From NCBI RefSeq assembly GCF_024462775.1, contig NZ_JANGCE010000001.1, positions 186,001-250,000 of the forward strand: a DNA stretch of 64,000 bases. Reading direction: 5' to 3'. Position numbers and translations under genes: made by a program. Positions 1-64,000 of this stretch are shown here, piece after piece. Each line of letters opens with the position of its first letter. Positions within the stretch are counted from its first letter, which is position 1. The notes under the pieces were generated by a model that had not been told where the DNA came from, did no database searches, and saw only the letters and a program-made list of their open reading frames with translations. Origin of the DNA: Butyricicoccus faecihominis (lineage in GTDB: Bacteria > Bacillota > Clostridia > Oscillospirales > Butyricicoccaceae).

Positions 1-71
1 TTCCGCCGTTTATCCAAAGCATTATCAAAGCGGGCGGCCTGCTCGCGTCGCTCAAAGAGAGAGGGGTCTAA
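1..71 (+). CDS. leuD: 3-isopropylmalate dehydratase small subunit, C-terminal end (partial)
   Basis: Frame 3 is open from the window edge to a TAA at 69-71 and encodes 22 residues, ending in IIKAGGLLASLKERGV. This looks like the usual LeuD C-terminus (a PPFI...I.AGGLL...K pattern). LeuD is the small subunit of isopropylmalate isomerase in leucine synthesis. It lies 3 bases before leuB, the usual leuCDB order. Only the tail is visible, so the call rests on that short match and on synteny. Confidence 0.75.
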   Translation, partial: PPFIQSIIKAGGLLASLKERGV

Positions 72-74
72 GCC

Positions 75-1151
75 ATGCAGTACAATATCGCGGTCGTAAA
101 GGGCGACGGTATCGGCCCCGAGATCGTCACCGAGGCGATGCAGACCCTACAAACGGTGGGCGGGAAGTTCGGACACAGCTTCTCCTTTCAAGAGGTGCTC
201 GCGGGCGGCTGCTCGATCGACGCGCACGGCATCCCGCTGACCGATGAAACGATTGAAATCTGCAAGGCGGCGGATTCCGTGCTGCTCGGCGCGGTAGGCG
301 GCCCCAAGTGGGACGAAGTGCCCTCCGGCAAACGGCCGGAAAAGGCGCTGCTTGGCCTGCGCGCGGCGCTCGGCCTGTTCGTCAACCTGCGCCCTGCGCA
401 GATGCACGCGGCGCTGTCGCAAGCCTGCCCGATCAAGCCGGAGATCATCGGCGCCGGGTTTGACATCCTCGTTTGCCGCGAACTGATCGGCGACGTGTAC
501 TTTGGCCGCCACTACCGCTGCGAGAGCGACAAGGGCTGGGGAGAAACCGGCTGCGACGAAATGAACTACTCTACATTTGAAGTGGAGCGCATCGGCCGCC
601 GTGCGTTCGAGCTGGCCAGAAAGCGGAACAAAAAGGTGTGCTCGGTCGATAAGGCCAACGTGCTGGAGACCAGCCGCGTCTGGCGCGAGACCATGCACCG
701 CATCAAGGACGAGTACCCGGATGTGGCGTATTCCGATATGTACGTGGACAACTGCGCCATGCAGCTCGTCCGCAATCCGGGCCAGTTCGACGTAATCGTG
801 ACCGGCAACTTGTTCGGCGATATCCTGTCGGACGAAGCTTCGATGATTACCGGGTCGATCGGCATGCTGCCCTCGGCCTCGATGAATGAATCGGGCAAGG
901 GCATGTACGAGCCCATCCACGGTTCCGCGCCCGATATCGCGGGCAAGGGCATCGCCAACCCGATCGCGACCATTCTTTCCTGCGCCATGATGCTGCGTTA
1001 CTCCTTCGGCCTTTCCGCCGAAGCGGACGCGATTGAGCGCGCGGTGGAAGCGGTGCTGAACGAGGGCCACCGCACCGCCGATATCGCGGCGGCGGGTGAA
1101 AAGGTGCTTTCCACCTCGGAAATGGGCGCGCTGATTCGCGCGAAGCTATAA
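75..1151 (+). CDS. leuB: 3-isopropylmalate dehydrogenase
   Basis: This cytoplasmic NAD-dependent enzyme oxidises and decarboxylates 3-isopropylmalate to 2-oxoisocaproate in leucine synthesis. The 358-residue product has the normal family length. It opens with IAVVKGDGIGPEIV and carries the metal/substrate region YVDNCAMQLVRNP, then NLFGDILSDEAS and the nucleotide-site stretch EPIHGSAPDIAGKGIANP. The ATG follows the leuD stop by three bases, with the GAGAGAGGGG tract inside the leuD end as ribosome binding site, so the two are translated from one message. It is the last leu gene here; the next gene has its own promoter. Confidence 0.97.
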   Translation: MQYNIAVVKGDGIGPEIVTEAMQTLQTVGGKFGHSFSFQEVLAGGCSIDAHGIPLTDETIEICKAADSVLLGAVGGPKWDEVPSGKRPEKALLGLRAALGLFVNLRPAQMHAALSQACPIKPEIIGAGFDILVCRELIGDVYFGRHYRCESDKGWGETGCDEMNYSTFEVERIGRRAFELARKRNKKVCSVDKANVLETSRVWRETMHRIKDEYPDVAYSDMYVDNCAMQLVRNPGQFDVIVTGNLFGDILSDEASMITGSIGMLPSASMNESGKGMYEPIHGSAPDIAGKGIANPIATILSCAMMLRYSFGLSAEADAIERAVEAVLNEGHRTADIAAAGEKVLSTSEMGALIRAKL

Positions 1152-1170
1152 ATCATAAATAAACGATAAA

Positions 1171-1267
1171 CGGCGCGATATGCATATGAAGTGCACCGCC
1201 AACGTTAGTTTCAGTATACCATGCTGTCTAACTTTGGGGGTGCACTTCACTGCGGCATATCGCGCCG
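1171..1267. repeat. 97-base imperfect palindrome downstream of leuB
   Basis: A perfect 13-base inverted repeat (1171-1183 with 1255-1267) encloses a second pairing block, GAAGTGCAC...GTGCACTTC, which continues to GTTAG/CTAAC with two mismatches, around a loop near 1206-1226. The folded RNA would be a long interrupted hairpin. It is much larger than a normal intrinsic terminator and has only a weak T-rich tail (CATATTCCTTTTC). It may end the leu message, or it may be a copy of a dispersed palindromic element. No second copy was noticed in this window. Confidence 0.75.
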
Positions 1268-1282
1268 TTCATATTCCTTTTC

Positions 1283-1311
1283 TTGCTTGTTCCATGCATA
1301 TGTTTTATACT
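1283..1311 (+). promoter_or_regulatory. Predicted sigma-A promoter of the Sel1-repeat gene
   Basis: TTGCTT (1283-1288) and TATACT (1306-1311) are separated by exactly 17 bases. A small GCGAG/CTCGC hairpin (1317-1330) follows just before the ribosome binding site. Confidence 0.6.
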
Positions 1312-1346
1312 AATGAGCGAGGATACTCGCTTTGGAAAGGACGACG

Positions 1347-3845
1347 ATGATGGACACTGAACAGAAAATGCCCGACCAAACGGATAATAAACGAGCGGAA
1401 AATACATATACCGCGGTCTTTCTGTCGCCCGAGCTGATTAGCGCGGCCACCGCCAGACAACAGCGCAATTATAGCGAGCTTGTGCGCCGGGCGGAAGACG
1501 GCGACTTATCCGCGCAGGATGAACTGGGCGTGCACTGTTGCAACGGCAGCGGCGGCGCCGAGCAAGATTTTAAAAAGGGATTCTTTTGGTTTTTGAAGGC
1601 GGCGGAGCAGGGAAACATTACCGCGATTTATCATCTTGCCATCTGCTATGAATATGGCTACGGCGTGCAGGCGGATATGCGGCATGCCGCCTCGCTGTAT
1701 GAGGAAGCGGCGGAGCAGGAATTTCCGCCCGCCCAGTGTGCGCTGGGCCTGTGCTATGAACTGGGGGAAGGCGTGCCGGAAGACAAGAAGCTGGCGCGGG
1801 AACTGTACCAGCAGGCGGCGGAGAACGGCTATGCCCCGGCACAGTGTAATCTGGGCTTTTTCTATTATCAGGGCATTGCGGTGGACGAGAACAACGCCGA
1901 GGCTGTCAGATGGTTTACCCTCTCGGCCAAGCAGGACTATCCCCGCGCACAGTTTCTGCTGGGGGAGTGCATGGAGTGCGGATATGGCGTGCCAAAGGAC
2001 GAAGCGAAGGCATCCGCGCTCTATGAAGCAGCGGCGGAGCGCCGTTTCGCACCCGCGCAATATCGGATAGGCCTGCGCTATTATTATGGCATCGGCGTCG
2101 CGCCGGATCAGAAAACAGCCGTGACTTGGTTCCAAAAAGCGGCGGAGCAAAACGATCCGGATGCGCAGTGCATGCTGGGGGAGTGCTACGAAAACGCCAG
2201 CGGCGGTCTTGACGAGGACCGGGAGAAATCCCGCGCGCTGTATGAGAAAGCCGCGCAGGCGGGCGTTGCCCGCGCGCAGTGTGATTTAGGCTATTTCTAT
2301 TACTACGGGATCACAGTGGAACGGGACGGCGCGCAAGCCGCTCGTTGGTTTGAAAAAGCAGCGGCGCAGGGTCACCCAAGGGGACAGTATTATCTGGGCC
2401 TATGCTGCGAAACAGGCTACGGCGTGGAGAAGAATCCGCAAGTCGCCGCCGGGTTGTATGAAAAAGCCGCGGAGCGGGCGTATTGGCCCGCCGTTTGCGC
2501 GCTGGGGCTGCTGTATGAAACGGGAAGCGGCGTGCCGGAGGATAAAGACAAAGCCCGCGCATTGTATCTGCAGGCCGCGGAGGGCGGCTATGCGCCCGCA
2601 CAGTGCAATTTGGGGTTTTTCTACTTTCGCGGCATCGCTGTTGAGGAGGACGATATCGCGGCCGCAAAATGGTTTGCAGCCTCTGCGGAACAGAATTACC
2701 CCCGCGCACAGTTTTATATGGGCGTGTGCTATGAAAATGGCTATGGGGTAAAGCAAAGCTGGGAGCAAGCGTTTGCGTGGTACAGTCAGGCCGCGGAACA
2801 GGACAATGTGATGGCGCAGTGTAATTTGGGGTTTTGCTACGAAAAGGGGATCGGGACGCAGTGCGACCTGCCGCTGGCGGTATCGTGGTACAGGAAAGCC
2901 GCGGAGCGGGGGGATGCGCAGGCGCAGCATAATCTCGGATACTGCTATAAAAACGGCTTTGGGATTGAGCGGGACTATGAGCAGGCGGTTCGGTGGTACC
3001 GTCTTGCGGCGGAGCAGGGTCACCCGGTATCGCAAAACAATTTGGGCTACTGCTATACGCACGGGCAAGGCGTCGAGCAGGATGAAGCGCTTGCGATCGC
3101 GTGGTACAAAAAATCCGCTGCGCAGGACTACAGTCAGGCGTATGTCAACCTTGGCTGGTGCTACGAATTTGGCAAAGGTGTGGAAAAAAACCTAACGGAG
3201 GCAGCCGCCTATTACCAAATGGCGGCGGAGCAGGGCAATATCGTGGGGCAGAATAATCTGGGCACCTGTTTTCTGAACGGAAGCGGCGTACAGCAGGATG
3301 AAGGTCGGGCGGCGGCGCTCTATCGCCAATCGGCGGAAGCAGGGTATGCCGCCGCACAGTATAATCTTGGCTACTGCTATGCCCTTGGACGAGGGGTGGA
3401 GCGAAACGCTGCACTGGCCGTCCATTGGTACGAAAAAGCCGCCGCGCAGGGCGACGCGGATGCGCAGTTTAATCTGGGCCGGTGCTACGAATGCGGGCAG
3501 GGCGTGAAGAAGAGCCGTCGGCTTGCGGCGGCGTGGTACACGAAAGCCGCGGAACAGAGTCACGCGCCCGCGCTGTGTAATCTGGGTGAGTGTTACCGAT
3601 TTGGCCGCGGCGTGCCAAGGGACAAGGCAAAGGCCGTGGAACTGTACCGGCGGTCCGCCGCGCAGGGAAACCGGGTGGCCATGTTCAACCTTGGCGAATG
3701 CTACGAAAAAGGCACAGGCGTGCCGAAGGATAAAGCCGAAGCGCTTGCATGGTATCAGCAATCCGCCGGTCATGGTTACGAGGAGGCCAAAAAGCGCGTC
3801 GCACGGCTGACGAACAAACCATTAAAATGGCTTTGGGGCGGTTAA
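1347..3845 (+). CDS. Sel1-repeat (TPR-like) protein with 21 tandem units
   Basis: Apart from about 45 N-terminal residues, the roughly 832-residue protein is built of Sel1-like repeats, 36-residue helix pairs of the form A..LG.CYE.G.GV..D...A..WY.KAAEQG. I count 21 full units and a final half unit, then a short basic tail. No signal peptide or membrane span is apparent, so it is probably a cytoplasmic scaffold; partners are unknown. Units 3-5 closely resemble units 10-12 at a 759-base offset, indicating internal duplication of a seven-unit block. The open frame extends to a TTG at 1332, but GGAAAGG at 1334-1340 lies inside that extension and fits the ATGs at 1347 or 1350. The gene stands alone with its own promoter. 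Confidence 0.9.
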   Translation: MMDTEQKMPDQTDNKRAENTYTAVFLSPELISAATARQQRNYSELVRRAEDGDLSAQDELGVHCCNGSGGAEQDFKKGFFWFLKAAEQGNITAIYHLAICYEYGYGVQADMRHAASLYEEAAEQEFPPAQCALGLCYELGEGVPEDKKLARELYQQAAENGYAPAQCNLGFFYYQGIAVDENNAEAVRWFTLSAKQDYPRAQFLLGECMECGYGVPKDEAKASALYEAAAERRFAPAQYRIGLRYYYGIGVAPDQKTAVTWFQKAAEQNDPDAQCMLGECYENASGGLDEDREKSRALYEKAAQAGVARAQCDLGYFYYYGITVERDGAQAARWFEKAAAQGHPRGQYYLGLCCETGYGVEKNPQVAAGLYEKAAERAYWPAVCALGLLYETGSGVPEDKDKARALYLQAAEGGYAPAQCNLGFFYFRGIAVEEDDIAAAKWFAASAEQNYPRAQFYMGVCYENGYGVKQSWEQAFAWYSQAAEQDNVMAQCNLGFCYEKGIGTQCDLPLAVSWYRKAAERGDAQAQHNLGYCYKNGFGIERDYEQAVRWYRLAAEQGHPVSQNNLGYCYTHGQGVEQDEALAIAWYKKSAAQDYSQAYVNLGWCYEFGKGVEKNLTEAAAYYQMAAEQGNIVGQNNLGTCFLNGSGVQQDEGRAAALYRQSAEAGYAAAQYNLGYCYALGRGVERNAALAVHWYEKAAAQGDADAQFNLGRCYECGQGVKKSRRLAAAWYTKAAEQSHAPALCNLGECYRFGRGVPRDKAKAVELYRRSAAQGNRVAMFNLGECYEKGTGVPKDKAEALAWYQQSAGHGYEEAKKRVARLTNKPLKWLWGG

Positions 3846-3877
3846 GCGCTCTGCGTTGCAGCAGGAAATAGTTTTTC

Positions 3878-3906
3878 TTGAGATTTTTGGGCTTCTGGTA
3901 TATAAT
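3878..3906 (+). promoter_or_regulatory. Predicted sigma-A promoter of the glycosyltransferase-thyX block
   Basis: TTGAGA (3878-3883) and a consensus TATAAT (3901-3906) are spaced by 17 bases, about 40 bases before the ATG at 3948. Confidence 0.8.
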
Positions 3907-3947
3907 AAAATAGATTTTGGATATACAAAGGACAGGAGATACTTGGA

Positions 3948-4688
3948 ATGAAAACCGCTTCTATCTTGGGCGTCCATTTCCATGCAGTGACCCTAGGTCA
4001 GGCCGTGGAGGTCGCGATGGACCGTTTGCGCGCGCGCAGACAAGGGTATGTGGTGACGCCGAATCCGGAGATCGTGGAGCTTTGCCGGAAGGACGACACG
4101 CTGCGCGGCATCGTCAACCGGGCCGCGCTGGTACTGCCGGACGGCATCGGCGTGATATACGCGGCCAAGATTTTGGGCGAGGAACTTTGCGGCAAGGTGG
4201 CCGGCATCGATTTTGCCGAACAACTGGCCGCCGCTATGGCGCGCGAGGGCATGCGGCTGTACCTGCTGGGGGCCAAACCCGGCATCGCGGAAAAGGCGGG
4301 GCGCAATTTATGCGAAAAGTATCCCGGTCTGGTGCTCGCGGGCTGCCACGACGGCTACTTTGCCGATCCCGGCGAGGTCGTCGAAGCGGTGAACGCCTGC
4401 GGCGGCGCGGACGCGGTTTTTGTCTGTCTGGGCGCGCCCAAGCAGGAGCGTTTTATCGAAGCGCATATGGAGGAGATGCACGCCACGCTTTTTTGCGGAC
4501 TCGGCGGCTCGCTCGATGTGTTCGCGGGCGAAGTAAAGCGCGCGCCGGATATTTTTATCAAGCTGGGTCTGGAATGGTTTTACCGGCTTTTAAAGCAGCC
4601 CAGCCGCTTTGGGCGCATGCTGAAGCTGCCGAAGTTTTTATTTATTGTGATCGGTCAGCGCCTTACCGGCAGAAAGGGGAAAAGCTAA
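3948..4688 (+). CDS. WecG/TagA/CpsF family glycosyltransferase (GT26)
   Basis: GT26 enzymes transfer a UDP-activated N-acetylmannosamine-type sugar onto a lipid-linked sugar at the inner face of the membrane, an early step of teichoic acid or surface polysaccharide assembly. The 246-residue protein has the family hallmarks: TPNPEI near residue 42, LPDGIGV with the likely catalytic Asp near residue 65, and CLGAPKQE near residue 165. The hydrophobic basic C-terminus, from LEWFYRLLKQPSR on, is the usual membrane-association appendage. The ATG is preceded by AGGACAGGAG. A WecA/TagO-like transferase and wecB lie at 14.4-16.7 kb and could supply the acceptor lipid and UDP-ManNAc. TagA-like activity is likely but the exact sugar is not shown. 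Confidence 0.92.
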   Translation: MKTASILGVHFHAVTLGQAVEVAMDRLRARRQGYVVTPNPEIVELCRKDDTLRGIVNRAALVLPDGIGVIYAAKILGEELCGKVAGIDFAEQLAAAMAREGMRLYLLGAKPGIAEKAGRNLCEKYPGLVLAGCHDGYFADPGEVVEAVNACGGADAVFVCLGAPKQERFIEAHMEEMHATLFCGLGGSLDVFAGEVKRAPDIFIKLGLEWFYRLLKQPSRFGRMLKLPKFLFIVIGQRLTGRKGKS

Positions 4689-4692
4689 CTCA

Positions 4693-5472
4693 ATGAAAGT
4701 CAAACTCATCGCCCATACGCCCGAACCGGAAAAGCTGGTGGCCGCGGCCGCGAAAAACTGCTACTCCGCCACCGATGTGGACGGCGTTTTGGAAGGGCTG
4801 ACGCCCGAAAAGACCGAACGCTTTGTTGAAATGCTGTCCGAGATCGGGCATGAGAGCCCGATCGAGCACGCCTCCTTCACCTTTGCGATCGAAGGGGTTT
4901 CGCGCTCGCTGCTCGCGCAGATCACGCGGCACCGTATGGCCTCGTTTTCCGTGCAGAGCCAGCGCTACGTGCGCGCGCACGGTTTTGAATATGTCGTGCC
5001 GCCCGCGATCGATAAAATCCCCGCCGCGCGGAAACAATTTATAAAAGCCATGGAAGACGACCAACGCACCTACGAGGCGCTTACTGAAACGCTTATGCAG
5101 GGCTATCTGGACGAGCTGCTGGAGCAGGGCGTGCCGGAAAAGAAGGCGAGGAGCGACGCGGAAAAGCACGCGATCGAGGACGCGCGCTATGTCATGCCGA
5201 ACGCCTGCACCACCCGCATCGTCATGACGGCCAATGCCAGAAGCCTGAAAAACTTTTTCGCGCTGCGCTGCTGTAACCGCGCGCAGTGGGAAATTCGCGC
5301 GCTGGCGGAAGAAATGTACCGCCTGACCTATGCCGCCGCTCCCACGCTTTTTTCGCATTGCGGCCCCGCCTGTGTGGACGGCGCGTGCAGCGAAGGCAAG
5401 ATGAGCTGCGGCAAGGCGGCCGAGGTGCGGGCACATTACCAAATGCTGCGGGGAGACGCGGCAACCGAATAG
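4693..5472 (+). CDS. thyX: FAD-dependent thymidylate synthase
   Basis: ThyX methylates dUMP to dTMP using methylenetetrahydrofolate and reduced FAD, unlike ThyA. The signature RHRMASFSVQS (the RHR-x7-S motif) lies near residues 78-88, and SPIEHASFTF precedes it as the conserved flavin/substrate-binding stretch. The later NARSLKNFFALRCC and AQWEIRALA segments are also typical. At 259 residues it is slightly longer than the 215-250 common in the family. It begins four bases after the glycosyltransferase stop, with AAAGGGG as ribosome binding site inside that gene's end, so the two are in one operon. A dCTP deaminase at 29.5 kb also serves thymidylate supply. Confidence 0.96.
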   Translation: MKVKLIAHTPEPEKLVAAAAKNCYSATDVDGVLEGLTPEKTERFVEMLSEIGHESPIEHASFTFAIEGVSRSLLAQITRHRMASFSVQSQRYVRAHGFEYVVPPAIDKIPAARKQFIKAMEDDQRTYEALTETLMQGYLDELLEQGVPEKKARSDAEKHAIEDARYVMPNACTTRIVMTANARSLKNFFALRCCNRAQWEIRALAEEMYRLTYAAAPTLFSHCGPACVDGACSEGKMSCGKAAEVRAHYQMLRGDAATE

Positions 5473-5484
5473 AAAGTGAGTTTT

Positions 5485-6402
5485 ATGTTACTGCCATTTC
5501 GAGAGATCACGATAGAAGACAAAGCGGCCGTGGACGCCTGCGGCGCTCACCACAATTACCACCTGTGCGAGCGGTGCTTTACCGACCTGTTCATGTGGCG
5601 CGGCCATTACGAGACGCAGATCTGCTTTTTGGACGGCTTTCTGCTGGTCAAGATGCGGCCCGAGGACGGCGGCTTCGAGCGTTATCTCGCTCCGATCGGC
5701 GACGGCGATCTTGCCGCCGCGATCAAGGCCTTGGAAGCGGACGCCGCCGGGCGCGGCAATCCCTTCCTGATGGTTTCCATCGCCGAGGAAATGATCGAGC
5801 GTGTGGAAGCGGCCTGTCCGGGCCGGTTCGAGTTCCTGCACGGGAACGAGGATGGGGACGATTATATCTATCTGGCCGAAAAGCTCCGCACGCTATCGGG
5901 GAAAAAGCTGCAAAGCAAGCGCAATTTGGTCAACCGTTTTTTGGCCGCGCATGAAAACCGTTGGAGCTATGAGGATATCACGCCCGAAACAACGGGCGAG
6001 GCGTACGAATATCACCTGCGCTGGTGCCGCCAAAACGGCTGCGCGCACAACGCATCGTTTGAAGGGGAGACCTGCGCGATCAAGCAGGCGCTCGATCACT
6101 TCGCGGCGCTCGATCTGCGCGGCGGCATGCTGCGGCTGGACGGCGAGGTAATCGCCTTTACGCTCGGCTGCCGGGCGACCGAGGATATGTATGTGGTGCA
6201 GATCGAAAAGGCCGATCACGACATCCCCGGCGCTTACCAAATGATTAACCAACAGTTCGTTTTAAGGAACTGCGATGAGGTGGAATACGTCAATCGGGAA
6301 GAGGACCTTGGTCTGGAAGGCCTGCGCAAGGCGAAAAAGTCCTATTATCCTGTCATGCGCGGCGTGAAATACGCGGCCCGGATTAAGGACGCCGCCGTAT
6401 GA
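5485..6402 (+). CDS. DUF2156 domain protein (GNAT-like, PG-lysyltransferase C-terminal type)
   Basis: The 305-residue protein matches what I know of DUF2156 (LPG_synthase_C) proteins: an N-terminal half containing HNYHLCERCFTDLFMWR, then the KLQSKRNLVNRF helix, and a GNAT-like C-terminal half ending with QMINQQF..., NREEDLGLEGLRKAK and a YPV tail. Related domains transfer aminoacyl groups in lipid or peptidoglycan modification; the substrate here is unknown. No membrane domain is present, unlike MprF. The frame is open from a GTG at 5476, but AAAGTGAG at 5473-5480 is better placed as ribosome binding site for the ATG at 5485. The last bases overlap the next gene (ATGA). Confidence 0.85.
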   Translation: MLLPFREITIEDKAAVDACGAHHNYHLCERCFTDLFMWRGHYETQICFLDGFLLVKMRPEDGGFERYLAPIGDGDLAAAIKALEADAAGRGNPFLMVSIAEEMIERVEAACPGRFEFLHGNEDGDDYIYLAEKLRTLSGKKLQSKRNLVNRFLAAHENRWSYEDITPETTGEAYEYHLRWCRQNGCAHNASFEGETCAIKQALDHFAALDLRGGMLRLDGEVIAFTLGCRATEDMYVVQIEKADHDIPGAYQMINQQFVLRNCDEVEYVNREEDLGLEGLRKAKKSYYPVMRGVKYAARIKDAAV

Positions 6403-7199
6403 TCCGATTTGCCGACACGGGCGATTTAGAAGCGGTGCGCCGCCTTTGGGAGACCTGCTTTCCGGATGAGGGCGGCTTTAACGATTGGTTTTTTGAAAAC
6501 CGTTACGCGCCCCGGCACACGCTGCTTTTCACGGATGAGGGCGTGATCTGCGCCATGCTGCAAATGCTGCCCTACCGCCTGCGCTTTGGTGCAAGGACGG
6601 GAGACGCCACCTATATCTACGGCGCGTGCACCGATCCCGCGTTCCGCCGCCGTGGGCTGATGGCGCGGCTGCTGGAGCATTCGTTCGCGCTGGACAGGGA
6701 AGCGGGCCGCGTATGCTCCATGCTGATCCCGGCGGAGAAATGGCTGTTTGACTTTTATCGCCCCTTTGGCTACGAACCCGCTTTTTTTGCAGACAAGCGC
6801 CGCGTGGAACGGCAAGCGGTTTCCGCCTTGCTGCCGCGGCGGCTGACAGGCGCGGATATTCCCGCAATGGACGCGCTTTATGCGCGGTCGGCGGGCGAGC
6901 TTGCCGTTTTGCGGGACGATGCGTTCTGGCGCATGCAGCTATCGCTGTTTGATGCGCTCGGCGCGGGCGTCTACGGCTGGTTCGGTGAGGACGGCCTTGC
7001 CGCTTACGCCTTTTGCTGGGCGGACGGCGCGCAGGAAGCCGTTGGCATGCGTCCGGCGTACGAGCAGGGCCTGCTGCAAACGTTGGGGCTGGCCGCGCTA
7101 TCGTATACCGCCCCCGGCGGCAAGATGCCGCTTGGCTGTGTCAAGTGGCATATTCCGTCGCCGAACCAAACGGGTTATTTCAATTTAATGCTGAACTGA
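6399..7199 (+). CDS. GNAT family N-acetyltransferase
   Basis: The N-terminal 130 residues form a GNAT fold, with IYGACTDPAFRRRGLMARL as the acetyl-CoA-binding motif A (R-R-x-G-L pattern) near residues 70-88 and FYRPFGYEP as motif B. The C-terminal half looks like the second domain of Eis-like or two-domain GNATs. The 266-residue length fits this. The substrate cannot be told. The ATG overlaps the stop of the DUF2156 gene by four bases, so translation is coupled; the pairing of two GNAT-fold proteins suggests one modification pathway, which is inference. Confidence 0.88.
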   Translation: MIRFADTGDLEAVRRLWETCFPDEGGFNDWFFENRYAPRHTLLFTDEGVICAMLQMLPYRLRFGARTGDATYIYGACTDPAFRRRGLMARLLEHSFALDREAGRVCSMLIPAEKWLFDFYRPFGYEPAFFADKRRVERQAVSALLPRRLTGADIPAMDALYARSAGELAVLRDDAFWRMQLSLFDALGAGVYGWFGEDGLAAYAFCWADGAQEAVGMRPAYEQGLLQTLGLAALSYTAPGGKMPLGCVKWHIPSPNQTGYFNLMLN

Positions 7200-7254
7200 A
7201 CAAATATAGTTGCAAGCGTGCTTGCAAGCGACAACTGGAAAGGTGTGCTGAAAC

Positions 7255-7806
7255 ATGGTATATGTATTGCTGGCGGAAGGCTTTGAGGAGATCGAAGCGA
7301 TCACGCCCGTCGACCTGCTTCGCCGCGCGGGCGTCGAGGTACAGACGGTAGGCGTGACCGGTAAAACGGTCGGCGGCTCGCACGGGATCCCGGTGGTGGC
7401 CGATATCGAGATGGATGAGGCTGACTGGGACGGGACCGAAATGGTCGTGCTGCCGGGCGGTCTCAAGGGCACCAACAACCTCAATGAGGATGCGCGCGTG
7501 CACCGCGCCATTGAAGGCATGCTGCAAAAGGAAAAATACGTTACCGCCATTTGCGCCGCGCCGTCGGTCATTCTGGGCGGCATGGGCGTTTTGCAGGGCA
7601 AGAAAGCCACCTGCTACCCCGGCATGGAGGACGGCATGAAGGGCGCGACCCCGCTTTCCCGCAACTGCGTGGTGGATGGACACATCATCACCGGCCGCGG
7701 CGTGGGCGGCGCGCTGGATTTTGCCTGCGCGCTCGTATCCGCTCTTTGCGGCGAGGAGCAGGCGCGCCGGGTTGCCGCCGCCGTTGTGCACCATGCGGGA
7801 GCCTAA
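7255..7806 (+). CDS. DJ-1/PfpI family protein
   Basis: The 183-residue protein is a single class-I glutamine-amidotransferase-like domain of the DJ-1 (YajL/ThiJ) subgroup. Visible features are LAEGFEEIEA with the conserved Glu near residue 14, VVLPGG, the nucleophile elbow AICAAPSVILG with Cys near residue 101, and the C-terminal GRGVGGALDFA. DJ-1 relatives act as protein-repair or glyoxalase-type enzymes or in oxidative stress; the precise role is unresolved. The ATG follows GGAAAGGTG. The 3' end overlaps the folate gene by 14 bases, so the two are co-translated. Confidence 0.93.
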   Translation: MVYVLLAEGFEEIEAITPVDLLRRAGVEVQTVGVTGKTVGGSHGIPVVADIEMDEADWDGTEMVVLPGGLKGTNNLNEDARVHRAIEGMLQKEKYVTAICAAPSVILGGMGVLQGKKATCYPGMEDGMKGATPLSRNCVVDGHIITGRGVGGALDFACALVSALCGEEQARRVAAAVVHHAGA

Positions 7807-8365
7807 GAGCGCGTTGCGTGCGCGTTTCCGGCAAGAGCGGAGCGCGGTATCACCCGTTGAAAAGCAACGGATCGACGAGGCCGTCGCCGCAAACGTGCTG
7901 CAAAGCGGGGTCTACCGCGCGGCTAAAACGGTTTTCCTTTATGTTTCCACGGCGGCCGAGATTGACACTAGCCGTATTTTAGCGGACGCGCTGCGGCAAG
8001 GCAAAACGGTATGCGTGCCCCGGTGCGAAGCGGCGCGCGAAATGACCGCGCGCCGCATACGCACGCAGGAAGAACTTTGCGGGGCCGGCGCCTTTGGCAT
8101 TTTGGAACCGTCGCCGGACGCGCCCATCGTGTCCCCGGATCAGATCGACCTGATTCTCGCGCCAGCGCTCGCGTGCGACAGGCGCGGGGTGCGTTTGGGC
8201 TATGGCGGCGGCTACTACGATAGGTTCCTGCACCGGTCGAATGCTTTCCGCGCGGCGCTCTGCGCGGAAAGCCGCCTGCTCGAAGCGCTGCCCGCGGAAC
8301 CGCATGACGAGCGCGTGCAATACATTTTTACCGAAAGGCAGGTCTGGCAGGTTCATGAAACGTAA
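7793..8365 (+). CDS. 5-formyltetrahydrofolate cyclo-ligase
   Basis: The enzyme converts 5-formyl-THF to methenyl-THF with ATP, recovering folate. The 190-residue product starts MREPKSALRARFRQER, has the conserved YVSTAAEIDTS region, and ends with the family signature GVRLGYGGGYYDRFL. The open frame extends upstream into the DJ-1 gene, but the ATG at 7793 gives the standard N-terminus and standard length. It overlaps the DJ-1 gene upstream and the CPBP gene downstream, a tightly packed operon. Often named fau/mthfs. Confidence 0.95.
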   Translation: MREPKSALRARFRQERSAVSPVEKQRIDEAVAANVLQSGVYRAAKTVFLYVSTAAEIDTSRILADALRQGKTVCVPRCEAAREMTARRIRTQEELCGAGAFGILEPSPDAPIVSPDQIDLILAPALACDRRGVRLGYGGGYYDRFLHRSNAFRAALCAESRLLEALPAEPHDERVQYIFTERQVWQVHET

Positions 8366-9239
8366 AACCGCATTGTTTCCCGGACTGTCGCTGTTCCTGT
8401 GCTTTTGTCTGCTGACCGGCTCGGGCGCGCTGGCTACTTATTTCGGCGGCGGCACGTTGCTGATCGCGGCTTCGGAATTGATTTCGTTCGCTTTGCCCAT
8501 GCTGCTGCTTTGGGTGACCATGCGGCAGCGCGAGCGCCTCTCCAAACGGCTCAGGCCAAAACCGCTGCCCAAGGGGGCGATCGGGTTTTCGGTCAAGCTG
8601 GGCGTAACGGTCGCCGTTTTATCGCTTTTTCTCAATTTCCTGATCTATCAGCTCGTGGGGCTGGCCGGGGCCGATCTATCGGCCACCGCGCTCGACGCGC
8701 CGCAAACCGGGCTGACGGCGCTGGGCAGGGTGGCGGTCATCGTCGTCCTATCCTCACTGGTGGAGGAACTTTATCTGCGCGGCTCGCTGCTCGCCGCCCA
8801 TGAACAGTTGGCAGGCACGGGAGCGTGCCTGCTGGTCAGCGGCGTCGCGTTCGCCATGCTGCACGGCAGCTTGATGAATTTTATCGGCCCGATGGTGGCC
8901 GGCGTGGCCTACGCTTATTTAGCTTATTCTTTTGGCAGCCTTTGGCCCGCGATCATCGCGCACGCCGTCAACAATATTTACTATGTGCTTGTCGTATGGA
9001 TCACGGAGACTTATTCCGCGTTCGGCATCTGGAATTATTTCGCGGCCGTCAACGCGCTGATCCTGCTATTATTCCTGTACCTGACGCTGCGCGCGGCCGA
9101 GCGGCTGCTCGTCAGAGGATCGATCCCGCATTTTGAAAAGGGCGCGGGCCGCAGGGATTTTTGGCGGCTCACCGCAAACCCCGGATTTTTGGTCTTTGTG
9201 CTGGCCTTTGTGGCAAAGGCTGTTCTGCACTGGATATAG
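8355..9239 (+). CDS. CPBP family intramembrane glutamic endopeptidase
   Basis: The 294-residue protein has about seven to eight hydrophobic spans and the three CPBP/Abi motifs: SSLVEELYLRG (EExxxR) near residues 132-142, MLHGSLMNF (HxxxN) and AHAVNN (HxxxN). These residues form the active site of Rce1-like proteases that cleave inside the membrane. The bacterial substrate is unknown. The ATG at 8355 overlaps the end of the cyclo-ligase gene by 11 bases, which is preferred over the much longer upstream open frame that is only a shadow of that gene. Confidence 0.93.
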   Translation: MKRKTALFPGLSLFLCFCLLTGSGALATYFGGGTLLIAASELISFALPMLLLWVTMRQRERLSKRLRPKPLPKGAIGFSVKLGVTVAVLSLFLNFLIYQLVGLAGADLSATALDAPQTGLTALGRVAVIVVLSSLVEELYLRGSLLAAHEQLAGTGACLLVSGVAFAMLHGSLMNFIGPMVAGVAYAYLAYSFGSLWPAIIAHAVNNIYYVLVVWITETYSAFGIWNYFAAVNALILLLFLYLTLRAAERLLVRGSIPHFEKGAGRRDFWRLTANPGFLVFVLAFVAKAVLHWI

Positions 9240-9289
9240 AGCGGTGCCGCCCCAAGCGGTACGTTTTTTAAAACAACAGAGGTGATACT

Positions 9290-10447
9290 ATGGATAATAT
9301 GGAAAACAACGTAAATCAGCAGCCCGAGCAGCCGGAACGGCAGCGGTCCGGCCGCCGACGCAGCCGGCGGCAGAAAAACGGCGGGTGCGCGGGCACGGTG
9401 GTCTATGTGATCGCGGTGCTCGGCATTTCGATCGTGCTGTCGCTCGTGGCGATCTTTGTGGCAAACGATGTGTTCGCCTTTGTTGCGGACGATGCCGAAA
9501 AGCCGATCACGGTTTCGGAAAATACCGATGTGGTCTCGCTCAGCAAACAGCTGGACGACGCGGGCATCATCCACTACGGCTCCATTTTCAAACTGTATAT
9601 CAGCCTGACCGGCAAAAACGCCAGCGTGCTCGCCGGCACCTATACGCTCAACCCGAATATGGACTATGGGCAGATCGCGCGCGCGCTGGTCAGCTCGGAA
9701 GACGCGGAGGTTGTCGAGCTGATCATTCCGGAGGGCTACTCGGTCGCGCAGATCGGCCAGCTGATGCTGGAAAAGCATGTGTGCACCGAAGAAGCGCTGA
9801 ATAAGGCGCTGAACGAATACCCCTTTAAGCACGAGTTTTTAAAGGATCGCCTGCCGCCTAAGGAGGGCTGGCTGGAAGGCTACCTCTTCCCGGATACCTA
9901 TCAGGTATTCGCCAATAACAACGCGGTAGAAGCGATCAATAAAATGCTCAATAACTTCGGCGACAGCAAGTACGACGATGAGATCAAGGCGGGCGCCGAG
10001 CAGCTGGGCCGCTCGATGCACGAGATCGTCACCATCGCGTCTCTGATCGAACGCGAGGCGCAGAAGGACGACGAGTACGCGCGCATCGCGGGCGTTATCT
10101 ATAACCGGCTGAATAACGCCGGACAGTTCCCGTACCTGCAGGTGGACGCTTCCGTGCTGTACGGCCTTGGCCGAACGAGCGGTAAGCTCACGCAGGAGGA
10201 ATTGCAGCAGGACACGCCGTATAACCTTTACACCCAGCAGGGCCTGCCGCCCGGACCGATCTGCAACCCGGGTTATAAATCGCTTTACGCGGCCACCCAT
10301 CCGGAGGAGCACGGCTACTACTACTATGTCGCCATGCCGGACGGCTCGCACCTGTTCGCCTCGACCAACGACGAGCAGAACAACAATATTGCGATCTCCA
10401 ATCAGGCGCAGGCGCAGGCTGCCAACCAGTCGAATGAGGGTGAATAA
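9290..10447 (+). CDS. mltG: Endolytic murein transglycosylase
   Basis: MltG cleaves nascent glycan strands at the membrane and sets their length. The 385-residue protein has a basic Arg-rich cytoplasmic head, one membrane span near residues 37-60, a LysM-like region, and the YceG domain with TIASLIEREAQ near residues 248-258 (catalytic Glu) followed by IAGVIYNRL. The PGPICNPG and THPEEHGYYYYVA stretches are typical of the C-terminal part. The ribosome binding site is GAGGTGATA. The tail overlaps the start of the U32 peptidase gene. Confidence 0.96.
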   Translation: MDNMENNVNQQPEQPERQRSGRRRSRRQKNGGCAGTVVYVIAVLGISIVLSLVAIFVANDVFAFVADDAEKPITVSENTDVVSLSKQLDDAGIIHYGSIFKLYISLTGKNASVLAGTYTLNPNMDYGQIARALVSSEDAEVVELIIPEGYSVAQIGQLMLEKHVCTEEALNKALNEYPFKHEFLKDRLPPKEGWLEGYLFPDTYQVFANNNAVEAINKMLNNFGDSKYDDEIKAGAEQLGRSMHEIVTIASLIEREAQKDDEYARIAGVIYNRLNNAGQFPYLQVDASVLYGLGRTSGKLTQEELQQDTPYNLYTQQGLPPGPICNPGYKSLYAATHPEEHGYYYYVAMPDGSHLFASTNDEQNNNIAISNQAQAQAANQSNEGE

Positions 10448-11660
10448 GCGGCCGGAGCTGCTCGCCCCGGCGGGCGATCCGGAAAAGCTGCGCTACGCGG
10501 TCGCCTACGGAGCGGATGCGGTGTATATGGCGGGGCGCCAGTTCGGCATGCGCGCCGCCGCCCAGAACTTTGATGATGACGCGCTGCGCGAGGGCGTTGC
10601 CTTCGCGCACGCGCACGGCGTAAAATGCTATATCACGGTCAACGTCATGCCATCCAATGCGGATCTGGACGCGCTGCCCGCGTATCTTGCTTTTTTGCAG
10701 GAGATCGGGGCGGACGCGCTGATCGTGGCCGATGTGGGCGTGATCCGTTTGGCCAAACGCTATGCGCCGCGCGTGCCGCTGCACATCTCTACGCAGACGA
10801 GCATTCTAAACCATGAAGCCGCCAATTTTTGGGCTGAGCTGGGTGCGGAACGCATCGTTTTAGCGCGCGAGCTGTCGCTGGCCGAGATCGCGGAGATCCG
10901 CGCCAAAACGCCGGAAAGCCTTGCGATCGAAGCGTTTGTGCACGGGGCGATGTGCATTTCCTATTCGGGCCGTTGCCTGATCTCGCAGTACTTGACCGGG
11001 CGCGACGCCAACCACGGCGCGTGCGCGCAGCCCTGCCGCTGGAAGTATACGTTGATGGAGGAGCAGCGCCCCGGCGAATACTTTCCGGTCGAGGAGGACG
11101 GTCGCGGCACCTACCTGTATAACTCCAAGGATCTTTGCATGATCGGCCACATACCGGAGCTGGCAAACGCGGGCGTCGATTCGCTCAAGATCGAGGGACG
11201 GAACAAGACCGCGTATTACACCGCCTGCGTGACAGGCGCTTACCGCCGCGCGATCGACGCATACGCGGCGGGGCGGCCCTTGCCGCAGGATTGTCTGGAC
11301 GAAGTGAACAAGGTGAGCCACCGCGTATACTACACCGGCTTTTATTTTGGCGGCGCGGAAAACGGCCAGCATTACGAGGATAGCCAGTATATCCGCGACT
11401 ATGAGGTGGCCGGTATGCCGCTTACGATCGGGCCGGAGGGGCACGCTGTGTTCGCCCTGAAAAATCGCATTTTTAAAGGGGAGGAGCTGGAGCTGCTCCA
11501 GCCGGACGCCGCGCCCTATGTTTTTTCCGCATTTCCACGAAACGACGAGGGGGAGGCCCTCGATCTGTTCAACGTGCCGCAGATGCGCGTGCATTTTGAT
11601 TTTCCGTTTCCCATCCACCCCTATGCCATTTTGCGCAAAAAAAAGGAGCGCCCCACATAA
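10434..11660 (+). CDS. Peptidase U32 family protein (RlhA/YegQ-like)
   Basis: The 408-residue protein opens RPELLAPAGDPEKL and has the U32 signature near residues 160-195: EAFVHGAMCISYSGRC and then NHGACAQPCRWKY. These cysteines match the iron-sulfur cluster of the RNA-hydroxylating members (RlhA, TrhP), so an RNA-modification role is more likely than proteolysis; this is inference from the family. KIEGRNKTAYY is also conserved. The ATG at 10434 lies inside the mltG end and gives the standard N-terminus; GTG at 10440 is an alternative. A back-to-back terminator pair follows. Confidence 0.92.
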   Translation: MRVNKRPELLAPAGDPEKLRYAVAYGADAVYMAGRQFGMRAAAQNFDDDALREGVAFAHAHGVKCYITVNVMPSNADLDALPAYLAFLQEIGADALIVADVGVIRLAKRYAPRVPLHISTQTSILNHEAANFWAELGAERIVLARELSLAEIAEIRAKTPESLAIEAFVHGAMCISYSGRCLISQYLTGRDANHGACAQPCRWKYTLMEEQRPGEYFPVEEDGRGTYLYNSKDLCMIGHIPELANAGVDSLKIEGRNKTAYYTACVTGAYRRAIDAYAAGRPLPQDCLDEVNKVSHRVYYTGFYFGGAENGQHYEDSQYIRDYEVAGMPLTIGPEGHAVFALKNRIFKGEELELLQPDAAPYVFSAFPRNDEGEALDLFNVPQMRVHFDFPFPIHPYAILRKKKERPT

Positions 11661-11667
11661 GGGCGCT
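11646..11667 (-). terminator. Intrinsic terminator of glpK
   Basis: AGCGCCCC pairs with GGGCGCT (11647-11654 / 11661-11667), and on the minus strand it is followed by a run of eight T (A-run at 11636-11643). It lies across the end of the opposite U32 gene. Confidence 0.6.
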
Positions 11668-11680
11668 TCAGGCGCTGACG

Positions 11681-11735
11681 TGCGTTCAGCGGAAGCCGCT
11701 TCATCAAGAAGCCGCTCCGCTGAACGCATTTTTTT
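11681..11735 (+). terminator. Intrinsic terminator of the mltG-U32 operon
   Basis: A long stem, TGCGTTCAGCGGA.. with ..TCCGCTGAACGCA (11681-11728), is followed by seven T. The T run includes the complement of the glpK stop codon, so the two convergent genes share the site. Confidence 0.8.
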
Positions 11736-13224
11736 ATTCTTCCCGGGCCCAGCCTTTGCTGCGCCCCACGGCCTTGTTCCAGCCGCGCAGCAGTTCCTTG
11801 CGCCGCTCTTCGTTCATCTCCGGCTGGAATAGTGTATCGCAGCGCCACAGGCGGGTCAGCTCGTCCCGGTCGCGCCAAACGCCAGCGGCCAGTCCCGCCA
11901 AATAGCACGCGCCCAGCGCGGTCGTTTCGCGAATGACCGGGCGGCGGATTGCCAGCGCCGATATATCGGCCTGAAACTGCATCAAAAAGCCGTCCCTGCT
12001 CGCGCCGCCGTCCACCGAAAGGGTGGTTAGGGGCGCGCCCGTGTCGCGCGCCATGGCGGCGAGCAGATCGTTCACCTGATAGGCGATGGATTCCTGCGCG
12101 GCGCGGATGATATGCTCGCGCTTGGTGCCGCGCGTCAGCCCCAGCAGCGCCCCGCGCGCATACATGTCCCAGTGCGGCGCGCCAAGACCGGTAAAGGCGG
12201 GCACCAGATAAACGCCGCCGGTATCCGGCACCTTGCGGGCATAGTATTCCGCATCCTGACTTTCGGAGAAAAAGCGCAGCTCGTCCCGCAGCCACTGGAT
12301 CACCGCGCCGCCGACGAACACGCTGCCCTCTAAAGCGTACTGCGTCTCGCCGCCGAGCTGGACCGCAATGGTGGTCAAAAGCCCGTTTCGGCTTTCACAG
12401 GGCGTTTCCCCCGTGTTCATCAGTAAAAAGCAGCCGGTGCCGTAGGTGTTCTTTGCGTCGCCGCGCTGAAAGCATGTCTGCCCGAACAGCGCGGCCTGCT
12501 GGTCGCCCGCGATGCCGCAGATCGGCACCTCGCCGCCGGGCAAAGAGACCGTGCCGTAAACCTCGCTGGAAGAGCGCACCTCGGGCAGCATGGCGCGCGG
12601 GATATCGAGCGCCTCCAGCAGGGTGTCGTCCCAATCGAGGCGGTGGATGTCGTACAGCATGGTGCGGGAGGCGTTGGTCGCGTCCGTGATGTGCGTTTTG
12701 CCGCCGGTCAGCTTGTAAACGAGCCAGCTGTCGACCGTGCCGAACAGGATTTCGCCCCGCGCGGCCTTTTCCCGCGCGCCGTCGACATGGTCTAGGATCC
12801 ATTTGATCTTGGTGGCGGAAAAGTAAGCGTCCGGTACAAGGCCGGTCACGCTTTTGATATGATCGGTCAGCCCGGCGGCTTTCAGTTCGTCCACGATATC
12901 GGCGGTGCGGCGGCACTGCCAAACAATGGCGTTATAAATGGGGCGGCCGGTGGCCCGCTCCCACAGAATGGTCGTTTCGCGCTGGTTGACAATCCCGACG
13001 CCCGCGATCTCGGCGGGGGAAGCGCCCGAAACGGCCAGCACCTCCATCATCGCGGCGTATTGGGTCGACCAGATCTCCATCGGGTCCTGTTCGACCCAGC
13101 CCTCGTGCGGATAGTGCTGTTCCAGCTCGTGCTGGCGGATGGCAAGTATGTTCTGCTCCTGATCGAACAGGATGGCGCGGGATGAGGTCGTGCCCTGATC
13201 CAGCGCCAGTAAGTATGGGTCCAT
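11734..13224 (-). CDS. glpK: Glycerol kinase
   Basis: GlpK phosphorylates glycerol to sn-glycerol 3-phosphate. The 496-residue protein has [14 protein letters not shown] at the N-terminus (phosphate-1 motif), WEQDPMEIW-like VEQDPMEIW, the FGY signatures, and [14 protein letters not shown] length near 500 is normal. AAGGAGGAAG lies just upstream of the ATG at 13224, which is preferred over an ATG 11 codons upstream. It is a single-gene unit with no facilitator or dehydrogenase next to it. Its consensus promoter is back to back with that of trpS. Confidence 0.97.
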
Positions 13225-13252
13225 AACGGACTTCCTCCTTTCGGTTAAGCCT

Positions 13253-13282
13253 ATCATACCCTCTTGCGGGCGGGCTTGTCAA
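13253..13282 (-). promoter_or_regulatory. Predicted sigma-A promoter of glpK
   Basis: On the minus strand, TTGACA (13282-13277) and TATGAT (13258-13253) are separated by 18 bases. The predicted 5' leader is about 22 bases, too short for a riboswitch. Confidence 0.8.
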
Positions 13283-13307
13283 CCGGTGCAGGATCAGCCA
13301 TTTTTAG

Positions 13308-13336
13308 TTGCATAAAGTGTAAAAATATGATATGAT
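13308..13336 (+). promoter_or_regulatory. Predicted sigma-A promoter of trpS
   Basis: TTGCAT (13308-13313) and TATGAT (13331-13336) with a 17-base spacer. About 65 bases separate the expected start site from the ATG; no T-box is visible there. Confidence 0.75.
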
Positions 13337-13407
13337 ACTAACCAAGCATGGGGTCATGTATCCCAAAGCCGCTATATCGAATTTTTTTGTAAGGGAAGTC
13401 GTCATAA

Positions 13408-14418
13408 ATGAGCGAAAACCAGAAGCAAACGATCTTTTCCGGCGTGCAGCCTTCGGGCAAACTCACGCTGGGCAACTACCTCGGCGCGATCCGCAATTTT
13501 CCGATCCTGCAGGAGGACTATAACTGCATCTACTGCGTGGTCGATATGCACGCGATCACCGTCCGGCAGGACCCCGCCGCGCTTCGCCGCGCCACGCTTG
13601 AGGTGCTGGCGCAATATATCGCCTGCGGCCTTGATCCGGAAAAGAGCACGCTCTTCATCCAGAGCCATGTGCCGGCGCACGCCGAACTGGCGTGGGTGCT
13701 CAACTGCTTCACCATGTTTGGCGAGGCCTCGCGCATGACGCAGTTCAAGGATAAGTCCGCCAAGCATGCCGACAACGTAAACGTCGGTCTGTTTACCTAT
13801 CCGGTGCTGATGGCGGCCGATATCCTGCTGTACCAGACCAATCTGGTGCCGGTCGGCGTGGATCAGAGCCAGCACATCGAAATTTGCCGCGATATCGCAA
13901 ACCGCTTTAACGGCGTGCACCCGAACACCTTCACTATCCCGGAAGGCTATTACCCCAAGGCCGGCGAGGGCGCGAAGGTGATGAGCCTGTCCGAACCGGA
14001 AAAGAAAATGAGCAAATCCGATGAAAACGAAAACGGCTACATCCTGCTGATGGATCAGCCGGACGCCATCATGCGCAAATTCAAGCGCGCCGTGACCGAT
14101 TCGGACGCGCGCATCATCATGGACCCGCAGAACAAACCGGGCGTTTCCAACCTGATCCAGATCTATGCGCTCGCCACCGGCAAGACGACCGCCGAGGTCG
14201 AAGCGGAGTTCGACGGCAAGGGCTACGGCGATTTCAAACCCGCCGTCGGCGAGGCCGTGGTAGAGCTGCTGCGCCCGATCCGCGAAACCACCGAGGATCT
14301 TTTGAACAACAAGGACTATCTGGAAAAGGTATATAACGAGGGCGCGCAGAAGGCCGCCTTCCTTGCGCGTAAAACGCTTGATAAGGTCTACAAAAAGGTT
14401 GGCTTTGTAAAACGCTGA
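13408..14418 (+). CDS. trpS: Tryptophanyl-tRNA synthetase
   Basis: This class I synthetase charges tRNA-Trp. The 336-residue protein has the HIGH-equivalent [12 protein letters not shown] near residues 13-24 and the KMSKS loop [10 protein letters not shown] near residue 197, with the conserved [15 protein letters not shown] in between. AGGGAAG upstream is the likely ribosome binding site. It heads a run of plus-strand genes, with only 25 bases to the WecA-like gene, so some co-transcription is likely. Confidence 0.97.
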
Positions 14419-14443
14419 ACGCGCGCTGGAGAGGAATGGTGAA

Positions 14444-15580
14444 ATGCCGGAATATACGGTAATATGGATGATCGTCGCCGCGTTTTTGGTCGCCGGCGTG
14501 TTATCCTATTTCTTTACGCCCTACGTGAAAAAATTTGCGCACAAGATCGGCGCGATCGACGTGCCCAAGGATACCAGACGCATGCATAAGGAGCCCATCC
14601 CGCGACTCGGCGGGCTTGGCATCTTCATGGCGTTTTTGTGCTCGATCCTGTTGTTCGGCAAGCTGGATACGCCGATGCTGTGCGTGCTGCTCGGCGCCCT
14701 CCTGATCGTTGTGCTCGGTATCTTTGACGATGTGATGGCGCTTGGCGCAAAGCTCAAGTTTGTCGTGCAGATCATCGCCGCGGCGATACCGGTCTGCATC
14801 GGCGGGCTGCGCATCGATATGTTTACCAATTTAAACCCCTTTTCGGATGATATGTATTTCCACCTTGGCATTTTCGCCATTCCGGTCACCATCATCTGGA
14901 TCGTGGGCATCACAAACGCCGTCAACCTGATCGACGGGCTGGACGGCCTTGCGGTCGGCGTTTCATCGATCGCGGCGATCACGATGCTCGCCGTGGCGCT
15001 GCTCACCGGCGAAATGGGCATCGCCATCACCATGGGCGCGCTGGCGGGCGCGTGCATCGGCTTTATGCCCTACAATCTCAACCCCGCCAAGATCTTTATG
15101 GGCGATACCGGGTCGACCTTTCTCGGCTATATGCTGGCGACGGTGTCAATCATGGGCCTGTTCAAATTTTACGCGGTCATTTCGTTCGCGGTGCCGTTTC
15201 TTATTTTGGGCCTGCCGATTTTCGACATGGCGAACGCCATTATCCGCCGTCTGGCCGAAGGGCGCAGCCCGATGAGCCCGGACCGCGGCCATGTGCACCA
15301 CAAGCTGATCGATATGGGCTTTAACCAAAAGCAGGCGGTGGCCATTCTGTACGCCGTGAGCGGCACGCTGGGGCTTACCGCGGTCATCCTTACCTCGTCC
15401 GGCGAGGTCAAGGCGATCTTCCTGCTGCTGGCCGTGCTGGTCGCCATCATTGTGGGCGCGTGCGTGATCTACGGGGCGGAGCACCACATGCACCGCCGCC
15501 CGCCGGAAGGGGAGGAGCCGAAGAACGTTCCGCCCGCGCAGCCCGAAGAGAAGGAGAAAAATAGCGATGAACAAGATTAA
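14444..15580 (+). CDS. MraY/WecA-family undecaprenyl-phosphate sugar-1-phosphate transferase
   Basis: WecA/TagO enzymes load GlcNAc-1-phosphate from UDP-GlcNAc onto undecaprenyl phosphate to start teichoic acid or surface polysaccharide synthesis. The 378-residue protein has about ten or eleven membrane spans and the family motifs RMHKEPIPRLGG, GIFDDVM, NAVNLIDGLDGLAVG and FMGDTGSTFLG, then GHVHHKLID. The sequence favours WecA/TagO over MraY. The C-terminal tail is hydrophilic and rich in Glu and Pro. It overlaps wecB by 14 bases, so the two share an operon. I would expect TagO function together with the GT26 enzyme at 3.9 kb. Confidence 0.92.
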   Translation: MPEYTVIWMIVAAFLVAGVLSYFFTPYVKKFAHKIGAIDVPKDTRRMHKEPIPRLGGLGIFMAFLCSILLFGKLDTPMLCVLLGALLIVVLGIFDDVMALGAKLKFVVQIIAAAIPVCIGGLRIDMFTNLNPFSDDMYFHLGIFAIPVTIIWIVGITNAVNLIDGLDGLAVGVSSIAAITMLAVALLTGEMGIAITMGALAGACIGFMPYNLNPAKIFMGDTGSTFLGYMLATVSIMGLFKFYAVISFAVPFLILGLPIFDMANAIIRRLAEGRSPMSPDRGHVHHKLIDMGFNQKQAVAILYAVSGTLGLTAVILTSSGEVKAIFLLLAVLVAIIVGACVIYGAEHHMHRRPPEGEEPKNVPPAQPEEKEKNSDEQD

Positions 15581-16715
15581 AGTCATGACGGTTTTCGGCA
15601 CCCGGCCGGAAGCGATCAAAATGGCGCCGCTCGTGCACGCGCTGCAAAAGAGCGATACGCTGGAATCCATCGTCTGCGTGACCGCGCAGCACCGTGAAAT
15701 GCTCGATCAGGTGCTTGATATTTTTGATATCAAGCCCGATTACGATCTGAATATCATGCAGCCCCGGCAAACGCTGGCGCTCATCACCGAAAAATCCCTG
15801 CACGGTCTGGACGAGGTGCTCGAACAGGCGCAGCCCGATATCGTTCTGGTGCACGGCGATACCTCCACCACGTTCGCCGGCGCTTTGGCGGCGTTTTATC
15901 ACAAGATCCCGGTCGGACATGTCGAGGCGGGCCTGCGCACCTATGATAAATACTCGCCCTTCCCGGAAGAAATGAACCGCAAGCTGGTCGGCCAGATCGC
16001 GTCCCTCCATTTCGCGCCGACCGTGCGCAACCGCGACAACCTCGCCCGCGAGGACATCGCGCAGGGCGTGTCCATCTGCGGCAACACCGTGGTGGACGCG
16101 ATCCATATGACTGTGAAAAACGATTTTGCATTTCGCGACGAACAGCTGAAAGCGCTCGATTTTGCAAACAACCGCGTGGTGCTGGTCACCGCGCACCGCC
16201 GTGAAAACTATGGCGAGGCGATGGAGAATATCTGCCGCGCGATCGCTGAGCTTTCGGCGGCGTATCCGGACGTTCACTTTGTCTACCCGGTGCACCTAAG
16301 CCCCTATGTGCGGGAGACCGCGGAGAAATTCCTAGGCGGCAACGAGCGCATCCACCTGATTCATCCGCTTGCCGTGGATGAAATGCACAACCTGATGGCG
16401 CGCTGCTACCTTATCATGACCGATTCCGGCGGCTTGCAGGAGGAGGCGCCCAGCCTTGGCAAGCCCGTTCTGGTGCTGCGCCGCGAGACCGAGCGGCCGG
16501 AGGCCATCGAAGCCGGCACGGTAAAGCTTGCCGGCGTTGACCGTGAAACCATCGTTTCGCTGGCGCGCGAGCTGTTTGACGATCCGGCCGCCTATGCCGC
16601 GATGGCGCATGCGGTCAATCCTTATGGCGACGGCAAGGCCTGCGAGCGCATTTTGCAGGCGGTCGAGCACTTCTTCGGCCTGCGGGACGACGGCCCCGCG
16701 CCTTTCCAGCCGTGA
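15567..16715 (+). CDS. wecB: UDP-N-acetylglucosamine 2-epimerase (non-hydrolysing)
   Basis: WecB interconverts UDP-GlcNAc and UDP-ManNAc. The 382-residue protein starts with KVMTVFGTRPEAIKMAPL and contains VTAQHREMLDQVL, LVHGDTSTTFAGALAAF, GHVEAGLRT and DSGGLQEEAPSLGKP, all typical of the non-hydrolysing bacterial enzyme (MnaA/WecB). It starts inside the end of the WecA-like gene and its stop overlaps the next start (GTGA). With the GT26 enzyme it can supply the ManNAc of a linkage unit; that pathway link is inference. Confidence 0.97.
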   Translation: MNKIKVMTVFGTRPEAIKMAPLVHALQKSDTLESIVCVTAQHREMLDQVLDIFDIKPDYDLNIMQPRQTLALITEKSLHGLDEVLEQAQPDIVLVHGDTSTTFAGALAAFYHKIPVGHVEAGLRTYDKYSPFPEEMNRKLVGQIASLHFAPTVRNRDNLAREDIAQGVSICGNTVVDAIHMTVKNDFAFRDEQLKALDFANNRVVLVTAHRRENYGEAMENICRAIAELSAAYPDVHFVYPVHLSPYVRETAEKFLGGNERIHLIHPLAVDEMHNLMARCYLIMTDSGGLQEEAPSLGKPVLVLRRETERPEAIEAGTVKLAGVDRETIVSLARELFDDPAAYAAMAHAVNPYGDGKACERILQAVEHFFGLRDDGPAPFQP

Positions 16716-17485
16716 AGCCGCCGAAAAAGCGCCGCCTTACGCCGCCCATGATCGCGTCGATCGGCGCTACGGTGCTGGTGATTACGCTGTTTTTAAGCTA
16801 TCTGTTTTCTTCCGGGCTGCTGCATCCGCGCGGCGCCGGAATCGAGCTGCCGGGAGAAAACGACGGCGCGCCCGTTGTGACCACGGGCAGCAAAACGCTG
16901 ACCGTGCAAAGCGTGTACGATGTTGAGATCGGCGTGTCCAACGCAAAGCAGGTGATCGCCTCGCTTACCCGGCCCGAAGCATACAGCTGCCGGGTGGAAA
17001 ACCGGCTTGCCTACACGGGCGGTTCCTCCGCGCTTTATTGCCAGCGCTACGCGCGGGGCGGCGCGGTGCGCACCGATACCGTGGACGCGGCGGGAACGGT
17101 GCAGTCCACGCTGTTGCGGGTGGACGGCGTCGCCTACGCCTGGAACGCGGGCGACAGAAGCTTTTACAAAGGCTCTTGGGGCGATTTTTCCGACGATGCC
17201 GCCGCCATGCTGCCCACCTATGAGGATGTGCTGGAGGACGGGCTCGCCTACACCGCGGCGGGCAAGCAGGAGATCGAGCTGGAGCCTTGCGTCTATGTGG
17301 AATTTGAAAAGGACGGCTACCGCTGCCGGTACGATATTTCAGCGGTGAGCGGTCTTTTGCGCGCCGCCTCCTTTTACGAAGGGGAAACGCTCGTCCGTCA
17401 GGTAACGGTGAGCGAACTGAAACTGGAAACCCCGGCGGACGAGCTGTTCCAGCTGCCGAACGGGCAAAGCATATTGGGAGAATAA
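16712..17485 (+). CDS. Uncharacterised membrane-anchored extracytoplasmic protein
   Basis: I do not recognise this 257-residue protein with certainty. It has a basic N-terminus (KPPKKRRLTPP), one membrane span or uncleaved signal near residues 12-33, and an extracellular domain that looks beta-rich and resembles lipoprotein-carrier-like folds, with two cysteine pairs (YSCRVEN..YCQRY and EPCVYV..YRCRYD). The start is a GTG that overlaps the wecB stop by four bases, so it is translated with the polysaccharide genes. A role in surface polymer assembly or export is possible from context only. Confidence 0.75.
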   Translation: MKPPKKRRLTPPMIASIGATVLVITLFLSYLFSSGLLHPRGAGIELPGENDGAPVVTTGSKTLTVQSVYDVEIGVSNAKQVIASLTRPEAYSCRVENRLAYTGGSSALYCQRYARGGAVRTDTVDAAGTVQSTLLRVDGVAYAWNAGDRSFYKGSWGDFSDDAAAMLPTYEDVLEDGLAYTAAGKQEIELEPCVYVEFEKDGYRCRYDISAVSGLLRAASFYEGETLVRQVTVSELKLETPADELFQLPNGQSILGE

Positions 17486-17491
17486 AAGTTT

Positions 17492-18748
17492 ATGTCTGAC
17501 TACCTTGCCATATCAGAGGAGATTCGCGCGCTCGGCCGGCAGGCCGAGCGCGAAATCATGCCTTATTTTGCGCGTATCGATGAGATCTGCGAAGAAAATA
17601 CAGAGAAAGTTCTGGCAGCGTTTGCCAAGAACCGCGTGTCCGACAACCTGTTCGCGGGCACGACCGGCTATGGCTACGACGACCACGGGCGAGATACCTT
17701 GGACCGCATCTATGCCGATCTGTTCGGCACGGAGGCGGCCCTCGTGCGTATCGGCTTTGTAAACGGTACGCACACGTTGTCCTGCGCCATGTTTTCCGCC
17801 GTTTCCACGGGGGATACCGTGCTTTCCGTCACCGGCCCCGCGTACGATACACTGCAAAACACCATTACCGGCGACGGGTGCGGCAGTATGAAGCGCTACG
17901 GCATCGGTTACAAACAGGTCGATCTCGTGGACGGCCGACCCGACCTGCCCGCGATAGACAAGGCTGTGCGGGACGACGCGGTAAAGCTCGTCTTTATTCA
18001 GCGTAGCCGCGGGTATGCGGTGCGGCAAACGCTGTCCTGCGCCGAGATCGGCGAAATCTGCAAAACAGTGCGCGAGGCTGGCTCGCGGGCGGTTATCATG
18101 GTCGATAACTGCTACGGTGAGTTCGTGGAAACGACCGAACCGACGCAGGTCGGCGCCGATCTGGTCGCGGGTTCGCTGATTAAAAACCCCGGCGGCGGCC
18201 TCGCGCCTACGGGCGGCTATATCGCGGGCCGCGCCGATCTGGTGGAAAACGCCTCCTACAGGCTGACCGCGCCCGGCATCGGCGGCGAATGCGGCGCCAC
18301 GCTTGGGCAGAACCGGCTGCTGTATCAGGGCGTTTTCATGGCCCCGCATACGACGGCGCAGGCGCTCAAAACCGCGATTTTTTGCGCAAAGGTCATGGAA
18401 ATGCTCGGCTATGAGGTCAGCCCCAAGGCGGAGGAGCCGCGCTATGACATTATCCAGACCATCGCCTTCGGCGCGCCCGATCCGCTGCGCCGCTTTTGCG
18501 AAGGCATACAGGCCGGCGCGCCGGTCGATTCGTTCGTAACCCCGGAGCCGTGGGCAATGCCGGGCTATGACGATCCGGTGATCATGGCGGCGGGCGCATT
18601 CGTGCAGGGCGCTTCCATCGAGCTTTCTGCCGATGCGCCGATGCGCGAGCCCTATGTATGCTACATGCAGGGCGGGCTTACCTATTCCTCCGGCAAGGCG
18701 GGGATTTTGCTCGCGGCCGAGCGCATCCAAAAACAGCGCCGCGCTTGA
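17492..18748 (+). CDS. Methionine gamma-lyase family PLP protein (aluminium-resistance family)
   Basis: The 418-residue protein belongs to the PLP fold-type I group annotated as methionine gamma-lyase family or aluminium resistance protein (COG4100). It has the N-terminal FAKNRVSDNLFAGTTGYGYDD, the cofactor region MVDNCYGEFVE, and the likely PLP lysine in VAGSLIKNPGGG near residue 230, then GGYIAGR. Members probably cleave a carbon-sulfur bond, but the true substrate is poorly defined. It follows the preceding gene by six bases. In Gram-positives it often sits near hfq/glnR; here the neighbours are surface-polymer and ruv genes. Confidence 0.9.
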   Translation: MSDYLAISEEIRALGRQAEREIMPYFARIDEICEENTEKVLAAFAKNRVSDNLFAGTTGYGYDDHGRDTLDRIYADLFGTEAALVRIGFVNGTHTLSCAMFSAVSTGDTVLSVTGPAYDTLQNTITGDGCGSMKRYGIGYKQVDLVDGRPDLPAIDKAVRDDAVKLVFIQRSRGYAVRQTLSCAEIGEICKTVREAGSRAVIMVDNCYGEFVETTEPTQVGADLVAGSLIKNPGGGLAPTGGYIAGRADLVENASYRLTAPGIGGECGATLGQNRLLYQGVFMAPHTTAQALKTAIFCAKVMEMLGYEVSPKAEEPRYDIIQTIAFGAPDPLRRFCEGIQAGAPVDSFVTPEPWAMPGYDDPVIMAAGAFVQGASIELSADAPMREPYVCYMQGGLTYSSGKAGILLAAERIQKQRRA

Positions 18749-18782
18749 GCGTTTTTTCTATGCGCCGGCAAGCGTCGGAATA

Positions 18783-18811
18783 TTGCATCGTTACGCTGTT
18801 TATGGTACAAT
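18783..18811 (+). promoter_or_regulatory. Predicted sigma-A promoter of ruvCAB
   Basis: TTGCAT (18783-18788), a 17-base spacer and TACAAT (18806-18811), 44 bases before the ruvC ATG. I saw no clear LexA box around it. Confidence 0.75.
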
Positions 18812-18855
18812 ATTTTGGATAAGAACGTTAATTTGCGTAAAGGATTCGTTTTTAT

Positions 18856-19347
18856 ATGACAATAATCGGCATTGATCCCGGATATGGCACGATCGGCTAC
18901 GGCGTGGTGCGGTATGAAAAGTTTCAGTTTACACCGGTGCAGTACGGGGCCATCAAAACCAGTCCCGGCATGCCGATGCATCTTCGCTTGGCTGAGATCT
19001 ATGACGACCTGTGCACGCTGCTCGATACCTTTCACCCGGATGAGGCTTCGATTGAAGAGCTGTTTTTCAACTCCAACATCACAACCGGCATTCAGGTCGC
19101 GCAAGCGCGCGGGGTCATCTTGCTCGCACTGGCGCAGAAGGGGCTGCACCCGGCTTCCTATACGCCAAGTCAGGTCAAGCAGTCGGTCGTGGGCTATGGC
19201 AAAGCCGAAAAGAAGCAGGTGATGGAAATGACCAAGAACATTCTGCACCTGACCAGCATCCCACGGCCGGACGACGCGGCGGACGCGCTGGCGCTCGCCA
19301 TTTGCCACGGGCACTCGGCGGGTTCGATCCGCTATCATGAGAGGTAA
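18856..19347 (+). CDS. ruvC: Holliday junction resolvase RuvC
   Basis: RuvC is the endonuclease that cuts Holliday junctions during recombinational repair. The 163-residue product begins MTIIGIDPGYGTIGYG with the first catalytic Asp, has SIEELFF with the catalytic Glu near residue 68, and PRPDDAADALALAICH with the last two acidic residues. It starts AAAGGA-spaced from the ribosome binding site. ruvC, ruvA and ruvB follow one another with spacings of 2 and 13 bases, so all three come from the promoter at 18.8 kb. Confidence 0.98.
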   Translation: MTIIGIDPGYGTIGYGVVRYEKFQFTPVQYGAIKTSPGMPMHLRLAEIYDDLCTLLDTFHPDEASIEELFFNSNITTGIQVAQARGVILLALAQKGLHPASYTPSQVKQSVVGYGKAEKKQVMEMTKNILHLTSIPRPDDAADALALAICHGHSAGSIRYHER

Positions 19348-19349
19348 CT

Positions 19350-19958
19350 ATGTTTTATTATCTGGAAGGAACGGTCGCGCTGCTTCAGCAAGGGCTGGTG
19401 GTGATCGATTGCGGCGGCGTGGGCTATGCGTGCCATGCGTCGCAGAACACCGTCGGCAGCCTGAAAATGGGCGCGCGCGCCAAATTGCTCACCCATTTAA
19501 ATGTGCGTGAGGATATTTTCGAGTTATACGGCTTCAGCGACGAGGAAGAGCGCTCTTGCTTTGAAATGATGATCGGGGTGTCGGGCGTCGGCCCCAAGGC
19601 GGCGCTTTCCATTTTGTCCGTCGCGCCGCCCGACCGGCTGGCGCTCTCCATCATCACGGGCGATGAGAAGCTTTTGACGCAGGCCCCCGGCATCGGCAAG
19701 AAAATCGCCCAGCGTATCATTTTAGAGCTGCGCGACAAAATGAGCAAGGAGCAGCTCGAAGCGGGCGCGTCGGCCGTGCCCGCCGCGCAGGCGTTTGCCG
19801 CGGGCGGCGCCAACCATACGCAGGAGGCGGTCGCGGCGCTCATGGTGCTTGGCTACAGTCAGGCCGAAGCGCTCGCCGCCATGAAGGGCCTCGACACCGC
19901 TCATATGGAGGCGGACGAGATCATCCGCCAGAGTCTGAAGAAGCTCGCGGCACAGTAA
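19350..19958 (+). CDS. ruvA: Holliday junction branch migration protein RuvA
   Basis: RuvA binds the four-way junction as a tetramer and recruits RuvB. The 202-residue protein has the N-terminal OB-fold ([12 protein letters not shown]), the two helix-hairpin-helix motifs [14 protein letters not shown] and [12 protein letters not shown] near residues 73 and 109, an Ala-rich linker, and the C-terminal RuvB-binding domain from [12 protein letters not shown] on. Length is normal. It starts two bases after the ruvC stop. Confidence 0.98.
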
Positions 19959-19971
19959 GGAGCAGGAACAC

Positions 19972-21012
19972 TTGAGTATAGAATTTTCCGGCGGTATGAC
20001 GGATGACGAGCGCATCATCTCATCCCGCCCGCTGGACGGCGACGAGACCGATCCCTCCCTGCGCCCCAAAACCATGGCGGACTACGTCGGCCAAACCAAG
20101 GCGAAGGAAAATTTACAGGTTTACATCGAAGCGGCAAAGCTGCGCGGTGAATCGCTCGATCACACGCTGCTGTACGGCCCGCCCGGCCTTGGCAAGACCA
20201 CGCTCGCCGGTATCATCGCTGCTGAGATGGGCGTTAACATCCGTGTGACCAGCGGTCCGGCGATCGAAAAAGCGGGGGATTTGGCGGCCTTATTGACAAA
20301 TCTTTCGGAAAATGATATTTTGTTTATCGACGAGATCCATCGTCTCGACCGCAGCGTGGAAGAGATCCTCTATCCGGCGATGGAGGATTACGCGCTCGAT
20401 ATCATCATCGGCAAGGGCCCTTCGGCCCGGTCGATCCGGCTCGACCTGCCGAAGTTTACGCTCATCGGCGCGACCACGCGGGCGGGGCAGATGACTTCGC
20501 CGCTTCGCGACCGTTTCGGCGTTTTGCTCCGGTTGGAGCTGTATTCGCCGGAGGAGCTGTGCCGCATCGTCGAACGCTCGGCCGGTATCCTAAACGTGCC
20601 TTGCGAGCACGAAGGCGCTTTAGAGATCGCGCGCCGCAGCCGCGGCACGCCACGTATCGCCAACCGTCTGCTGCGCCGTGTGCGCGATTTCGCGCAGGTG
20701 CGCGGGCAGGGGACGATCGATAAGGAAAACGCCGATATCGCGCTGCGCGCCCTAGAGATTGACGAGCTCGGGCTTGACAACATCGACCGGCGCATGCTGC
20801 AAAGCATTATCTTAAACTATGGCGGCGGCCCGGTCGGTCTCGACACGCTGGCCGCGACCATCGGCGAAGAATCGATCACGCTGGAGGACGTGTACGAGCC
20901 GTATCTCATGCAGATCGGTTTTCTCAGCCGCACGCCCCGCGGGCGGTGCGTGACGCTGCAAGCTTACCGCCATCTGGAAATGGAACCGGCGGACGGGCAG
21001 CAAATGATGTAG
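19972..21012 (+). CDS. ruvB: Holliday junction branch migration DNA helicase RuvB
   Basis: RuvB is the AAA+ motor of branch migration. The 346-residue protein has Walker [13 protein letters not shown] near residues 63-74, Walker [12 protein letters not shown], sensor 1 [18 protein letters not shown] and the C-terminal winged helix ending in FLSRTPRGR. The most likely start is a TTG at 19972, nine bases after AAGGAG; the next ATG would be at 19996 (MTDDERIIS). The family usually has a short variable N-terminus, so either start gives a working protein. Confidence 0.97.
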
Positions 21013-21103
21013 CGGATGATAAAATGAAAACAGGAAGCGGCGCTCAAAAGGTGCGTTCCTTACAATAGCGATCCTCAAAACTTGGAAAGTTGGGTGTTTT
21101 AAT

Positions 21104-22456
21104 TTGGGTAGATACTTTGGAACAGACGGCGTGCGCGGCGTTGCTAATTCGGAGCTGGACGCACTGCTCGCCTTCAAGATCGGCGCGGCTGCCGCTTATG
21201 TACTGACGCAGGAACTGGAAAAGGACGGCAAAGCCAAGCTGCTGATCGGTAAGGATACGCGCATTTCCTCCGATATGCTGGAAAACGCGTTGGTCGCGGG
21301 CATTTGCTCGGTCGGCGCGGATGTGGAGCTGCTCGGCGTTATCCCGACCCCGGCGGTCGCCTTCCTTACCATCAAGCATAAGGCGGACGCGGGCATTGTG
21401 ATCTCCGCGAGCCATAACTCGTTTGAATACAACGGCATCAAGATCTTCGCGGGCAACGGCTATAAGCTGTCCGACGACATGGAGAGCAAGATCGAGGACT
21501 TGATCGACGATCTGGATTCCATCCCCAAGGTAACGCACGAAAAGCTGGGCCGCGTGCTGCGCAGCGCGATCGACCCGGTCGTAGAATACACCGACCATTT
21601 GGCCGAGACCATTCAGGGCGATCTTTCCGGCCTGCGCGTTGCGATCGATTGCGCCAACGGCGCGTCCTCCACCACGATCCGCCGCCTGACCCGTTTGGTC
21701 GAATGCAAGAGCGAGATCCGCTTTAACGAGCCGGACGGCATCAATATCAACGACGGCTGCGGCTCCACCCATTTGGAGCAACTCAAGACGCGTGTGCGGA
21801 ACGGCGAGTTCGACCTCGGCGTTGCGTTTGACGGCGACGCCGACCGTTGCCTGATCGTAGACGAGACCGGCGAGGAGCTGGACGGCGACCGCATCATGGC
21901 GGTTTGCGCGGCCCGCATGAAGCGGGAGGGCAAGCTGCGCGGCGGCGCGTTCGTCGCTACCGTGCTGTCCAACATGGGCCTGCACGCCTATGCGGAAAAG
22001 AACGACATGCGGATCGAGTGTTCCAATGTGGGCGACCGGTATGTGCTGGAAATGATGCTGGAAAAGGGCTATATACTGGGCGGCGAGCAGTCCGGCCACG
22101 TTATTTTCTTAGAATACGCTTCCACCGGCGACGGCGAGCTGACCGCGCTGCAGTTTATGTCCATTCTCAAAGAGAGCGGCAAAAAGTGCTCTGAGATCGC
22201 GCAGGAGGTTGTGCCGTGGCCGCAGCTCATGGTAAACGTCAAGGTGCCGAACGATAAAAAGTCGAAGCTGCACGAGCTGCCGCCCGTGCGCGAGGCGATC
22301 AAGGCGGCCGAGGCGGAGCTCGGCGAGGACGGCCGCATTCTGGTGCGTCCTTCAGGCACCGAAGCGCTCGTGCGCGTCATGGTGGAAGCCAAGGACAGCG
22401 CGAAAGTGGATTCTTTGGCAAAAAGTGTTGCAAAGGTCATAGAGTCTGTCGTATAA
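21104..22456 (+). CDS. glmM: Phosphoglucosamine mutase
   Basis: GlmM converts glucosamine 6-phosphate to glucosamine 1-phosphate on the route to UDP-GlcNAc. The 450-residue product opens GRYFGTDGVRG, has the phosphoserine loop VISASHNSFEYNG near residues 97-109, the metal loop AFDGDADRCL, the sugar loop GEQSGH and the phosphate loop RPSGTE. The start codon is a TTG, since no ATG gives the conserved GRYFGTDG beginning. The ribosome binding site is weak. It is separated from glmS by a terminator and the glmS ribozyme, so product and substrate enzymes are neighbours with separate control. Confidence 0.96.
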   Translation: MGRYFGTDGVRGVANSELDALLAFKIGAAAAYVLTQELEKDGKAKLLIGKDTRISSDMLENALVAGICSVGADVELLGVIPTPAVAFLTIKHKADAGIVISASHNSFEYNGIKIFAGNGYKLSDDMESKIEDLIDDLDSIPKVTHEKLGRVLRSAIDPVVEYTDHLAETIQGDLSGLRVAIDCANGASSTTIRRLTRLVECKSEIRFNEPDGININDGCGSTHLEQLKTRVRNGEFDLGVAFDGDADRCLIVDETGEELDGDRIMAVCAARMKREGKLRGGAFVATVLSNMGLHAYAEKNDMRIECSNVGDRYVLEMMLEKGYILGGEQSGHVIFLEYASTGDGELTALQFMSILKESGKKCSEIAQEVVPWPQLMVNVKVPNDKKSKLHELPPVREAIKAAEAELGEDGRILVRPSGTEALVRVMVEAKDSAKVDSLAKSVAKVIESVV

Positions 22457-22460
22457 TAGA

Positions 22461-22480
22461 AAAATAGCCAAAGCTATTTT
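22461..22480 (+). other. Small hairpin just after glmM
   Basis: AAAATAGC (22461-22468) pairs with GCTATTTT (22473-22480) around a CAAA loop. A second hairpin, TTTTATTGC/GCAATAAAA (22496-22504 / 22508-22516), follows. Both are AU-rich and might help 3' end formation of the glmM message, but they lack a GC core. Confidence 0.4.
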
Positions 22481-22527
22481 CTCATAAAATCATATTTTTA
22501 TTGCGTGGCAATAAAATGCACCAATGG

Positions 22528-22563
22528 GGGTGGGCGTGGTTTTCTCACGTCCACCCGTTTTTT
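22528..22563 (+). terminator. Intrinsic terminator after glmM
   Basis: GGGTGGGCGTG (22528-22538) pairs with CACGTCCACCC (22546-22556) with one G-U pair, followed by six T. It separates glmM from the glmS leader. Confidence 0.85.
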
Positions 22564-22606
22564 AGCAAAGGAGGGGATGCGGCCCGATACAACTGAATTA
22601 CATGAA

Positions 22607-22765
22607 GCGCCAGAACTGCGGTGCAGCCGGTATCGCAGTTGACGAGGAAAGGGTAAATCGAAGTTTTCGGCGGATGCCCTTCGGCCACGAGTGAGTTGGT
22701 CGTCAGCAGGCTGAGGAAAACGCGCGGGCGACCGCGCGGACAGAGCAGACCTGCGTAACGCACTA
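22607..22765 (+). ncRNA. glmS self-cleaving ribozyme (glucosamine-6-phosphate riboswitch)
   Basis: The conserved glmS core is visible: GCGCCAGAACTG right after the expected cleavage point (A22606 / G22607), P1 formed by AACTGCG and CGCAGTT, then GTTGACGAGG, AATCGAAGTTTTCGGCGGAT and the GCCCTT strand that pairs back. The 3' helix P4 region (GCAGG...ACCTGCG) closes near 22755. Binding of GlcN6P, the product of GlmS, triggers cleavage of the leader and loss of the mRNA, a feedback loop known from Bacillus subtilis. About 70 bases lie between its 3' end and the glmS ATG. The 3' border is approximate, and I saw no clear promoter between the glmM terminator and the cleavage site. Confidence 0.95.
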
Positions 22766-22834
22766 TTTTTATGCCCAAAATTAAAAAACTGCGCGAAATT
22801 AAATCATTCGTATATTGAGAGGATCATTTATAAT

Positions 22835-24679
22835 ATGTGTGGAATCGTTGGATTTACCGGGCGCGAAAACGCGCTGCCTGTATTGATCAAGGGCCTGTAC
22901 AGTCTGGAATACCGCGGCTATGACTCGGCCGGCGTCGCGGCATTTACGAAGGAAGGGCTGCGCGTCGTCAAAACCCAAGGCCGTATCGCGAATCTGGAAG
23001 AAAAGATCAAGGAAGAGGGAGGGCTTTGCTGCACCTGCGGCATCGGCCATACCCGCTGGGCGACCCACGGCGAGCCGTCCGACCGCAACTCTCACCCGCA
23101 TCTCGGCGGTAAGGACGGTATGGGCAAGGTCGCCGTGGTACATAACGGCATTATTGAAAACTATCAGGATCTGCGCACGCGTTTGGAAAAGCATGGATAC
23201 GCGTTCCAGTCCGAGACCGATACCGAAACCGTTGCCCACCTGATCGACTATTTGCACACCGGCAAGCGAGAGGATCTGGCGCAGACCGTGCTGGCCGCCG
23301 TGCAGCGCATTCGCGGTTCCTATGCGCTCGGCGTCGTTTCGCTCGATAATCCGGATGAGATCGTCGCCGCCAGACGCGATAACCCGCTGGTCATCGGTTT
23401 GGGCAAGGAAGAAAACATGATCGCGTCCGATATCACCGCCATCATCAGCCGGACCGACCGGTACATTATTTTGGACGATAACGAGGTGGCGATCGTCCGC
23501 CCGGACGGCGTTACCGTGATGAACGAGTTCGGCGAAACGCTCGATAAGCCGGTGCAGACCGTGACTTGGGACATGTCCGCCGCGGAAAAGGGCGGTTACG
23601 AGCACTTTATGATCAAGGAGATTATGGAGCAGCCCAAGGCGGTCGGCGACACGGTACGCCCCCGCATCCAGAACGACAGCATTTTGTTCGAGGAGTGCGG
23701 CCTAACGGATGAGCGCCTGCGCGAGATCGAAAATATGCATATCGTCGCCTGCGGCTCGGCGCTGCACGCCGGTATGGTGGGCAAGCGCGTGATCGAAAGC
23801 ATGTGCCGCGTGCGCTGCTCGGCTGAGGTGGCGAGCGAATTCCGCTATGAAAACCCGATCATCGGCAAGAAGGATCTGTGCATCGTCGTCAGCCAGTCGG
23901 GCGAAACCGCGGATACGCTGGCCGCTATGCGTCTGGCCAAGCAGGCGGGCGCGTTTACGGTCGCAATCGTCAATGTGGTCTCTTCTACGATCGCGCGCGA
24001 AGCGGACGGCGTGCTGTACACATGGGCCGGGCCGGAGATCGCTGTCGCCACCACCAAGGCCTATTCCGCGCAGCTTGCGGCGCTTTATATGATCTCCGTG
24101 CGGATCGCGCGGGTGCGCGGCCATATTTCGATCGGCGATGAAAAGGCGCTGTGCGCCGAGCTGCGCCGTTTGCCCCGTTTGATCGAGCAGACGCTTGCCT
24201 GCAAGGAACAGATGCAGCGTATCGCCACCCGATACGCCAACCGCGCGTCCGTCTTCTTTTTAGGGCGCGGGCTGGATTATGCCGCCGCGCTGGAAGCCTC
24301 GCTCAAGCTCAAGGAGATCAGCTATGTACACTCTGAAGCCTATGCGGCGGGCGAACTGAAACACGGCACCATCTCGCTGATCGAGAAGGGCACGCTCGTC
24401 GTCGCGCTCGCCACACAGCCCGCCCTGTTTGAAAAAACCGTGTCCAACATTCGCGAGGTGGTATCGCGCGGGGCAAGCGTCGTTCTCGTCACGACGGACG
24501 ATTTTACCGGCGACGAATCGGTTTGCCGCCATATCGTGCGTTTGCCCAAGTGCCTTTCGGAATTTTCCGCGTCCCTTTCGATTATTCCGTTGCAGCTTCT
24601 GGCATACTATGTAGCGGTGGAACGTAGCTGCGACGTGGATAAGCCGCGCAATCTGGCAAAGTCGGTCACGGTCGAATAA
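22835..24679 (+). CDS. glmS: Glutamine-fructose-6-phosphate aminotransferase (isomerising)
   Basis: GlmS makes glucosamine 6-phosphate from fructose 6-phosphate and glutamine. The 614-residue protein begins MCGIVGFTGRE with the N-terminal nucleophile Cys2, has TRWATHGEPSDRNSHPH and GIIENYQDLR in the glutaminase half, and two SIS domains (residues about 290-600) with VSQSGETADTLAA and ALEASLKLKEISYVHSEAY; it ends AKSVTVE as usual. GAGAGGATC precedes the ATG. Expression is controlled by the ribozyme in its leader. Confidence 0.98.
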   Translation: MCGIVGFTGRENALPVLIKGLYSLEYRGYDSAGVAAFTKEGLRVVKTQGRIANLEEKIKEEGGLCCTCGIGHTRWATHGEPSDRNSHPHLGGKDGMGKVAVVHNGIIENYQDLRTRLEKHGYAFQSETDTETVAHLIDYLHTGKREDLAQTVLAAVQRIRGSYALGVVSLDNPDEIVAARRDNPLVIGLGKEENMIASDITAIISRTDRYIILDDNEVAIVRPDGVTVMNEFGETLDKPVQTVTWDMSAAEKGGYEHFMIKEIMEQPKAVGDTVRPRIQNDSILFEECGLTDERLREIENMHIVACGSALHAGMVGKRVIESMCRVRCSAEVASEFRYENPIIGKKDLCIVVSQSGETADTLAAMRLAKQAGAFTVAIVNVVSSTIAREADGVLYTWAGPEIAVATTKAYSAQLAALYMISVRIARVRGHISIGDEKALCAELRRLPRLIEQTLACKEQMQRIATRYANRASVFFLGRGLDYAAALEASLKLKEISYVHSEAYAAGELKHGTISLIEKGTLVVALATQPALFEKTVSNIREVVSRGASVVLVTTDDFTGDESVCRHIVRLPKCLSEFSASLSIIPLQLLAYYVAVERSCDVDKPRNLAKSVTVE

Positions 24680-24770
24680 ATTAAAGCGTTTTGCCGAAGT
24701 TGATTGTCTAATTAGCACAAAAATCAAAATCGAAATTTGGCGGAAAATCAATAGGTTCCACAAAAATTAC

Positions 24771-24799
24771 TTGACAAAATGGATTCTTTCGCCTATAAT
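24771..24799 (+). promoter_or_regulatory. Fully consensus promoter overlapping the sigH reading frame
   Basis: TTGACA (24771-24776), a 17-base spacer and TATAAT (24794-24799). Only 10 bases lie between the -10 box and the ATG at 24810, so the transcript should start about 3-5 bases before the start codon. The open frame appears to begin at this very TTG, which is the -35 box and not a start codon. Confidence 0.85.
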
Positions 24800-24809
24800 G
24801 AGAAGCGAC

Positions 24810-25427
24810 ATGAGAAACGATAAGGAATTTGAGGCATTTGCCGCCCTATCCGATGAAGCTTTGTGCCAAATGGCGCAGCAGGGCAAGGGCGAGGCAACAG
24901 AAGCGCTCGTTTCGCGGTATTCCCGGCTGGTAAAGACCTGCGCGCGCCCCTACTTTTTGGTTGGCGCCGACGCGGAGGATTTGCTGCAGGAGGGCATGCT
25001 TGGACTGCTCAAGGCGATCCGCGAATACGACGAAGCACAAAAAACGCCGTTCGGCGCGTTTGCGCGCCTATGCGTCACCCGGCGGATCTATACCGCGGTG
25101 CGTGCGGCGGCGGCGCTCAAGCACGATCCTTTAAATCGTTCCCTGTCCTTTGATCGACCTCTGTTTGAAGACCTTGCTCAATCGCACACCCGGGTTGCGG
25201 CACCGATCGGTGACCCCGAATCGCTGGTGATCGGCAATGAGGAACGGGCGGAGCTGATACGCAGGCTCTATTCGCTCCTGTCTGAATTCGAGGCAAAGGT
25301 TTTAACATTGTTTCTAGACGGCCTGTCCTATGAGCAAATGGCCGAAACACTGCATAAACCAATCAAGTCTGTGGACAATGCCATCCAGCGCATCAAGCGA
25401 AAATCGGCAGCTATCAAACCCCAATAG
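24810..25427 (+). CDS. sigH: RNA polymerase sigma factor, SigH (stage 0) type
   Basis: The 205-residue protein aligns well with what I know of SigH: LSDEALCQMAQQG at the N-terminus, PYFLVGADAEDLLQEGMLGL (region 2.2-2.3), FGAFARLCVTRRIYTAV (region 2.4), and a C-terminal region 4 with LSEFEAKVLTLFLDGLSY and IQRIKRK. SigH switches on early sporulation and transition-state genes in Bacillota. ATG 24810 is the first in-frame start downstream of the expected transcription start and keeps the conserved N-terminus. No ribosome binding site fits in the few leader bases. It could be a close SigH-like paralogue. Confidence 0.88.
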   Translation: MRNDKEFEAFAALSDEALCQMAQQGKGEATEALVSRYSRLVKTCARPYFLVGADAEDLLQEGMLGLLKAIREYDEAQKTPFGAFARLCVTRRIYTAVRAAAALKHDPLNRSLSFDRPLFEDLAQSHTRVAAPIGDPESLVIGNEERAELIRRLYSLLSEFEAKVLTLFLDGLSYEQMAETLHKPIKSVDNAIQRIKRKSAAIKPQ

Positions 25428-25504
25428 GCGATTGCAGGCAAAAGAAGCCTGTACGCAATAAATCTAGGTTCCCGAGGGAACGGTATCAAAGAGAGGTAAA
25501 AAGC

Positions 25505-25783
25505 ATGTACGAAGACAAGACTTTAGTATGCAAGGAATGCGGTCAGGAATTTGTATTCACCGCAGGTGAGCAGGAGTTTTACGCAGAGCGCGGCTTCCAG
25601 AACGAGCCCCAGCGCTGCAAGAACTGCCGCGATGCCCGCAAGAATGCTGCCCGCGGCCCCCGCGAGTATTTCACCGCAGTCTGCGCTTCCTGCGGCGGCG
25701 AGGCGAGAGTTCCGTTCGAGCCCAAGTCCGATCGCCCGGTATATTGCAGCGAGTGCTTCGCCAAGATGCGCGAAGAGGGCTAA
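25505..25783 (+). CDS. Small zinc-ribbon protein with two CxxC pairs (CxxC-x17-CxxC type)
   Basis: The 92-residue protein carries two zinc-ribbon modules: LVCKECGQEFVF with QRCKNCRDARK, and VCASCGGEARVPF with YCSECFAKM. It matches the family of short clostridial proteins annotated as zinc-ribbon domain or CxxC-x17-CxxC proteins, whose function is unknown; RNA or protein binding is likely from the fold. AGAGAGGTAAAAAGC gives a good ribosome binding site. It has its own terminator. A GTTCCC/GGGAAC hairpin lies in its leader at about 25469-25483. Confidence 0.88.
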   Translation: MYEDKTLVCKECGQEFVFTAGEQEFYAERGFQNEPQRCKNCRDARKNAARGPREYFTAVCASCGGEARVPFEPKSDRPVYCSECFAKMREEG

Positions 25784-25809
25784 TTTTTTAGCCTATTACC
25801 CGCAAAATC

Positions 25810-25840
25810 AGCGTCCGAGAGTTTTCTCGGACGCTTTTTT
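25810..25840 (+). terminator. Intrinsic terminator of the zinc-ribbon gene
   Basis: AGCGTCCGAGA (25810-25820) pairs perfectly with TCTCGGACGCT (25825-25835) around GTTT, with six T at the end. Confidence 0.95.
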
Positions 25841-25887
25841 AATTTTTACAAATAAGTATTTCAGACGTGATAAATATGATATTTTGA

Positions 25888-25916
25888 TTGAATTTTCTGT
25901 TTTTCTGCGGTATACT
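25888..25916 (+). promoter_or_regulatory. Predicted promoter of the DUF1858 gene
   Basis: TTGAAT (25888-25893), a 17-base spacer and TATACT (25911-25916); the ATG is 37 bases further on behind AAGGAGG. Confidence 0.7.
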
Positions 25917-25952
25917 ATAAGAAATCAAACAAACGAGTTAAGGAGGTTCATC

Positions 25953-26153
25953 ATGGCTGCTGTCACGAAGAAAACCACGATCGGCGAGGTTTTGGCCCGC
26001 GATCTGAACACGGCGCCCTTTTTCACGGAAATGGGCATGCACTGTCTGGGCTGTCCGGCTTCGCAGGGCGAAAGCATCGAGGAAGCCTGCATGGTTCACG
26101 GCACGAATGCGGACGAGCTGGTTGAAAAGCTCAACAGCTTTTTCGGAGAATAA
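25953..26153 (+). CDS. DUF1858 domain protein
   Basis: The 66-residue protein consists of one DUF1858 domain. It has TTIGEVLARDLNTAPFFTEMG, then MHCLGCPAS with the typical C-x2-C pair, and SIEEACMVHG. The family is widespread in anaerobes, sometimes fused or adjacent to redox or iron-sulfur proteins; the function is unknown, and a metal or redox role via the CxxC is plausible. AAGGAGGTTCATC is a near-perfect ribosome binding site. It is a monocistronic unit with its own promoter and terminator. Confidence 0.92.
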   Translation: MAAVTKKTTIGEVLARDLNTAPFFTEMGMHCLGCPASQGESIEEACMVHGTNADELVEKLNSFFGE

Positions 26154-26162
26154 GCTAGTAGG

Positions 26163-26197
26163 AAACCGGGCCGGCTAAAGCCGGCCCGGTTTTTTTT
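26163..26197 (+). terminator. Intrinsic terminator after the DUF1858 gene
   Basis: AAACCGGGCCGGC (26163-26175) and GCCGGCCCGGTTT (26180-26192) form a 13-base perfect stem with a TAAA loop and a T run to 26197. It ends ten bases before the trmK ATG. Confidence 0.95.
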
Positions 26198-26206
26198 GAG
26201 GAGACT

Positions 26207-26896
26207 ATGGAAAGTTTGATTTTAACGCCGCGCCTTGACTGCCTTGCATCGCTGGTGCCGCAGGGCGCGCGTCTGGCCGATATCGGCACCGATCACGGCA
26301 AGCTGCCGATCAGCCTGCTAAAGGCGGGCCGCGTACGGAGCGCCGTCGGCTCGGATATCGGCGCGGGACCGCTCCGACACGCCGAACAAAACGCGCGGGA
26401 TCACGGCGTTTCGCTGCCGCTTCGCCTTGCGCCCGGCCTTGACGCGATCGCTCCTGACGAGTGCGATACCGTTTCGATCGCGGGCATGGGCGGGCAGACC
26501 ATTGCGGAAATTTTGGATGCCGCGCCGTGGGCGATTGGCGGAGGTCATCTGCTGTTGCTCCAGCCTATGACGGGCGCGCCCGAGCTGCGCCAATGGCTGT
26601 GGCAAAACGGCTGCCGCATCGTTGAGGAAACGATCTGCCGCGAAGGCGCGCGCCGCTGGTACATTGTGATCAGCGCCCGGGGCGGGGCGGATAAGCGGGA
26701 AAAACCGCTTTCCGCCTGCCATGTTTCAACCGCGCTGTTGCGGGCGGCCGGTGCGAAGGAATATCTGGCACACCTGCTGCGCATTGAAACGCGCGCGCTG
26801 GCCGGTATGGAGCAGGGCAGCGCGGTCGATGAAGCGCGCCTCGCGGCGCAGCGCGATACCGTTACGGCGCTTCGGGACGCTATGGAGGAATTATGA
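26207..26896 (+). CDS. trmK: tRNA (adenine-22-N1)-methyltransferase
   Basis: TrmK methylates A22 of tRNA using SAM. The 229-residue protein has the Rossmann motif I LADIGTDHGKLPISLL near residues 25-40, the acidic motif VGSDIGAGPL, and VSIAGMGGQTIAEIL followed by LLLQPM, which are characteristic of the TrmK (COG2384) family, with a helical C-terminal domain. GAGGAGACT precedes the ATG. Its stop overlaps the start of the Nif3-like gene, a pairing that is conserved across Bacillota. Confidence 0.93.
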   Translation: MESLILTPRLDCLASLVPQGARLADIGTDHGKLPISLLKAGRVRSAVGSDIGAGPLRHAEQNARDHGVSLPLRLAPGLDAIAPDECDTVSIAGMGGQTIAEILDAAPWAIGGGHLLLLQPMTGAPELRQWLWQNGCRIVEETICREGARRWYIVISARGGADKREKPLSACHVSTALLRAAGAKEYLAHLLRIETRALAGMEQGSAVDEARLAAQRDTVTALRDAMEEL

Positions 26897-27672
26897 TGAT
26901 AACCGTACAGGATATCCTGACTTTTTTAGAGGGCTTTGCCCCATACGAGCTTGCGGAAAGCTGGGACAACGTCGGCCTATTGGCTGGCGACCGCGTGCAG
27001 CCGGTCTCTTCCGTTCTCTGCGCGCTTGATATTACCGAGCAGGTGGTGGAGGAGGCAGCCGCGCTCGGCGCACAGCTGATTGTGGCCCATCATCCGGCGA
27101 TCTTCACCTCGGTCAGCCGGGTCACGGCGGATGATACCACGGGCCGCCTGCTGCGCGCGGCGATCCGAAACGAGATCGCGCTCATCTGTATGCACACCAA
27201 CGCGGACTGCGCGCAGGGCGGCGTAAACGACGCGCTGGCCGCCGCGCTGTTCCTGACCGGCGTATCCAATATGGAAGCCGGGGAAAACGGTATGCTGGGC
27301 CGTGTCGGCACGTTGCCGCGCGAAATGCAGCCCGAGGAATTTGTCCGCTACGTCAAGGACTGCCTGAACGCGGGCGGCGTGCGTTACTGCGACGGCGGCC
27401 GGGCCATCCGCCGTGTCGCGGTCGGCGGCGGCGCCTGTGGAAAAATGATGGATCAGGCGCTCGCAAAGGGCGCGGAAGCCTTTGTGATAGGCGATTGCAG
27501 CTACGACTTGATGCAACGCGCACAGGCCCTTGGCCTGACGCTGGTGGACGCCGGGCATTTTCCAACCGAAAACCCGATGACCGCCGTGTTTGCAGAGCAG
27601 ATCAGGGGCGCTTTTCCCAAGCTTACGGTCAAAACATCGGCGAAGCACGCCGATTGCATCCAATTTATATAA
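26893..27672 (+). CDS. Nif3-like dinuclear metal centre protein
   Basis: The 259-residue protein belongs to the Nif3/YqfO family, hexameric rings with a two-metal site. Metal ligands are visible in LIVAHHPAIF near residue 66, HTNADCAQGGVND near residue 102, and DAGHFPTENP near residue 222. It is the short form without the PII-like insertion found in B. subtilis YqfO. The family has been proposed to act as GTP cyclohydrolase-like or metal-insertion protein, but the role is unsettled. ATGATG overlaps the trmK stop, so the two are translated together. Confidence 0.93.
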   Translation: MMITVQDILTFLEGFAPYELAESWDNVGLLAGDRVQPVSSVLCALDITEQVVEEAAALGAQLIVAHHPAIFTSVSRVTADDTTGRLLRAAIRNEIALICMHTNADCAQGGVNDALAAALFLTGVSNMEAGENGMLGRVGTLPREMQPEEFVRYVKDCLNAGGVRYCDGGRAIRRVAVGGGACGKMMDQALAKGAEAFVIGDCSYDLMQRAQALGLTLVDAGHFPTENPMTAVFAEQIRGAFPKLTVKTSAKHADCIQFI

Positions 27673-27684
27673 GGAAGGTTTATT

Positions 27685-29460
27685 ATGCCACTCGACGCAA
27701 TCTGCCTTGGGGCAGTAGTGCACGAACTGAACGCGGCGCTCACGGGCTGTCGCGTGGAAAAAGTATATCAGCCCGACCGGGACGAGATTGTGCTGCAAAC
27801 GCGCGGCGTGGGCGGCGCAAAGCGCCTGCTTCTCTCGATCGCGGCGGGCGCGCCGCGCGCGCACTTTATCGAAGCCGCGCGGGAAAACCCCGCCGCGCCG
27901 CCCATGTTTTGCATGCTGATGCGCAAGCATGTGCAGGGGGCCAAGATCGCCGCCATTTCCCAGCCCGCGACCGAGCGCATGTTCACCATCGAGTTGGACA
28001 CCAACGATGAAATGGGCGTGCCCTGCAAAAAGCGCCTGATGTGCGAACTCATGGGCAAGCACTCCAATCTGGTTTTATGCGGCGAGGATGGGCGCGTCAT
28101 CGATTCGCTGCGCCGGGTGGACGGTGATATATCCGGCAAGCGGCAGGTAATGCCGGGCCTGTTTTACCGCATGCCGCCCGCGCAGGACAAACGCGATCCC
28201 TTTGGGCTGACCGGTGAAACGCTGGCCGCCCTGCTGCGGGAGGGCGACCCGGAGGCAGCGCTTGACCGTGCGCTTCTCGGCCTGCTTCTCGGCTTTTCGC
28301 CGCTGTTGTGCCGTGAGATCGCGTTCCGCGCGACCGGAAACGTACAGCAGCCCCTGCGCGAATTGACGGAAAAGGACTACCGCGCGATTGCGCAGGCGTT
28401 CGACGCTTTTTGCGCCGACGTCAAAGGGGGTCGCTTTTCGCCCACGCTTCTGACCCGGCGCGAGGACGGCGCGGTGTTCGATTTCTCCTGCACGCCCATT
28501 GCGCAATACGGCGACTTTTTGCAAACAACGGTGTTTGATAGCTTTTCCGCTTTGCTCGCCGCCTTTTACGAGAAAAAGGGCAAGGCCGAGCGCATGGCGC
28601 GCCGCACGCAGGATTTGCGTAAAACCGTACAGAACGCGCGCGACCGGCTGGCGCGTAAAATCGCCGCCCAGCAAAAGGAGCTTGCCCAAACGCACGACCG
28701 TGACAAGCACAAGCGCATAGGCGACTTGATCACGGCCAACCTGTACCAGATTGAAAAGGGCATGAACAAGGTCCGCGCGGTGGACTATTACGACGAGACC
28801 TGCCCAGAGGTCGAGATCACGCTCGATATCAGGCTTACGCCACAGCAGAACGCGCAGCGCTACTTTAAGCTTTATAACAAGGCCAAAACAGCCGAACAGA
28901 TGCTCACCGTACAGCTGGCGCAGGGGCAGGACGAGCTGCAATACCTCGACAGTGTGCTTGCCCTGATCGAGGAAGCGGAAAACGAACGCGATCTGGCCCA
29001 GCTTCGCGAGGAGTTAACGCAGACAGGCGTGCTCTCCAAAAAGCAGACAAGGAACAAACGCGGTCAGGCGCGGCCCGCTTCGGCTAAACCCTACCACTAC
29101 CGCACCAGCGACGGGTTTGATGTGTTTGCGGGTAAAAACAACCTGCAAAACGATCTGCTCACGCTGAAAACCGCGCTGAAAAGCGATATTTGGTTTCACA
29201 CACAGAAAATCCATGGCTCCCACGTCATTCTCGCGGTCGACGGCCGCGAGCCGACCGATCAGGCCATGACCGAAGCCGCGATGATCGCGGCGTACCACTC
29301 CAAGGCGCGTACCTCGTCGCTGGTTCCGGTCGATTATACGCCGGTACGTCAGGTGAAAAAGCCCGCCGGCGCAAAGCCGGGCATGGTCATTTATCACGTT
29401 TACCAAACGGCGTATGTCACACCGGACGAAGCGGCGATCGAAAAGCTGCGCGTGGAATAA
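27685..29460 (+). CDS. rqcH: Ribosome quality control factor of the NFACT family
   Basis: RqcH binds stalled 50S subunits and adds C-terminal Ala tails to the nascent chain, marking it for degradation. The 591-residue protein has the NFACT-N domain (start MPLDAICLGAVVHELN, with GCRVEKVYQPDRDEIVL), a middle coiled coil (about residues 295-450), and the C-terminal NFACT-R (DUF814) domain with GFDVFAGKNNLQNDLLT, DIWFHTQKIHGSHVIL and KARTSSLVPVDYT. Older names are FbpA or fibronectin-binding protein. AAGGAAGG precedes the ATG, 12 bases after the Nif3 gene. Confidence 0.95.
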   Translation: MPLDAICLGAVVHELNAALTGCRVEKVYQPDRDEIVLQTRGVGGAKRLLLSIAAGAPRAHFIEAARENPAAPPMFCMLMRKHVQGAKIAAISQPATERMFTIELDTNDEMGVPCKKRLMCELMGKHSNLVLCGEDGRVIDSLRRVDGDISGKRQVMPGLFYRMPPAQDKRDPFGLTGETLAALLREGDPEAALDRALLGLLLGFSPLLCREIAFRATGNVQQPLRELTEKDYRAIAQAFDAFCADVKGGRFSPTLLTRREDGAVFDFSCTPIAQYGDFLQTTVFDSFSALLAAFYEKKGKAERMARRTQDLRKTVQNARDRLARKIAAQQKELAQTHDRDKHKRIGDLITANLYQIEKGMNKVRAVDYYDETCPEVEITLDIRLTPQQNAQRYFKLYNKAKTAEQMLTVQLAQGQDELQYLDSVLALIEEAENERDLAQLREELTQTGVLSKKQTRNKRGQARPASAKPYHYRTSDGFDVFAGKNNLQNDLLTLKTALKSDIWFHTQKIHGSHVILAVDGREPTDQAMTEAAMIAAYHSKARTSSLVPVDYTPVRQVKKPAGAKPGMVIYHVYQTAYVTPDEAAIEKLRVE

Positions 29461-29479
29461 ACAGAAAGGAACACCTCAT

Positions 29480-30013
29480 ATGATCCTATCCGGTCAAGAA
29501 ATTTTAAAGCACATCGGCAAGGAGATCAAAATTATTCCGTTTGATGAAAAACGGATCAATCCAAACAGCTATAACCTGTCCTTGGCGGATGAACTGCTTG
29601 TCTATGACAACGAAGTGCTGGATATGAAGAAGAATAACAGAGCGCACCGCATTTTTATCCCGGAAAACGGTTTGCTTCTCGAACCCAATCGGCTCTATCT
29701 GGGCCGCACGAACGAATACACCTCGACCGATGGCTATGTGCCCATGCTGGAGGGGCGTTCTTCGACCGGCCGACTTGGCCTTTTTATCCACGTCACCGCG
29801 GGCTTTGGCGATGTGGGTTTCCGGGGCTATTGGACGCTGGAGATATTCTGCGTGCAGCCCATCCGAATATATCCCAATGTTGAGATCTGCCAGATATACT
29901 ACCATGATATCCACGGCGAGTATACCCCCTATGAAAGCGGTAAGTACCAGAACAACGTTGGCATTCAGCCCAGCTTGCTGTATAAAGATTTTGAAAAGTC
30001 GGTTGAATTTTAA
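29480..30013 (+). CDS. dcd: dCTP deaminase
   Basis: Dcd turns dCTP into dUTP, feeding the dUMP used by ThyX at 4.7 kb. The 177-residue protein has INPNSYNLSLADELLVY, the active-site stretch EGRSSTGRLGLFIHVTAGFG with the catalytic Glu, and GFRGYWTLEI, then QPSLLYKDF at the end. An upstream in-frame extension inside rqcH is dismissed because AGAAAGGA sits properly before the ATG at 29480. Whether it also has dUTPase activity cannot be told. It is 19 bases from rqcH and likely in the same operon. Confidence 0.93.
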   Translation: MILSGQEILKHIGKEIKIIPFDEKRINPNSYNLSLADELLVYDNEVLDMKKNNRAHRIFIPENGLLLEPNRLYLGRTNEYTSTDGYVPMLEGRSSTGRLGLFIHVTAGFGDVGFRGYWTLEIFCVQPIRIYPNVEICQIYYHDIHGEYTPYESGKYQNNVGIQPSLLYKDFEKSVEF

Positions 30014-30019
30014 AACAGT

Positions 30020-30050
30020 GGCCACCGGAATACTTTTTTCCGGTGGCCTT
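30020..30050. terminator. Hairpin between dcd and the convergent SLH gene
   Basis: GGCCACCGGA (30020-30029) pairs with TCCGGTGGCC (30039-30048). The T tail is short, so termination is probable but not strong; it can serve both directions. Confidence 0.6.
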
Positions 30051-30059
30051 ACTGATTGA

Positions 30060-31004
30060 CTATTCTTCCATCAGCTGCATGGCGTTGTAAAGCAGCTCAC
30101 ACGCGGTCTGGCGGGAGATCGCGTCGCTCGGCTGCTGCATTTCGGAAAGGGGAGAGAGCACCTGCAGCCGGTTCAGCGAGCCGATCGCGGATTGCGCCCA
30201 ATCCATTTCCGTTGAGTGTTCCGAGGCGTAGGCCGCTTCGGCGCCCTGAAGCGTTTCGGTCAGCAGATTATTGACGACAACGCAGGCCTCGGCCAACGTG
30301 ATCGGATTTTGCCCGCGGATCTCGGCATAGCCGCCCGCGGTACGGTAGCCGCTGACCAACCCGCTGGACGCCGCGGCGCTGACATAGGGCTTGGCCCACG
30401 GAGAGAGGCCGCCGTCGTCGGCAAAATCGGTCTGCTCGGTCGGCTCAAGCGGCAGATCGGCCACGGCGGAAGCCATTGCAATGAACTCGCTGCGCGTGAT
30501 CGGCTGTGCTGGATGGAAAAAAGAGCAGTCGCCGATCTTTTCCCCCGTCATCACGCCGGCTTCGGATAAACAGATGGCCGCGTAATGGGATGGATTGCCT
30601 TCCATATCCGCGTAGGTCAGTTTAGAGCGGTTCTTCACCACGGTTACCGTTACCGTGGCGGCGGGTGCGGTATTGCCGTTTTCATCCACCGCGGTGTAAG
30701 AAAACTTATCCGTACCGGCCTTTTTACCCGGCGTGTAGCGCAGTACTGCGCCGTCGATCTGAGCCGTGCCTAGTCGCGGCTGCTCGGTTAACTGGTACAA
30801 GGCAATGTCGTTGTCCTCGTCGGTCGCGGTGAGCGTCAGTTCGATCGGCACACCCAGACAGGTTTCGCCATGAACGCTTTGCGCAATGGGCGGCGCGCCG
30901 TCCGCGGGCACGGTTTTCAATCCCGCGGCCAGCGCATAGCCGGAAAACAGCACGGTGATCGGCAGCAGGACCGCGCAAAACAGCAATTTTTTATCCTTTA
31001 ACAT
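30060..31004 (-). CDS. S-layer homology (SLH) protein with an Ig/cadherin-like domain
   Basis: The 314-residue exported protein has a signal sequence ([20 protein letters not shown].. ending near ALAAG), an Ig/cadherin-like domain at about residues 35-130 ([26 protein letters not shown]), then three SLH repeats to the end: [31 protein letters not shown] and [17 protein letters not shown] domains hold proteins to pyruvylated cell-wall polysaccharide, so it is probably surface bound. The start MLKDKK at 31004 follows AAGGGGTG; a 23-codon in-frame extension upstream is rejected. Its ligand is unknown. Confidence 0.88.
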
Positions 31005-31138
31005 TGTTATTACACCCCTTGAAAGGTTCTCTTGCCCAAAGGATGCACCAATTTCCCGAAAATCATACGTCAAACATAGTTTATTTCTGCCTATTTATCA
31101 AAAAATATAGCGGGAAAGTAAAAACACCGGCAAAAAAC

Positions 31139-31167
31139 TTGTCTAAAACGCTGCATTGTGTCATAAT
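31139..31167 (+). promoter_or_regulatory. Predicted promoter of guaA
   Basis: TTGTCT (31139-31144), a 17-base spacer and CATAAT (31162-31167), about 30 bases of leader. That is too short for a purine riboswitch, and none is visible upstream. Confidence 0.55.
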
Positions 31168-31204
31168 AGCAACAGACAGATATTGCTTTGGAAGGAGATT
31201 TTTC

Positions 31205-32746
31205 ATGGAAAATCATCAGTTGATTCTGGTGCTAGACTTTGGCGGCCAGTATAACCAGCTGATCGCGCGCCGCGTGCGCGAACAACATGTATACTGCGAG
31301 GTCAAAAGCTACAAGACCCCGCTGAGCGAAATCAAGGCGATGCAGCCCGCGGGCATCATTTTCACCGGCGGCCCCAATAGCGTATACGACGATGCCTCGC
31401 CGCGCTGCGGCAGGGAAGTGCTGGAACTCGGCATTCCGGTGCTCGGCATCTGCTATGGCTGCCAGTTGATGGCGCACCTTTTGGCCGGCACGGTATCCGA
31501 CGCCGCCGAAAAGAGCGAATACGGCAAGACTGAGGTGCGGCTCGACCGCACGAGCACGCTGTTTTCCGATCTGCAAGAAAACGAAATTTGCTGGATGAGC
31601 CATACCGACTTTATCGCGAACGCGCCCGAGGGTTTCCGTGTCACCGCGACTACAGCGACCTGTCCGACCGCCGCGATGGAAAACGCGGAAAAAAAGTTGT
31701 ACGGCGTACAGTTCCATCCGGAGGTCAATCACACGCCGCACGGTACGGATATGCTTCGCCACTTTGTATACGACGTGTGCGGCTGCACCGGCGATTGGAC
31801 GATGGGGAAATACATCGAAAATCAGCTTGTTTCGATTCGTCGGCAAGTGGGGGACGGCAAGGTGCTTTGCGCCCTTTCCGGCGGCGTCGATTCAAGCGTA
31901 GCCGCGGCGCTTCTCAGCAAAGCGGTCGGCCGCCAGTTGACCTGTGTGTTCGTCGATAACGGCCTGATGCGTAAAAACGAAGGCATCGAGGTGGAAGAGG
32001 CATTCAAAACCCGCTTTGACGCAAACTTTGTCCACGCAAAGGCGCAGCAGCGCTTCTTAAACCGTTTAAAGGGGCTGAGCGAGCCTGAAGCCAAGCGCAA
32101 GGCCATTGGCGAAGAGTTCATCCGTGTGTTTGAGGACGAAGCCAAGAAGATCGGCAAGGTCGATTTTCTGGTGCAGGGCACCATCTATCCGGACGTGATC
32201 GAGTCCGGCCTTGGCGATTCGGCGGTCATCAAGAGCCACCACAATGTCGGCGGCCTGCCGGACGTCGTCGATTTCGAGGAATTGATCGAGCCGCTGCGCA
32301 TGCTCTTTAAGGATGAAGTGCGGCAGATGGGCTTGGAGCTTGGCCTGCCCGAGCATCTTGTTTGGCGCCAGCCGTTTCCGGGCCCGGGTCTGGGCATCCG
32401 TGTGATCGGCGAGGTGACCGAGGAAAAACTCGCCATTCTGCGCGAGGCCGACGCGATTTATCGCGAAGAGATCGCGAACGCAGGGCTGGACCGCTCGATC
32501 AGCCAGTATTTCGCGGTGCTGACCGATATGCGCTCGGTCGGCGTCATGGGCGACGGCCGCACGTATGATTACACGCTCGCTTTGCGCGGCGTGACAACCA
32601 CGGACTTCATGACCGCGGATTGGGCGCGCATTCCCTATGAGGTGCTCGACCGCGTATCCATCCGTATTGTCAACGAAGTGGGCCATATCAACCGTATCGT
32701 GTATGATATCACCTCTAAGCCCCCGGCAACGGTGGAGTGGGAGTAA
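31205..32746 (+). CDS. guaA: GMP synthase (glutamine-hydrolysing)
   Basis: GuaA aminates XMP to GMP using ATP and glutamine. The 513-residue protein has a complete GATase domain (residues 1-195) with the oxyanion/nucleophile stretch [18 protein letters not shown] (Cys near residue 83) and [10 protein letters not shown] (His, Glu), then the ATP-pyrophosphatase domain with the P-loop [15 protein letters not shown] near residues 223-237 and the C-terminal dimerisation domain ending in PPATVEWE. The ATG at 31205 follows GGAAGGAGA. A second, shorter paralogue lies at 35.6 kb; this one is the full-length enzyme. Confidence 0.97.
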
Positions 32747-32751
32747 AAACG

Positions 32752-32789
32752 ATCCCCCAAACCTTATGTTTAGGTTTGGGGGATTTTTT
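32752..32789. terminator. Intrinsic terminator after guaA (can act both ways)
   Basis: ATCCCCCAAACCT (32752-32764) pairs perfectly with AGGTTTGGGGGAT (32772-32784), followed by six T. It lies between guaA and the convergent LysR gene. Confidence 0.95.
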
Positions 32790-32803
32790 GACAGGGTTCC
32801 GTA

Positions 32804-33670
32804 TCAGCGGTATTGCAAATATTCCATGAAGCGCTTGACCGCTATGGATGCGGAGCGCTGATCCCGTAGGGCCAGACCTATGCTGCGGTAAGCAGGTACC
32901 TCCAATTCTTTTGCAACGATGCGATAAGGAACCCGCCTGAGAATCAGCCGGGGCAAAATGCTGATACCGAGGTCGCTTTCCACCATTGACATGATCGCAT
33001 AGTCATCCCAAGTGGTAAAATGTACGTTAGGCGATATCTTGCACCGCTCAAATATTTCGGAGACCTCAGCTTTTTCGCCTTTTTCTAGCAGCATGAACGG
33101 ATCGTTGCATAACGCGGCGACCGGGAATCTATCACACCCTGCCAAGGGGTGCGCTTCCGGTAAAATGACGAGCAGCTCGTCCTGCTCCAAGAAAATCGTT
33201 TGCAGTTCCGGGTGCGTGGGCAGGCGAAGAAAACCGCAATCGACGCGGCCTGTGAGAATCCACTCCTCGATCTCTTTATAGTCGCCCAGCAGCAATTCAT
33301 ATTCAATGTTGGGATAGTCTTTTTGAAATTCCCGGATGATGTTCGGCAGCCAGTGGGTCGCGACGCTGGAAAAGGTGCCGATCCGGATCAGGCCGGCTTG
33401 CAGCCCGTTCAGCTCGTCTACCTGCATTTGCAGCTTGCGGTATTCCGTGCAGACGCTTTGGGCGTGCGGCAGCAGCTTGAGACCGTCGGAAGTCAGGCGA
33501 ACCCCGGCGCGTCCCCGTTCTAGCAAGATGATCTTCCACTCCTTCTCCAAATCGTTGATCATGCGGCTGATGCCGGATTGGGAATAGCTCAGTACCTCGG
33601 CGGCCTTTGTAAAGCTGCCATACTCTACTGTTTTAAGGAACGCCATGTATTTTTGTATGTTCATATCCAT
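32804..33670 (-). CDS. LysR-family transcriptional regulator
   Basis: The 288-residue protein has the LysR winged helix at residues 3-62 (KYMAFLKTVEYGSFTKAAEVL, YSQSGISRMINDLE) and a C-terminal effector domain with LIRIGTFSSVATHWLP. The N-terminus closest to the DNA-binding domain is MDMNIQKY; the ATG at 33670 has GGGG at a spacing of 11. It is divergent from an EamA transporter, whose promoter region contains a GGATAT...ATATCC inverted repeat, so it probably controls that transporter and itself. The effector is unknown. Confidence 0.92.
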   Translation of the reverse strand: MDMNIQKYMAFLKTVEYGSFTKAAEVLSYSQSGISRMINDLEKEWKIILLERGRAGVRLTSDGLKLLPHAQSVCTEYRKLQMQVDELNGLQAGLIRIGTFSSVATHWLPNIIREFQKDYPNIEYELLLGDYKEIEEWILTGRVDCGFLRLPTHPELQTIFLEQDELLVILPEAHPLAGCDRFPVAALCNDPFMLLEKGEKAEVSEIFERCKISPNVHFTTWDDYAIMSMVESDLGISILPRLILRRVPYRIVAKELEVPAYRSIGLALRDQRSASIAVKRFMEYLQYR

Positions 33671-33743
33671 GCAGTACCGATCCCCTTTAATATTCGATTT
33701 TATCATAGAATATATGAAAAACATTCGCTTTTGTGCTTATAGA

Positions 33744-33763
33744 GGATATGGTACACTATATCC
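33744..33763. promoter_or_regulatory. Candidate operator between the LysR and EamA genes
   Basis: GGATAT (33744-33749) and ATATCC (33758-33763) form a perfect inverted repeat with 8 bases between. LysR proteins often bind interrupted palindromes in the shared promoter region. A possible -10 box TACACT (33752-33757) falls inside the repeat. Confidence 0.45.
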
Positions 33764-33793
33764 AAAAGAAATGCAATGGGGAGAGGTACCGAA

Positions 33794-34732
33794 ATGATTT
33801 TACAAAGCGCCCTGCAAAGGCTGCGGCCAGTAACCGATCGAAACCAAAAAGAGAAGCAGAGGATCACGGAGCACGCGCACATCAAATATTTTGCCGCACT
33901 GCTGTTATTCGGGACAAACGGCATTGTAGCCAGTCATATTGCGCTGACCAGCTATGAAATCGTTCTGCTGCGCACGTTGATCGGTAGTCTGCTGTTACTG
34001 ATTATTTTCTTGTTTCACAAGGGAAAACTTACTTTTGGGAAACATAAGCGGCAGTTTCTCTTTTTATCCATATCGGGTGTTGCGATGGGCGCTAGTTGGA
34101 TGTTCCTGTATGAAGCATACCAGCAGATCGGGGTCGGTATTGCGTCGCTGGCCTATTACTGCGGGCCGGTCATTGTTATGGCGCTTTCGCCGCTTTTGTT
34201 CGGTGAAAAGCTGACGCCGACGAAAATGATTGGTTTTGTTGCGGTGCTGTGTGGGATCTATCTTGTCAACGGCAGAGCACTGCAAGAGGGCGGTATAGGT
34301 TGGGGACTCTTCTGTGGCGGCATGTCCGCAATCATGTATGCGGCCATGGTGATCTGCAACAAAAAGGCTGCATGTATTACCGGGTTGGAAAACGCCATGC
34401 TGCAACTCATTTTCAGTTTTATAACCGTAGCCGTTTTTGTTTACGTAAAGCAGGGCTTGTTCATTCGGATAGAAAGCTCGGATTGGGCGCCTATCCTTAT
34501 GCTCGGCTTACTCAACACAGGAATTGGATGTTACTTTTATTTTTCTTCGATCGGTAAGCTGCCGGTGCAGTCAGTGGCGGTGTGCGGTTATTTGGAACCG
34601 CTTTCAGCCGTTGCTTTTTCAGTGCTGCTGCTTCATGAAACCCTGTTGCCGGTACAACTCATCGGGGCGGTGCTAATCATCGGCGGCGCGGTCTTTAGCG
34701 AACGCAGTGGAAAAATCGGACAGACTAGATGA
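33794..34732 (+). CDS. EamA/DMT family transporter
   Basis: The 312-residue protein has about ten membrane spans in two EamA halves. Clear features are NGIVASHIALTSYEIVLLR at the first half, GIASLAYYCGPVIVMALSPLLFGEKLT (split across helix 3-4), and the second half with LLNTGIGCYFYFSS and GYLEPLSAVAFSVLLL. DMT members export amino acids, nucleosides or other metabolites; substrate unknown. A GGGAGAGG ribosome binding site precedes the ATG at 33794, so the ATG at 33776 is not the start. Probably regulated by the divergent LysR protein. Lower GC than the flanking guaA genes. Confidence 0.9.
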   Translation: MILQSALQRLRPVTDRNQKEKQRITEHAHIKYFAALLLFGTNGIVASHIALTSYEIVLLRTLIGSLLLLIIFLFHKGKLTFGKHKRQFLFLSISGVAMGASWMFLYEAYQQIGVGIASLAYYCGPVIVMALSPLLFGEKLTPTKMIGFVAVLCGIYLVNGRALQEGGIGWGLFCGGMSAIMYAAMVICNKKAACITGLENAMLQLIFSFITVAVFVYVKQGLFIRIESSDWAPILMLGLLNTGIGCYFYFSSIGKLPVQSVAVCGYLEPLSAVAFSVLLLHETLLPVQLIGAVLIIGGAVFSERSGKIGQTR

Positions 34733-34842
34733 ACCGCCAAATTCGTCTTATGTATGGGACCCGGCGCAAACAAAGACCGCGTCTACTTGACAAATCGAGC
34801 GTATTCATCCACAATGAAGGCAGTTCTATATAAAGGAGTGGC

Positions 34843-35508
34843 ATGAAATTGATCGATATGCAGAAGGACGCCGCCCTAAAAGGCTTGCAGTTGCCCTTTG
34901 GCGTGCTTGAGGTTTGGTATCCGGATTCATCTGATTGGGATACGGCGGGTTTTGAGGCGCTGAAGCGGAGGGAGCTGGACGAGATCATGCTTTTGGCGCC
35001 TGAGTATGACCGCAAACGAGATTTCAGCGAGGACCCTTATTTTCGTTATTTTCGTAAATTCAAAAAGACCTATCCGGTCATGGCGCAGCTCGAAAGTTTT
35101 TTGCTCAAGGGCCGGCCGTTTCCAGAATGGAGCCCCATCAATCAAGTGGCGTTTTTGACTGAGCTGAAAACGCGCGTGCTGCTGGGCACGCATGACGTGG
35201 AACGTGTGCAGGGCCCGGTCACACTCTATCGCCCGGCTGCTGAGGAGTCCTTTACCGGCATGGGCGGGCGCGAAAGTCACTCATATAAGGGAGATTTGAC
35301 CGGTCGCGACGATGGCGGCATTATCCTCAGCATGATCGCCGGACCGGACGAGCGCACCTGTTTACAGGAGGATACGCTGCACCCCGTTTATTTGGTGTTT
35401 GCGCCCGAAGACTACCCGGCGGCTCGGGTGGAGAGCTGCCTTGAACAGATTGCGGCGTATGTCCGCGCGCTCGCGCCCGGCGCGCGCATGGAGCGTCTGG
35501 TCCTATAA
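34843..35508 (+). CDS. B3/4 domain protein (PheRS beta-type editing domain)
   Basis: The 221-residue stand-alone protein is built on the B3/4 fold found in the beta subunit of phenylalanyl-tRNA synthetase. It has YFRYFRKFKKTYPVMAQLES, LLGTHDVERV, SYKGDLTGRDDGGIILSM and AGPDERTCLQEDT. B3/4 domains hydrolyse or bind mischarged aminoacyl groups, so a free-standing trans-editing or amino-acid-binding role is possible; not proven for this family. AAAGGAGTGGC precedes the ATG. TTGACA occurs at 34786, but a good -10 box is lacking. Confidence 0.85.
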   Translation: MKLIDMQKDAALKGLQLPFGVLEVWYPDSSDWDTAGFEALKRRELDEIMLLAPEYDRKRDFSEDPYFRYFRKFKKTYPVMAQLESFLLKGRPFPEWSPINQVAFLTELKTRVLLGTHDVERVQGPVTLYRPAAEESFTGMGGRESHSYKGDLTGRDDGGIILSMIAGPDERTCLQEDTLHPVYLVFAPEDYPAARVESCLEQIAAYVRALAPGARMERLVL

Positions 35509-35531
35509 CCGCGCCGTCCATGGTGAAACGC

Positions 35532-35560
35532 TTGCATTCAAAAGAAAAATACGGTATGAT
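35532..35560 (+). promoter_or_regulatory. Predicted sigma-A promoter of the second guaA
   Basis: TTGCAT (35532-35537), 17-base spacer and TATGAT (35555-35560). ATACGGT (35549-35555) and ACCGTAT (35572-35578) form a perfect 7-base inverted repeat across the -10 box and the transcription start, a likely operator for an unknown repressor. Confidence 0.7.
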
Positions 35561-35598
35561 TAAATATATTAACCGTATAGAAAGATGGAGGGACTGCA

Positions 35599-36888
<1,290 letters not shown>

Positions 36889-36895
36889 CAGTAAT

Positions 36896-37576
36896 ATGGC
36901 AAAGGGACTTGTATACATCTTAACGAATCCTTGTCTTGATGGTTGGGTCAAAATTGGGAGGACAGAGCGTAACGATATTGAAAGCCGCCTGCGAGAGTTA
37001 AATGCCCCGACTAATATCCCGCTATCATATCGTTGTTATGCCGTCTACGAAGTTGATAACCCGATGCTCGTCGAGAAGTACATCCACAGTCTTATAGATA
37101 GGGTAGATGGTTCGTTGCATGCACGGGAGCAGCTCGGCAACGGGCGGATTCGTGAACGCGAGTTCTTCCGAATATCGCCTGAAACAGCATATGGAATTTT
37201 TTACGATGTTGCAATGCTTAGAAATGATAGGGAAAATTTAAGGCTGTATGTTCCTACACAGGAACAATCGGAAGAAGAAGAAATTGCAGAGAGTAGGACA
37301 AAACGAACAAATAATTCATTTAAGCTGTTGGGTCTTTCGATTGGTCAAGAGTTAATATTTATGTTCGATGACAGTATAAGTGTTAAAGTAGCTGACGACA
37401 AAAATACTGTCGAATATCAGAATGCACAATATTCTGTATCAGCTCTTGCCCGCAAGCTTTTGATAGAAAAACGAGGCTGGTTGGAGAATACTCACGTCAA
37501 TGGATGGAGATATTTTGTCAAAGATGGCATTACCTTAAGCGAAATGCGTGAGCGATTGGAAAGTCAGGAAGAATAA
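36896..37576 (+). CDS. GIY-YIG nuclease-fold protein with a RAMA/DUF4357-like C-terminal domain
   Basis: The 226-residue protein starts with GLVYILTNPCLDGWVKIGRT, the GIY-YIG core (here LVYIL...VKIGR) as in the T5orf172 group, followed by SRLRELN and a Glu-rich linker. The last 90 residues (FKLLGLSIGQELIFMF...NTHVNGWRYFV) resemble RAMA/DUF4357-type domains found in restriction-linked proteins. A nuclease or DNA-modification reader is likely; the target is unknown. It starts eight bases after the guaA paralogue but is clearly more AT-rich in codon use, a sign of acquisition. A strong terminator follows. Confidence 0.85.
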   Translation: MAKGLVYILTNPCLDGWVKIGRTERNDIESRLRELNAPTNIPLSYRCYAVYEVDNPMLVEKYIHSLIDRVDGSLHAREQLGNGRIREREFFRISPETAYGIFYDVAMLRNDRENLRLYVPTQEQSEEEEIAESRTKRTNNSFKLLGLSIGQELIFMFDDSISVKVADDKNTVEYQNAQYSVSALARKLLIEKRGWLENTHVNGWRYFVKDGITLSEMRERLESQEE

Positions 37577-37579
37577 TTA

Positions 37580-37623
37580 GACCCGCAAACATCTGAATGT
37601 ATCAGATGTTTGCGGGTCCTTTT
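37580..37623 (+). terminator. Intrinsic terminator after the GIY-YIG gene
   Basis: GACCCGCAAACATCTGA (37580-37596) pairs with TCAGATGTTTGCGGGTC (37602-37618), a 17-base perfect stem, with a CTTTT tail. Confidence 0.9.
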
Positions 37624-37633
37624 AAATGTCTTG

Positions 37634-37680
37634 TTGACTTTTGCAGGTCTATATATTATAATGCACTTAGCGACCTGCAA
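37634..37680 (+). promoter_or_regulatory. Consensus promoter with a palindromic operator, ribbon-helix-helix gene
   Basis: TTGACT (37634-37639), a 17-base spacer and TATAAT (37657-37662). A perfect 9-base inverted repeat TTGCAGGTC (37641-37649) / GACCTGCAA (37672-37680) brackets the -10 box and the start site. It probably is the operator of the small RHH protein encoded just downstream, giving autorepression. Confidence 0.75.
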
Positions 37681-37693
37681 AAGGAGGTGTCAA

Positions 37694-37873
37694 ATGGCCG
37701 CAAAAAAAATGGGTCGTCCGACAGACAATCCCAAAGACATTACCATGAAAATACGCTTTGATAGAGATACATCTGAATTACTCACACTATGCAGTGAGCA
37801 GATGAACATATCAAGAGCAGAAGTGGTTCGGCGTGGTGTTCGCAAAATGTATGACGACCTAGAAAAAAAATGA
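37694..37873 (+). CDS. Ribbon-helix-helix (CopG/Arc-type) small DNA-binding protein
   Basis: The 59-residue protein has a basic N-terminal arm (AAKKMGRPTDNPKD), a beta strand ITMKIRFDRDTSELL, and two helices, LTLCSEQMNISRAEVVRRG and VRKMYDDLEKK, which is the CopG/Arc layout. The ATG at 37694 follows AAAGGAGGTG. Such proteins bind DNA as dimers and often repress their own gene; the 9-base inverted repeat in the promoter fits that. It resembles antitoxin or plasmid copy-control proteins, but no toxin follows directly, only a DUF6809 protein 145 bases away. AT-rich, likely acquired. Confidence 0.85.
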   Translation: MAAKKMGRPTDNPKDITMKIRFDRDTSELLTLCSEQMNISRAEVVRRGVRKMYDDLEKK

Positions 37874-38017
37874 AAGGAAGCGGCGCGTCCCTCGACAAAG
37901 TTACTCGCCACTTCCCATACGCAGCTACCACAAGGGCAGACCGCATAAATATTATACACTGTGCGGACCGTTCTTGCAAGGCACCTGTGAAGCCAAATTG
38001 AAAGGACGGATATAGAT

Positions 38018-38305
38018 ATGAACGAAAGCATTATCGATAGTTTATTTTATGGCGGGATCTGTGCGATCAGCCGCCGGGTTGAGCCTGACCCCCAGCGCAC
38101 TTGCATCAATCGCAAGATCGAAGAAGAGCAGCGCTATTTTATCAGTAAAATGTCGGTGGATGATTGCCAGCGGTTTGAAGCTTTAAACAACCTCTATTCG
38201 CAAGCGAATACGCTGGAAGAGCGGGACTGCTTTGGATATGGTCTCAAGCTCGGCGTTATGCTGATGTGCGAGATCTTCGTGCAAGGCGGCGGACCGGAAA
38301 TTTAG
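38018..38305 (+). CDS. DUF6809-like small protein
   Basis: The 95-residue protein starts MNESIIDSLFYGGICAISR, has a helical middle (KIEEEQRYFISKMSVDDCQRFEALNNLYSQ) and ends YGLKLGVMLMCEIF. This pattern (small N-terminal hydrophobic box, 'F...L......E....F..G..LG..LM.E') fits the DUF6809 family common in clostridial genomes and mobile elements. Function unknown. GAAAGGACGG is the ribosome binding site. The 144-base gap upstream holds no clear promoter, only a possible TATTATAC box near 37950. Confidence 0.75.
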   Translation: MNESIIDSLFYGGICAISRRVEPDPQRTCINRKIEEEQRYFISKMSVDDCQRFEALNNLYSQANTLEERDCFGYGLKLGVMLMCEIFVQGGGPEI

Positions 38306-38316
38306 TAGGCTTAAGC

Positions 38317-38655
38317 TCAAGCGATATTCCGAAGCAGTTCTTCGGCGGATATGCCGAAAAGCTTGGCCAGCGCAAGCAGATTTGACGTGCTGGGGTCCGA
38401 TGTACCCATTTCCCATTTGGAAACGGCTTGCCTGCTCACCCCAATGGATTCCGCCACAAATTCCTGTGTCATTTTACATCTGGTCCGGTGTGCTTTTAAG
38501 GTTTCTCCCAAGGATCTCGCCACCGCCGCTTTTTCCTGCCGCACCTCTTTTGATCGGATGTACTTCAAGAGCGCGCATGTGATCAGGACCCCAAAACCGA
38601 TGAAAACTCCAACCACAATAATACTGATCACGATCAGAATGAACGAAACTGTCAT
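38317..38655 (-). CDS. Membrane-anchored XRE-family regulator
   Basis: The 112-residue protein has a long N-terminal membrane span (residues about 4-30, VSFILIVISIIVVGVFIGFG) and a C-terminal helix-turn-helix of the XRE/HTH_3 type (MTQEFVAESIGVSRQAVSKW, then LLALAKLFGISAEELL). The ATG at 38655 has GAGGAG 12-13 bases upstream; the frame extends further up but without a start that keeps a sensible N-terminus. A HTH fused to one membrane helix suggests sensing at the membrane. It runs opposite to DUF6809 with 11 bases between stops. Confidence 0.88.
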   Translation of the reverse strand: MTVSFILIVISIIVVGVFIGFGVLITCALLKYIRSKEVRQEKAAVARSLGETLKAHRTRCKMTQEFVAESIGVSRQAVSKWEMGTSDPSTSNLLALAKLFGISAEELLRNIA

Positions 38656-38894
38656 GATTTGATTTCTCCTCTCTTTATTTTGCAATAGTTTATCAAAAAT
38701 GCGTGGTTGCATCCACCAATTTTTCCGCAATTTTCGGTTGCGTTTGTGTTGCGAGCGAGCTTTTTGAAAATATGGAGCGCAGCTACTTTCTATTTAATTG
38801 CGCAGCGTGTATAATGGATGTGGAATCGATCTTGTAACCAGAGCTGGTATGAACGCGCTGTTGCGGACGCCCGTCTGGGTGGGGAGTGGAAAGC

Positions 38895-41294
38895 ATGACT
38901 GCTGACAACCTGAGTGGACTTTTGGACGCACTGTCCGAAACCAGCGTGTATGTCATAGATGAGAATACCCGCGAACTGCTGTACTGTAACCGGCGCTGCC
39001 GGGATACCGGACGGGGCAGGGCGGTAATTGGCGCAAAGTGCTTCGATGTATGGCCGGAAAAATGCGCCAGCTGTCCGTTAGAGCAGATCGGATCGAAGCA
39101 GACGCACCACGTTGTCTGCTTCGATCCGATTCAGAAAACCACGGTGGATATCACGGCCAACCGCATTCAGTGGAACGATCAAACGCCTGCCGTCGTTGTG
39201 ACTTCGACCCCGCACCGCTTGAATTTTGAAGAGGCGCAAGGCCCTCAAAAAATAGAGCGCATGTACGCCCAAAGTCTGGTAACTGTTTTTAACGAATGCA
39301 TTATCGCCAACCTGACCGAGGATTACTACGTCAACTGCCAAAAAGACATGTTGTGGACGGACATTCCGGAACAAGGTAATTTTGGCGCGGAGAACAGGCG
39401 ATATGCGCAAAAAACGCTGCATCCGGACGATCTGCCGCTTTTTGAAGCGAACTTTTCTAGAGAGGCCATGCTGCGGCTGTTTGGAGAAGGCAAAAAGCAG
39501 ATCATAAAGCGCATGCGCCGTTTGGTGGACGGCGGCGTTTACCATATGGTGGAGTTCAGCGCCGCCAGAATCGAGCGCTTGGGAGAGGACGAGTGCTGGT
39601 GCGTTCTCATTTTTCGCGATATTCAGGAGGAATACCAGCTGGAACAGCAGCGCAATGTCGAGGTGAGCCAGCTTGCCACGGCGGCGCAGACAGCCTATCA
39701 GATGGTGATCGCGGTCAACTTAACCAAAAACACCTTTCATATGCTGGAATACGAGCGCGAACAGGTGCCAAAGCCCGGCGACGAAGGCGCTTTTCAGGAT
39801 CTGATCGAGGCTGAATTGCGCACCGTCCATCCGGAATACCGGGATGAATTTAACAGCAGGTTTTCGCGCAAAGCCCTGATCGATGCTTTTACTAACGGCG
39901 AGCGCATCGTTTCCATGCGGGTGCCTCATTTGGGGGAAAACGGAGAATATCGCTGGCATTTCACGCAGGTGGTACGGGTGGAAAGCCCCCATACCGATGA
40001 TCTGATCGAGATCACGCTTTCGCGCAATATCGATGATGAACGCCGCATGCAGGAAGAAGCGCTGCAAAAGGAGCGCAAAGCCAAGCTTATTCTGGAGGAC
40101 GCGCTGCAAAAGGCGGAAAACGCCAGTCAGGCCAAAAGCGACTTTCTCTCCAGAATGAGCCACGATATCCGCACCCCGTTAAACGCCATCATCGGCATGA
40201 CCGAGCTGGCGCAGCTGCATCTGGGCGATACGGGGAAGCAGCGGGATTATCTGCAAAAGATCGCCGATTCCGGCGCGCATCTGCTTGGGCTGATCAACGA
40301 TGTACTGGATGTAAGCAAGATAGAAAGCGGCGCGGTAGAGCTGACGCACGCTCCCTTTAATCTGCGCGATACCGTGCGGGAAGTGGTTTCCATGGTTCGT
40401 CTGGCAACGGAAGGCAAGGGCCAATCCCTATCGGTATATGTAGATAAAACGCTTCATCCGCGCGTGATAGGCGACGCGACGCGGCTGAGCCAAGTGCTGG
40501 TCAATATTCTGGAAAACGCTTCAAAGTACACGGAAGCGGGCGGAACGATCTCGCTTTACGTGGATGAACTGAAAAAATGGGAAACAAAAGCCGGCACCTA
40601 TCGCTTTGTGATAGAGGATACCGGCGTAGGAATGGAGCCTGCATACGTAGCGCATATTTTCGAGCCGTTCAGCCGTGCGGAGGATAGCCGGATCAGTAAG
40701 ATCGCCGGCACCGGGATTGGCATGACGATCGTCAAAAACATCGTTTCGCTGATGAACGGCGATATCAAGGTAGAGAGCGACTACGGAAAAGGATCGCGCT
40801 TTACCGTTACCCTGTGTTTGCCCCGGTGCGACGAAGTAGAGACGGCCCCCCTTACCGAAAGCAGCGCTAAAGAGGCGCTGTCCGCCAGCCTTCGTGTGCT
40901 TTTGGTGGAGGACAATGAGCTGAACCGCCAGATCGCCACCGAGATGCTGGAACTGCTCGGTGCGCGCGTGGAAACCGCGGAGGACGGTGCGCAGGCAATA
41001 AACGCGATCTGCTCGCATCCGCCGCTGTATTACGATATTGTTTTTATGGATGTGCAGATGCCGGTGCTGAACGGTTATGAAGCCACGCGGGCAATACGGC
41101 GCTCCGGCATGGAGCGGATCGACGAGCTGCCGATCATCGCCATGACGGCGGACGCTTTCGCCGAGGATGCGCAGCGGGCGCGCCTTTCCGGCATGAACGG
41201 GCACTTGGCAAAGCCGATCTCCATCGACCAGCTGAAAAACGCTTTGATAAGCTGTAGCCGGTGGAAAACCAACCACCAGAACGGCATTTCGTAA
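38895..41294 (+). CDS. Soluble hybrid sensor histidine kinase / response regulator with PAS domains
   Basis: The 799-residue protein has no membrane spans. Domains in order: a Cys-bearing PAS-like domain (residues 5-110, with GAKCFDVWPEKCASCPL), two further PAS-like regions (about 125-245 and 255-390), a coiled coil, the HisKA box FLSRMSHDIRTPLNAIIG near residue 419, an HATPase domain (NILENASKYTEAGG, DTGVGM, GTGIGMTIV), and a receiver with VEDNELNR and Asp in FMDVQMPVLNG near residue 716. No Hpt domain is present. GGGGAG before ATG 38895 makes that start better than GTG 38886. Target unknown; the neighbouring OpuC-like operon is convergent. Confidence 0.92.
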   Translation: MTADNLSGLLDALSETSVYVIDENTRELLYCNRRCRDTGRGRAVIGAKCFDVWPEKCASCPLEQIGSKQTHHVVCFDPIQKTTVDITANRIQWNDQTPAVVVTSTPHRLNFEEAQGPQKIERMYAQSLVTVFNECIIANLTEDYYVNCQKDMLWTDIPEQGNFGAENRRYAQKTLHPDDLPLFEANFSREAMLRLFGEGKKQIIKRMRRLVDGGVYHMVEFSAARIERLGEDECWCVLIFRDIQEEYQLEQQRNVEVSQLATAAQTAYQMVIAVNLTKNTFHMLEYEREQVPKPGDEGAFQDLIEAELRTVHPEYRDEFNSRFSRKALIDAFTNGERIVSMRVPHLGENGEYRWHFTQVVRVESPHTDDLIEITLSRNIDDERRMQEEALQKERKAKLILEDALQKAENASQAKSDFLSRMSHDIRTPLNAIIGMTELAQLHLGDTGKQRDYLQKIADSGAHLLGLINDVLDVSKIESGAVELTHAPFNLRDTVREVVSMVRLATEGKGQSLSVYVDKTLHPRVIGDATRLSQVLVNILENASKYTEAGGTISLYVDELKKWETKAGTYRFVIEDTGVGMEPAYVAHIFEPFSRAEDSRISKIAGTGIGMTIVKNIVSLMNGDIKVESDYGKGSRFTVTLCLPRCDEVETAPLTESSAKEALSASLRVLLVEDNELNRQIATEMLELLGARVETAEDGAQAINAICSHPPLYYDIVFMDVQMPVLNGYEATRAIRRSGMERIDELPIIAMTADAFAEDAQRARLSGMNGHLAKPISIDQLKNALISCSRWKTNHQNGIS

Positions 41295-41341
41295 CAGAAA
41301 AAGGGACGCTGCAGCTTGAGCTGAAGCGCCCCTTTTCTGTT
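41293..41341. terminator. Shared bidirectional terminator
   Basis: A 22-base-pair interrupted stem, AACAGAAAA..GGGACGCTGCAGCT with AGCTGAAGCGCCCC..TTTTCTGTT (41293-41341). The A/T runs lie inside the stem ends, so it serves both the kinase and the OpuC-like operon. Confidence 0.85.
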
Positions 41342-42068
41342 AGAGTGCGCGGCGGAGCAACGCTTGTACGAATTGATTGGCAGGCTGTTTGCGGATGGCT
41401 TCGGGCGTATCATATTGCAGCGCTGCGCCACGGTCCATGACCAGCATGCGCGTGCCAAGACGCAGCGCTTCGTTGATATCATGGGTGACAAACAGGATGG
41501 TGATGCCGGTTTCCCGGTGGATACGGGCGATCTCATCCTGCAAAGAAGCGCGCGTGATCTCATCCACCGCGCCGAACGGCTCATCCATCAGCAGCAGGTC
41601 GGGGGAGGCGGCGAGCGAGCGCGCAATGCCGACGCGCTGCTGCTGTCCGCCGGAAAGCTGATCCGGATAGCGCTTGCGCAGCGAGTCGTCCAGACGGACG
41701 ATGCCCATCCATTTCCGTACAGCCTCCGCCGTGCGCTGTTTGTCTCGTTTGTTCAGTAGGTTCGGCACGTAAGCGATGTTCTTTTCCACCGTCATATGGG
41801 GAAAGAGCACGCTGCCCTGTATGGCGTAGCCGATGCTTCGGCGCAGCTTGGTGATATCCGCGCGGCTGACGTTTTCGCCGCCCACATAAACCTCGCCGCC
41901 CGTTGGCTCGACCAAACCGTTTACCATTTTCAAAAGGGTCGTTTTGCCGCAGCCGGAGGAGCCGATGATCGTTATGAACTCTCCCTGCGGGATGGCAAGG
42001 CTGAAATCCTCAATGATTACCCGGTCGCCATAGGCCATACGGATATTTTTGTATTCGATCGCGTTCAT
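41340..42068 (-). CDS. Glycine betaine/choline-type ABC transporter ATP-binding protein
   Basis: The 242-residue ATPase has Walker A GSSGCGKTTLLKMV near residues 33-46, the signature LSGGQQQRVGIARSLA, Walker B LLLMDEPFGAVDEITR and the H-loop FVTHDINEALRLG. The sequence is of the OpuBA/OpuCA/OsmV type (ALDEITR-like variant), but it lacks the C-terminal CBS domains that gate OpuA and OpuCA on ionic strength. It is the last gene of a four-gene minus-strand operon: flavin/ferredoxin protein, permease, binding protein, ATPase. Confidence 0.93.
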   Translation of the reverse strand: MNAIEYKNIRMAYGDRVIIEDFSLAIPQGEFITIIGSSGCGKTTLLKMVNGLVEPTGGEVYVGGENVSRADITKLRRSIGYAIQGSVLFPHMTVEKNIAYVPNLLNKRDKQRTAEAVRKWMGIVRLDDSLRKRYPDQLSGGQQQRVGIARSLAASPDLLLMDEPFGAVDEITRASLQDEIARIHRETGITILFVTHDINEALRLGTRMLVMDRGAALQYDTPEAIRKQPANQFVQALLRRAL

Positions 42069-42089
42069 GGTATCTCCTTTTCGGCCGGC

Positions 42090-42980
42090 TTACGCCATGA
42101 GCCCCTTTTGCTGCAAGAATGCCGCGGCCACCTCCTCAGGCGCTTTACCCTCGGTCTCTACCTGATAATTCATTTCCGCCATCTCCGCGTCCGTGATTGA
42201 CTGCGCGACCAGATCGAATACCTGCTGTAGCTCAGGATGCGCCTGCAAGACTTCGTCGCGCACGACAAAACCGCACATGTAAGAAGGATAAAGGTTCTTA
42301 TCATCCTTAAGCACCACAAGATCGGAAGAGGCAAGCTGGCCGTCTGTCGTAAAGATATTCATCACATCGATTTTTTTCTGCCGAATCGCGTCGTATTTCA
42401 GACCGATGTCCAGATCCATCGTGTTATGGAACGATAGGCCGTAGGTCTCACAAAGAGCGTCATACCCGTCGTCGCGCTCGAAGAAGTCATATTCCGCGCC
42501 AAAGGTGAGCGAAGGCGCGGCGGCGGCAAGATCGGAATAGGTGTTCAGGCCGTATTGTTCAGCGGCGTCTTTTGTCACGGCGACGCCGAAGGTGTTGTTG
42601 AAGCCGAGCATGCCCGTCCAGCGCATGCCCATTTGCTGATAGCCCGCCTGCAGCTGCTCGAACATGCTTTCATCGTAGAGGCCGTCCTCCTTTAAAACGA
42701 AGTTCCAGCCGGTTCCGGTGTATTCGGGATAAAAATCAAAATCACCTTTTTCCATCGCGGGCTGAATGTTTGAGGTACCGCCGCCAACGCCTTCTGTCAT
42801 TTCAACGGTAAGGTCGGTCTCCGCTTCGATCAGCGTCTTCATCATGCTGCCAAGGATATACTGCTCGGTCATGGGTTTGGTCGCCATGTGCAGCGTGTCT
42901 TCGCTCTTGCCGCAACCCGCAAGGGCGGAAATAAGCGCGGCCGCCGCCAGCGCCACAACGAGGGTCTTGTTTTTCTTCAT
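42090..42980 (-). CDS. Glycine betaine/choline-type ABC substrate-binding lipoprotein
   Basis: The 296-residue lipoprotein has a signal peptide ending in the lipobox LISALAGC, then an OpuAC/QAT-type binding domain (VGGGTSNIQPAMEKGDFDFYPEYTGTGW, split TSNIQPAM and DFYPEYTGTGW). That YPEYTGT stretch is the quaternary-amine family hallmark. AAAGGAGAAACCC precedes the ATG at 42980. The reading frame stays open for 200 codons upstream, but that part is an out-of-frame shadow of the permease gene. Substrate likely an osmolyte such as betaine, choline or carnitine. Confidence 0.92.
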   Translation of the reverse strand: MKKNKTLVVALAAAALISALAGCGKSEDTLHMATKPMTEQYILGSMMKTLIEAETDLTVEMTEGVGGGTSNIQPAMEKGDFDFYPEYTGTGWNFVLKEDGLYDESMFEQLQAGYQQMGMRWTGMLGFNNTFGVAVTKDAAEQYGLNTYSDLAAAAPSLTFGAEYDFFERDDGYDALCETYGLSFHNTMDLDIGLKYDAIRQKKIDVMNIFTTDGQLASSDLVVLKDDKNLYPSYMCGFVVRDEVLQAHPELQQVFDLVAQSITDAEMAEMNYQVETEGKAPEEVAAAFLQQKGLMA

Positions 42981-42991
42981 GGGTTTCTCCT

Positions 42992-43633
42992 TTATCTCTG
43001 CGCCCTGTGGCGCTGCGTCAATTTTTCCAGCAGGCCGATCAGCGTATCCGCCAAAATGGCCAGCAGAGCGATCAGCAGGCTGCCCGCCAGCGTCATCGCC
43101 TTGTTGTTTGTCGTAATACCGCGATAGATGGCGACGCCAAGACCGCCCGCACCGATGAACGAGGCGATACCGGCCAGCGCGATCGTCATGACCGTCATAT
43201 TGCGCACGCCTGCAAGGATCATGGGCATGGCCAGCGGCAGCTTTACTTTCCATAGGACCTGCGCGCGGGTGCCGCCCATGCCCGTTGCCGCCTCGACCAG
43301 CAGCGGTTCGACATTGGCAAGGCCCGTATAGGTATTCCGCACCATGGGCAGCAGTGCGTATATAGTCAACGCGATCACCGCGGTCGTATTCCCGATGCCG
43401 GACAGCGGGATTAAAAATCCCAAAAGGGAAATAGACGGTATGGTATAGATAAAGTTGATGACGCCCATCACGACCTTGGAACTTCTGCGGTACTCGCTGA
43501 TCGCCACGCCGGTCAGCAGACCGATCACAATCGCCAGCGCGATCGAAAGAAGGGAGAGCTGCAGGTGCTCCAACAGCAACCCCCAAAAGAAGTCTCCTCG
43601 CGATGAAAGCAGCTGGATCATTTCGTTAATCAA
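42992..43633 (-). CDS. Glycine betaine/choline-type ABC permease
   Basis: The 213-residue membrane protein has about six spans and the ABC inner-membrane motif EAATGMGGTRAQVLWKVKLPLA (read as EAATGMGG...LPLA) that contacts the ATPase, and FIGAGGLGVAIYRGI. It is of the OpuCB/OpuCD type. The start is taken as TTG at 43633: AAAGGAG lies seven bases upstream, and the TTG overlaps the stop of the preceding gene as TTGA, indicating coupling. The ATG at 43621 has no such site. There is only one permease, so it must form a homodimer. Confidence 0.9.
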   Translation of the reverse strand: MINEMIQLLSSRGDFFWGLLLEHLQLSLLSIALAIVIGLLTGVAISEYRRSSKVVMGVINFIYTIPSISLLGFLIPLSGIGNTTAVIALTIYALLPMVRNTYTGLANVEPLLVEAATGMGGTRAQVLWKVKLPLAMPMILAGVRNMTVMTIALAGIASFIGAGGLGVAIYRGITTNNKAMTLAGSLLIALLAILADTLIGLLEKLTQRHRAQR

Positions 43634-44244
43634 ATTCGTTGCTCCTTTATTATACATGCGCTGGGACAAAGCTCCGCGCAGAGACCGCAGTGCAGGCAAT
43701 GCGCTTGCTCAATACGGTAGGGAGAACCTGCCGCAATGCATTTTTGCGGGCAGGCTGCGGCGCATTTTCCGCAGCCGATACATGCTTCGGTAATGAAAAA
43801 GCCCTTGGGTTCCGCGCGGGCGCCGCCAAACGGAAACAGCGCGCGCTCAATCGGGGATACGCCGAGATCGAAAAACTCGACCTGACCCGCGCGGATACAG
43901 AAAGCCTCCAGCACATAGCGGCTATCGCCGGGATATACCTCGTTCATCGAAGGATTGGCCTTAAAAATGCGGTCTATCCAGCTAGTTTGCTCATCCAGCC
44001 GCTCCGCTATGCCGTTTAGCCGCACCATCTGATACTTTTCGTTCATGCCGGTCACGGCTACATGCCCGTCCCGCATCAGCTCCCGATAAAACGCCTTACC
44101 GCGCGCGGTGCAAAAATAAAGAGCTTGCTGTTCCGCCAGCATTACGTCGATCATGCGCACCTGCGGCAGGCCGTTTTCGTCCACGGTCGCAAAGGCCGCG
44201 TCCCGTATGCCGCGCAGCATGGCGAGGCAGTTTTGTGCATTCAT
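43630..44244 (-). CDS. Pyridoxamine 5'-phosphate oxidase-like flavin protein fused to a 2[4Fe-4S] ferredoxin
   Basis: The 204-residue protein has an N-terminal split-barrel FMN-binding domain (AAFATVDENGLPQVRMIDVM, LYFCTARGKAFYREL) and a C-terminal bacterial ferredoxin with CIGCGKCAAACPQKC and CLHCGLCAELCPSAC, two full CxxCxxCxxxC motifs. It can thus pass electrons between flavin and two clusters; the physiological reaction is not known. It heads the OpuC-like operon and is coupled to the permease (TTGA). Such a fusion leading an osmolyte importer is unusual and may point to reductive use of the imported compound. Confidence 0.92.
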   Translation of the reverse strand: MNAQNCLAMLRGIRDAAFATVDENGLPQVRMIDVMLAEQQALYFCTARGKAFYRELMRDGHVAVTGMNEKYQMVRLNGIAERLDEQTSWIDRIFKANPSMNEVYPGDSRYVLEAFCIRAGQVEFFDLGVSPIERALFPFGGARAEPKGFFITEACIGCGKCAAACPQKCIAAGSPYRIEQAHCLHCGLCAELCPSACIIKEQRI

Positions 44245-44283
44245 AGGTATCCTTCCTTTTTTTGCATGAATCGTGATATGTTC

Positions 44284-44312
44284 ATTGTAGCCGTCTTGTT
44301 GCGTTTTGGCAA
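44284..44312 (-). promoter_or_regulatory. Predicted promoter of the flavin/ferredoxin-OpuC operon
   Basis: On the minus strand, TTGCCA (44312-44307), a 17-base spacer and TACAAT (44289-44284), with about 33 bases of leader before the ATG at 44244. Confidence 0.75.
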
Positions 44313-44380
44313 GTACGCACTTTTTTGTAGCATGGTATCGCCCGGGTAACCATCGATTTGTAAATTTTTCTTGACGCTTC

Positions 44381-44409
44381 TTGACTTTAGCTGGGAAACA
44401 TGGTTAGAT
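44381..44409 (+). promoter_or_regulatory. Predicted promoter of the AI-2E-type gene
   Basis: TTGACT (44381-44386), a 17-base spacer and TTAGAT (44404-44409). Ten bases earlier another TTGACG is present (44371). Confidence 0.55.
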
Positions 44410-44443
44410 AGTAATAATTTATGAAAAGAAGAGGCGTAAAACC

Positions 44444-45613
44444 TTGAATTTAGATCGGAATAACGTAAAGAAGATCCTAGGGTTGATCGCATTCGCCGTG
44501 CTGCTGTATGTCGGCCTGCAAAATACCAAGCTGGTCGGTTCGGTTTTGCGGTATGTGCTCGGCCTGCTCACGCCGTTTTTGATCGGCGGCTGTATCGCGT
44601 TTATCCTGAACGTGCCCCTGCGTTTTTTTGAAAAGAACCTATTTACCGGGCCCAAGGCCACAAAAAATAAAAGGCTGATCAAAATGAAGCGCGTGTGCAG
44701 CATCGTGCTGACGCTTCTGGTCGTGATCGGCGTAATCGCGATCGTGCTGTTCATGGTGCTGCCCGAGCTGTACAACTCCATCGCCGCGATCGGCAAGGAG
44801 CTTACCGCAGCCCGCGCCCGCGTGCCGGAATGGCTCGATCAGATCGGTCAGGCCGTGCCCATGTTTGAAAAGGAGATCGCCTCGCTCAAAATCAGCTGGC
44901 AGGAGATCGACTGGAAGGGGATCGGCACCATGCTCGTCGATTTCCTGCGCAATTCCAGCTTCCTGAGCGACACGTTCAACTTCGCCAGCTCGGCGCTCAG
45001 CGGCGTGGCAAACGCTTTCATCGGCCTGATCTTCGCCATCTATATTTTGATGCAGAAGGAAAATCTGGGCCGCCAGTTCCGCCGCTTGTTTTATTCCTTT
45101 TTCCCGGAAAAGCACGTCGACCGCTTTTTGGAGGTCTGCCACCTGACGAGCAGTTCGTTCAGCAGCTTTTTATCCGGCCAGTGTTTGGAAGCGTTTATTC
45201 TCGGCCTGATGTTCTTTATCGCCATGTCGATCTTCAGTATGCCGTACGCGCTCATGGTCGCCGTGCTGATCGGCGTGACCGCGCTTATTCCGATTTTCGG
45301 CGCGTTCATCGGCTGCTTTGTCGGCGTACTGCTTATCTTTATCATCAGCCCGATCCAGTCGCTGTGGTTTTTGGTCCTGTTTCTGGTGCTGCAGCAGGTG
45401 GAGGGCAACTTTATCTATCCGCGCGTGGTCGGCGGTTCGGTCGGCCTGCCGTCTATTTGGGTGCTTGCCGCGGTCACGCTCGGCGCGAGTATGGCCGGTA
45501 TCATTGGTATGCTGTTTTCCATTCCGCTCTTTTCCGTCATTTACACGCTGCTGCGGGAAACCGTGCGCCAGCGTGTGCGGGAACGGCATATCGCGCCCGG
45601 TAAAATCAAATAA
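44444..45613 (+). CDS. AI-2E family transporter (YtvI/PerM-like membrane protein)
   Basis: The 389-residue protein has seven to eight membrane spans and the AI-2E/UPF0118 pattern: an N-terminal pair of spans (LLTPFLIGGCIAFILN), an extracellular amphipathic stretch (residues 120-180), and the conserved VAVLIGVTALIPIFGAFIG, QQVEGNFIYPRVVGGSVGLP and GMLFSIPLFSVIY. Family members include AI-2 exporters, Na+/H+ antiporters and PerM; the substrate here is unknown. The start is TTG 44444, nine bases after AGAGG. An eight-codon ORF (ATG 44421) ends in a TGA overlapping this TTG. Confidence 0.9.
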   Translation: MNLDRNNVKKILGLIAFAVLLYVGLQNTKLVGSVLRYVLGLLTPFLIGGCIAFILNVPLRFFEKNLFTGPKATKNKRLIKMKRVCSIVLTLLVVIGVIAIVLFMVLPELYNSIAAIGKELTAARARVPEWLDQIGQAVPMFEKEIASLKISWQEIDWKGIGTMLVDFLRNSSFLSDTFNFASSALSGVANAFIGLIFAIYILMQKENLGRQFRRLFYSFFPEKHVDRFLEVCHLTSSSFSSFLSGQCLEAFILGLMFFIAMSIFSMPYALMVAVLIGVTALIPIFGAFIGCFVGVLLIFIISPIQSLWFLVLFLVLQQVEGNFIYPRVVGGSVGLPSIWVLAAVTLGASMAGIIGMLFSIPLFSVIYTLLRETVRQRVRERHIAPGKIK

Positions 45614-45626
45614 CAGGCGATGATTC

Positions 45627-45671
45627 GCAGCCGCTCTCCGTTGTTTCCAGATCGGGGGCGGCTGCAATTTT
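45627..45671 (+). terminator. Probable terminator after the AI-2E-type gene
   Basis: GCAGCCGC (45627-45634) pairs with GCGGCTGC (45658-45665) with a longer inner loop, followed by AATTTT. Confidence 0.65.
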
Positions 45672-45700
45672 GAATAAACTATAAAATTTTGTATAGGGGC

Positions 45701-45729
45701 TTGATTTTTCCTGTTTGTGAGCTTATCAT
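45701..45729 (+). promoter_or_regulatory. Predicted sigma-A promoter of htpG
   Basis: TTGATT (45701-45706), a 17-base spacer and TATCAT (45724-45729). The start site would be just before or inside the CIRCE element. Confidence 0.8.
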
Positions 45730-45736
45730 AATAACG

Positions 45737-45763
45737 TTAGCACTCCTTTGCTTAGAGTGCTAA
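45737..45763. promoter_or_regulatory. Perfect CIRCE operator (HrcA binding site)
   Basis: TTAGCACTC (45737-45745), nine bases, GAGTGCTAA (45755-45763): an exact match to the CIRCE consensus. HrcA repressor binds it when protein folding is normal and lets go on heat or unfolding stress. Confidence 0.97.
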
Positions 45764-45793
45764 CGCCAAAAGACGTTGGCGCTTGCGCAAGCA

Positions 45794-45802
45794 GAGTGCT
45801 AA
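45794..45802. promoter_or_regulatory. Extra CIRCE half site in the htpG leader
   Basis: A second exact GAGTGCTAA sits 31 bases after the full CIRCE. The CGCCAA/TTGGCG hairpin (about 45764-45781) lies between the two. The other arm is absent, so it may be a remnant or may add RNA structure. Confidence 0.5.
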
Positions 45803-45828
45803 TAAAAAACATAGAGGTGGATTTTGTC

Positions 45829-47739
45829 ATGGCGAAAAAACAATTCAAGGCGGAATCGAAGCGCCTGCTCGATCTGATGATCAATTCGATCTACACGCAC
45901 AAAGAGATTTTTCTGCGCGAGTTGATCTCCAACGCTTCGGACGCGACCGATAAGCTGTATTACAACGCGATGAAGGAAGGACAGACCGGTATTACGCGCG
46001 AGACCCTGCCGATCGAGCTGACGCTCGACAAGGAAAACCGCCGTTTTGTGATCGAGGATCACGGCTGCGGTATGACGGCGGAGGAGATGGAGGCCAACCT
46101 CGGCACGATCGCCCGCTCAGGCTCGCTGGCATTCAAACAGGAAAACACCGACCAGACCGATATCGATATCATCGGCCAGTTCGGCGTGGGCTTTTACGCG
46201 GCGTTTATGGTGGCAAGCCATGTTGAAGTCGTATCCCGCGCCATGGGAAGCGAAGAGGCCAACTGCTGGCAATCCGACGGGGCGGCGGGCTATACGATCG
46301 CGCCGTTCGAAAAGGCCGAAAACGGCACCCGTATCACGCTGACCATTAAGGAAAATACCGAAAACGAAAACTACGATGAGTTTTTAGAGCCGTATCGCAT
46401 CCAGTCGCTTGTCAAGAAATACTCGGATTATATCCGCTACCCGATCCGCATGGACATGGTCAAGAGCCGCATGAAGGAAAAGCCGGCCGACGCGCCCGAG
46501 GATTACACGCCCGAGTGGGAGGAGTACACCGAAAACGAGACCCTCAATTCCATGGTGCCGATCTGGAAGAAATCCAAAAAGGAACTAAAGGACGAGGATT
46601 ATAACGATTTTTACACCTCCAAGTTTTACGATTACCAGCCGCCGCTGCGCCATATCCATATGAACACCGAGGGCGCGGTCACTTACACCGCCATGTTGTT
46701 CATTCCGTCCCACGCGCCAATGGATTATTACACCAAGGATTTTGAGAAGGGCTTGCAGCTTTACTCCAACGGCGTGCTCATCATGGACAAATGCGCCGAT
46801 CTTCTGCCCGACCATTTCAGCTTTGTGCGCGGCATGGTGGACACGGCGGATCTGTCGCTGAACATCTCCCGCGAAATGCTCCAGCACGACCGTCACCTCA
46901 AGGCGATCGCGCAGAGCATCGAAAAAAAGATCAAAAACGAGCTTTTGAAGATCATGACCGACAGCCGCGAGGACTACGAGAAGTTTTGGAACGCCTTTGG
47001 GCGTCAGCTGAAGTACGGCGCCTATGTCCAGTACGGCGCGCATAAGGATCTGCTTATGGATCTGCTGCTGTACCATTCCTCCACCGAGAATAAGATGGTT
47101 TCGCTCGATGAGTATATCTCCCGCATGAAAGAGGAGCAGAAGTATATTTATTACGCCTGCGGCGAAACGGTCGAAAAGATCAAGCTGCTGCCCGCGATGG
47201 AAACGCTTGCCGACAAGGGCATCGAAGTGCTCTGCTTGCACCATGATATCGATGAATTTTGCATCAAGATGATGGCAAGCTATAAGGAGAAGGAATTTAA
47301 GTCCATCACCGACGCGGATCTGGGCCTTGAGAGCGAGGACGAGAAGGAAGAGATCAAAAAGCTTTCCGAGGAAAACGCGCCGCTGCTCACCAAGCTCAGT
47401 GAAACGCTGACCGGCAAGGTGAAAAAGGTAGAACTGACCGGCCGGCTCAAGAGCCACCCGTGCTGCCTGCGCGCCGAAGGCCCGGTCACGCTGGAAATGG
47501 AAAAGGTACTCAACCAGCAGGCCATGGACGACAGCCAGCGCGTACATGCCGAACGCGTGCTGGAACTGAACGCCGAGCACCCGATCTTTAAAAAGCTGTG
47601 CGACTTGCAGCAGCAGGGCTCGGATGAGATAAACGCCTATGCCGATATCCTGTACACACAGGCGCTGCTGATCGAGGGCATGCCGGTGGATGATCCGGTG
47701 GCCTACGCGAACGCGGTCTGCGCGCTGCTCGCCAAGTAA
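45829..47739 (+). CDS. htpG: Molecular chaperone HtpG (Hsp90)
   Basis: HtpG is the ATP-dependent bacterial Hsp90. The 636-residue protein has the GHKL ATPase domain (FLRELISNASDATDKL, EDHGCGMTAEEM, FGVGFYAAFMVA), a middle domain (LYSNGVLIMDKCADLLPDHF, RGMVDTADLSLNISREML) and the C-terminal dimerisation domain. The ATG at 45829 follows AGAGGTGG; the frame is open from 45748, but that part runs through the CIRCE element. CIRCE control of htpG is not universal: in B. subtilis htpG is not in the HrcA regulon. Confidence 0.97.
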   Translation: MAKKQFKAESKRLLDLMINSIYTHKEIFLRELISNASDATDKLYYNAMKEGQTGITRETLPIELTLDKENRRFVIEDHGCGMTAEEMEANLGTIARSGSLAFKQENTDQTDIDIIGQFGVGFYAAFMVASHVEVVSRAMGSEEANCWQSDGAAGYTIAPFEKAENGTRITLTIKENTENENYDEFLEPYRIQSLVKKYSDYIRYPIRMDMVKSRMKEKPADAPEDYTPEWEEYTENETLNSMVPIWKKSKKELKDEDYNDFYTSKFYDYQPPLRHIHMNTEGAVTYTAMLFIPSHAPMDYYTKDFEKGLQLYSNGVLIMDKCADLLPDHFSFVRGMVDTADLSLNISREMLQHDRHLKAIAQSIEKKIKNELLKIMTDSREDYEKFWNAFGRQLKYGAYVQYGAHKDLLMDLLLYHSSTENKMVSLDEYISRMKEEQKYIYYACGETVEKIKLLPAMETLADKGIEVLCLHHDIDEFCIKMMASYKEKEFKSITDADLGLESEDEKEEIKKLSEENAPLLTKLSETLTGKVKKVELTGRLKSHPCCLRAEGPVTLEMEKVLNQQAMDDSQRVHAERVLELNAEHPIFKKLCDLQQQGSDEINAYADILYTQALLIEGMPVDDPVAYANAVCALLAK

Positions 47740-47757
47740 CAAAAGGGAGAAGGGCCC

Positions 47758-48642
47758 ATGCAAAAGCTGCTGTTTATCGTCAATCCGCACGCCGGACGCG
47801 GCGAGATCGTCAATAAGGCGGTCGATTGCGTCAGCGTGTTTCAAAACGCGGGCTATGATGTGACGATCTATGTTACGCAAAACGCGCGCGACGCGACCGC
47901 GGTGGTGCGGGCCCGCGCCGGCGAATTCGACCGGATCGTGTGCGCCGGCGGAGACGGCACGCTCAACGAAGTCGTCACCGGCCTGATGCAGACCGACCTG
48001 CGGCCCATTCTTGGCTATATCCCGGCGGGCACGACAAACGATTTTGCTTCCAGCCTGAGTATTCCCAAAAACCAGCTGGAGGCGGCGCAGACAGCGGTGG
48101 GCGCATCGCTGCACGCCATCGATATCGGCCGCTTTAACGAGCGCTATTTTAACTATATCGCCGCTTTCGGCGTATTTACCGAGGTTTCCTATGCCACGCC
48201 GCAGCAAAGCAAAAATATATTTGGCAGGGCGGCCTATATTTTCGAGGGCGTTAAATCGCTGACCAGTATCAAGGAGCACCACATCGCGGTCGAGTGCAGC
48301 GAGATCGAGGAGGAGGACGACTATATCTATGGTATGGTCACCAACTCGGTGCAGGTGGGCGGCTTCAAGACAATCACGCCGGAAAGCGTGCGTCTGGATG
48401 ATGGGCTCTATGAAGTGCTGCTTGTCTATCCCGTTTACAACCCCATGGAATTGCAGTGGCTGGTTAACGATCTGCTGACGCGCAACGAGGATTCCTCTAG
48501 GTTTCGCTATTTCCGCACCTCTCATATCCGTTTTTCCTCGCCGGAAGAGGTGCCGTGGACGCTGGACGGAGAGTTTGGCGGCGCGACCCGGCACGCGGAG
48601 ATCGATAACAATCCGCGGGCCATCACTTTTACGACCGGTTAA
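47758..48642 (+). CDS. Diacylglycerol/lipid kinase (YegS/DagK family)
   Basis: The 294-residue protein has the DAGK catalytic motif CAGGDGTLNEVVTGL near residues 62-76, FIVNPHAGRG at the N-terminus, GYIPAGTTNDFA, and DGLYEVLLV and WTLDGE in the C-terminal domain. It phosphorylates diacylglycerol or another lipid, returning it to phosphatidic acid for lipoteichoic acid or phospholipid metabolism. It follows htpG by 18 bases, with AAGGGAGAAGGG as ribosome binding site, so it can be transcribed with htpG. Confidence 0.95.
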   Translation: MQKLLFIVNPHAGRGEIVNKAVDCVSVFQNAGYDVTIYVTQNARDATAVVRARAGEFDRIVCAGGDGTLNEVVTGLMQTDLRPILGYIPAGTTNDFASSLSIPKNQLEAAQTAVGASLHAIDIGRFNERYFNYIAAFGVFTEVSYATPQQSKNIFGRAAYIFEGVKSLTSIKEHHIAVECSEIEEEDDYIYGMVTNSVQVGGFKTITPESVRLDDGLYEVLLVYPVYNPMELQWLVNDLLTRNEDSSRFRYFRTSHIRFSSPEEVPWTLDGEFGGATRHAEIDNNPRAITFTTG

Positions 48643-48649
48643 ACAGACG

Positions 48650-48692
48650 AAGAGCCGTCAGAATCGTGGTAAACACGCTTCTGGCGGCTCTT
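48650..48692. terminator. Hairpin between the lipid kinase and DUF1540 genes
   Basis: AAGAGCCGTCAGAA (48650-48663) pairs with TTCTGGCGGCTCTT (48679-48692), with CGTG/CACG in the loop. The tail lacks a T run. A second stem, GCTAAGAAA/TTTCTTAGC (about 48707-48735), overlaps the end of the DUF1540 gene. Confidence 0.55.
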
Positions 48693-48731
48693 GCATGCTG
48701 GAAATCGCTAAGAAATGGCTATGGCCGTTTC

Positions 48732-48905
48732 TTAGCAGCACTTCTTCTCGAAAGAGAGGCAGTCGGTGCACTGGTCAACGGTGGGGTTGGCCTCGTGCGT
48801 ACCAACGGTGATGCAATCGAGAGCGCAGTACTCGGCACAGTTGCTGTGGTTGGCACACTGATCGACAGTGCAGCGAATGGACTTGTTGCAGTTAGACTTA
48901 TCCAT
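48732..48905 (-). CDS. DUF1540 cysteine-rich small protein
   Basis: The 57-residue protein has ten cysteines and reads MDKSNCNKSIRCTVDQC, then CANHSNCAEYCALDCITVG and DQCTDCLSFEKKCC, which matches DUF1540 (C.V..C.....C....I.VG pattern). Metal binding or a role in spores has been suggested for this type of protein, but it is not known. AAAAAGGAGGTC precedes the ATG at 48905. It runs opposite to its neighbours and has no partner gene. Confidence 0.92.
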   Translation of the reverse strand: MDKSNCNKSIRCTVDQCANHSNCAEYCALDCITVGTHEANPTVDQCTDCLSFEKKCC

Positions 48906-48967
48906 GAGAAAAGACCTCCTTTTTTGATTTCGAGAATAGTGTTGCCGCAGCGCTCCGGATTTATGCA

Positions 48968-48996
48968 TTGACAAAAAAACGGAAACAAGCTATACT
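48968..48996 (+). promoter_or_regulatory. Strong promoter of the TM1266/ABC operon leader
   Basis: TTGACA (48968-48973), a 17-base spacer and TATACT (48991-48996). The expected start site is about 49002-49004, at the ATG of the mini-ORF. Confidence 0.85.
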
Positions 48997-49002
48997 TTTT
49001 CC

Positions 49003-49116
49003 ATGGACAAATCTTTCTCGAAAGCGTATGCTGACGGGCGAGCGATCCAAACTAACCGACATGATCTGCTGTCAAAGATTCATTCTGCGATGAAAGAACG
49101 GAAAATAAGCGTTTGA
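49003..49116 (+). CDS. Possible leaderless 37-residue mini-protein / leader peptide
   Basis: The ORF begins with an ATG at the predicted transcription start and ends with TGA one base before a terminator hairpin. The peptide, MDKSFSKAYADG...MKERKISV, is small, basic and hydrophilic. There is no room for a ribosome binding site. Its third codon positions are less GC-rich than those of neighbouring genes, so it may be a non-coding leader or sRNA (about 145 bases with the terminator). If translated, the ribosome at the stop codon would cover the 5' arm of the hairpin and allow readthrough. Coding status is open. Confidence 0.35.
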   Translation: MDKSFSKAYADGRAIQTNRHDLLSKIHSAMKERKISV

Positions 49117-49117
49117 C

Positions 49118-49148
49118 GTCCTGTATCGCAAGATACAGGACATTTTTT
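49118..49148 (+). terminator. Intrinsic terminator / attenuator ahead of the TM1266 gene
   Basis: GTCCTGTATC (49118-49127) pairs perfectly with GATACAGGAC (49132-49141) around a GCAA tetraloop and is followed by ATTTTTT. It lies between the promoter and the first regular gene of the operon. Confidence 0.93.
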
Positions 49149-49171
49149 GCGCAAAAGAAGGAGAGCTTTTT

Positions 49172-49414
49172 ATGGAAAACCGCATTGCGATACTGGGTAT
49201 TATCGTAGAAGACAGAGATGCGAGCTATCAGGTGAATGAGCTGCTGCACGCTTATGGCGACCAGATCATCGGCCGCATGGGCGTTCCGCACCACGACCAT
49301 TGCTGCTCCATCATCACCATTGTGATGGATTGCCCGGCCGATACCATCAACGCGCTGTGCGGCAAGCTGGGCCGTTTACAGCATGTGCAGGTCAAGTCAA
49401 TGCTTGCAAAATAA
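49172..49414 (+). CDS. TM1266-type (iron-only hydrogenase system) putative regulator
   Basis: The 80-residue protein is an ACT-like/NikR-C-like domain of the TM1266 group: NRIAILGIIVEDRDASYQVN (start), RMGVPHHDHCCSIITIVMD, INALCGKLGRLQHVQVKS. TM1266 proteins usually sit beside HydEFG hydrogenase maturation genes. None is present here; instead an ABC importer follows directly. The stretch HHDHCC is unusually rich in metal ligands where relatives I recall have YREKG or similar. AGAAGGAGAG precedes the ATG. A metal-sensing role for the downstream transporter is an inference. Confidence 0.85.
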   Translation: MENRIAILGIIVEDRDASYQVNELLHAYGDQIIGRMGVPHHDHCCSIITIVMDCPADTINALCGKLGRLQHVQVKSMLAK

Positions 49415-49424
49415 GGAGAAATTC

Positions 49425-50438
49425 ATGAAAAAACACTGGATACGGCTGCTTTCGGCCGTTATGGCGCTTTCCTTGCTCGCGGGCTGCGGCACAAAGCCGC
49501 AGCAGGAGCGGCCGGAAGCGACGGAAAATGTTGCCCCGGGGTATGAAAACGGGCTGATTACCCGTATATCCGCGCTAAAGGGCCCAACCTCGATGGGGCT
49601 GGTCAAGCTGTTAGCGGACGATGAGGCGGCGGAAGTACAGCGCTATGAGGGTGCCATGTACACCGCGGCAGATGAGATCGTTCCCTTGATCGCCAAAGGG
49701 GAGACCGACATCGCGCTGATCCCGACCAATCTCGCGGCGACGCTTTACCAAAAGACCGAGGGCGGCGTTCAGGTGATCAATGTAAACGCGGGCAATGTGC
49801 TGTACGCGCTCTCCTATGATGAATCATTACAGCACATGGAGGGACTGAAAGGCAAAACCGTTTATATGACCGGTAAGGGGACGACCCCGGAATGGACGGT
49901 GCGTTACCTGATGCAGCTAAACGGCCTGACGGACGCTGATATCACGCTGGAGTTTAAACCGGAATCCGCCGAGGTACTTTCCGCGCTCAGCGCCGATCCC
50001 ACGGCGGCGGCCATTCTGCCGCAGCCGTTCGCGACCGTCGCCATGATGCAGGATCAGGAGCTTTCGATGAACTTTTCCCTCAGCGATGAATGGGCCGCGA
50101 AAAGCGGCGCGGGCGGCACCGTGACCGGCGTTACGATCGTGCGGCGCGCGTTTGCAGAGGAGCACCCCGCGGCCCTCCGGCAGTTTCTGGACGATCACGC
50201 CGCTTCGGTCGCCTATATGACGGAAAACACGGCGGACGGCGCGCGGCTGATCGAGGAATACGGTATTGTGGGAGCGGCTGTGGCTGAGGAAGTGCTGGCT
50301 TATTTCAGTCCTATTTCTTCCGTTTCCGGCGAAGAGATGAAGACTTCGGTAAACGGTTATTTAAGCGCGCTGTACGAGATCGCGCCCGAGGCGGTGGGAG
50401 GAAAAATGCCCGATGAGGCGTTCTACTATCTGGGATAA
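49425..50438 (+). CDS. NitT/TauT-type ABC substrate-binding lipoprotein
   Basis: The 337-residue lipoprotein has a signal peptide ending in the lipobox LSLLAGC, then an ABC binding domain like SsuA/ThiY: LKGPTSMGLVKLLAD, GETDIALIPTNLAATLYQK, LKGKTVYMTGKGTTPEWTVRY (split). The substrate could be a sulfonate, a thiamine precursor or a metal chelate; the sequence does not decide it. ATAAGGAGAAATTC precedes the ATG. The gene overlaps the permease gene by 26 bases, so SBP, permease and ATPase are translated together behind the TM1266 gene. Confidence 0.92.
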   Translation: MKKHWIRLLSAVMALSLLAGCGTKPQQERPEATENVAPGYENGLITRISALKGPTSMGLVKLLADDEAAEVQRYEGAMYTAADEIVPLIAKGETDIALIPTNLAATLYQKTEGGVQVINVNAGNVLYALSYDESLQHMEGLKGKTVYMTGKGTTPEWTVRYLMQLNGLTDADITLEFKPESAEVLSALSADPTAAAILPQPFATVAMMQDQELSMNFSLSDEWAAKSGAGGTVTGVTIVRRAFAEEHPAALRQFLDDHAASVAYMTENTADGARLIEEYGIVGAAVAEEVLAYFSPISSVSGEEMKTSVNGYLSALYEIAPEAVGGKMPDEAFYYLG

Positions 50439-51180
50439 GACGTGGCTGCGCCGCACGATTGCCGCCTTATTCTGGCTCGGCGTGTGGCAGACACTGGCGC
50501 TCATCCTGCCAAAGCTGTTATTTGCAGGCCCTGTACCAACGGTACAGAGCCTGCTTTCTATGCTGTTCACCGCCTCGTTCTGGCTGTCGCTGCTGCACAC
50601 GATCGGCAAGATCGCGCTCGGTTACCTGCTCGCCCTTGGGTTGGGTTGTCTGCTCGCGGCGCTTTGCCATACCGCTTCGGCGCTCCGTCTGCTGCTCGCG
50701 CCCGCCGTACAGATCATGAAAAGCGTGCCGGTCGCCTGTTTTATTGTCGTGGCGCTGATCTGGGTGCGCTCTGCGTGGATATCGGTGATCACAGCCTTTT
50801 TTGTGGTGCTGCCCATTTTCTACATCAATTTGAGCGAAGGGCTGGCAAGCATCGACCCTAAAATGCTGGAGATGGCGCGGGTATTTCGCCTGTCTCCCAC
50901 CGGGCGACTGCGCGCGATCTACCTGCCGGGTGTGATGCCTTATATGCTTTCCGCCACAAGGCTCACGGTCGGCATGGCGCTCAAGGCGGGGATCGCGGGC
51001 GAGATCATCGGTTTGCCGCGTTATACCATCGGCGAGCAGCTCTATTTAAGCAAGCTGTATCTGGATATGAGCGGACTGTTCGCTTGGTCGTGCGCGATCA
51101 TTCTGGTCAGCGTGGGTCTGGAAAAGCTGATGGTGCGTGCGATATCCGCCGCCCAGCGCAGATGGGAGGGCGCCGCATGA
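50413..51180 (+). CDS. NitT/TauT-type ABC permease
   Basis: The 255-residue protein has about six spans and the EAA-like loop RVFRLSPTGRLRAIYLPGVMPYML, with GIAGEIIGLPRYTIGEQLYLSK as the typical end of SsuC/TauC-type permeases. It starts inside the end of the binding-protein gene with GGGAGGAAAAATG as the likely ribosome binding region, and its stop overlaps the ATG of the ATPase gene (ATGA). Together they form a minimal importer. Confidence 0.93.
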   Translation: MRRSTIWDKTWLRRTIAALFWLGVWQTLALILPKLLFAGPVPTVQSLLSMLFTASFWLSLLHTIGKIALGYLLALGLGCLLAALCHTASALRLLLAPAVQIMKSVPVACFIVVALIWVRSAWISVITAFFVVLPIFYINLSEGLASIDPKMLEMARVFRLSPTGRLRAIYLPGVMPYMLSATRLTVGMALKAGIAGEIIGLPRYTIGEQLYLSKLYLDMSGLFAWSCAIILVSVGLEKLMVRAISAAQRRWEGAA

Positions 51181-51734
51181 TTTTGTTGGATAAGGTTTGC
51201 AAGTCGTTTAACGGCAAGCCCGTGCTGCGCGATGTCAGTTTAAGCGTAAAGCCGGGCGAGCTGTGGCGGATCGAAGGTCCTTCCGGCGCGGGCAAGACCA
51301 CGCTGCTGCGCCTGCTGATGGGTCTTGTTGAAGCGGACGCGGGCACGGTCAAAGGTATAAAAGGGCTGCGGTTCGATCCGGTTTTTCAGGAGGATCGGTT
51401 GGTCGAGCATTGGAGCGCGCTGGAAAATGTGCGCCTTGTCGGCGGGCAGACGGGGGAGGCGCTGCTTGACGCGCTTTTGCCAAAAGACGCATTGGCGCAG
51501 CCCGTTCGCACGCTTTCCGGCGGCATGCGCCGCCGCGTGGCGCTGGCGCGCGCGCTCGCGGCAGAGGGGGATATCCTTGTGCTGGATGAACCGTTCGCCG
51601 GGCTGGACGAAGCGAACGCGCAGCGCGCGTTCGAGGTCGTGCTTGACGCGCGTAAGGGCCGCGCGCTGATCCTTGTGTCCCACGGCGCGGGCGCGTCGAC
51701 GCCGGGCATGCAAACACTTCGTCTGCGCATATAA
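51177..51734 (+). CDS. NitT/TauT-type ABC ATP-binding protein (short)
   Basis: Only 185 residues, shorter than the usual 240-260 for the family. It keeps Walker A GPSGAGKTTLLRLL near residues 35-48, the signature LSGGMRRRVALARAL, Walker B DILVLDEPFAGLDEAN and an H-loop LVSHGAG. The Q-loop reads PVFQEDRLVEHWSALENV. The C-terminal regulatory tail is missing, so the frame ends soon after the H-loop. It overlaps the permease stop as ATGA and is the last gene of the operon; no clear terminator follows. Confidence 0.92.
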   Translation: MILLDKVCKSFNGKPVLRDVSLSVKPGELWRIEGPSGAGKTTLLRLLMGLVEADAGTVKGIKGLRFDPVFQEDRLVEHWSALENVRLVGGQTGEALLDALLPKDALAQPVRTLSGGMRRRVALARALAAEGDILVLDEPFAGLDEANAQRAFEVVLDARKGRALILVSHGAGASTPGMQTLRLRI

Positions 51735-51756
51735 GCAGACGAAGGTTGCCCCGGAT

Positions 51757-51785
51757 TTGCAAATGATTTCGGCGTGTATTATACT
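51757..51785 (+). promoter_or_regulatory. Predicted promoter of the methyltransferase gene
   Basis: TTGCAA (51757-51762), a 17-base spacer and TATACT (51780-51785), followed by CTATAGCTATAG, a short palindrome at the predicted start site. Confidence 0.75.
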
Positions 51786-51815
51786 ATAGCTATAGCGATA
51801 AAGGTTGTGAAGAAT

Positions 51816-53021
51816 ATGCAAAAAGGCGATCTGGCCAAGCTGCAGCTGCTGCTGACCGGCATTTCGGCCCGTATGACAAAAAACAGAGATTATTTCATGG
51901 AAGCGTCCTTCCGATTTCTTTCAGGTAAAAAAACGTTTCCGGCCAAGCTGACGCGCGCGGAGCAGGGCTATATGCTGACGTTTGAGGGCGCGAGCCGTGC
52001 CATCGACGCGGCCGGCGTGTGCGCGTTTTTTACCGAACAGGCAGGGCGGTTCGACGAGGCTGTCATGACCTATACGGAGCGCGGCTCGGTCGTGACGCTG
52101 TCGGTCACGCCAAAGGGCGTTGCCATGAAGCAGGCCGAACGTGAAGCCACGGCGGAAGAGCAAACCGCGGCGGCAAACCCCTTGCTGGACGCCGGGCGGC
52201 AGTATTTGATCCGTGTCGATCAGGCCGCGCCGCTCTTGAAGGAGATCGGTATCCTGACGCAGGAGGGCAAGCTCCGCAACGATATGATCCGGAAGTACAA
52301 CCAGATCGATCACTATGTCGAACTGGTCGCCCCCATGTTTGAGGGCGATGAAAGCGACGAGATCGTGCTGCTCGACTGTGCCTGCGGGAAATCCTATTTG
52401 AGCTTTGTCATGAACTACTATCTGCGCGACGTGCTGCACCGCCGCTGCCGCGTGATCGGCGTCGATATCAACGAGCACGTCATCGAGGAGAGCCGGGCGA
52501 TGGCAAAACGCCTTGGTTATCATAATATGGTATTCCAGTGCGCCGATCTGCGCGTCTATCAGCCGCCAAAGCGGGTCACCGCCGTGATTTCGCTGCATGC
52601 CTGCGATATCGCGACCGATCTGGCGCTGGCCGCGGCCATTCGGGCCAAAGCAAAGTACATTGCCTGCGTGCCCTGCTGCCACAAGGAACTGCTGGAGCAG
52701 TACCGTCTGCCCGAAGCGCTCGCCCCGCTCGCAAAGTCCGGTGTGTTCAAGGCGCGCCTGAACGATGTGATGACCGACAGCATGCGCGCGCTCAAGCTGG
52801 AAGCGGAAGGGTATAAGGTTTCCGTGGTCGAATACATTTCGCCGCTTGATACCCCGAAAAACCTGCTGATTCGCGCCACGCGCACCGGCCGCGACGATCC
52901 GCGCGCCCGCGCAGCCTATGAGGGAGTAAGGCGGGCGCTCGGCACGACGTCGGAGCTGGATCGGCAATGTGACGCCATGAACAATGAATTTTTTATTTCA
53001 GATGACGATCTGATTGAGTAA
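51816..53021 (+). CDS. SAM-dependent methyltransferase (Methyltransf_32-like)
   Basis: The 401-residue protein has an unfamiliar N-terminal 140 residues and a class I methyltransferase domain: motif I VLLDCACGKSYLSFVMN near residues 190-206, CRVIGVDINEHVIEES, FQCADL, and ISLHACDIATDLAL with the CVPCCHKELLEQY stretch, which is typical of the Methyltransf_32 (PF13679) group thought to act on RNA or other substrates. No target can be named. The ATG at 51816 has AAAGG about 12 bases upstream. It is monocistronic with its own promoter. Confidence 0.88.
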   Translation: MQKGDLAKLQLLLTGISARMTKNRDYFMEASFRFLSGKKTFPAKLTRAEQGYMLTFEGASRAIDAAGVCAFFTEQAGRFDEAVMTYTERGSVVTLSVTPKGVAMKQAEREATAEEQTAAANPLLDAGRQYLIRVDQAAPLLKEIGILTQEGKLRNDMIRKYNQIDHYVELVAPMFEGDESDEIVLLDCACGKSYLSFVMNYYLRDVLHRRCRVIGVDINEHVIEESRAMAKRLGYHNMVFQCADLRVYQPPKRVTAVISLHACDIATDLALAAAIRAKAKYIACVPCCHKELLEQYRLPEALAPLAKSGVFKARLNDVMTDSMRALKLEAEGYKVSVVEYISPLDTPKNLLIRATRTGRDDPRARAAYEGVRRALGTTSELDRQCDAMNNEFFISDDDLIE

Positions 53022-53089
53022 CGCCCCGATTTTCTTCGCATAGGCTGTTATTGAAGATTTCTTCAATCACTATTCGGAGGAGATTACAC

Positions 53090-54019
53090 ATGGCTGATAA
53101 AGTATGTTGCCCCGGCCCCGTCTGCGGCAATAACAACGCTGCTGCAGGCGGTTTCCGCGAAGCGGTTTGCGTTCACACCAATAAAGTTTACGATTCCTGC
53201 AAGAGCAAAGAATGCCTGCGCGACCTGCGCGTTTACCTGTGCCGCGAGGGGCAGGAGCTGCTCAATGCCGGCGGTATCGCGTCGGTAAAGCCCCGCTCTG
53301 CCGAGCTGCTCTGCGTCAAGATCGATGTGGAGAAGGTCCAGTTTAACCGTGGCTTCTACACCGTCGATATCCGTTTCTTCTACAAGATCGAAGTCGAAGT
53401 CAGTTGCCCGATCGGCCGCCCGCGCATCATCGACGGCCTCTCCGTATTTGACAAGCGCGTCATCCTGTTCGGCAGCGAAGGCGGCGCCCGCATCTTCTCG
53501 TCCCGTTATATCGAGGACGGCATGGATGTTCAGCTCTGCCAGAACAGCAATATGCCGCAGGCTGTCGTCGAAGTTGTCGACCCCATTCTGCTGGATGCCA
53601 GCATCGTTTCTCCCGAAACCTCGTGCAACTGCTGCTGCTGCGCCCTGAACGAAGTTCCTTCTTCGCTCTGCCGCTGCTTCGCGGGCGACGACATCGTGCT
53701 TGACAACCGCGGTTACCAGCTGTTCGTCACGCTGGGCCAGTTCTCGATCATCCGTCTGGAGCGCGATATCCAGTTGCTGATGCCTGCATACGATATCTGC
53801 ATGCCGCGCCGCGACTGCTCGAACAGCGGCACCGGCGGCGAGCAGGATCCCTGCGCCGTATTCGCAAACTTTGAGTTCCCGATCGACGAGTTCTTCCCGC
53901 CCAAGCAGGAGTGCCCGGAGTTCGGCCCCGGCTGCGGCTGCAATCCCTGCGGTAACAACAACAATTCCTGTGGCTGCGGCAACAACAATAGCAACACCTG
54001 CGGCTGCGGTTGCAAATAA
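53090..54019 (+). CDS. Cysteine-rich protein of a conserved but uncharacterised clostridial family
   Basis: The 309-residue protein starts MADKVCCPGPVCGNNN and ends in a low-complexity CGC/N-rich tail (CGCNPCGNNNNSCGC... CGCGCK). The middle has FREAVCVHTNKVYDSCKSKEC, RGFYTVDIRFFYKIEVEV and FDKRVILFGSEGG; CNCCCCALNE follows at about residue 180. I recall similar unnamed proteins in Clostridia but no assigned function. Cys-rich ends and strong expression signals (CGGAGGAGATTACAC, well-biased codons) suggest a cross-linked structural, perhaps spore-coat, protein; this is inference. It lies alone between a methyltransferase and a terminator. Confidence 0.75.
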   Translation: MADKVCCPGPVCGNNNAAAGGFREAVCVHTNKVYDSCKSKECLRDLRVYLCREGQELLNAGGIASVKPRSAELLCVKIDVEKVQFNRGFYTVDIRFFYKIEVEVSCPIGRPRIIDGLSVFDKRVILFGSEGGARIFSSRYIEDGMDVQLCQNSNMPQAVVEVVDPILLDASIVSPETSCNCCCCALNEVPSSLCRCFAGDDIVLDNRGYQLFVTLGQFSIIRLERDIQLLMPAYDICMPRRDCSNSGTGGEQDPCAVFANFEFPIDEFFPPKQECPEFGPGCGCNPCGNNNNSCGCGNNNSNTCGCGCK

Positions 54020-54033
54020 CCGATCAATCGCAT

Positions 54034-54063
54034 AAAAGAAGGGCGCTTAGGCGCCCTTCTTTT
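54034..54063 (+). terminator. Intrinsic terminator after the cysteine-rich gene
   Basis: AAAAGAAGGGCGC (54034-54046) pairs with GCGCCCTTCTTTT (54051-54063), 13 base pairs with a TTAG loop. Confidence 0.9.
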
Positions 54064-54138
54064 CGTACAGATCCATGTCAGGCATGTTCGGCCGATCCTT
54101 CGCATACAGTATAACAGACTGTGCGGGGGAGGGCGATC

Positions 54139-54696
54139 ATGAAAGAGGAAAAAAGTGTGGTCTACACGCTGATTCTGGGCGTTTGTATGCTGCTTTGCCT
54201 GCTGCTCATTGGCAAAATGCTGCTGCAACAGCCGGTACGGCAGCCTGCCGAACCGCCGGAGGAGGAAGGGGAGGATGAGCAGGTGGAATTACAGCTTAGC
54301 GAGAATGATTTAGGGGCGCTGATCAGCGAAGCGCTGCCGCTTACGCCTGATGCAATGACCGTGCGCATTGGCGCGCATGCAACGGTAGAGGTGAGCGCCA
54401 GCGTATCCAAGCAGGCGCTGACAGATAGTGGGCTGGACGCCGGCATGCTGCGCACTGCCGCTATGTTTTTGCCCGATCCGTGCAAGCTGTACGGCTCTTG
54501 GCAAGTCTCGGTAAAGGACGGTGCGCTGTGCCTCGCCGCAACGCGTGCCGAGATCGCGGGTATCGCGCTGCCCGATCAGGTCGTATCCTCTTTTACGAAT
54601 TCCTTGGCCGAAACGGTCAATCAAAAGCTGGCGGATTGGGGCCTGTCCGTCAACGAGATCGCAAGCGAAAACGGCTGCCTGCTGTTCAGACCATAA
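54139..54696 (+). CDS. Uncharacterised single-span membrane protein
   Basis: The 185-residue protein has a membrane span at residues 7-28 (VVYTLILGVCMLLCLLLIGK), an acidic linker (EEEGEDEQVE) and an extracytoplasmic domain with ENDLGALISEALPL, HATVEVSASVSKQAL and FLPDPCKLYGSWQVSV. The plan resembles YpmS/DUF2140-like proteins, but I am not certain. The ATG at 54139 sits behind GGGGGAGGGCG; a GTG at 54121 is less likely. Function unknown. Followed by a good terminator, and preceded by one, so it is a single-gene unit. Confidence 0.75.
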   Translation: MKEEKSVVYTLILGVCMLLCLLLIGKMLLQQPVRQPAEPPEEEGEDEQVELQLSENDLGALISEALPLTPDAMTVRIGAHATVEVSASVSKQALTDSGLDAGMLRTAAMFLPDPCKLYGSWQVSVKDGALCLAATRAEIAGIALPDQVVSSFTNSLAETVNQKLADWGLSVNEIASENGCLLFRP

Positions 54697-54707
54697 GTAC
54701 ATCAGAG

Positions 54708-54739
54708 AAAGCCTTCCTGTAAATCAGGAGGGCTTTTTT
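54708..54739 (+). terminator. Intrinsic terminator after the membrane-protein gene
   Basis: AAAGCCTTCCTG (54708-54719) pairs with CAGGAGGGCTTT (54725-54736) with a TAAAT loop and six T. Confidence 0.92.
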
Positions 54740-54852
54740 GGCTTCAGCAGATTTGTAATTATAGTTTTTATGGAGAGGATACAACGATGTTCCCGTAATA
54801 ATATAAAAGATAATGATAAAAATTTTAATTCCTGACAATCGCGTATATAGCC

Positions 54853-54858
54853 TATAAT
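54853..54858 (+). promoter_or_regulatory. Probable -10 box of the cyclase/sugar ABC operon
   Basis: TATAAT lies 47 bases before the ATG at 54906. TCCTGA is at -35 with 17 bases and CTGACA with 15 bases, both weak, which would suit an activator-dependent promoter such as one driven by the AraC-type regulator at 61.2 kb (inference). Confidence 0.45.
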
Positions 54859-54905
54859 AAAAGCACCATAAATAGTACCGGACGTGAAAAAAGGAGGGAA
54901 TGTAC

Positions 54906-55658
54906 ATGCCGGACTCGTTAAAGATCCTGACCAAGCTGCTTGATGAAGCGCGATTCGTCGATCTTTCGCCCACCATCGAGCACAACATGCCCAAATGGCC
55001 CACCCATCCTCAAATCATCGTGGATCAGACTATTACGCATGAGCATGACGGATATTATTGTCAATGTCTGGTGCTCGGTGAGCATTCTGGTGCACATGTG
55101 GATGCACCAGCACATATCCATTCAGATATGATGAAGCATACCATTGACACCTATTCGCCGAACAAGCTGTTTGGACGGGCAATCTTATACGATCTGTCTC
55201 AACTGAATGCTCAACCCGGCGAACGGATCACAGCGGAACAAATTTTGCAGCTTGAGGAAGTCATGGGGGATCGATGTGAACCAAACGACATCGTGCTGCT
55301 GCACTTTGGCTGGCAGAAATACTGGACGCTAGATCAAACCGGAAAGTATTATTCGCTCAATGAGCCCGGTCTTGCCGAGGATGCGGTCAAGCTATTTGCC
55401 GAACGAAAGGTTAAAGCGGTCGGGAGTGATACGATCGCCTGTGATACGCCGGTAAAAGCGGGGGTTGAAGAGCGCTCTTATGGACATTTTGCGTATTGGC
55501 TACCTAATCATATTTTGATTATGGAAATGCTGCACCAGTTGGATCAGCTTCCCACACGCAGTTATTTCGCAGCACTTCCTCTCAAAATCAAAAACGGTTC
55601 AGGCTCGCCGATCCGTCCGATTGCTATCATCCCAAAGGATTCATGTAAGGAGGACTGA
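54906..55658 (+). CDS. Cyclase family protein (kynurenine formamidase-like metal hydrolase)
   Basis: The 250-residue protein carries the HxGTHxDxPxH-type metal motif of the cyclase/KynB family as EHSGAHVDAPAHIH near residues 60-73, FVDLSPTIEHNMPKWP at the N-terminus, and IACDTPVKAG near residue 180. Related enzymes hydrolyse N-formylkynurenine, isatin, or cyclised polyketides. Here it heads a sugar-type ABC operon, so a cyclic imide, lactone or amide from the diet may be the substrate (inference). AAGGAGGG fits the ATG at 54906; the ATG at 54900 is too close. Codon use is AT-richer than in the 1-30 kb region. Confidence 0.88.
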   Translation: MPDSLKILTKLLDEARFVDLSPTIEHNMPKWPTHPQIIVDQTITHEHDGYYCQCLVLGEHSGAHVDAPAHIHSDMMKHTIDTYSPNKLFGRAILYDLSQLNAQPGERITAEQILQLEEVMGDRCEPNDIVLLHFGWQKYWTLDQTGKYYSLNEPGLAEDAVKLFAERKVKAVGSDTIACDTPVKAGVEERSYGHFAYWLPNHILIMEMLHQLDQLPTRSYFAALPLKIKNGSGSPIRPIAIIPKDSCKED

Positions 55659-55661
55659 AAA

Positions 55662-56813
55662 ATGACAAGCATAACGAAACGATTTCTCTCCGTAATCTTG
55701 GCAAGTACACTTGGGCTGTGCCTATTTACCGGCTGTTCCGGCGAACATGCAAAAAAGACAGCATTGCCTGCCGATGAAGATGTTGGCAGCAATGCCGCCA
55801 CGGCTCCGGACCCTGCGGCGGATACACTTGACCTAGCAAGTATTTACGATAACATTTCGAGCGAAATGACATATGTTGATCTTTCTAGCCTAAAATTGGA
55901 GAAAGCCGCGACGGAGTACACAATCGGCCTCGCGATGGTAAGCGTAAGTTCAGATTGGTTTCGGCAACTGGCAGATGATTTGACTGCTGAGCTGGAGGAC
56001 GCTGGCTGCAAGGTGCTTATGGTTGAATGCGATAGCGATGCCACCAAGCAAGTCTCGCAGATTGAGAATTTCATCACACAGGGGGTGGATGCAATTATCG
56101 TAAATCCTGCGGATCCGCAAGCAGCAATCAACATTGCTCTGAATAAAGCTTATGACGCCGACATTCCCGTTATCTCCGTCGATTTGCCCCCAGACGACGG
56201 TGCAAAGTATATGACTGCCTGTATTACGGACGCATACTCGCTCGGCTATGCGGTTGGCGAGGAATTGGCGACCCGCCTGCTTGAAATGTATCCGGAAGGC
56301 GAGATCGAATATGGCTTGATTGGCGGCACGGATGGCAACTACATCGCCTCTAACCGAAACAAAGGTGAACGCGATGCCATTCAGGCTGTGGATAAAGAGG
56401 GACGGATCGTTGAAAGCGCGTTTTTATATGCCGGCGCGTATACAGAGGAAGCGGGCCTAAAGACAGCGGAGAACATGCTCGTCGCCCATCCGAACCTAAA
56501 AGCGATCATTGGTACCTGCGGCGGACATGCCGTAGGCGCAACTGCCGCGGCTAAGCGGCAGGGAGTCGACCAGAACTTGATCATGGGCTGTGTTGACGGT
56601 TCCAAGGCAGAACTAAACATCATGAAGGAGAACGGACCCATTCAGGCAGTCGGTCTGAACAGCCCTACAGAGGTGGCGCAAATGGCCGCCCGTACGATTA
56701 TCAGCGCACTCAACGGCACGTCATATCCGGCTTCGCGACAGATTGCACCCGAGCCAACTCTTGTAACTCCTAATAATATAGACAATTATTACAATCCTGA
56801 TTCCGCGTTTTGA
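55662..56813 (+). CDS. RbsB-type sugar ABC substrate-binding lipoprotein
   Basis: The 383-residue lipoprotein has a signal peptide ending in the lipobox LCLFTGC and a periplasmic-binding fold of the RbsB/LacI group: QIENFITQGVDAIIVNPADP, ADIPVISVDLPPDDG, YGLIGGTDGNYIASNRNKGERD (split) and LKAIIGTCGGHAVGATAAA. Substrate unknown but likely a sugar or a modified sugar. TAAGGAGGACTGAAA precedes the ATG, three bases after the cyclase gene, so the hydrolase and importer are linked. A hairpin separates it from the ATPase gene. Confidence 0.93.
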   Translation: MTSITKRFLSVILASTLGLCLFTGCSGEHAKKTALPADEDVGSNAATAPDPAADTLDLASIYDNISSEMTYVDLSSLKLEKAATEYTIGLAMVSVSSDWFRQLADDLTAELEDAGCKVLMVECDSDATKQVSQIENFITQGVDAIIVNPADPQAAINIALNKAYDADIPVISVDLPPDDGAKYMTACITDAYSLGYAVGEELATRLLEMYPEGEIEYGLIGGTDGNYIASNRNKGERDAIQAVDKEGRIVESAFLYAGAYTEEAGLKTAENMLVAHPNLKAIIGTCGGHAVGATAAAKRQGVDQNLIMGCVDGSKAELNIMKENGPIQAVGLNSPTEVAQMAARTIISALNGTSYPASRQIAPEPTLVTPNNIDNYYNPDSAF

Positions 56814-56820
56814 ACCAATG

Positions 56821-56859
56821 ACTCCGGTTTCGATGCGGAGCACCGGAGCCGGAGTTTCT
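56821..56859 (+). terminator. Intra-operon hairpin after the binding-protein gene
   Basis: ACTCCGG (56821-56827) pairs with CCGGAGT (56849-56855), with further pairing inside, followed by TTCTT. The poor T run suggests partial termination or mRNA stabilisation, giving more binding protein than transporter, as is common in Rbs-type operons. Confidence 0.55.
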
Positions 56860-56889
56860 TCACTCGATCACGGAAAGGAGAAGCGGGCC

Positions 56890-58383
56890 ATGCAGCCGAT
56901 TCTACAACTAAAGAAAATTGATAAACGCTTTACCATGGTCCACGCGCTAAAAGCGGTTACGCTGGATGTTTACCCGGGCGAAACGCTGGCCCTTGTCGGC
57001 GAAAACGGCGCGGGTAAGTCGACGCTGATGAAGATTTTAACCGGCGCATACATTCGTGACAGCGGAGAGATATGGATCAGCGGAAAAAAGGCGGAATATC
57101 GGTCACCGCTCGAAGCCAAAAGATTTGGCGTCGCGCAGGTCTACCAGCAGGCCGAATTGATCCCCGAGTTGACAGTTGCAGAAAACCTTTTTTTAGGCGA
57201 ACAGGGATTTGCACAAAAAGGACTAGTACACTGGCCGGATCTCTTCTGCAAAGCGGAAGGTCTGCTTCGCGGCTGCGGGGTCGATATCGACCCGTATGAA
57301 AAAGTGAAAAATTTGAATGTGGCTTACCGACAACTGGTAGCGATCGTTAAGGTCATGAACCGAGACCCAGCGATTCTCATCTTTGACGAGCCAACAGCGG
57401 TGCTTTCCAACAAGGAAGTCGGCGTGCTATTCTCACTGCTGGATCAGCTCAAGGCACGCGGGAAAACCATACTCTACATATCTCACAGATTGGAAGAAAT
57501 TTTTCAGATCAGCGACCGGATTGCTATCATGCGCGACGGCGAATTAGTGACTGTATTGCCGAATCAAAATGTGAGTAAGACCGATTTAATTACCCATATG
57601 CTTGGCCGTCAGATGGGCGCTATGTTTCCGAAACGATCCAACTATACGTGCGATGAGACTGTGCTAGAGGTAAAAAACGTTTCTACCTCGAAAGTCTGTG
57701 GTATTACCTTCCGCTTGCGGCGAGGAGAGATTCTCGGGGTAACTGGGCTTGTGGGCAGTGGCCGTACGGAGATGGCGCGGGCAATTTACGGACTCGATCC
57801 GTTGCTGGAAGGGCAAATACGGATTAACGGACTGCAAAAAAACATCCGTTCGCCGCGTGACGCTATGAAAAACGGAATTTTTCTCGCCCCAGAGGACCGA
57901 AAGGGAGAAGCGCTGGTGCTTGTCCGGCCAATACGAGAAAATGTCACGCTCTCTAATCTGAAACGCATCTCAAAATGGGGGTGGTGTCAAAAGTCTGATG
58001 AGCGCACTCTCGTTGAGCGGCTGCGCGAGCAAATGCGTATAAAAACGCAAAGCATTGAAACGCTTGTGCGTAACCTAAGCGGAGGCAATCAGCAAAAAGT
58101 AGTCATTGCCAAGGCAATTGCGGCACAGCCCGACATCCTGATAGTTGACGAGCCCACTCAGGGAATCGATGTCGGTGCAAAAAGCGAAATCTATGCGCTA
58201 CTTGAGCAAATGCGGCAAGCGGGCATGTCGATCCTTCTGATTTCCTCAGAAATAGAAGAGGTACAGGGCATGTGTAATCGTATCCTCGTAATGCGTGACG
58301 GCGCGATTGTGGGAGAGGTTGAACAAGATTTGGAGAACAGTGAGCATATTCTCAGCTTGATGTATAGGAGTGATCCCTCATGA
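56890..58383 (+). CDS. Rbs/Mgl-type sugar ABC ATP-binding protein (two ATPase domains)
   Basis: The 497-residue protein has two ABC modules. The first has Walker A GENGAGKSTLMKIL near residues 39-52 and ILIFDEPTAVLSNKEV; the second has VTGLVGSGRTEMARAIYGL (degenerate Walker A, as usual in RbsA), LSGGNQQKVVIAKAIAAQ and LIVDEPTQGIDVGAK. GGAAAGGAG precedes the ATG at 56890; the frame is open from 56818, but that part is the hairpin. It overlaps the permease gene by four bases (ATGA). Confidence 0.95.
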   Translation: MQPILQLKKIDKRFTMVHALKAVTLDVYPGETLALVGENGAGKSTLMKILTGAYIRDSGEIWISGKKAEYRSPLEAKRFGVAQVYQQAELIPELTVAENLFLGEQGFAQKGLVHWPDLFCKAEGLLRGCGVDIDPYEKVKNLNVAYRQLVAIVKVMNRDPAILIFDEPTAVLSNKEVGVLFSLLDQLKARGKTILYISHRLEEIFQISDRIAIMRDGELVTVLPNQNVSKTDLITHMLGRQMGAMFPKRSNYTCDETVLEVKNVSTSKVCGITFRLRRGEILGVTGLVGSGRTEMARAIYGLDPLLEGQIRINGLQKNIRSPRDAMKNGIFLAPEDRKGEALVLVRPIRENVTLSNLKRISKWGWCQKSDERTLVERLREQMRIKTQSIETLVRNLSGGNQQKVVIAKAIAAQPDILIVDEPTQGIDVGAKSEIYALLEQMRQAGMSILLISSEIEEVQGMCNRILVMRDGAIVGEVEQDLENSEHILSLMYRSDPS

Positions 58384-59354
58384 AAGACGAACGACATACC
58401 AGCTTTCGTATCAATTTAATCCTATACCTAAAGGATCAGGCGATCCCTATGATCGTTCTGCTGCTCATGGTCGTCATTGCGTCCATGCTTTCCCCTGTGT
58501 TTCTATCTAAAGCCAATGCGCAGAACCTCGTTGTTCAAATTGCGATGAATATGGTAGTCAGCATGGGGATGTTTATTGTGATCCTGACTGGTGGCATCGA
58601 TCTTTCGGTCGGTTCCATCGTCGCACTTTGCGGTGTGCTCGTTGCCGGCTTTATGCGTTCGCTGCCTATTGGGATTGCCATTCTGCTTGCGATGTTGGTC
58701 GGTACTTTGATCGGAGCGTTTAATGGCCTTATCGTTTCTCGTATGCGGATCGCTCCATTTATTGTTACATTGGGCATGCTCAGCTTTGCCCGAGGAATCG
58801 CTTATTGGTATACGAATTCAACGCCTATTATATGGTCCTCACTGCCGGGCGCCGATTTCATGAGTTGGCTAGGTGGCGCCAAGCTTCTTGGCGTGCCTAT
58901 TCTGGCCCTCATTTGGCTGTTAATGATCATTCTCACCTTTTTGCTTCTGCGCTATACCATAGCCGGACGTATTATTTACGCTATCGGCGGCAATGAAGAG
59001 GCGGTCAAGTTAAGCGGCGTTGACCTGTGTAGATGGAAAATGATTCCTTACTTGCTATCCGGCTTATGCTGTGCCATCGGCGGTATCCTATTGACCGCAC
59101 GTCTGGGTGTTGGTGCACCAACAAGCGGCGATGGGTTGGAACTGGACTGTATTGCAGCTGTCGTAATCGGAGGCGCGAGCTTTAACGGTGGTATCGGAAA
59201 CGTTGGTGGAACGGTTATCGGCGTTTTTATTCTAGGTATCATTAATAACATTCTCGATTTGATGAACGTACCGCAATATCCGCAGATGATGCTAAAGGGC
59301 ACGATTATCGTGGCGGCTGTTATTCTATCTACCATTCGTGAAAAAAGAAAATAA
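58380..59354 (+). CDS. Rbs-type sugar ABC permease
   Basis: The 324-residue protein has eight to ten spans with the BPD_transp_2 hallmarks: TGGIDLSVGSIVALCGV near residues 66-82, GLIVSRMRIAPFIVTLGML, IGGNEEAVKLSGVDL and AAVVIGGASFNGGIGNVGGT (split), ending LKGTIIVAAVILS. The ATG overlaps the ATPase stop. Only one permease gene is present, so it should form a homodimer. A small GC hairpin with a short T tail follows at 59365-59390, before the kinase gene. Confidence 0.95.
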   Translation: MKDERHTSFRINLILYLKDQAIPMIVLLLMVVIASMLSPVFLSKANAQNLVVQIAMNMVVSMGMFIVILTGGIDLSVGSIVALCGVLVAGFMRSLPIGIAILLAMLVGTLIGAFNGLIVSRMRIAPFIVTLGMLSFARGIAYWYTNSTPIIWSSLPGADFMSWLGGAKLLGVPILALIWLLMIILTFLLLRYTIAGRIIYAIGGNEEAVKLSGVDLCRWKMIPYLLSGLCCAIGGILLTARLGVGAPTSGDGLELDCIAAVVIGGASFNGGIGNVGGTVIGVFILGIINNILDLMNVPQYPQMMLKGTIIVAAVILSTIREKRK

Positions 59355-59364
59355 GCGCATGTTT

Positions 59365-59390
59365 AGCCCGCAATTCAGGTTGCGGGCTTT
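59365..59390 (+). terminator. Weak terminator between the sugar transporter and the two-component genes
   Basis: AGCCCGCAA (59365-59373) pairs with TTGCGGGCT (59380-59388), followed by TTCG. The short T run suggests partial readthrough. Confidence 0.6.
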
Positions 59391-59445
59391 CGTGCTGTCC
59401 GGTATTTTCTGCAAAAATTGGGGTTTTAATAGGGGAGGTGTTTTC

Positions 59446-61221
59446 TTGTCCCGTTTTGTATCTTTTTTTCGCAATTCCATGCAGCGCAGGCTGCGCGCCT
59501 ATTTCATACTTTGGATGATCGTTCCCCTGATCGCCACAGGTCTTATTTTCTACCATGTTTCCGTATCCCGCATTTTTGAATTGTCACTGCAGTCTAGCCG
59601 ACAGATTATTGGAAAAACCGTAGTTGCTATTGACAGTCTGCTAAATGAAGCGATCCGATTGCCTTCTTTGATCAATGCCGATCCGGATATTCAAGCGATG
59701 TCAGATCGCAATTATACTTCGCGTGAGCGCTTCGTCGAGGATACCCGTATGGGTGATCAAAAGCTGCATTCACTCAATCAATACCGTTCGGATATCTTTG
59801 GTATATACGTACTGATGGATAATGGAATGCAGCTAAAATCCCGTTATTTTGCGTGGGATGTGGGTGATTTTTTGCAGAGCGACACCTTCAATCGAGCTCA
59901 TACCAATTATTACGACGTATGGATTGCATCTGCAAATCGTTCGCTGGCCGTGCAGAATGCAGGGCAGTCTGTGATTGCGCTGTGTGCGCAGGTGCGAAGC
60001 GCCGTCACAGATCAGCCACGCGGCGTTACGGTCATTGAGATTCAGCACTATTGGCTTGAACAGGCATTACGCATGCAGCCGGAAGCAGGGGTGTTACTAT
60101 TGCTCAATGAACAAAATGAGTTGATTGCCGCAGGCAAACAAGGACTGGGCGAGCAAAGCATAAAGTCCTATCTTGCGGTGACCGGCAAGTCTGCGATCGG
60201 CCGCGAGCCCGTGTTGATCGACCAGTCGGATTGTGTGTTTATATGTCAGCGTCTGGAGCAAAGCAACTGGATCGTCGCAGGTGTGATCCCAAAGCCTTAT
60301 TTAAATCAAAGCGGCCGTATGCTTACGCTGACGATTCTGGCCGTTTTTGGACTGTTTTTGATCGTTTCCTTGCCGGTGTCTCGGCGTGCGGTCGGGTATG
60401 AGCTTCGTCCGATCACTCATTTGGCGGATGGTATCCGACGCCTTGAAAAGGGTGGGTTCGACATCACCTTACCAGTTGAGCGAGGAGACGAGGTTGGCAA
60501 TTTGACGGCGTCCTTTAATACGATGACTGTACGGCTGCACACATTGGTTGCGCAGAATGCCGAAAAGCAGGAACATTTACATAAGGCGGAATTTCGCGCC
60601 CTGCAAGCGCAAATCAAGCCGCATTTTCTCTACAATACGCTTGATTCGATCTCTGGTTTGGCGCGTATGGGACGCGCAGCAGAGGCGGTTCGGCTGGTCG
60701 ACGCATTGACCGTTTTTTTTAAGACCAGTTTAAGCGGTGGGCGTGACATCATTACGCTTTCGGAAGAAATGAAACATACGGAAAGCTATCTTGCTATACA
60801 GAAGATTCGATATGCTGATATTTTTTCTTATCAAATAAATATGGTTCCCAGCGCGGTCGATTGTGCTGTTCCAAAACTGACCCTCCAGCCGCTGGTGGAA
60901 AACGCGCTGTATCACGGTATCAAGCCTTGCGCACACCGTTGCCTGCTACAGATCAACGTGCTGGATTATCAAGATTCAATCCAAATAGAGATTATCGATA
61001 ATGGCGTCGGGATGTCCGCGAGACAGTTGACGGATCTGCGCGCTAGCCTTGTCCCGGACGCGACTCTTTCGTCCGAAGGTTTCGGTGTGCGTAATGTGGA
61101 TGAGCGGATTCGGGCGCTGATGGGGAAATCATACGGGTTGCGTTTCGAGAGCGAGCCGGGCTTTGGAACAGCGGTCATTGTCCGTATTCAAAAGACACAG
61201 GGAGGGCAGACGAATGTATAA
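59446..61221 (+). CDS. YesM-type sensor histidine kinase
   Basis: The roughly 591-residue kinase has a membrane span at about residues 19-42, an extracellular domain of about 245 residues, a second span at about 292-312, a HAMP region (YELRPITHLADGIRRLEKGG), the His_kinase box LQAQIKPHFLYNTLDSI with the phospho-His near residue 390, and a C-terminal HATPase with IIDNGVGMSARQ and GFGVRNVDERI. The start is a TTG at 59446 behind GGGGAGGTG; the frame is open from a GTG at 59338, but that stretch is the terminator hairpin and the permease end. It pairs with the AraC-type regulator that overlaps its stop. Confidence 0.92.
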   Translation: MSRFVSFFRNSMQRRLRAYFILWMIVPLIATGLIFYHVSVSRIFELSLQSSRQIIGKTVVAIDSLLNEAIRLPSLINADPDIQAMSDRNYTSRERFVEDTRMGDQKLHSLNQYRSDIFGIYVLMDNGMQLKSRYFAWDVGDFLQSDTFNRAHTNYYDVWIASANRSLAVQNAGQSVIALCAQVRSAVTDQPRGVTVIEIQHYWLEQALRMQPEAGVLLLLNEQNELIAAGKQGLGEQSIKSYLAVTGKSAIGREPVLIDQSDCVFICQRLEQSNWIVAGVIPKPYLNQSGRMLTLTILAVFGLFLIVSLPVSRRAVGYELRPITHLADGIRRLEKGGFDITLPVERGDEVGNLTASFNTMTVRLHTLVAQNAEKQEHLHKAEFRALQAQIKPHFLYNTLDSISGLARMGRAAEAVRLVDALTVFFKTSLSGGRDIITLSEEMKHTESYLAIQKIRYADIFSYQINMVPSAVDCAVPKLTLQPLVENALYHGIKPCAHRCLLQINVLDYQDSIQIEIIDNGVGMSARQLTDLRASLVPDATLSSEGFGVRNVDERIRALMGKSYGLRFESEPGFGTAVIVRIQKTQGGQTNV

Positions 61222-62815
61222 GGTGCTCATTGCCGATGACGAACCGATCATCCGCGATAATATTTGCCGCTCAATTTGCTGGGGTCAGCTTGGCCTACAG
61301 CTCGCCGCCACGGCCGGCAATGGAAGAGAGGCTGCCGAGCAGGCGCTACTTCATCAACCGGACATTATACTGACCGACATCATGATGCCGCTGGTTAATG
61401 GGCTGGAACTGATAAAACAATTGCGACAGAAGGACTGCCGGGCCGTTATTGTAATCATTACCGGATATGATGAGTTTCAATACACCCGCGCTGCCCTACA
61501 GCTAGGCGTGCTTGATTATATCCTAAAACCGATTCAGATCGAGCAGATTGACCAGACACTGCACCGGGCAATTGAGGTGCTGCGCTCCCGTGATACGGCT
61601 TCCTCCAAACTGGAACAGATGCAGCGGCGGCTGGAGGAACAAAGTGCGCAGTTGCTTCGGCTGGATATGCAGCAATTTTTGCAGAGACGGATGGACGCGC
61701 CAACCCTACTCAATAAACTACCTGCTCATATTGATGCCAACGCATGGTATAGCTGCGCGCTGCTGCAAATCGACGACTTTCACCATCTCACCAATGCGTT
61801 AGACGAGGAGCGCGTTTTTTCCCTATCCATGCAGGTGGAAAGCTGGGCTTTTCGCGAAAATGGTCCTTTGTCGCTCTCAACCGATGTAGACGGACGATAT
61901 GCGCTGCTGTTTTCAGGTGCCGATGCGCTGGAGACGGAATCAACGCGGGATTCTTACCTGCATATGCTCCGTTGTTTAGATCCGCCCTATGCCTATACTA
62001 CGGCGTGCGGACATGCCGTTCAGGGCATTGTTCAGTCTGTGCAGTCCTACGAGCAGGCTTGTGACGTGCTATTAGCCGCCTTTCTCAGCAGTGGTAACGC
62101 CGACCTGACTCCGACCGATTTCGGGGAGATAAGCGAAACGTTTATCCCTATCGAGATCGGTGGTATTCTGCAGGCCATTCCTACTCTGAACAAGCGGCAG
62201 ATCAAGCAGGAACTCGAACAATTTGAGCAATCCGTCCGCAATGCAGGACACAATTCCTATTTGTTTACACGTCTGGCAATCAGCCATGTCTACTCAGAAA
62301 TTGTACATACACTGGTCACGTTGCATTTTCCGATAGGCAGGATTGTCAATGATCCGACTAGGCTGTATCAAGAAATTTTGCGCTGTCAAACCTTGTCGGA
62401 CGCCGTAGCTTCTCTCTATGAGTTCGTGTCTCAGGTTTGTGACGCATTGTCCACCGATATCACGCCATCCAATCGGACGACTATCGCAGCGGCAAACGCC
62501 TATCTGCAAGCAAATTATCAGAATCCCAAACTCTCACTGGAGCAGACCGCAGCAGCGGTTAACCTTTCACCAAATTATTTCAGTTCTCTTTACAAGCAGA
62601 CAACCGGGCGTTCCTTTATCAGCAGCCTAACGCAGATCAGAATAGAGCGGGCAAAGCAGCTTCTGCTGACCGGACAGTTTCGCTCTTATGAGGTTGCCTA
62701 TCAATGCGGTTACGACAATCCCGCATACTTCAGCACAATTTTCAAGCGCCATACCGGGCTTTCTCCATCCGATTACTGCGGTGCGCGCACTGGGGAGGGG
62801 GGCGGGAGGCTATGA
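61214..62815 (+). CDS. YesN-type response regulator with an AraC output domain
   Basis: The 533-residue protein has a receiver at residues 1-120 (VLIADDEPIIRDNICRS, Asp in IILTDIMMPLVNG near residue 57, Lys in YILKPIQIEQI), a long middle region of unknown fold (130-420), and a C-terminal pair of AraC helix-turn-helix motifs (LSLEQTAAAVNLSPNYFSSLY, and VAYQCGYDNPAYFSTIFKRHTG split). The ATG at 61214 overlaps the kinase stop and follows GGGAGGGC. It probably activates the sugar-transport operon upstream. Its stop overlaps the start of the binding-protein gene (ATGA). Confidence 0.93.
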   Translation: MYKVLIADDEPIIRDNICRSICWGQLGLQLAATAGNGREAAEQALLHQPDIILTDIMMPLVNGLELIKQLRQKDCRAVIVIITGYDEFQYTRAALQLGVLDYILKPIQIEQIDQTLHRAIEVLRSRDTASSKLEQMQRRLEEQSAQLLRLDMQQFLQRRMDAPTLLNKLPAHIDANAWYSCALLQIDDFHHLTNALDEERVFSLSMQVESWAFRENGPLSLSTDVDGRYALLFSGADALETESTRDSYLHMLRCLDPPYAYTTACGHAVQGIVQSVQSYEQACDVLLAAFLSSGNADLTPTDFGEISETFIPIEIGGILQAIPTLNKRQIKQELEQFEQSVRNAGHNSYLFTRLAISHVYSEIVHTLVTLHFPIGRIVNDPTRLYQEILRCQTLSDAVASLYEFVSQVCDALSTDITPSNRTTIAAANAYLQANYQNPKLSLEQTAAAVNLSPNYFSSLYKQTTGRSFISSLTQIRIERAKQLLLTGQFRSYEVAYQCGYDNPAYFSTIFKRHTGLSPSDYCGARTGEGGGRL

Positions 62816-63948
62816 TGAAGCGGCTTTCTTACATTGCCGCAACCACGGCAGTGCTGCTGTTTACACTGTCTCGCCTCTATCGGGTGTGCGATGCAAAGAT
62901 TGACATGGTTCGAATCGGATATATCAGTATTTCCGAACAGCAGGCTGATCTGTCACAACAGCGCGCTGCACAATGTGGACTTGGTGGTGTGGAGCTTATG
63001 GCTGAACAGGCGGAGCAAGCGGGTATCTTTGTTGGGCATAAAGTTGAGATACACGCCTTGCCTGTAGCAGGAGATGCCGGATGGCAAGATGTTTTACTGA
63101 AGACGGTTCGAGAAGAAAAGCTATCCGCGCTTTTTTTTGCCCCCGGTACGCCGCTGCCCGATGCTACGTTGCGTCTTGCATTGGAAACGAGAGGCTGCCC
63201 GTTTTTTATCGCAACGGATCAAAACTATCCCACGAACGTGTTCGGTCCTTTTCGCGTCGTAAGCACGAATCACGCTATGACCGAAGCGCTTGCCGGATAT
63301 GCGTTGTCACAGCACTATCGATGCGTTACCGTGCTTATGTCTGATGAAGCGTGCAGCAAAGAACAGGCAGAAGTTTTTTTGCAGTGCTTAAAAGATAGCC
63401 AGATATCAAGCAATACACAGCTATCAAACGACCAGTCGAAGTACCTCGCAATCGACGGTGAATTGGCAACGGAAGCGTTTGCCGTCTGGGGCGATCAGCA
63501 GTTTCTGATACAAACTATTCGTATGCTGCGTCATACAGGGTACTTAGGGCCTATTTTAGCTTCCTCGAACTGTGGAGAACCAGCGGTAATCAATGCTCTT
63601 GGTATTGCATCCAATAATGTCGTGTTTACGGCGCAGTACCGTGTACCGCGTTCGACTGAGGAGATTGAAAGCGAGGTATTAAGCGCTTTAACCGACTGTT
63701 ATGTCCGGCGCTATGGTGAATATCCTACGTCCCATGCGCTGTTTTCGGGTTACGATCAAATGCTACTTTTTTCGAAGGCTTTTGCTATTCGGACCGAACG
63801 ACCGGAACTCACGCTACAGCAGGCCGTCAGTTCGATCCAGAACGTGAAGGGAATGGCCGGTATTTTTAATTTTAATAATAGCGGCGACGGAATCGACTAT
63901 CCTCGCGTCTATACAGTCGAGAGTGGTACGGTCGTACCTGTTCTTTAA
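62812..63948 (+). CDS. Orphan periplasmic binding protein, probable sensory partner of the two-component system
   Basis: The 378-residue exported protein begins MMKRLSYIAATTAVLLFTLS, a signal or membrane anchor without a lipobox, followed by a type I periplasmic-binding fold of the Leu/Ile/Val or receptor-ligand type: DMVRIGYISISEQQ, AQCGLGGVELMAEQAEQAG and GMAGIFNFNNSGDGIDYPRVY (split). No transporter genes follow. The gene is coupled to the response regulator by ATGA. A likely role is to bind the ligand outside and pass the signal to the kinase (inference); a substrate-binding protein for a distant transporter is an alternative. The window ends 52 bases after the stop, with no terminator seen. 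Confidence 0.8.
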   Translation: MMKRLSYIAATTAVLLFTLSRLYRVCDAKIDMVRIGYISISEQQADLSQQRAAQCGLGGVELMAEQAEQAGIFVGHKVEIHALPVAGDAGWQDVLLKTVREEKLSALFFAPGTPLPDATLRLALETRGCPFFIATDQNYPTNVFGPFRVVSTNHAMTEALAGYALSQHYRCVTVLMSDEACSKEQAEVFLQCLKDSQISSNTQLSNDQSKYLAIDGELATEAFAVWGDQQFLIQTIRMLRHTGYLGPILASSNCGEPAVINALGIASNNVVFTAQYRVPRSTEEIESEVLSALTDCYVRRYGEYPTSHALFSGYDQMLLFSKAFAIRTERPELTLQQAVSSIQNVKGMAGIFNFNNSGDGIDYPRVYTVESGTVVPVL

Positions 63949-64000
63949 AGGGGTCGTCCCAAACCATCATAAGAAAGTAGAACAGGTTGTGAAAAATGTG

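Follow-up and report, generated by a model that had tools for sequence, protein, structure and literature searches.

Results

The analysed window is a stretch of 64,000 nucleotides from Butyricicoccus faecihominis, and in it an operon for an ABC importer begins with a gene of the TM1266 family (49172–49414, + strand, ATG at 49172), which was identified by TIGR03959 with 102.4 bits (cut-off 60.8) and by PF21699. On the same strand follow the genes for a substrate-binding lipoprotein (49425–50438), weakly NMT1/SsuA-like with the SsuA model below its cut-off, an ABC permease (50413–51180, PF00528) and an ABC ATPase (51177–51734, PF00005), and a class I methyltransferase gene comes after the operon. 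This order of a TM1266-like gene and an ABC importer had been proposed in the original prediction and was confirmed here. TM1266 is a small protein for which TIGR03959 carries the name of a putative regulator; it shows a weak match to the NikR C-domain, has a relative of solved structure (2nzc) and gave no match to a DNA-binding domain in the domain searches.

The operon is preceded by a promoter (48968–48996, + strand) with the −35 box TTGACA (48968–48973), a spacer of 17 nt and the −10 box TATACT (48991–48996), which agrees with the consensus in 11 of 12 bases and ranks first among 11 promoter-like sites within 10 kb, the mean of shuffled sequences being 5.6 sites. Transcription of the leader probably starts near 49003. 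Six bases past the −10 box, at 49003, an ATG opens a frame of 37 codons (49003–49116, + strand) that ends with TGA at 49114–49116, just before an intrinsic terminator (49118–49148, + strand) composed of a perfect 10-bp stem (49118–49141) with a GCAA loop and six T (49143–49148). This terminator has the most pairs among 12 terminator-like sites; with a shuffle mean of 11.9 the number of such sites is at chance level, and the window terminator is exceptional by its length. Strong promoter and terminator enclose about 146 nt. Promoter, ATG, frame and hairpin are all present in the sequence as the original prediction had described them, and its view of an attenuator-like leader was right. Divergent to the leader lies a gene for a Cys-rich small protein of the DUF1540 family (48732–48908, − strand), which is found upstream on the same strand in several members of the genus.

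A comparison of relatives for the frame and the hairpin had been named by the original prediction as its own test, and its outcome was split between the two. We used 14 leaders drawn from 18 loci of the same genus (Agathobaculum); outside this set stayed L005 and L020, which are cut by contig ends, L012 with a poor core match (E 0.18) and no promoter seen, and L016, in which no motif was seen by eye. The −10 box reads TATACT in all 14 leaders, and in the alignment two conserved hairpins precede that of the terminator. RNA core and terminator hairpin are present in 14/14, the T run being poor in L006 and L009. The ATG after the −10 box occurs in the window alone (1/14). The 37-codon frame is also not above chance, with 111 ORFs of at least 30 aa overlapping the 11 kb around the leader, and its product has neither a Pfam match nor a run of one amino acid in the translation.

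In agreement with the earlier statement that no known riboswitch core could be recognised, the families of Rfam 15 gave no match at the motif, neither in the window at the gathering threshold nor, at relaxed thresholds, in the window leader or in 23 loci, and the T-box model gave no match in window or leader. The sole Rfam match above the gathering score in the window is a glmS ribozyme at 22595–22763 (+ strand, 110.8 bits). Two weak matches, one to sul1 inside the SBP gene of L021 and one to RCNMV upstream of the promoter, were judged to be chance.

From sequences upstream of TM1266 orthologues at the genus, family and order level and of 30 further Clostridia loci we derived a core that is repeated in the leaders as 5'-UGA-N4-RAA-(hairpin)-UGA-N4'-RAA-3', where N4 pairs with N4'. 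The core is a rod whose covarying middle helix of 4 bp is flanked by two small conserved internal loops, and the middle helices found include CAUC/GAUG, CGUC/GACG, CGCC/GGCG, CCGC/GCGG, UGCA/UGCA and CACU/AGUG. In Agathobaculum both UGA elements have a C at their third position. In the window the core is hairpin 2 (49061–49102, + strand), which is matched by the covariance model R3 with 36.4 bits (E 5e-07 in the window) and supported by covariation. It consists of a weak P1 (AUC/GAA), a UGC/AAA loop, the middle helix UGUC (49070–49073)/GAUG (49089–49092), an AA/GC loop and P2 (AGA 49076–49078/UCU 49084–49086). Hairpin 1 (49004–49049, + strand), seen in the minimum-energy fold and in the consensus fold of the 14 leaders, is a first tandem copy with a degenerate lower loop, a CUCG/CGGG middle helix and GA/AA beside AGC/GCU.

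The pairing is well supported by covariation. In 24 curated cores 87.9% of the cells are paired compared to 69.4% in shuffles, none of 500 shuffles being as good. For 31 cores the total is 89.3%, which drops to 45.0% or less when the partner is slid by 1–3 columns; the upper seven pairs reach 97.7% with changes on both sides at 7/7, and P1 is weak apart from its C-G pair (69.9% of cells). These values have to be read with the reservation that the cores for the models were chosen and their register was set by eye, which favours the structure. Among 25 matches outside the training set, hand-picked and with an alignment fitted to the model, 82.0% of the cells are paired compared to 62.6%, with 0/1000 shuffles as good. 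Eight diverged 5' copies, picked by eye, covary as well (93.1% paired, 0/500), and thus some leaders including that of the window carry two tandem rods. The leader therefore contains a conserved and covarying core, as is expected of a riboswitch.

With a strict descriptor the motif was detected in 29 of 139 upstream regions, compared to 0–3 in ten shuffle sets and two on the reverse strand; some of the 29 matches seem to have no relation to the motif (e.g. L023 and the distal one in L184). Leaders of the type CUGA...GGG-loop-CCC...AAGG were also observed upstream of TM1266, in L118, L145 and L158 (GGGUUCGUCCC-type hairpin) and in L168, L171 and L189. By eye they look like a divergent form of the motif, are mostly unmatched by R3 and were left out of the counts.

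An order-wide search with model R1, which is without the middle helix, gave 8 matches that looked real and 15 that looked like chance among the 23 matches listed. The 31 training cores of model R3 came from TM1266 leaders (30) and a transporter leader (L053), and the model found 48 places in 291 Clostridia genomes at E ≤ 0.00504. Directly upstream of TM1266, hydE, hydG, hydF or aspA (the aspartate ammonia-lyase gene) are 42 of these 48, including every one of the best 31, and the misses are L228, L230, L234, L235, L236 and L243 (6/48). Eighteen of the 48 places had been used in training, and 24 of the other 30 are upstream of a listed pathway gene; adjacency and training overlap are hand counts from the listed coordinates. 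The commonest first gene downstream of the motif is TM1266. A search of the phylum with R3 (299 genomes) added 14 places at E ≤ 0.005, nine of them at TM1266, hydE, hydG or a linked permease and five being misses (L254, L256, L258, L259, L261); the nine include hydE copies in three genomes that belong to a single genus outside the class. R3 matches 28 of 100 TM1266 loci at E ≤ 0.05, one of them (L094) about 750 nt upstream of TM1266, and many leaders thus are without the motif or have a form that R3 misses.

The genome of the window itself has a second copy of the motif before hydE (E 1.5e-5) and a weak copy (E 0.18) that ends 5 nt before hydG. Remains of a group II intron lie upstream of the hydE copy (L205, 1–311, − strand, contig C54). 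At the reference locus L072, HydE, HydG and HydF all score above their NCBIfam equivalog cut-offs. A permease of the BtuC/FecCD type belongs to the regulated set at L050, L213 and L253/L260. In genome G002 the importer directly follows the motif, and TM1266 is encoded at another place of that genome. In L074 (1–8000, G074) and L081 (G052) motif and TM1266 are followed by a BtuC/FecCD-type permease, HydE (above its cut-off), two proteins that score below their cut-offs (NifH/CfbC-like reductase, NifE/DPOR-like subunit), an unmatched protein of 441 aa and a substrate-binding protein, and this nitrogenase-like cluster apparently belongs to the same regulon. Genome G142 has two motif matches of equal score, on contigs C11 (2688) and C17 (199948); as the latter is about 50 nt from a contig end it may be an assembly duplicate.

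Leaders of the terminator type show complementarity between the 5' terminator arm and the rod's 3' strand plus its flank. In the window, duplex prediction proposes the strand UGCGAUG (49086–49092, + strand) as antiterminator pairing with UAUCGCA (49124–49130). Over 62 non-redundant matches, duplexes with the own terminator average −11.65 kcal/mol compared to −9.21 kcal/mol with the others, and 0/5000 permutations reach the observed total. For 19 of the 62 terminators the own strand ranks among the best five, but for 14 it falls beyond rank 31. From this test we left out misses (L228, L230, L234, L235, L236, L243, L245, L125, L177), duplicates (L226 of L205, L247 of L224), matches longer than 60 nt (e.g. 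L089) and those with no terminator detected; near-identical strands were merged to one, the Agathobaculum TM1266/SBP leaders were set apart, and we retained doubtful matches, among them L049:1430, L031:1211 and some of the 5' copies. A second layout was seen at 12 distinct loci (11 hydG, one hydF): the distance from the end of the rod to the start codon is −3 to 9 nt, and the rod reaches or overlaps the ribosome-binding site.

The 3' strand cannot sit in the rod and in the antiterminator together, so a folded rod should favour termination. Both layouts agree in this respect, which suggests that the folded state is OFF, as in a feedback design. The core thus appears to be coupled to an expression platform, terminator or SD, as is likewise expected of a riboswitch. 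Folding energy by itself fails to show the switch: the minimum-energy fold of the window has hairpin 1 and the terminator and is without the rod of hairpin 2, and the leader has a folding z of −1.46, which becomes +0.95 when it is truncated within the terminator.

Discussion

The conserved structure, the gene association, the complementarity between the motif and its own terminator and the two layouts, all of them results of computation, are best explained if the leader represents a class of cis-regulatory RNA that, in Clostridia and in some members of the phylum beyond them, controls genes for [FeFe]-hydrogenase maturation together with linked importers, and we put the probability of this reading at roughly 60%. 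Transcription from about 49003 would yield the two tandem hairpins. Folding of the hairpin 2 rod, to which a ligand presumably lends stability, would keep the 3' strand from acting as antiterminator, so that the terminator at 49118–49148 would form and the TM1266-ABC operon would stay unread; with no ligand bound, this strand would instead pair with the terminator's 5' arm and allow the operon to be read. Before hydG and hydF, where the rod abuts the ribosome-binding site, folding would block translation.

The regulated set, consisting of the maturases, the ammonia-lyase, TM1266, the NMT1/SsuA-like importer and the BtuC/FecCD-type permease, points to H-cluster synthesis or iron supply, and aspartate ammonia-lyase has been linked to H-cluster synthesis in the consulted part of PMC11736057. 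A signal of H-cluster assembly may thus be sensed directly by the RNA. In its most specific form this would be a new and widespread riboswitch class that responds directly to an intermediate of H-cluster assembly, or to the iron species supplying it, and turns off hydE, hydG, hydF, aspA, TM1266 and dedicated importers by termination or by covering the ribosome-binding site, a proposal that we make tentatively and at less than even odds. If true, the ABC importer of the window would take up a component required to make the H-cluster. The element would unite the [FeFe]-hydrogenase maturation pathway across many genera, would render testable what the cell senses while building the H-cluster and would suggest a role for the TM1266 family. 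It would also put the NMT1/SsuA-like importer, the BtuC/FecCD-type permease and the nitrogenase-like cluster under one signal.

The main rival, which we regard as possible but rather unlikely, is that a trans-acting protein recognises the RNA, the simplest candidate being TM1266 as an RNA-binding feedback regulator. Besides being the commonest first gene downstream, TM1266 encodes a small protein with the name of a putative regulator, the weak NikR C-domain match and the solved relative, and the pseudo-twofold, near-symmetric tandem rods might suit an oligomer. However, three of eight genomes (G330, G504 and G854) carry the motif at hydG/hydE and have no PF21699 match, a weak point as these are drafts with a completeness of 93–97%. 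The same RNA could also work with the opposite sign, ligand binding freeing the operon. The sign is derived solely from complementarity, but such an ON switch is improbable, as antiterminator strand and rod 3' strand overlap and exclude each other and the ribosome-binding-site layout points to OFF as well.

Two other readings concern the leader as a product in its own right. That the terminated leader acts as a trans-acting sRNA would fit the approximately 146 nt bracketed by strong promoter and terminator, but the motif keeps its position upstream of pathway genes (42/48) and runs into the ribosome-binding site in front of hydG and hydF, as expected for cis control, and we give this idea very little weight. 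Even less credible is attenuation by a leaderless 37-codon leader peptide, which the original prediction had considered. Although its ATG sits at the expected transcription start and its TGA directly before the hairpin, the idea fails because this start is confined to the window among the genus leaders; the frame is not conserved, the peptide has no run of one amino acid and conservation tracks the RNA pairing. We therefore rejected it and take the frame to be a chance ORF, so that a translated leader is most likely wrong. Rex sites have been predicted at hydG and at a TM1266-like gene of Clostridium thermocellum (PMC8457756, in part), and redox control at the DNA may act too.

This RNA class apparently has not been described so far. 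No description of the motif was found in the literature searched, and an earlier one may exist under another name (e.g. in a survey of 224 candidates), and the consulted parts of RNA surveys and reviews contain no hydrogenase-maturation motif. Control of [FeFe]-hydrogenase maturation at the RNA level is likewise not described in the consulted parts of PMC11109978, PMC8632094, PMC2864571, PMC9481103, PMC6429828, PMC8457756, PMC3543383, PMC11736057 and PMC7266159, and tandem Wco riboswitches are mentioned to precede hydrogenase genes in the part of PMC9481103 consulted.

With leader-peptide attenuators the window leader has in common the promoter, the short leader, the terminator and the operon, but unlike them it is without a conserved frame. 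Metabolite riboswitches such as Moco/Wco and HMP-PP/thiS act through terminator or ribosome-binding-site platforms. They resemble the motif in having a structured conserved core in the 5' leader, a strict association with one pathway, a terminator or SD layout and a mutually exclusive antiterminator, whereas the motif is a simple rod with no junction and matches none of the Rfam 15 models, including those for Wco, in sequence or structure. ANTAR targets, which are recognised by two hairpins with hexanucleotide loops, are similar in that two consecutive hairpins are present and the second is able to exclude the terminator. In the motif, however, the hairpin loops vary and the internal loops are conserved, and the window loops have 4 nt (hairpin 1) and 5 nt (hairpin 2, model structure). 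In antiterminators of the RAT/LicT type a short rod with internal loops also competes with a terminator. Their rod overlaps with the terminator and keeps it from acting, whereas the rod of the motif would take away the antiterminator.
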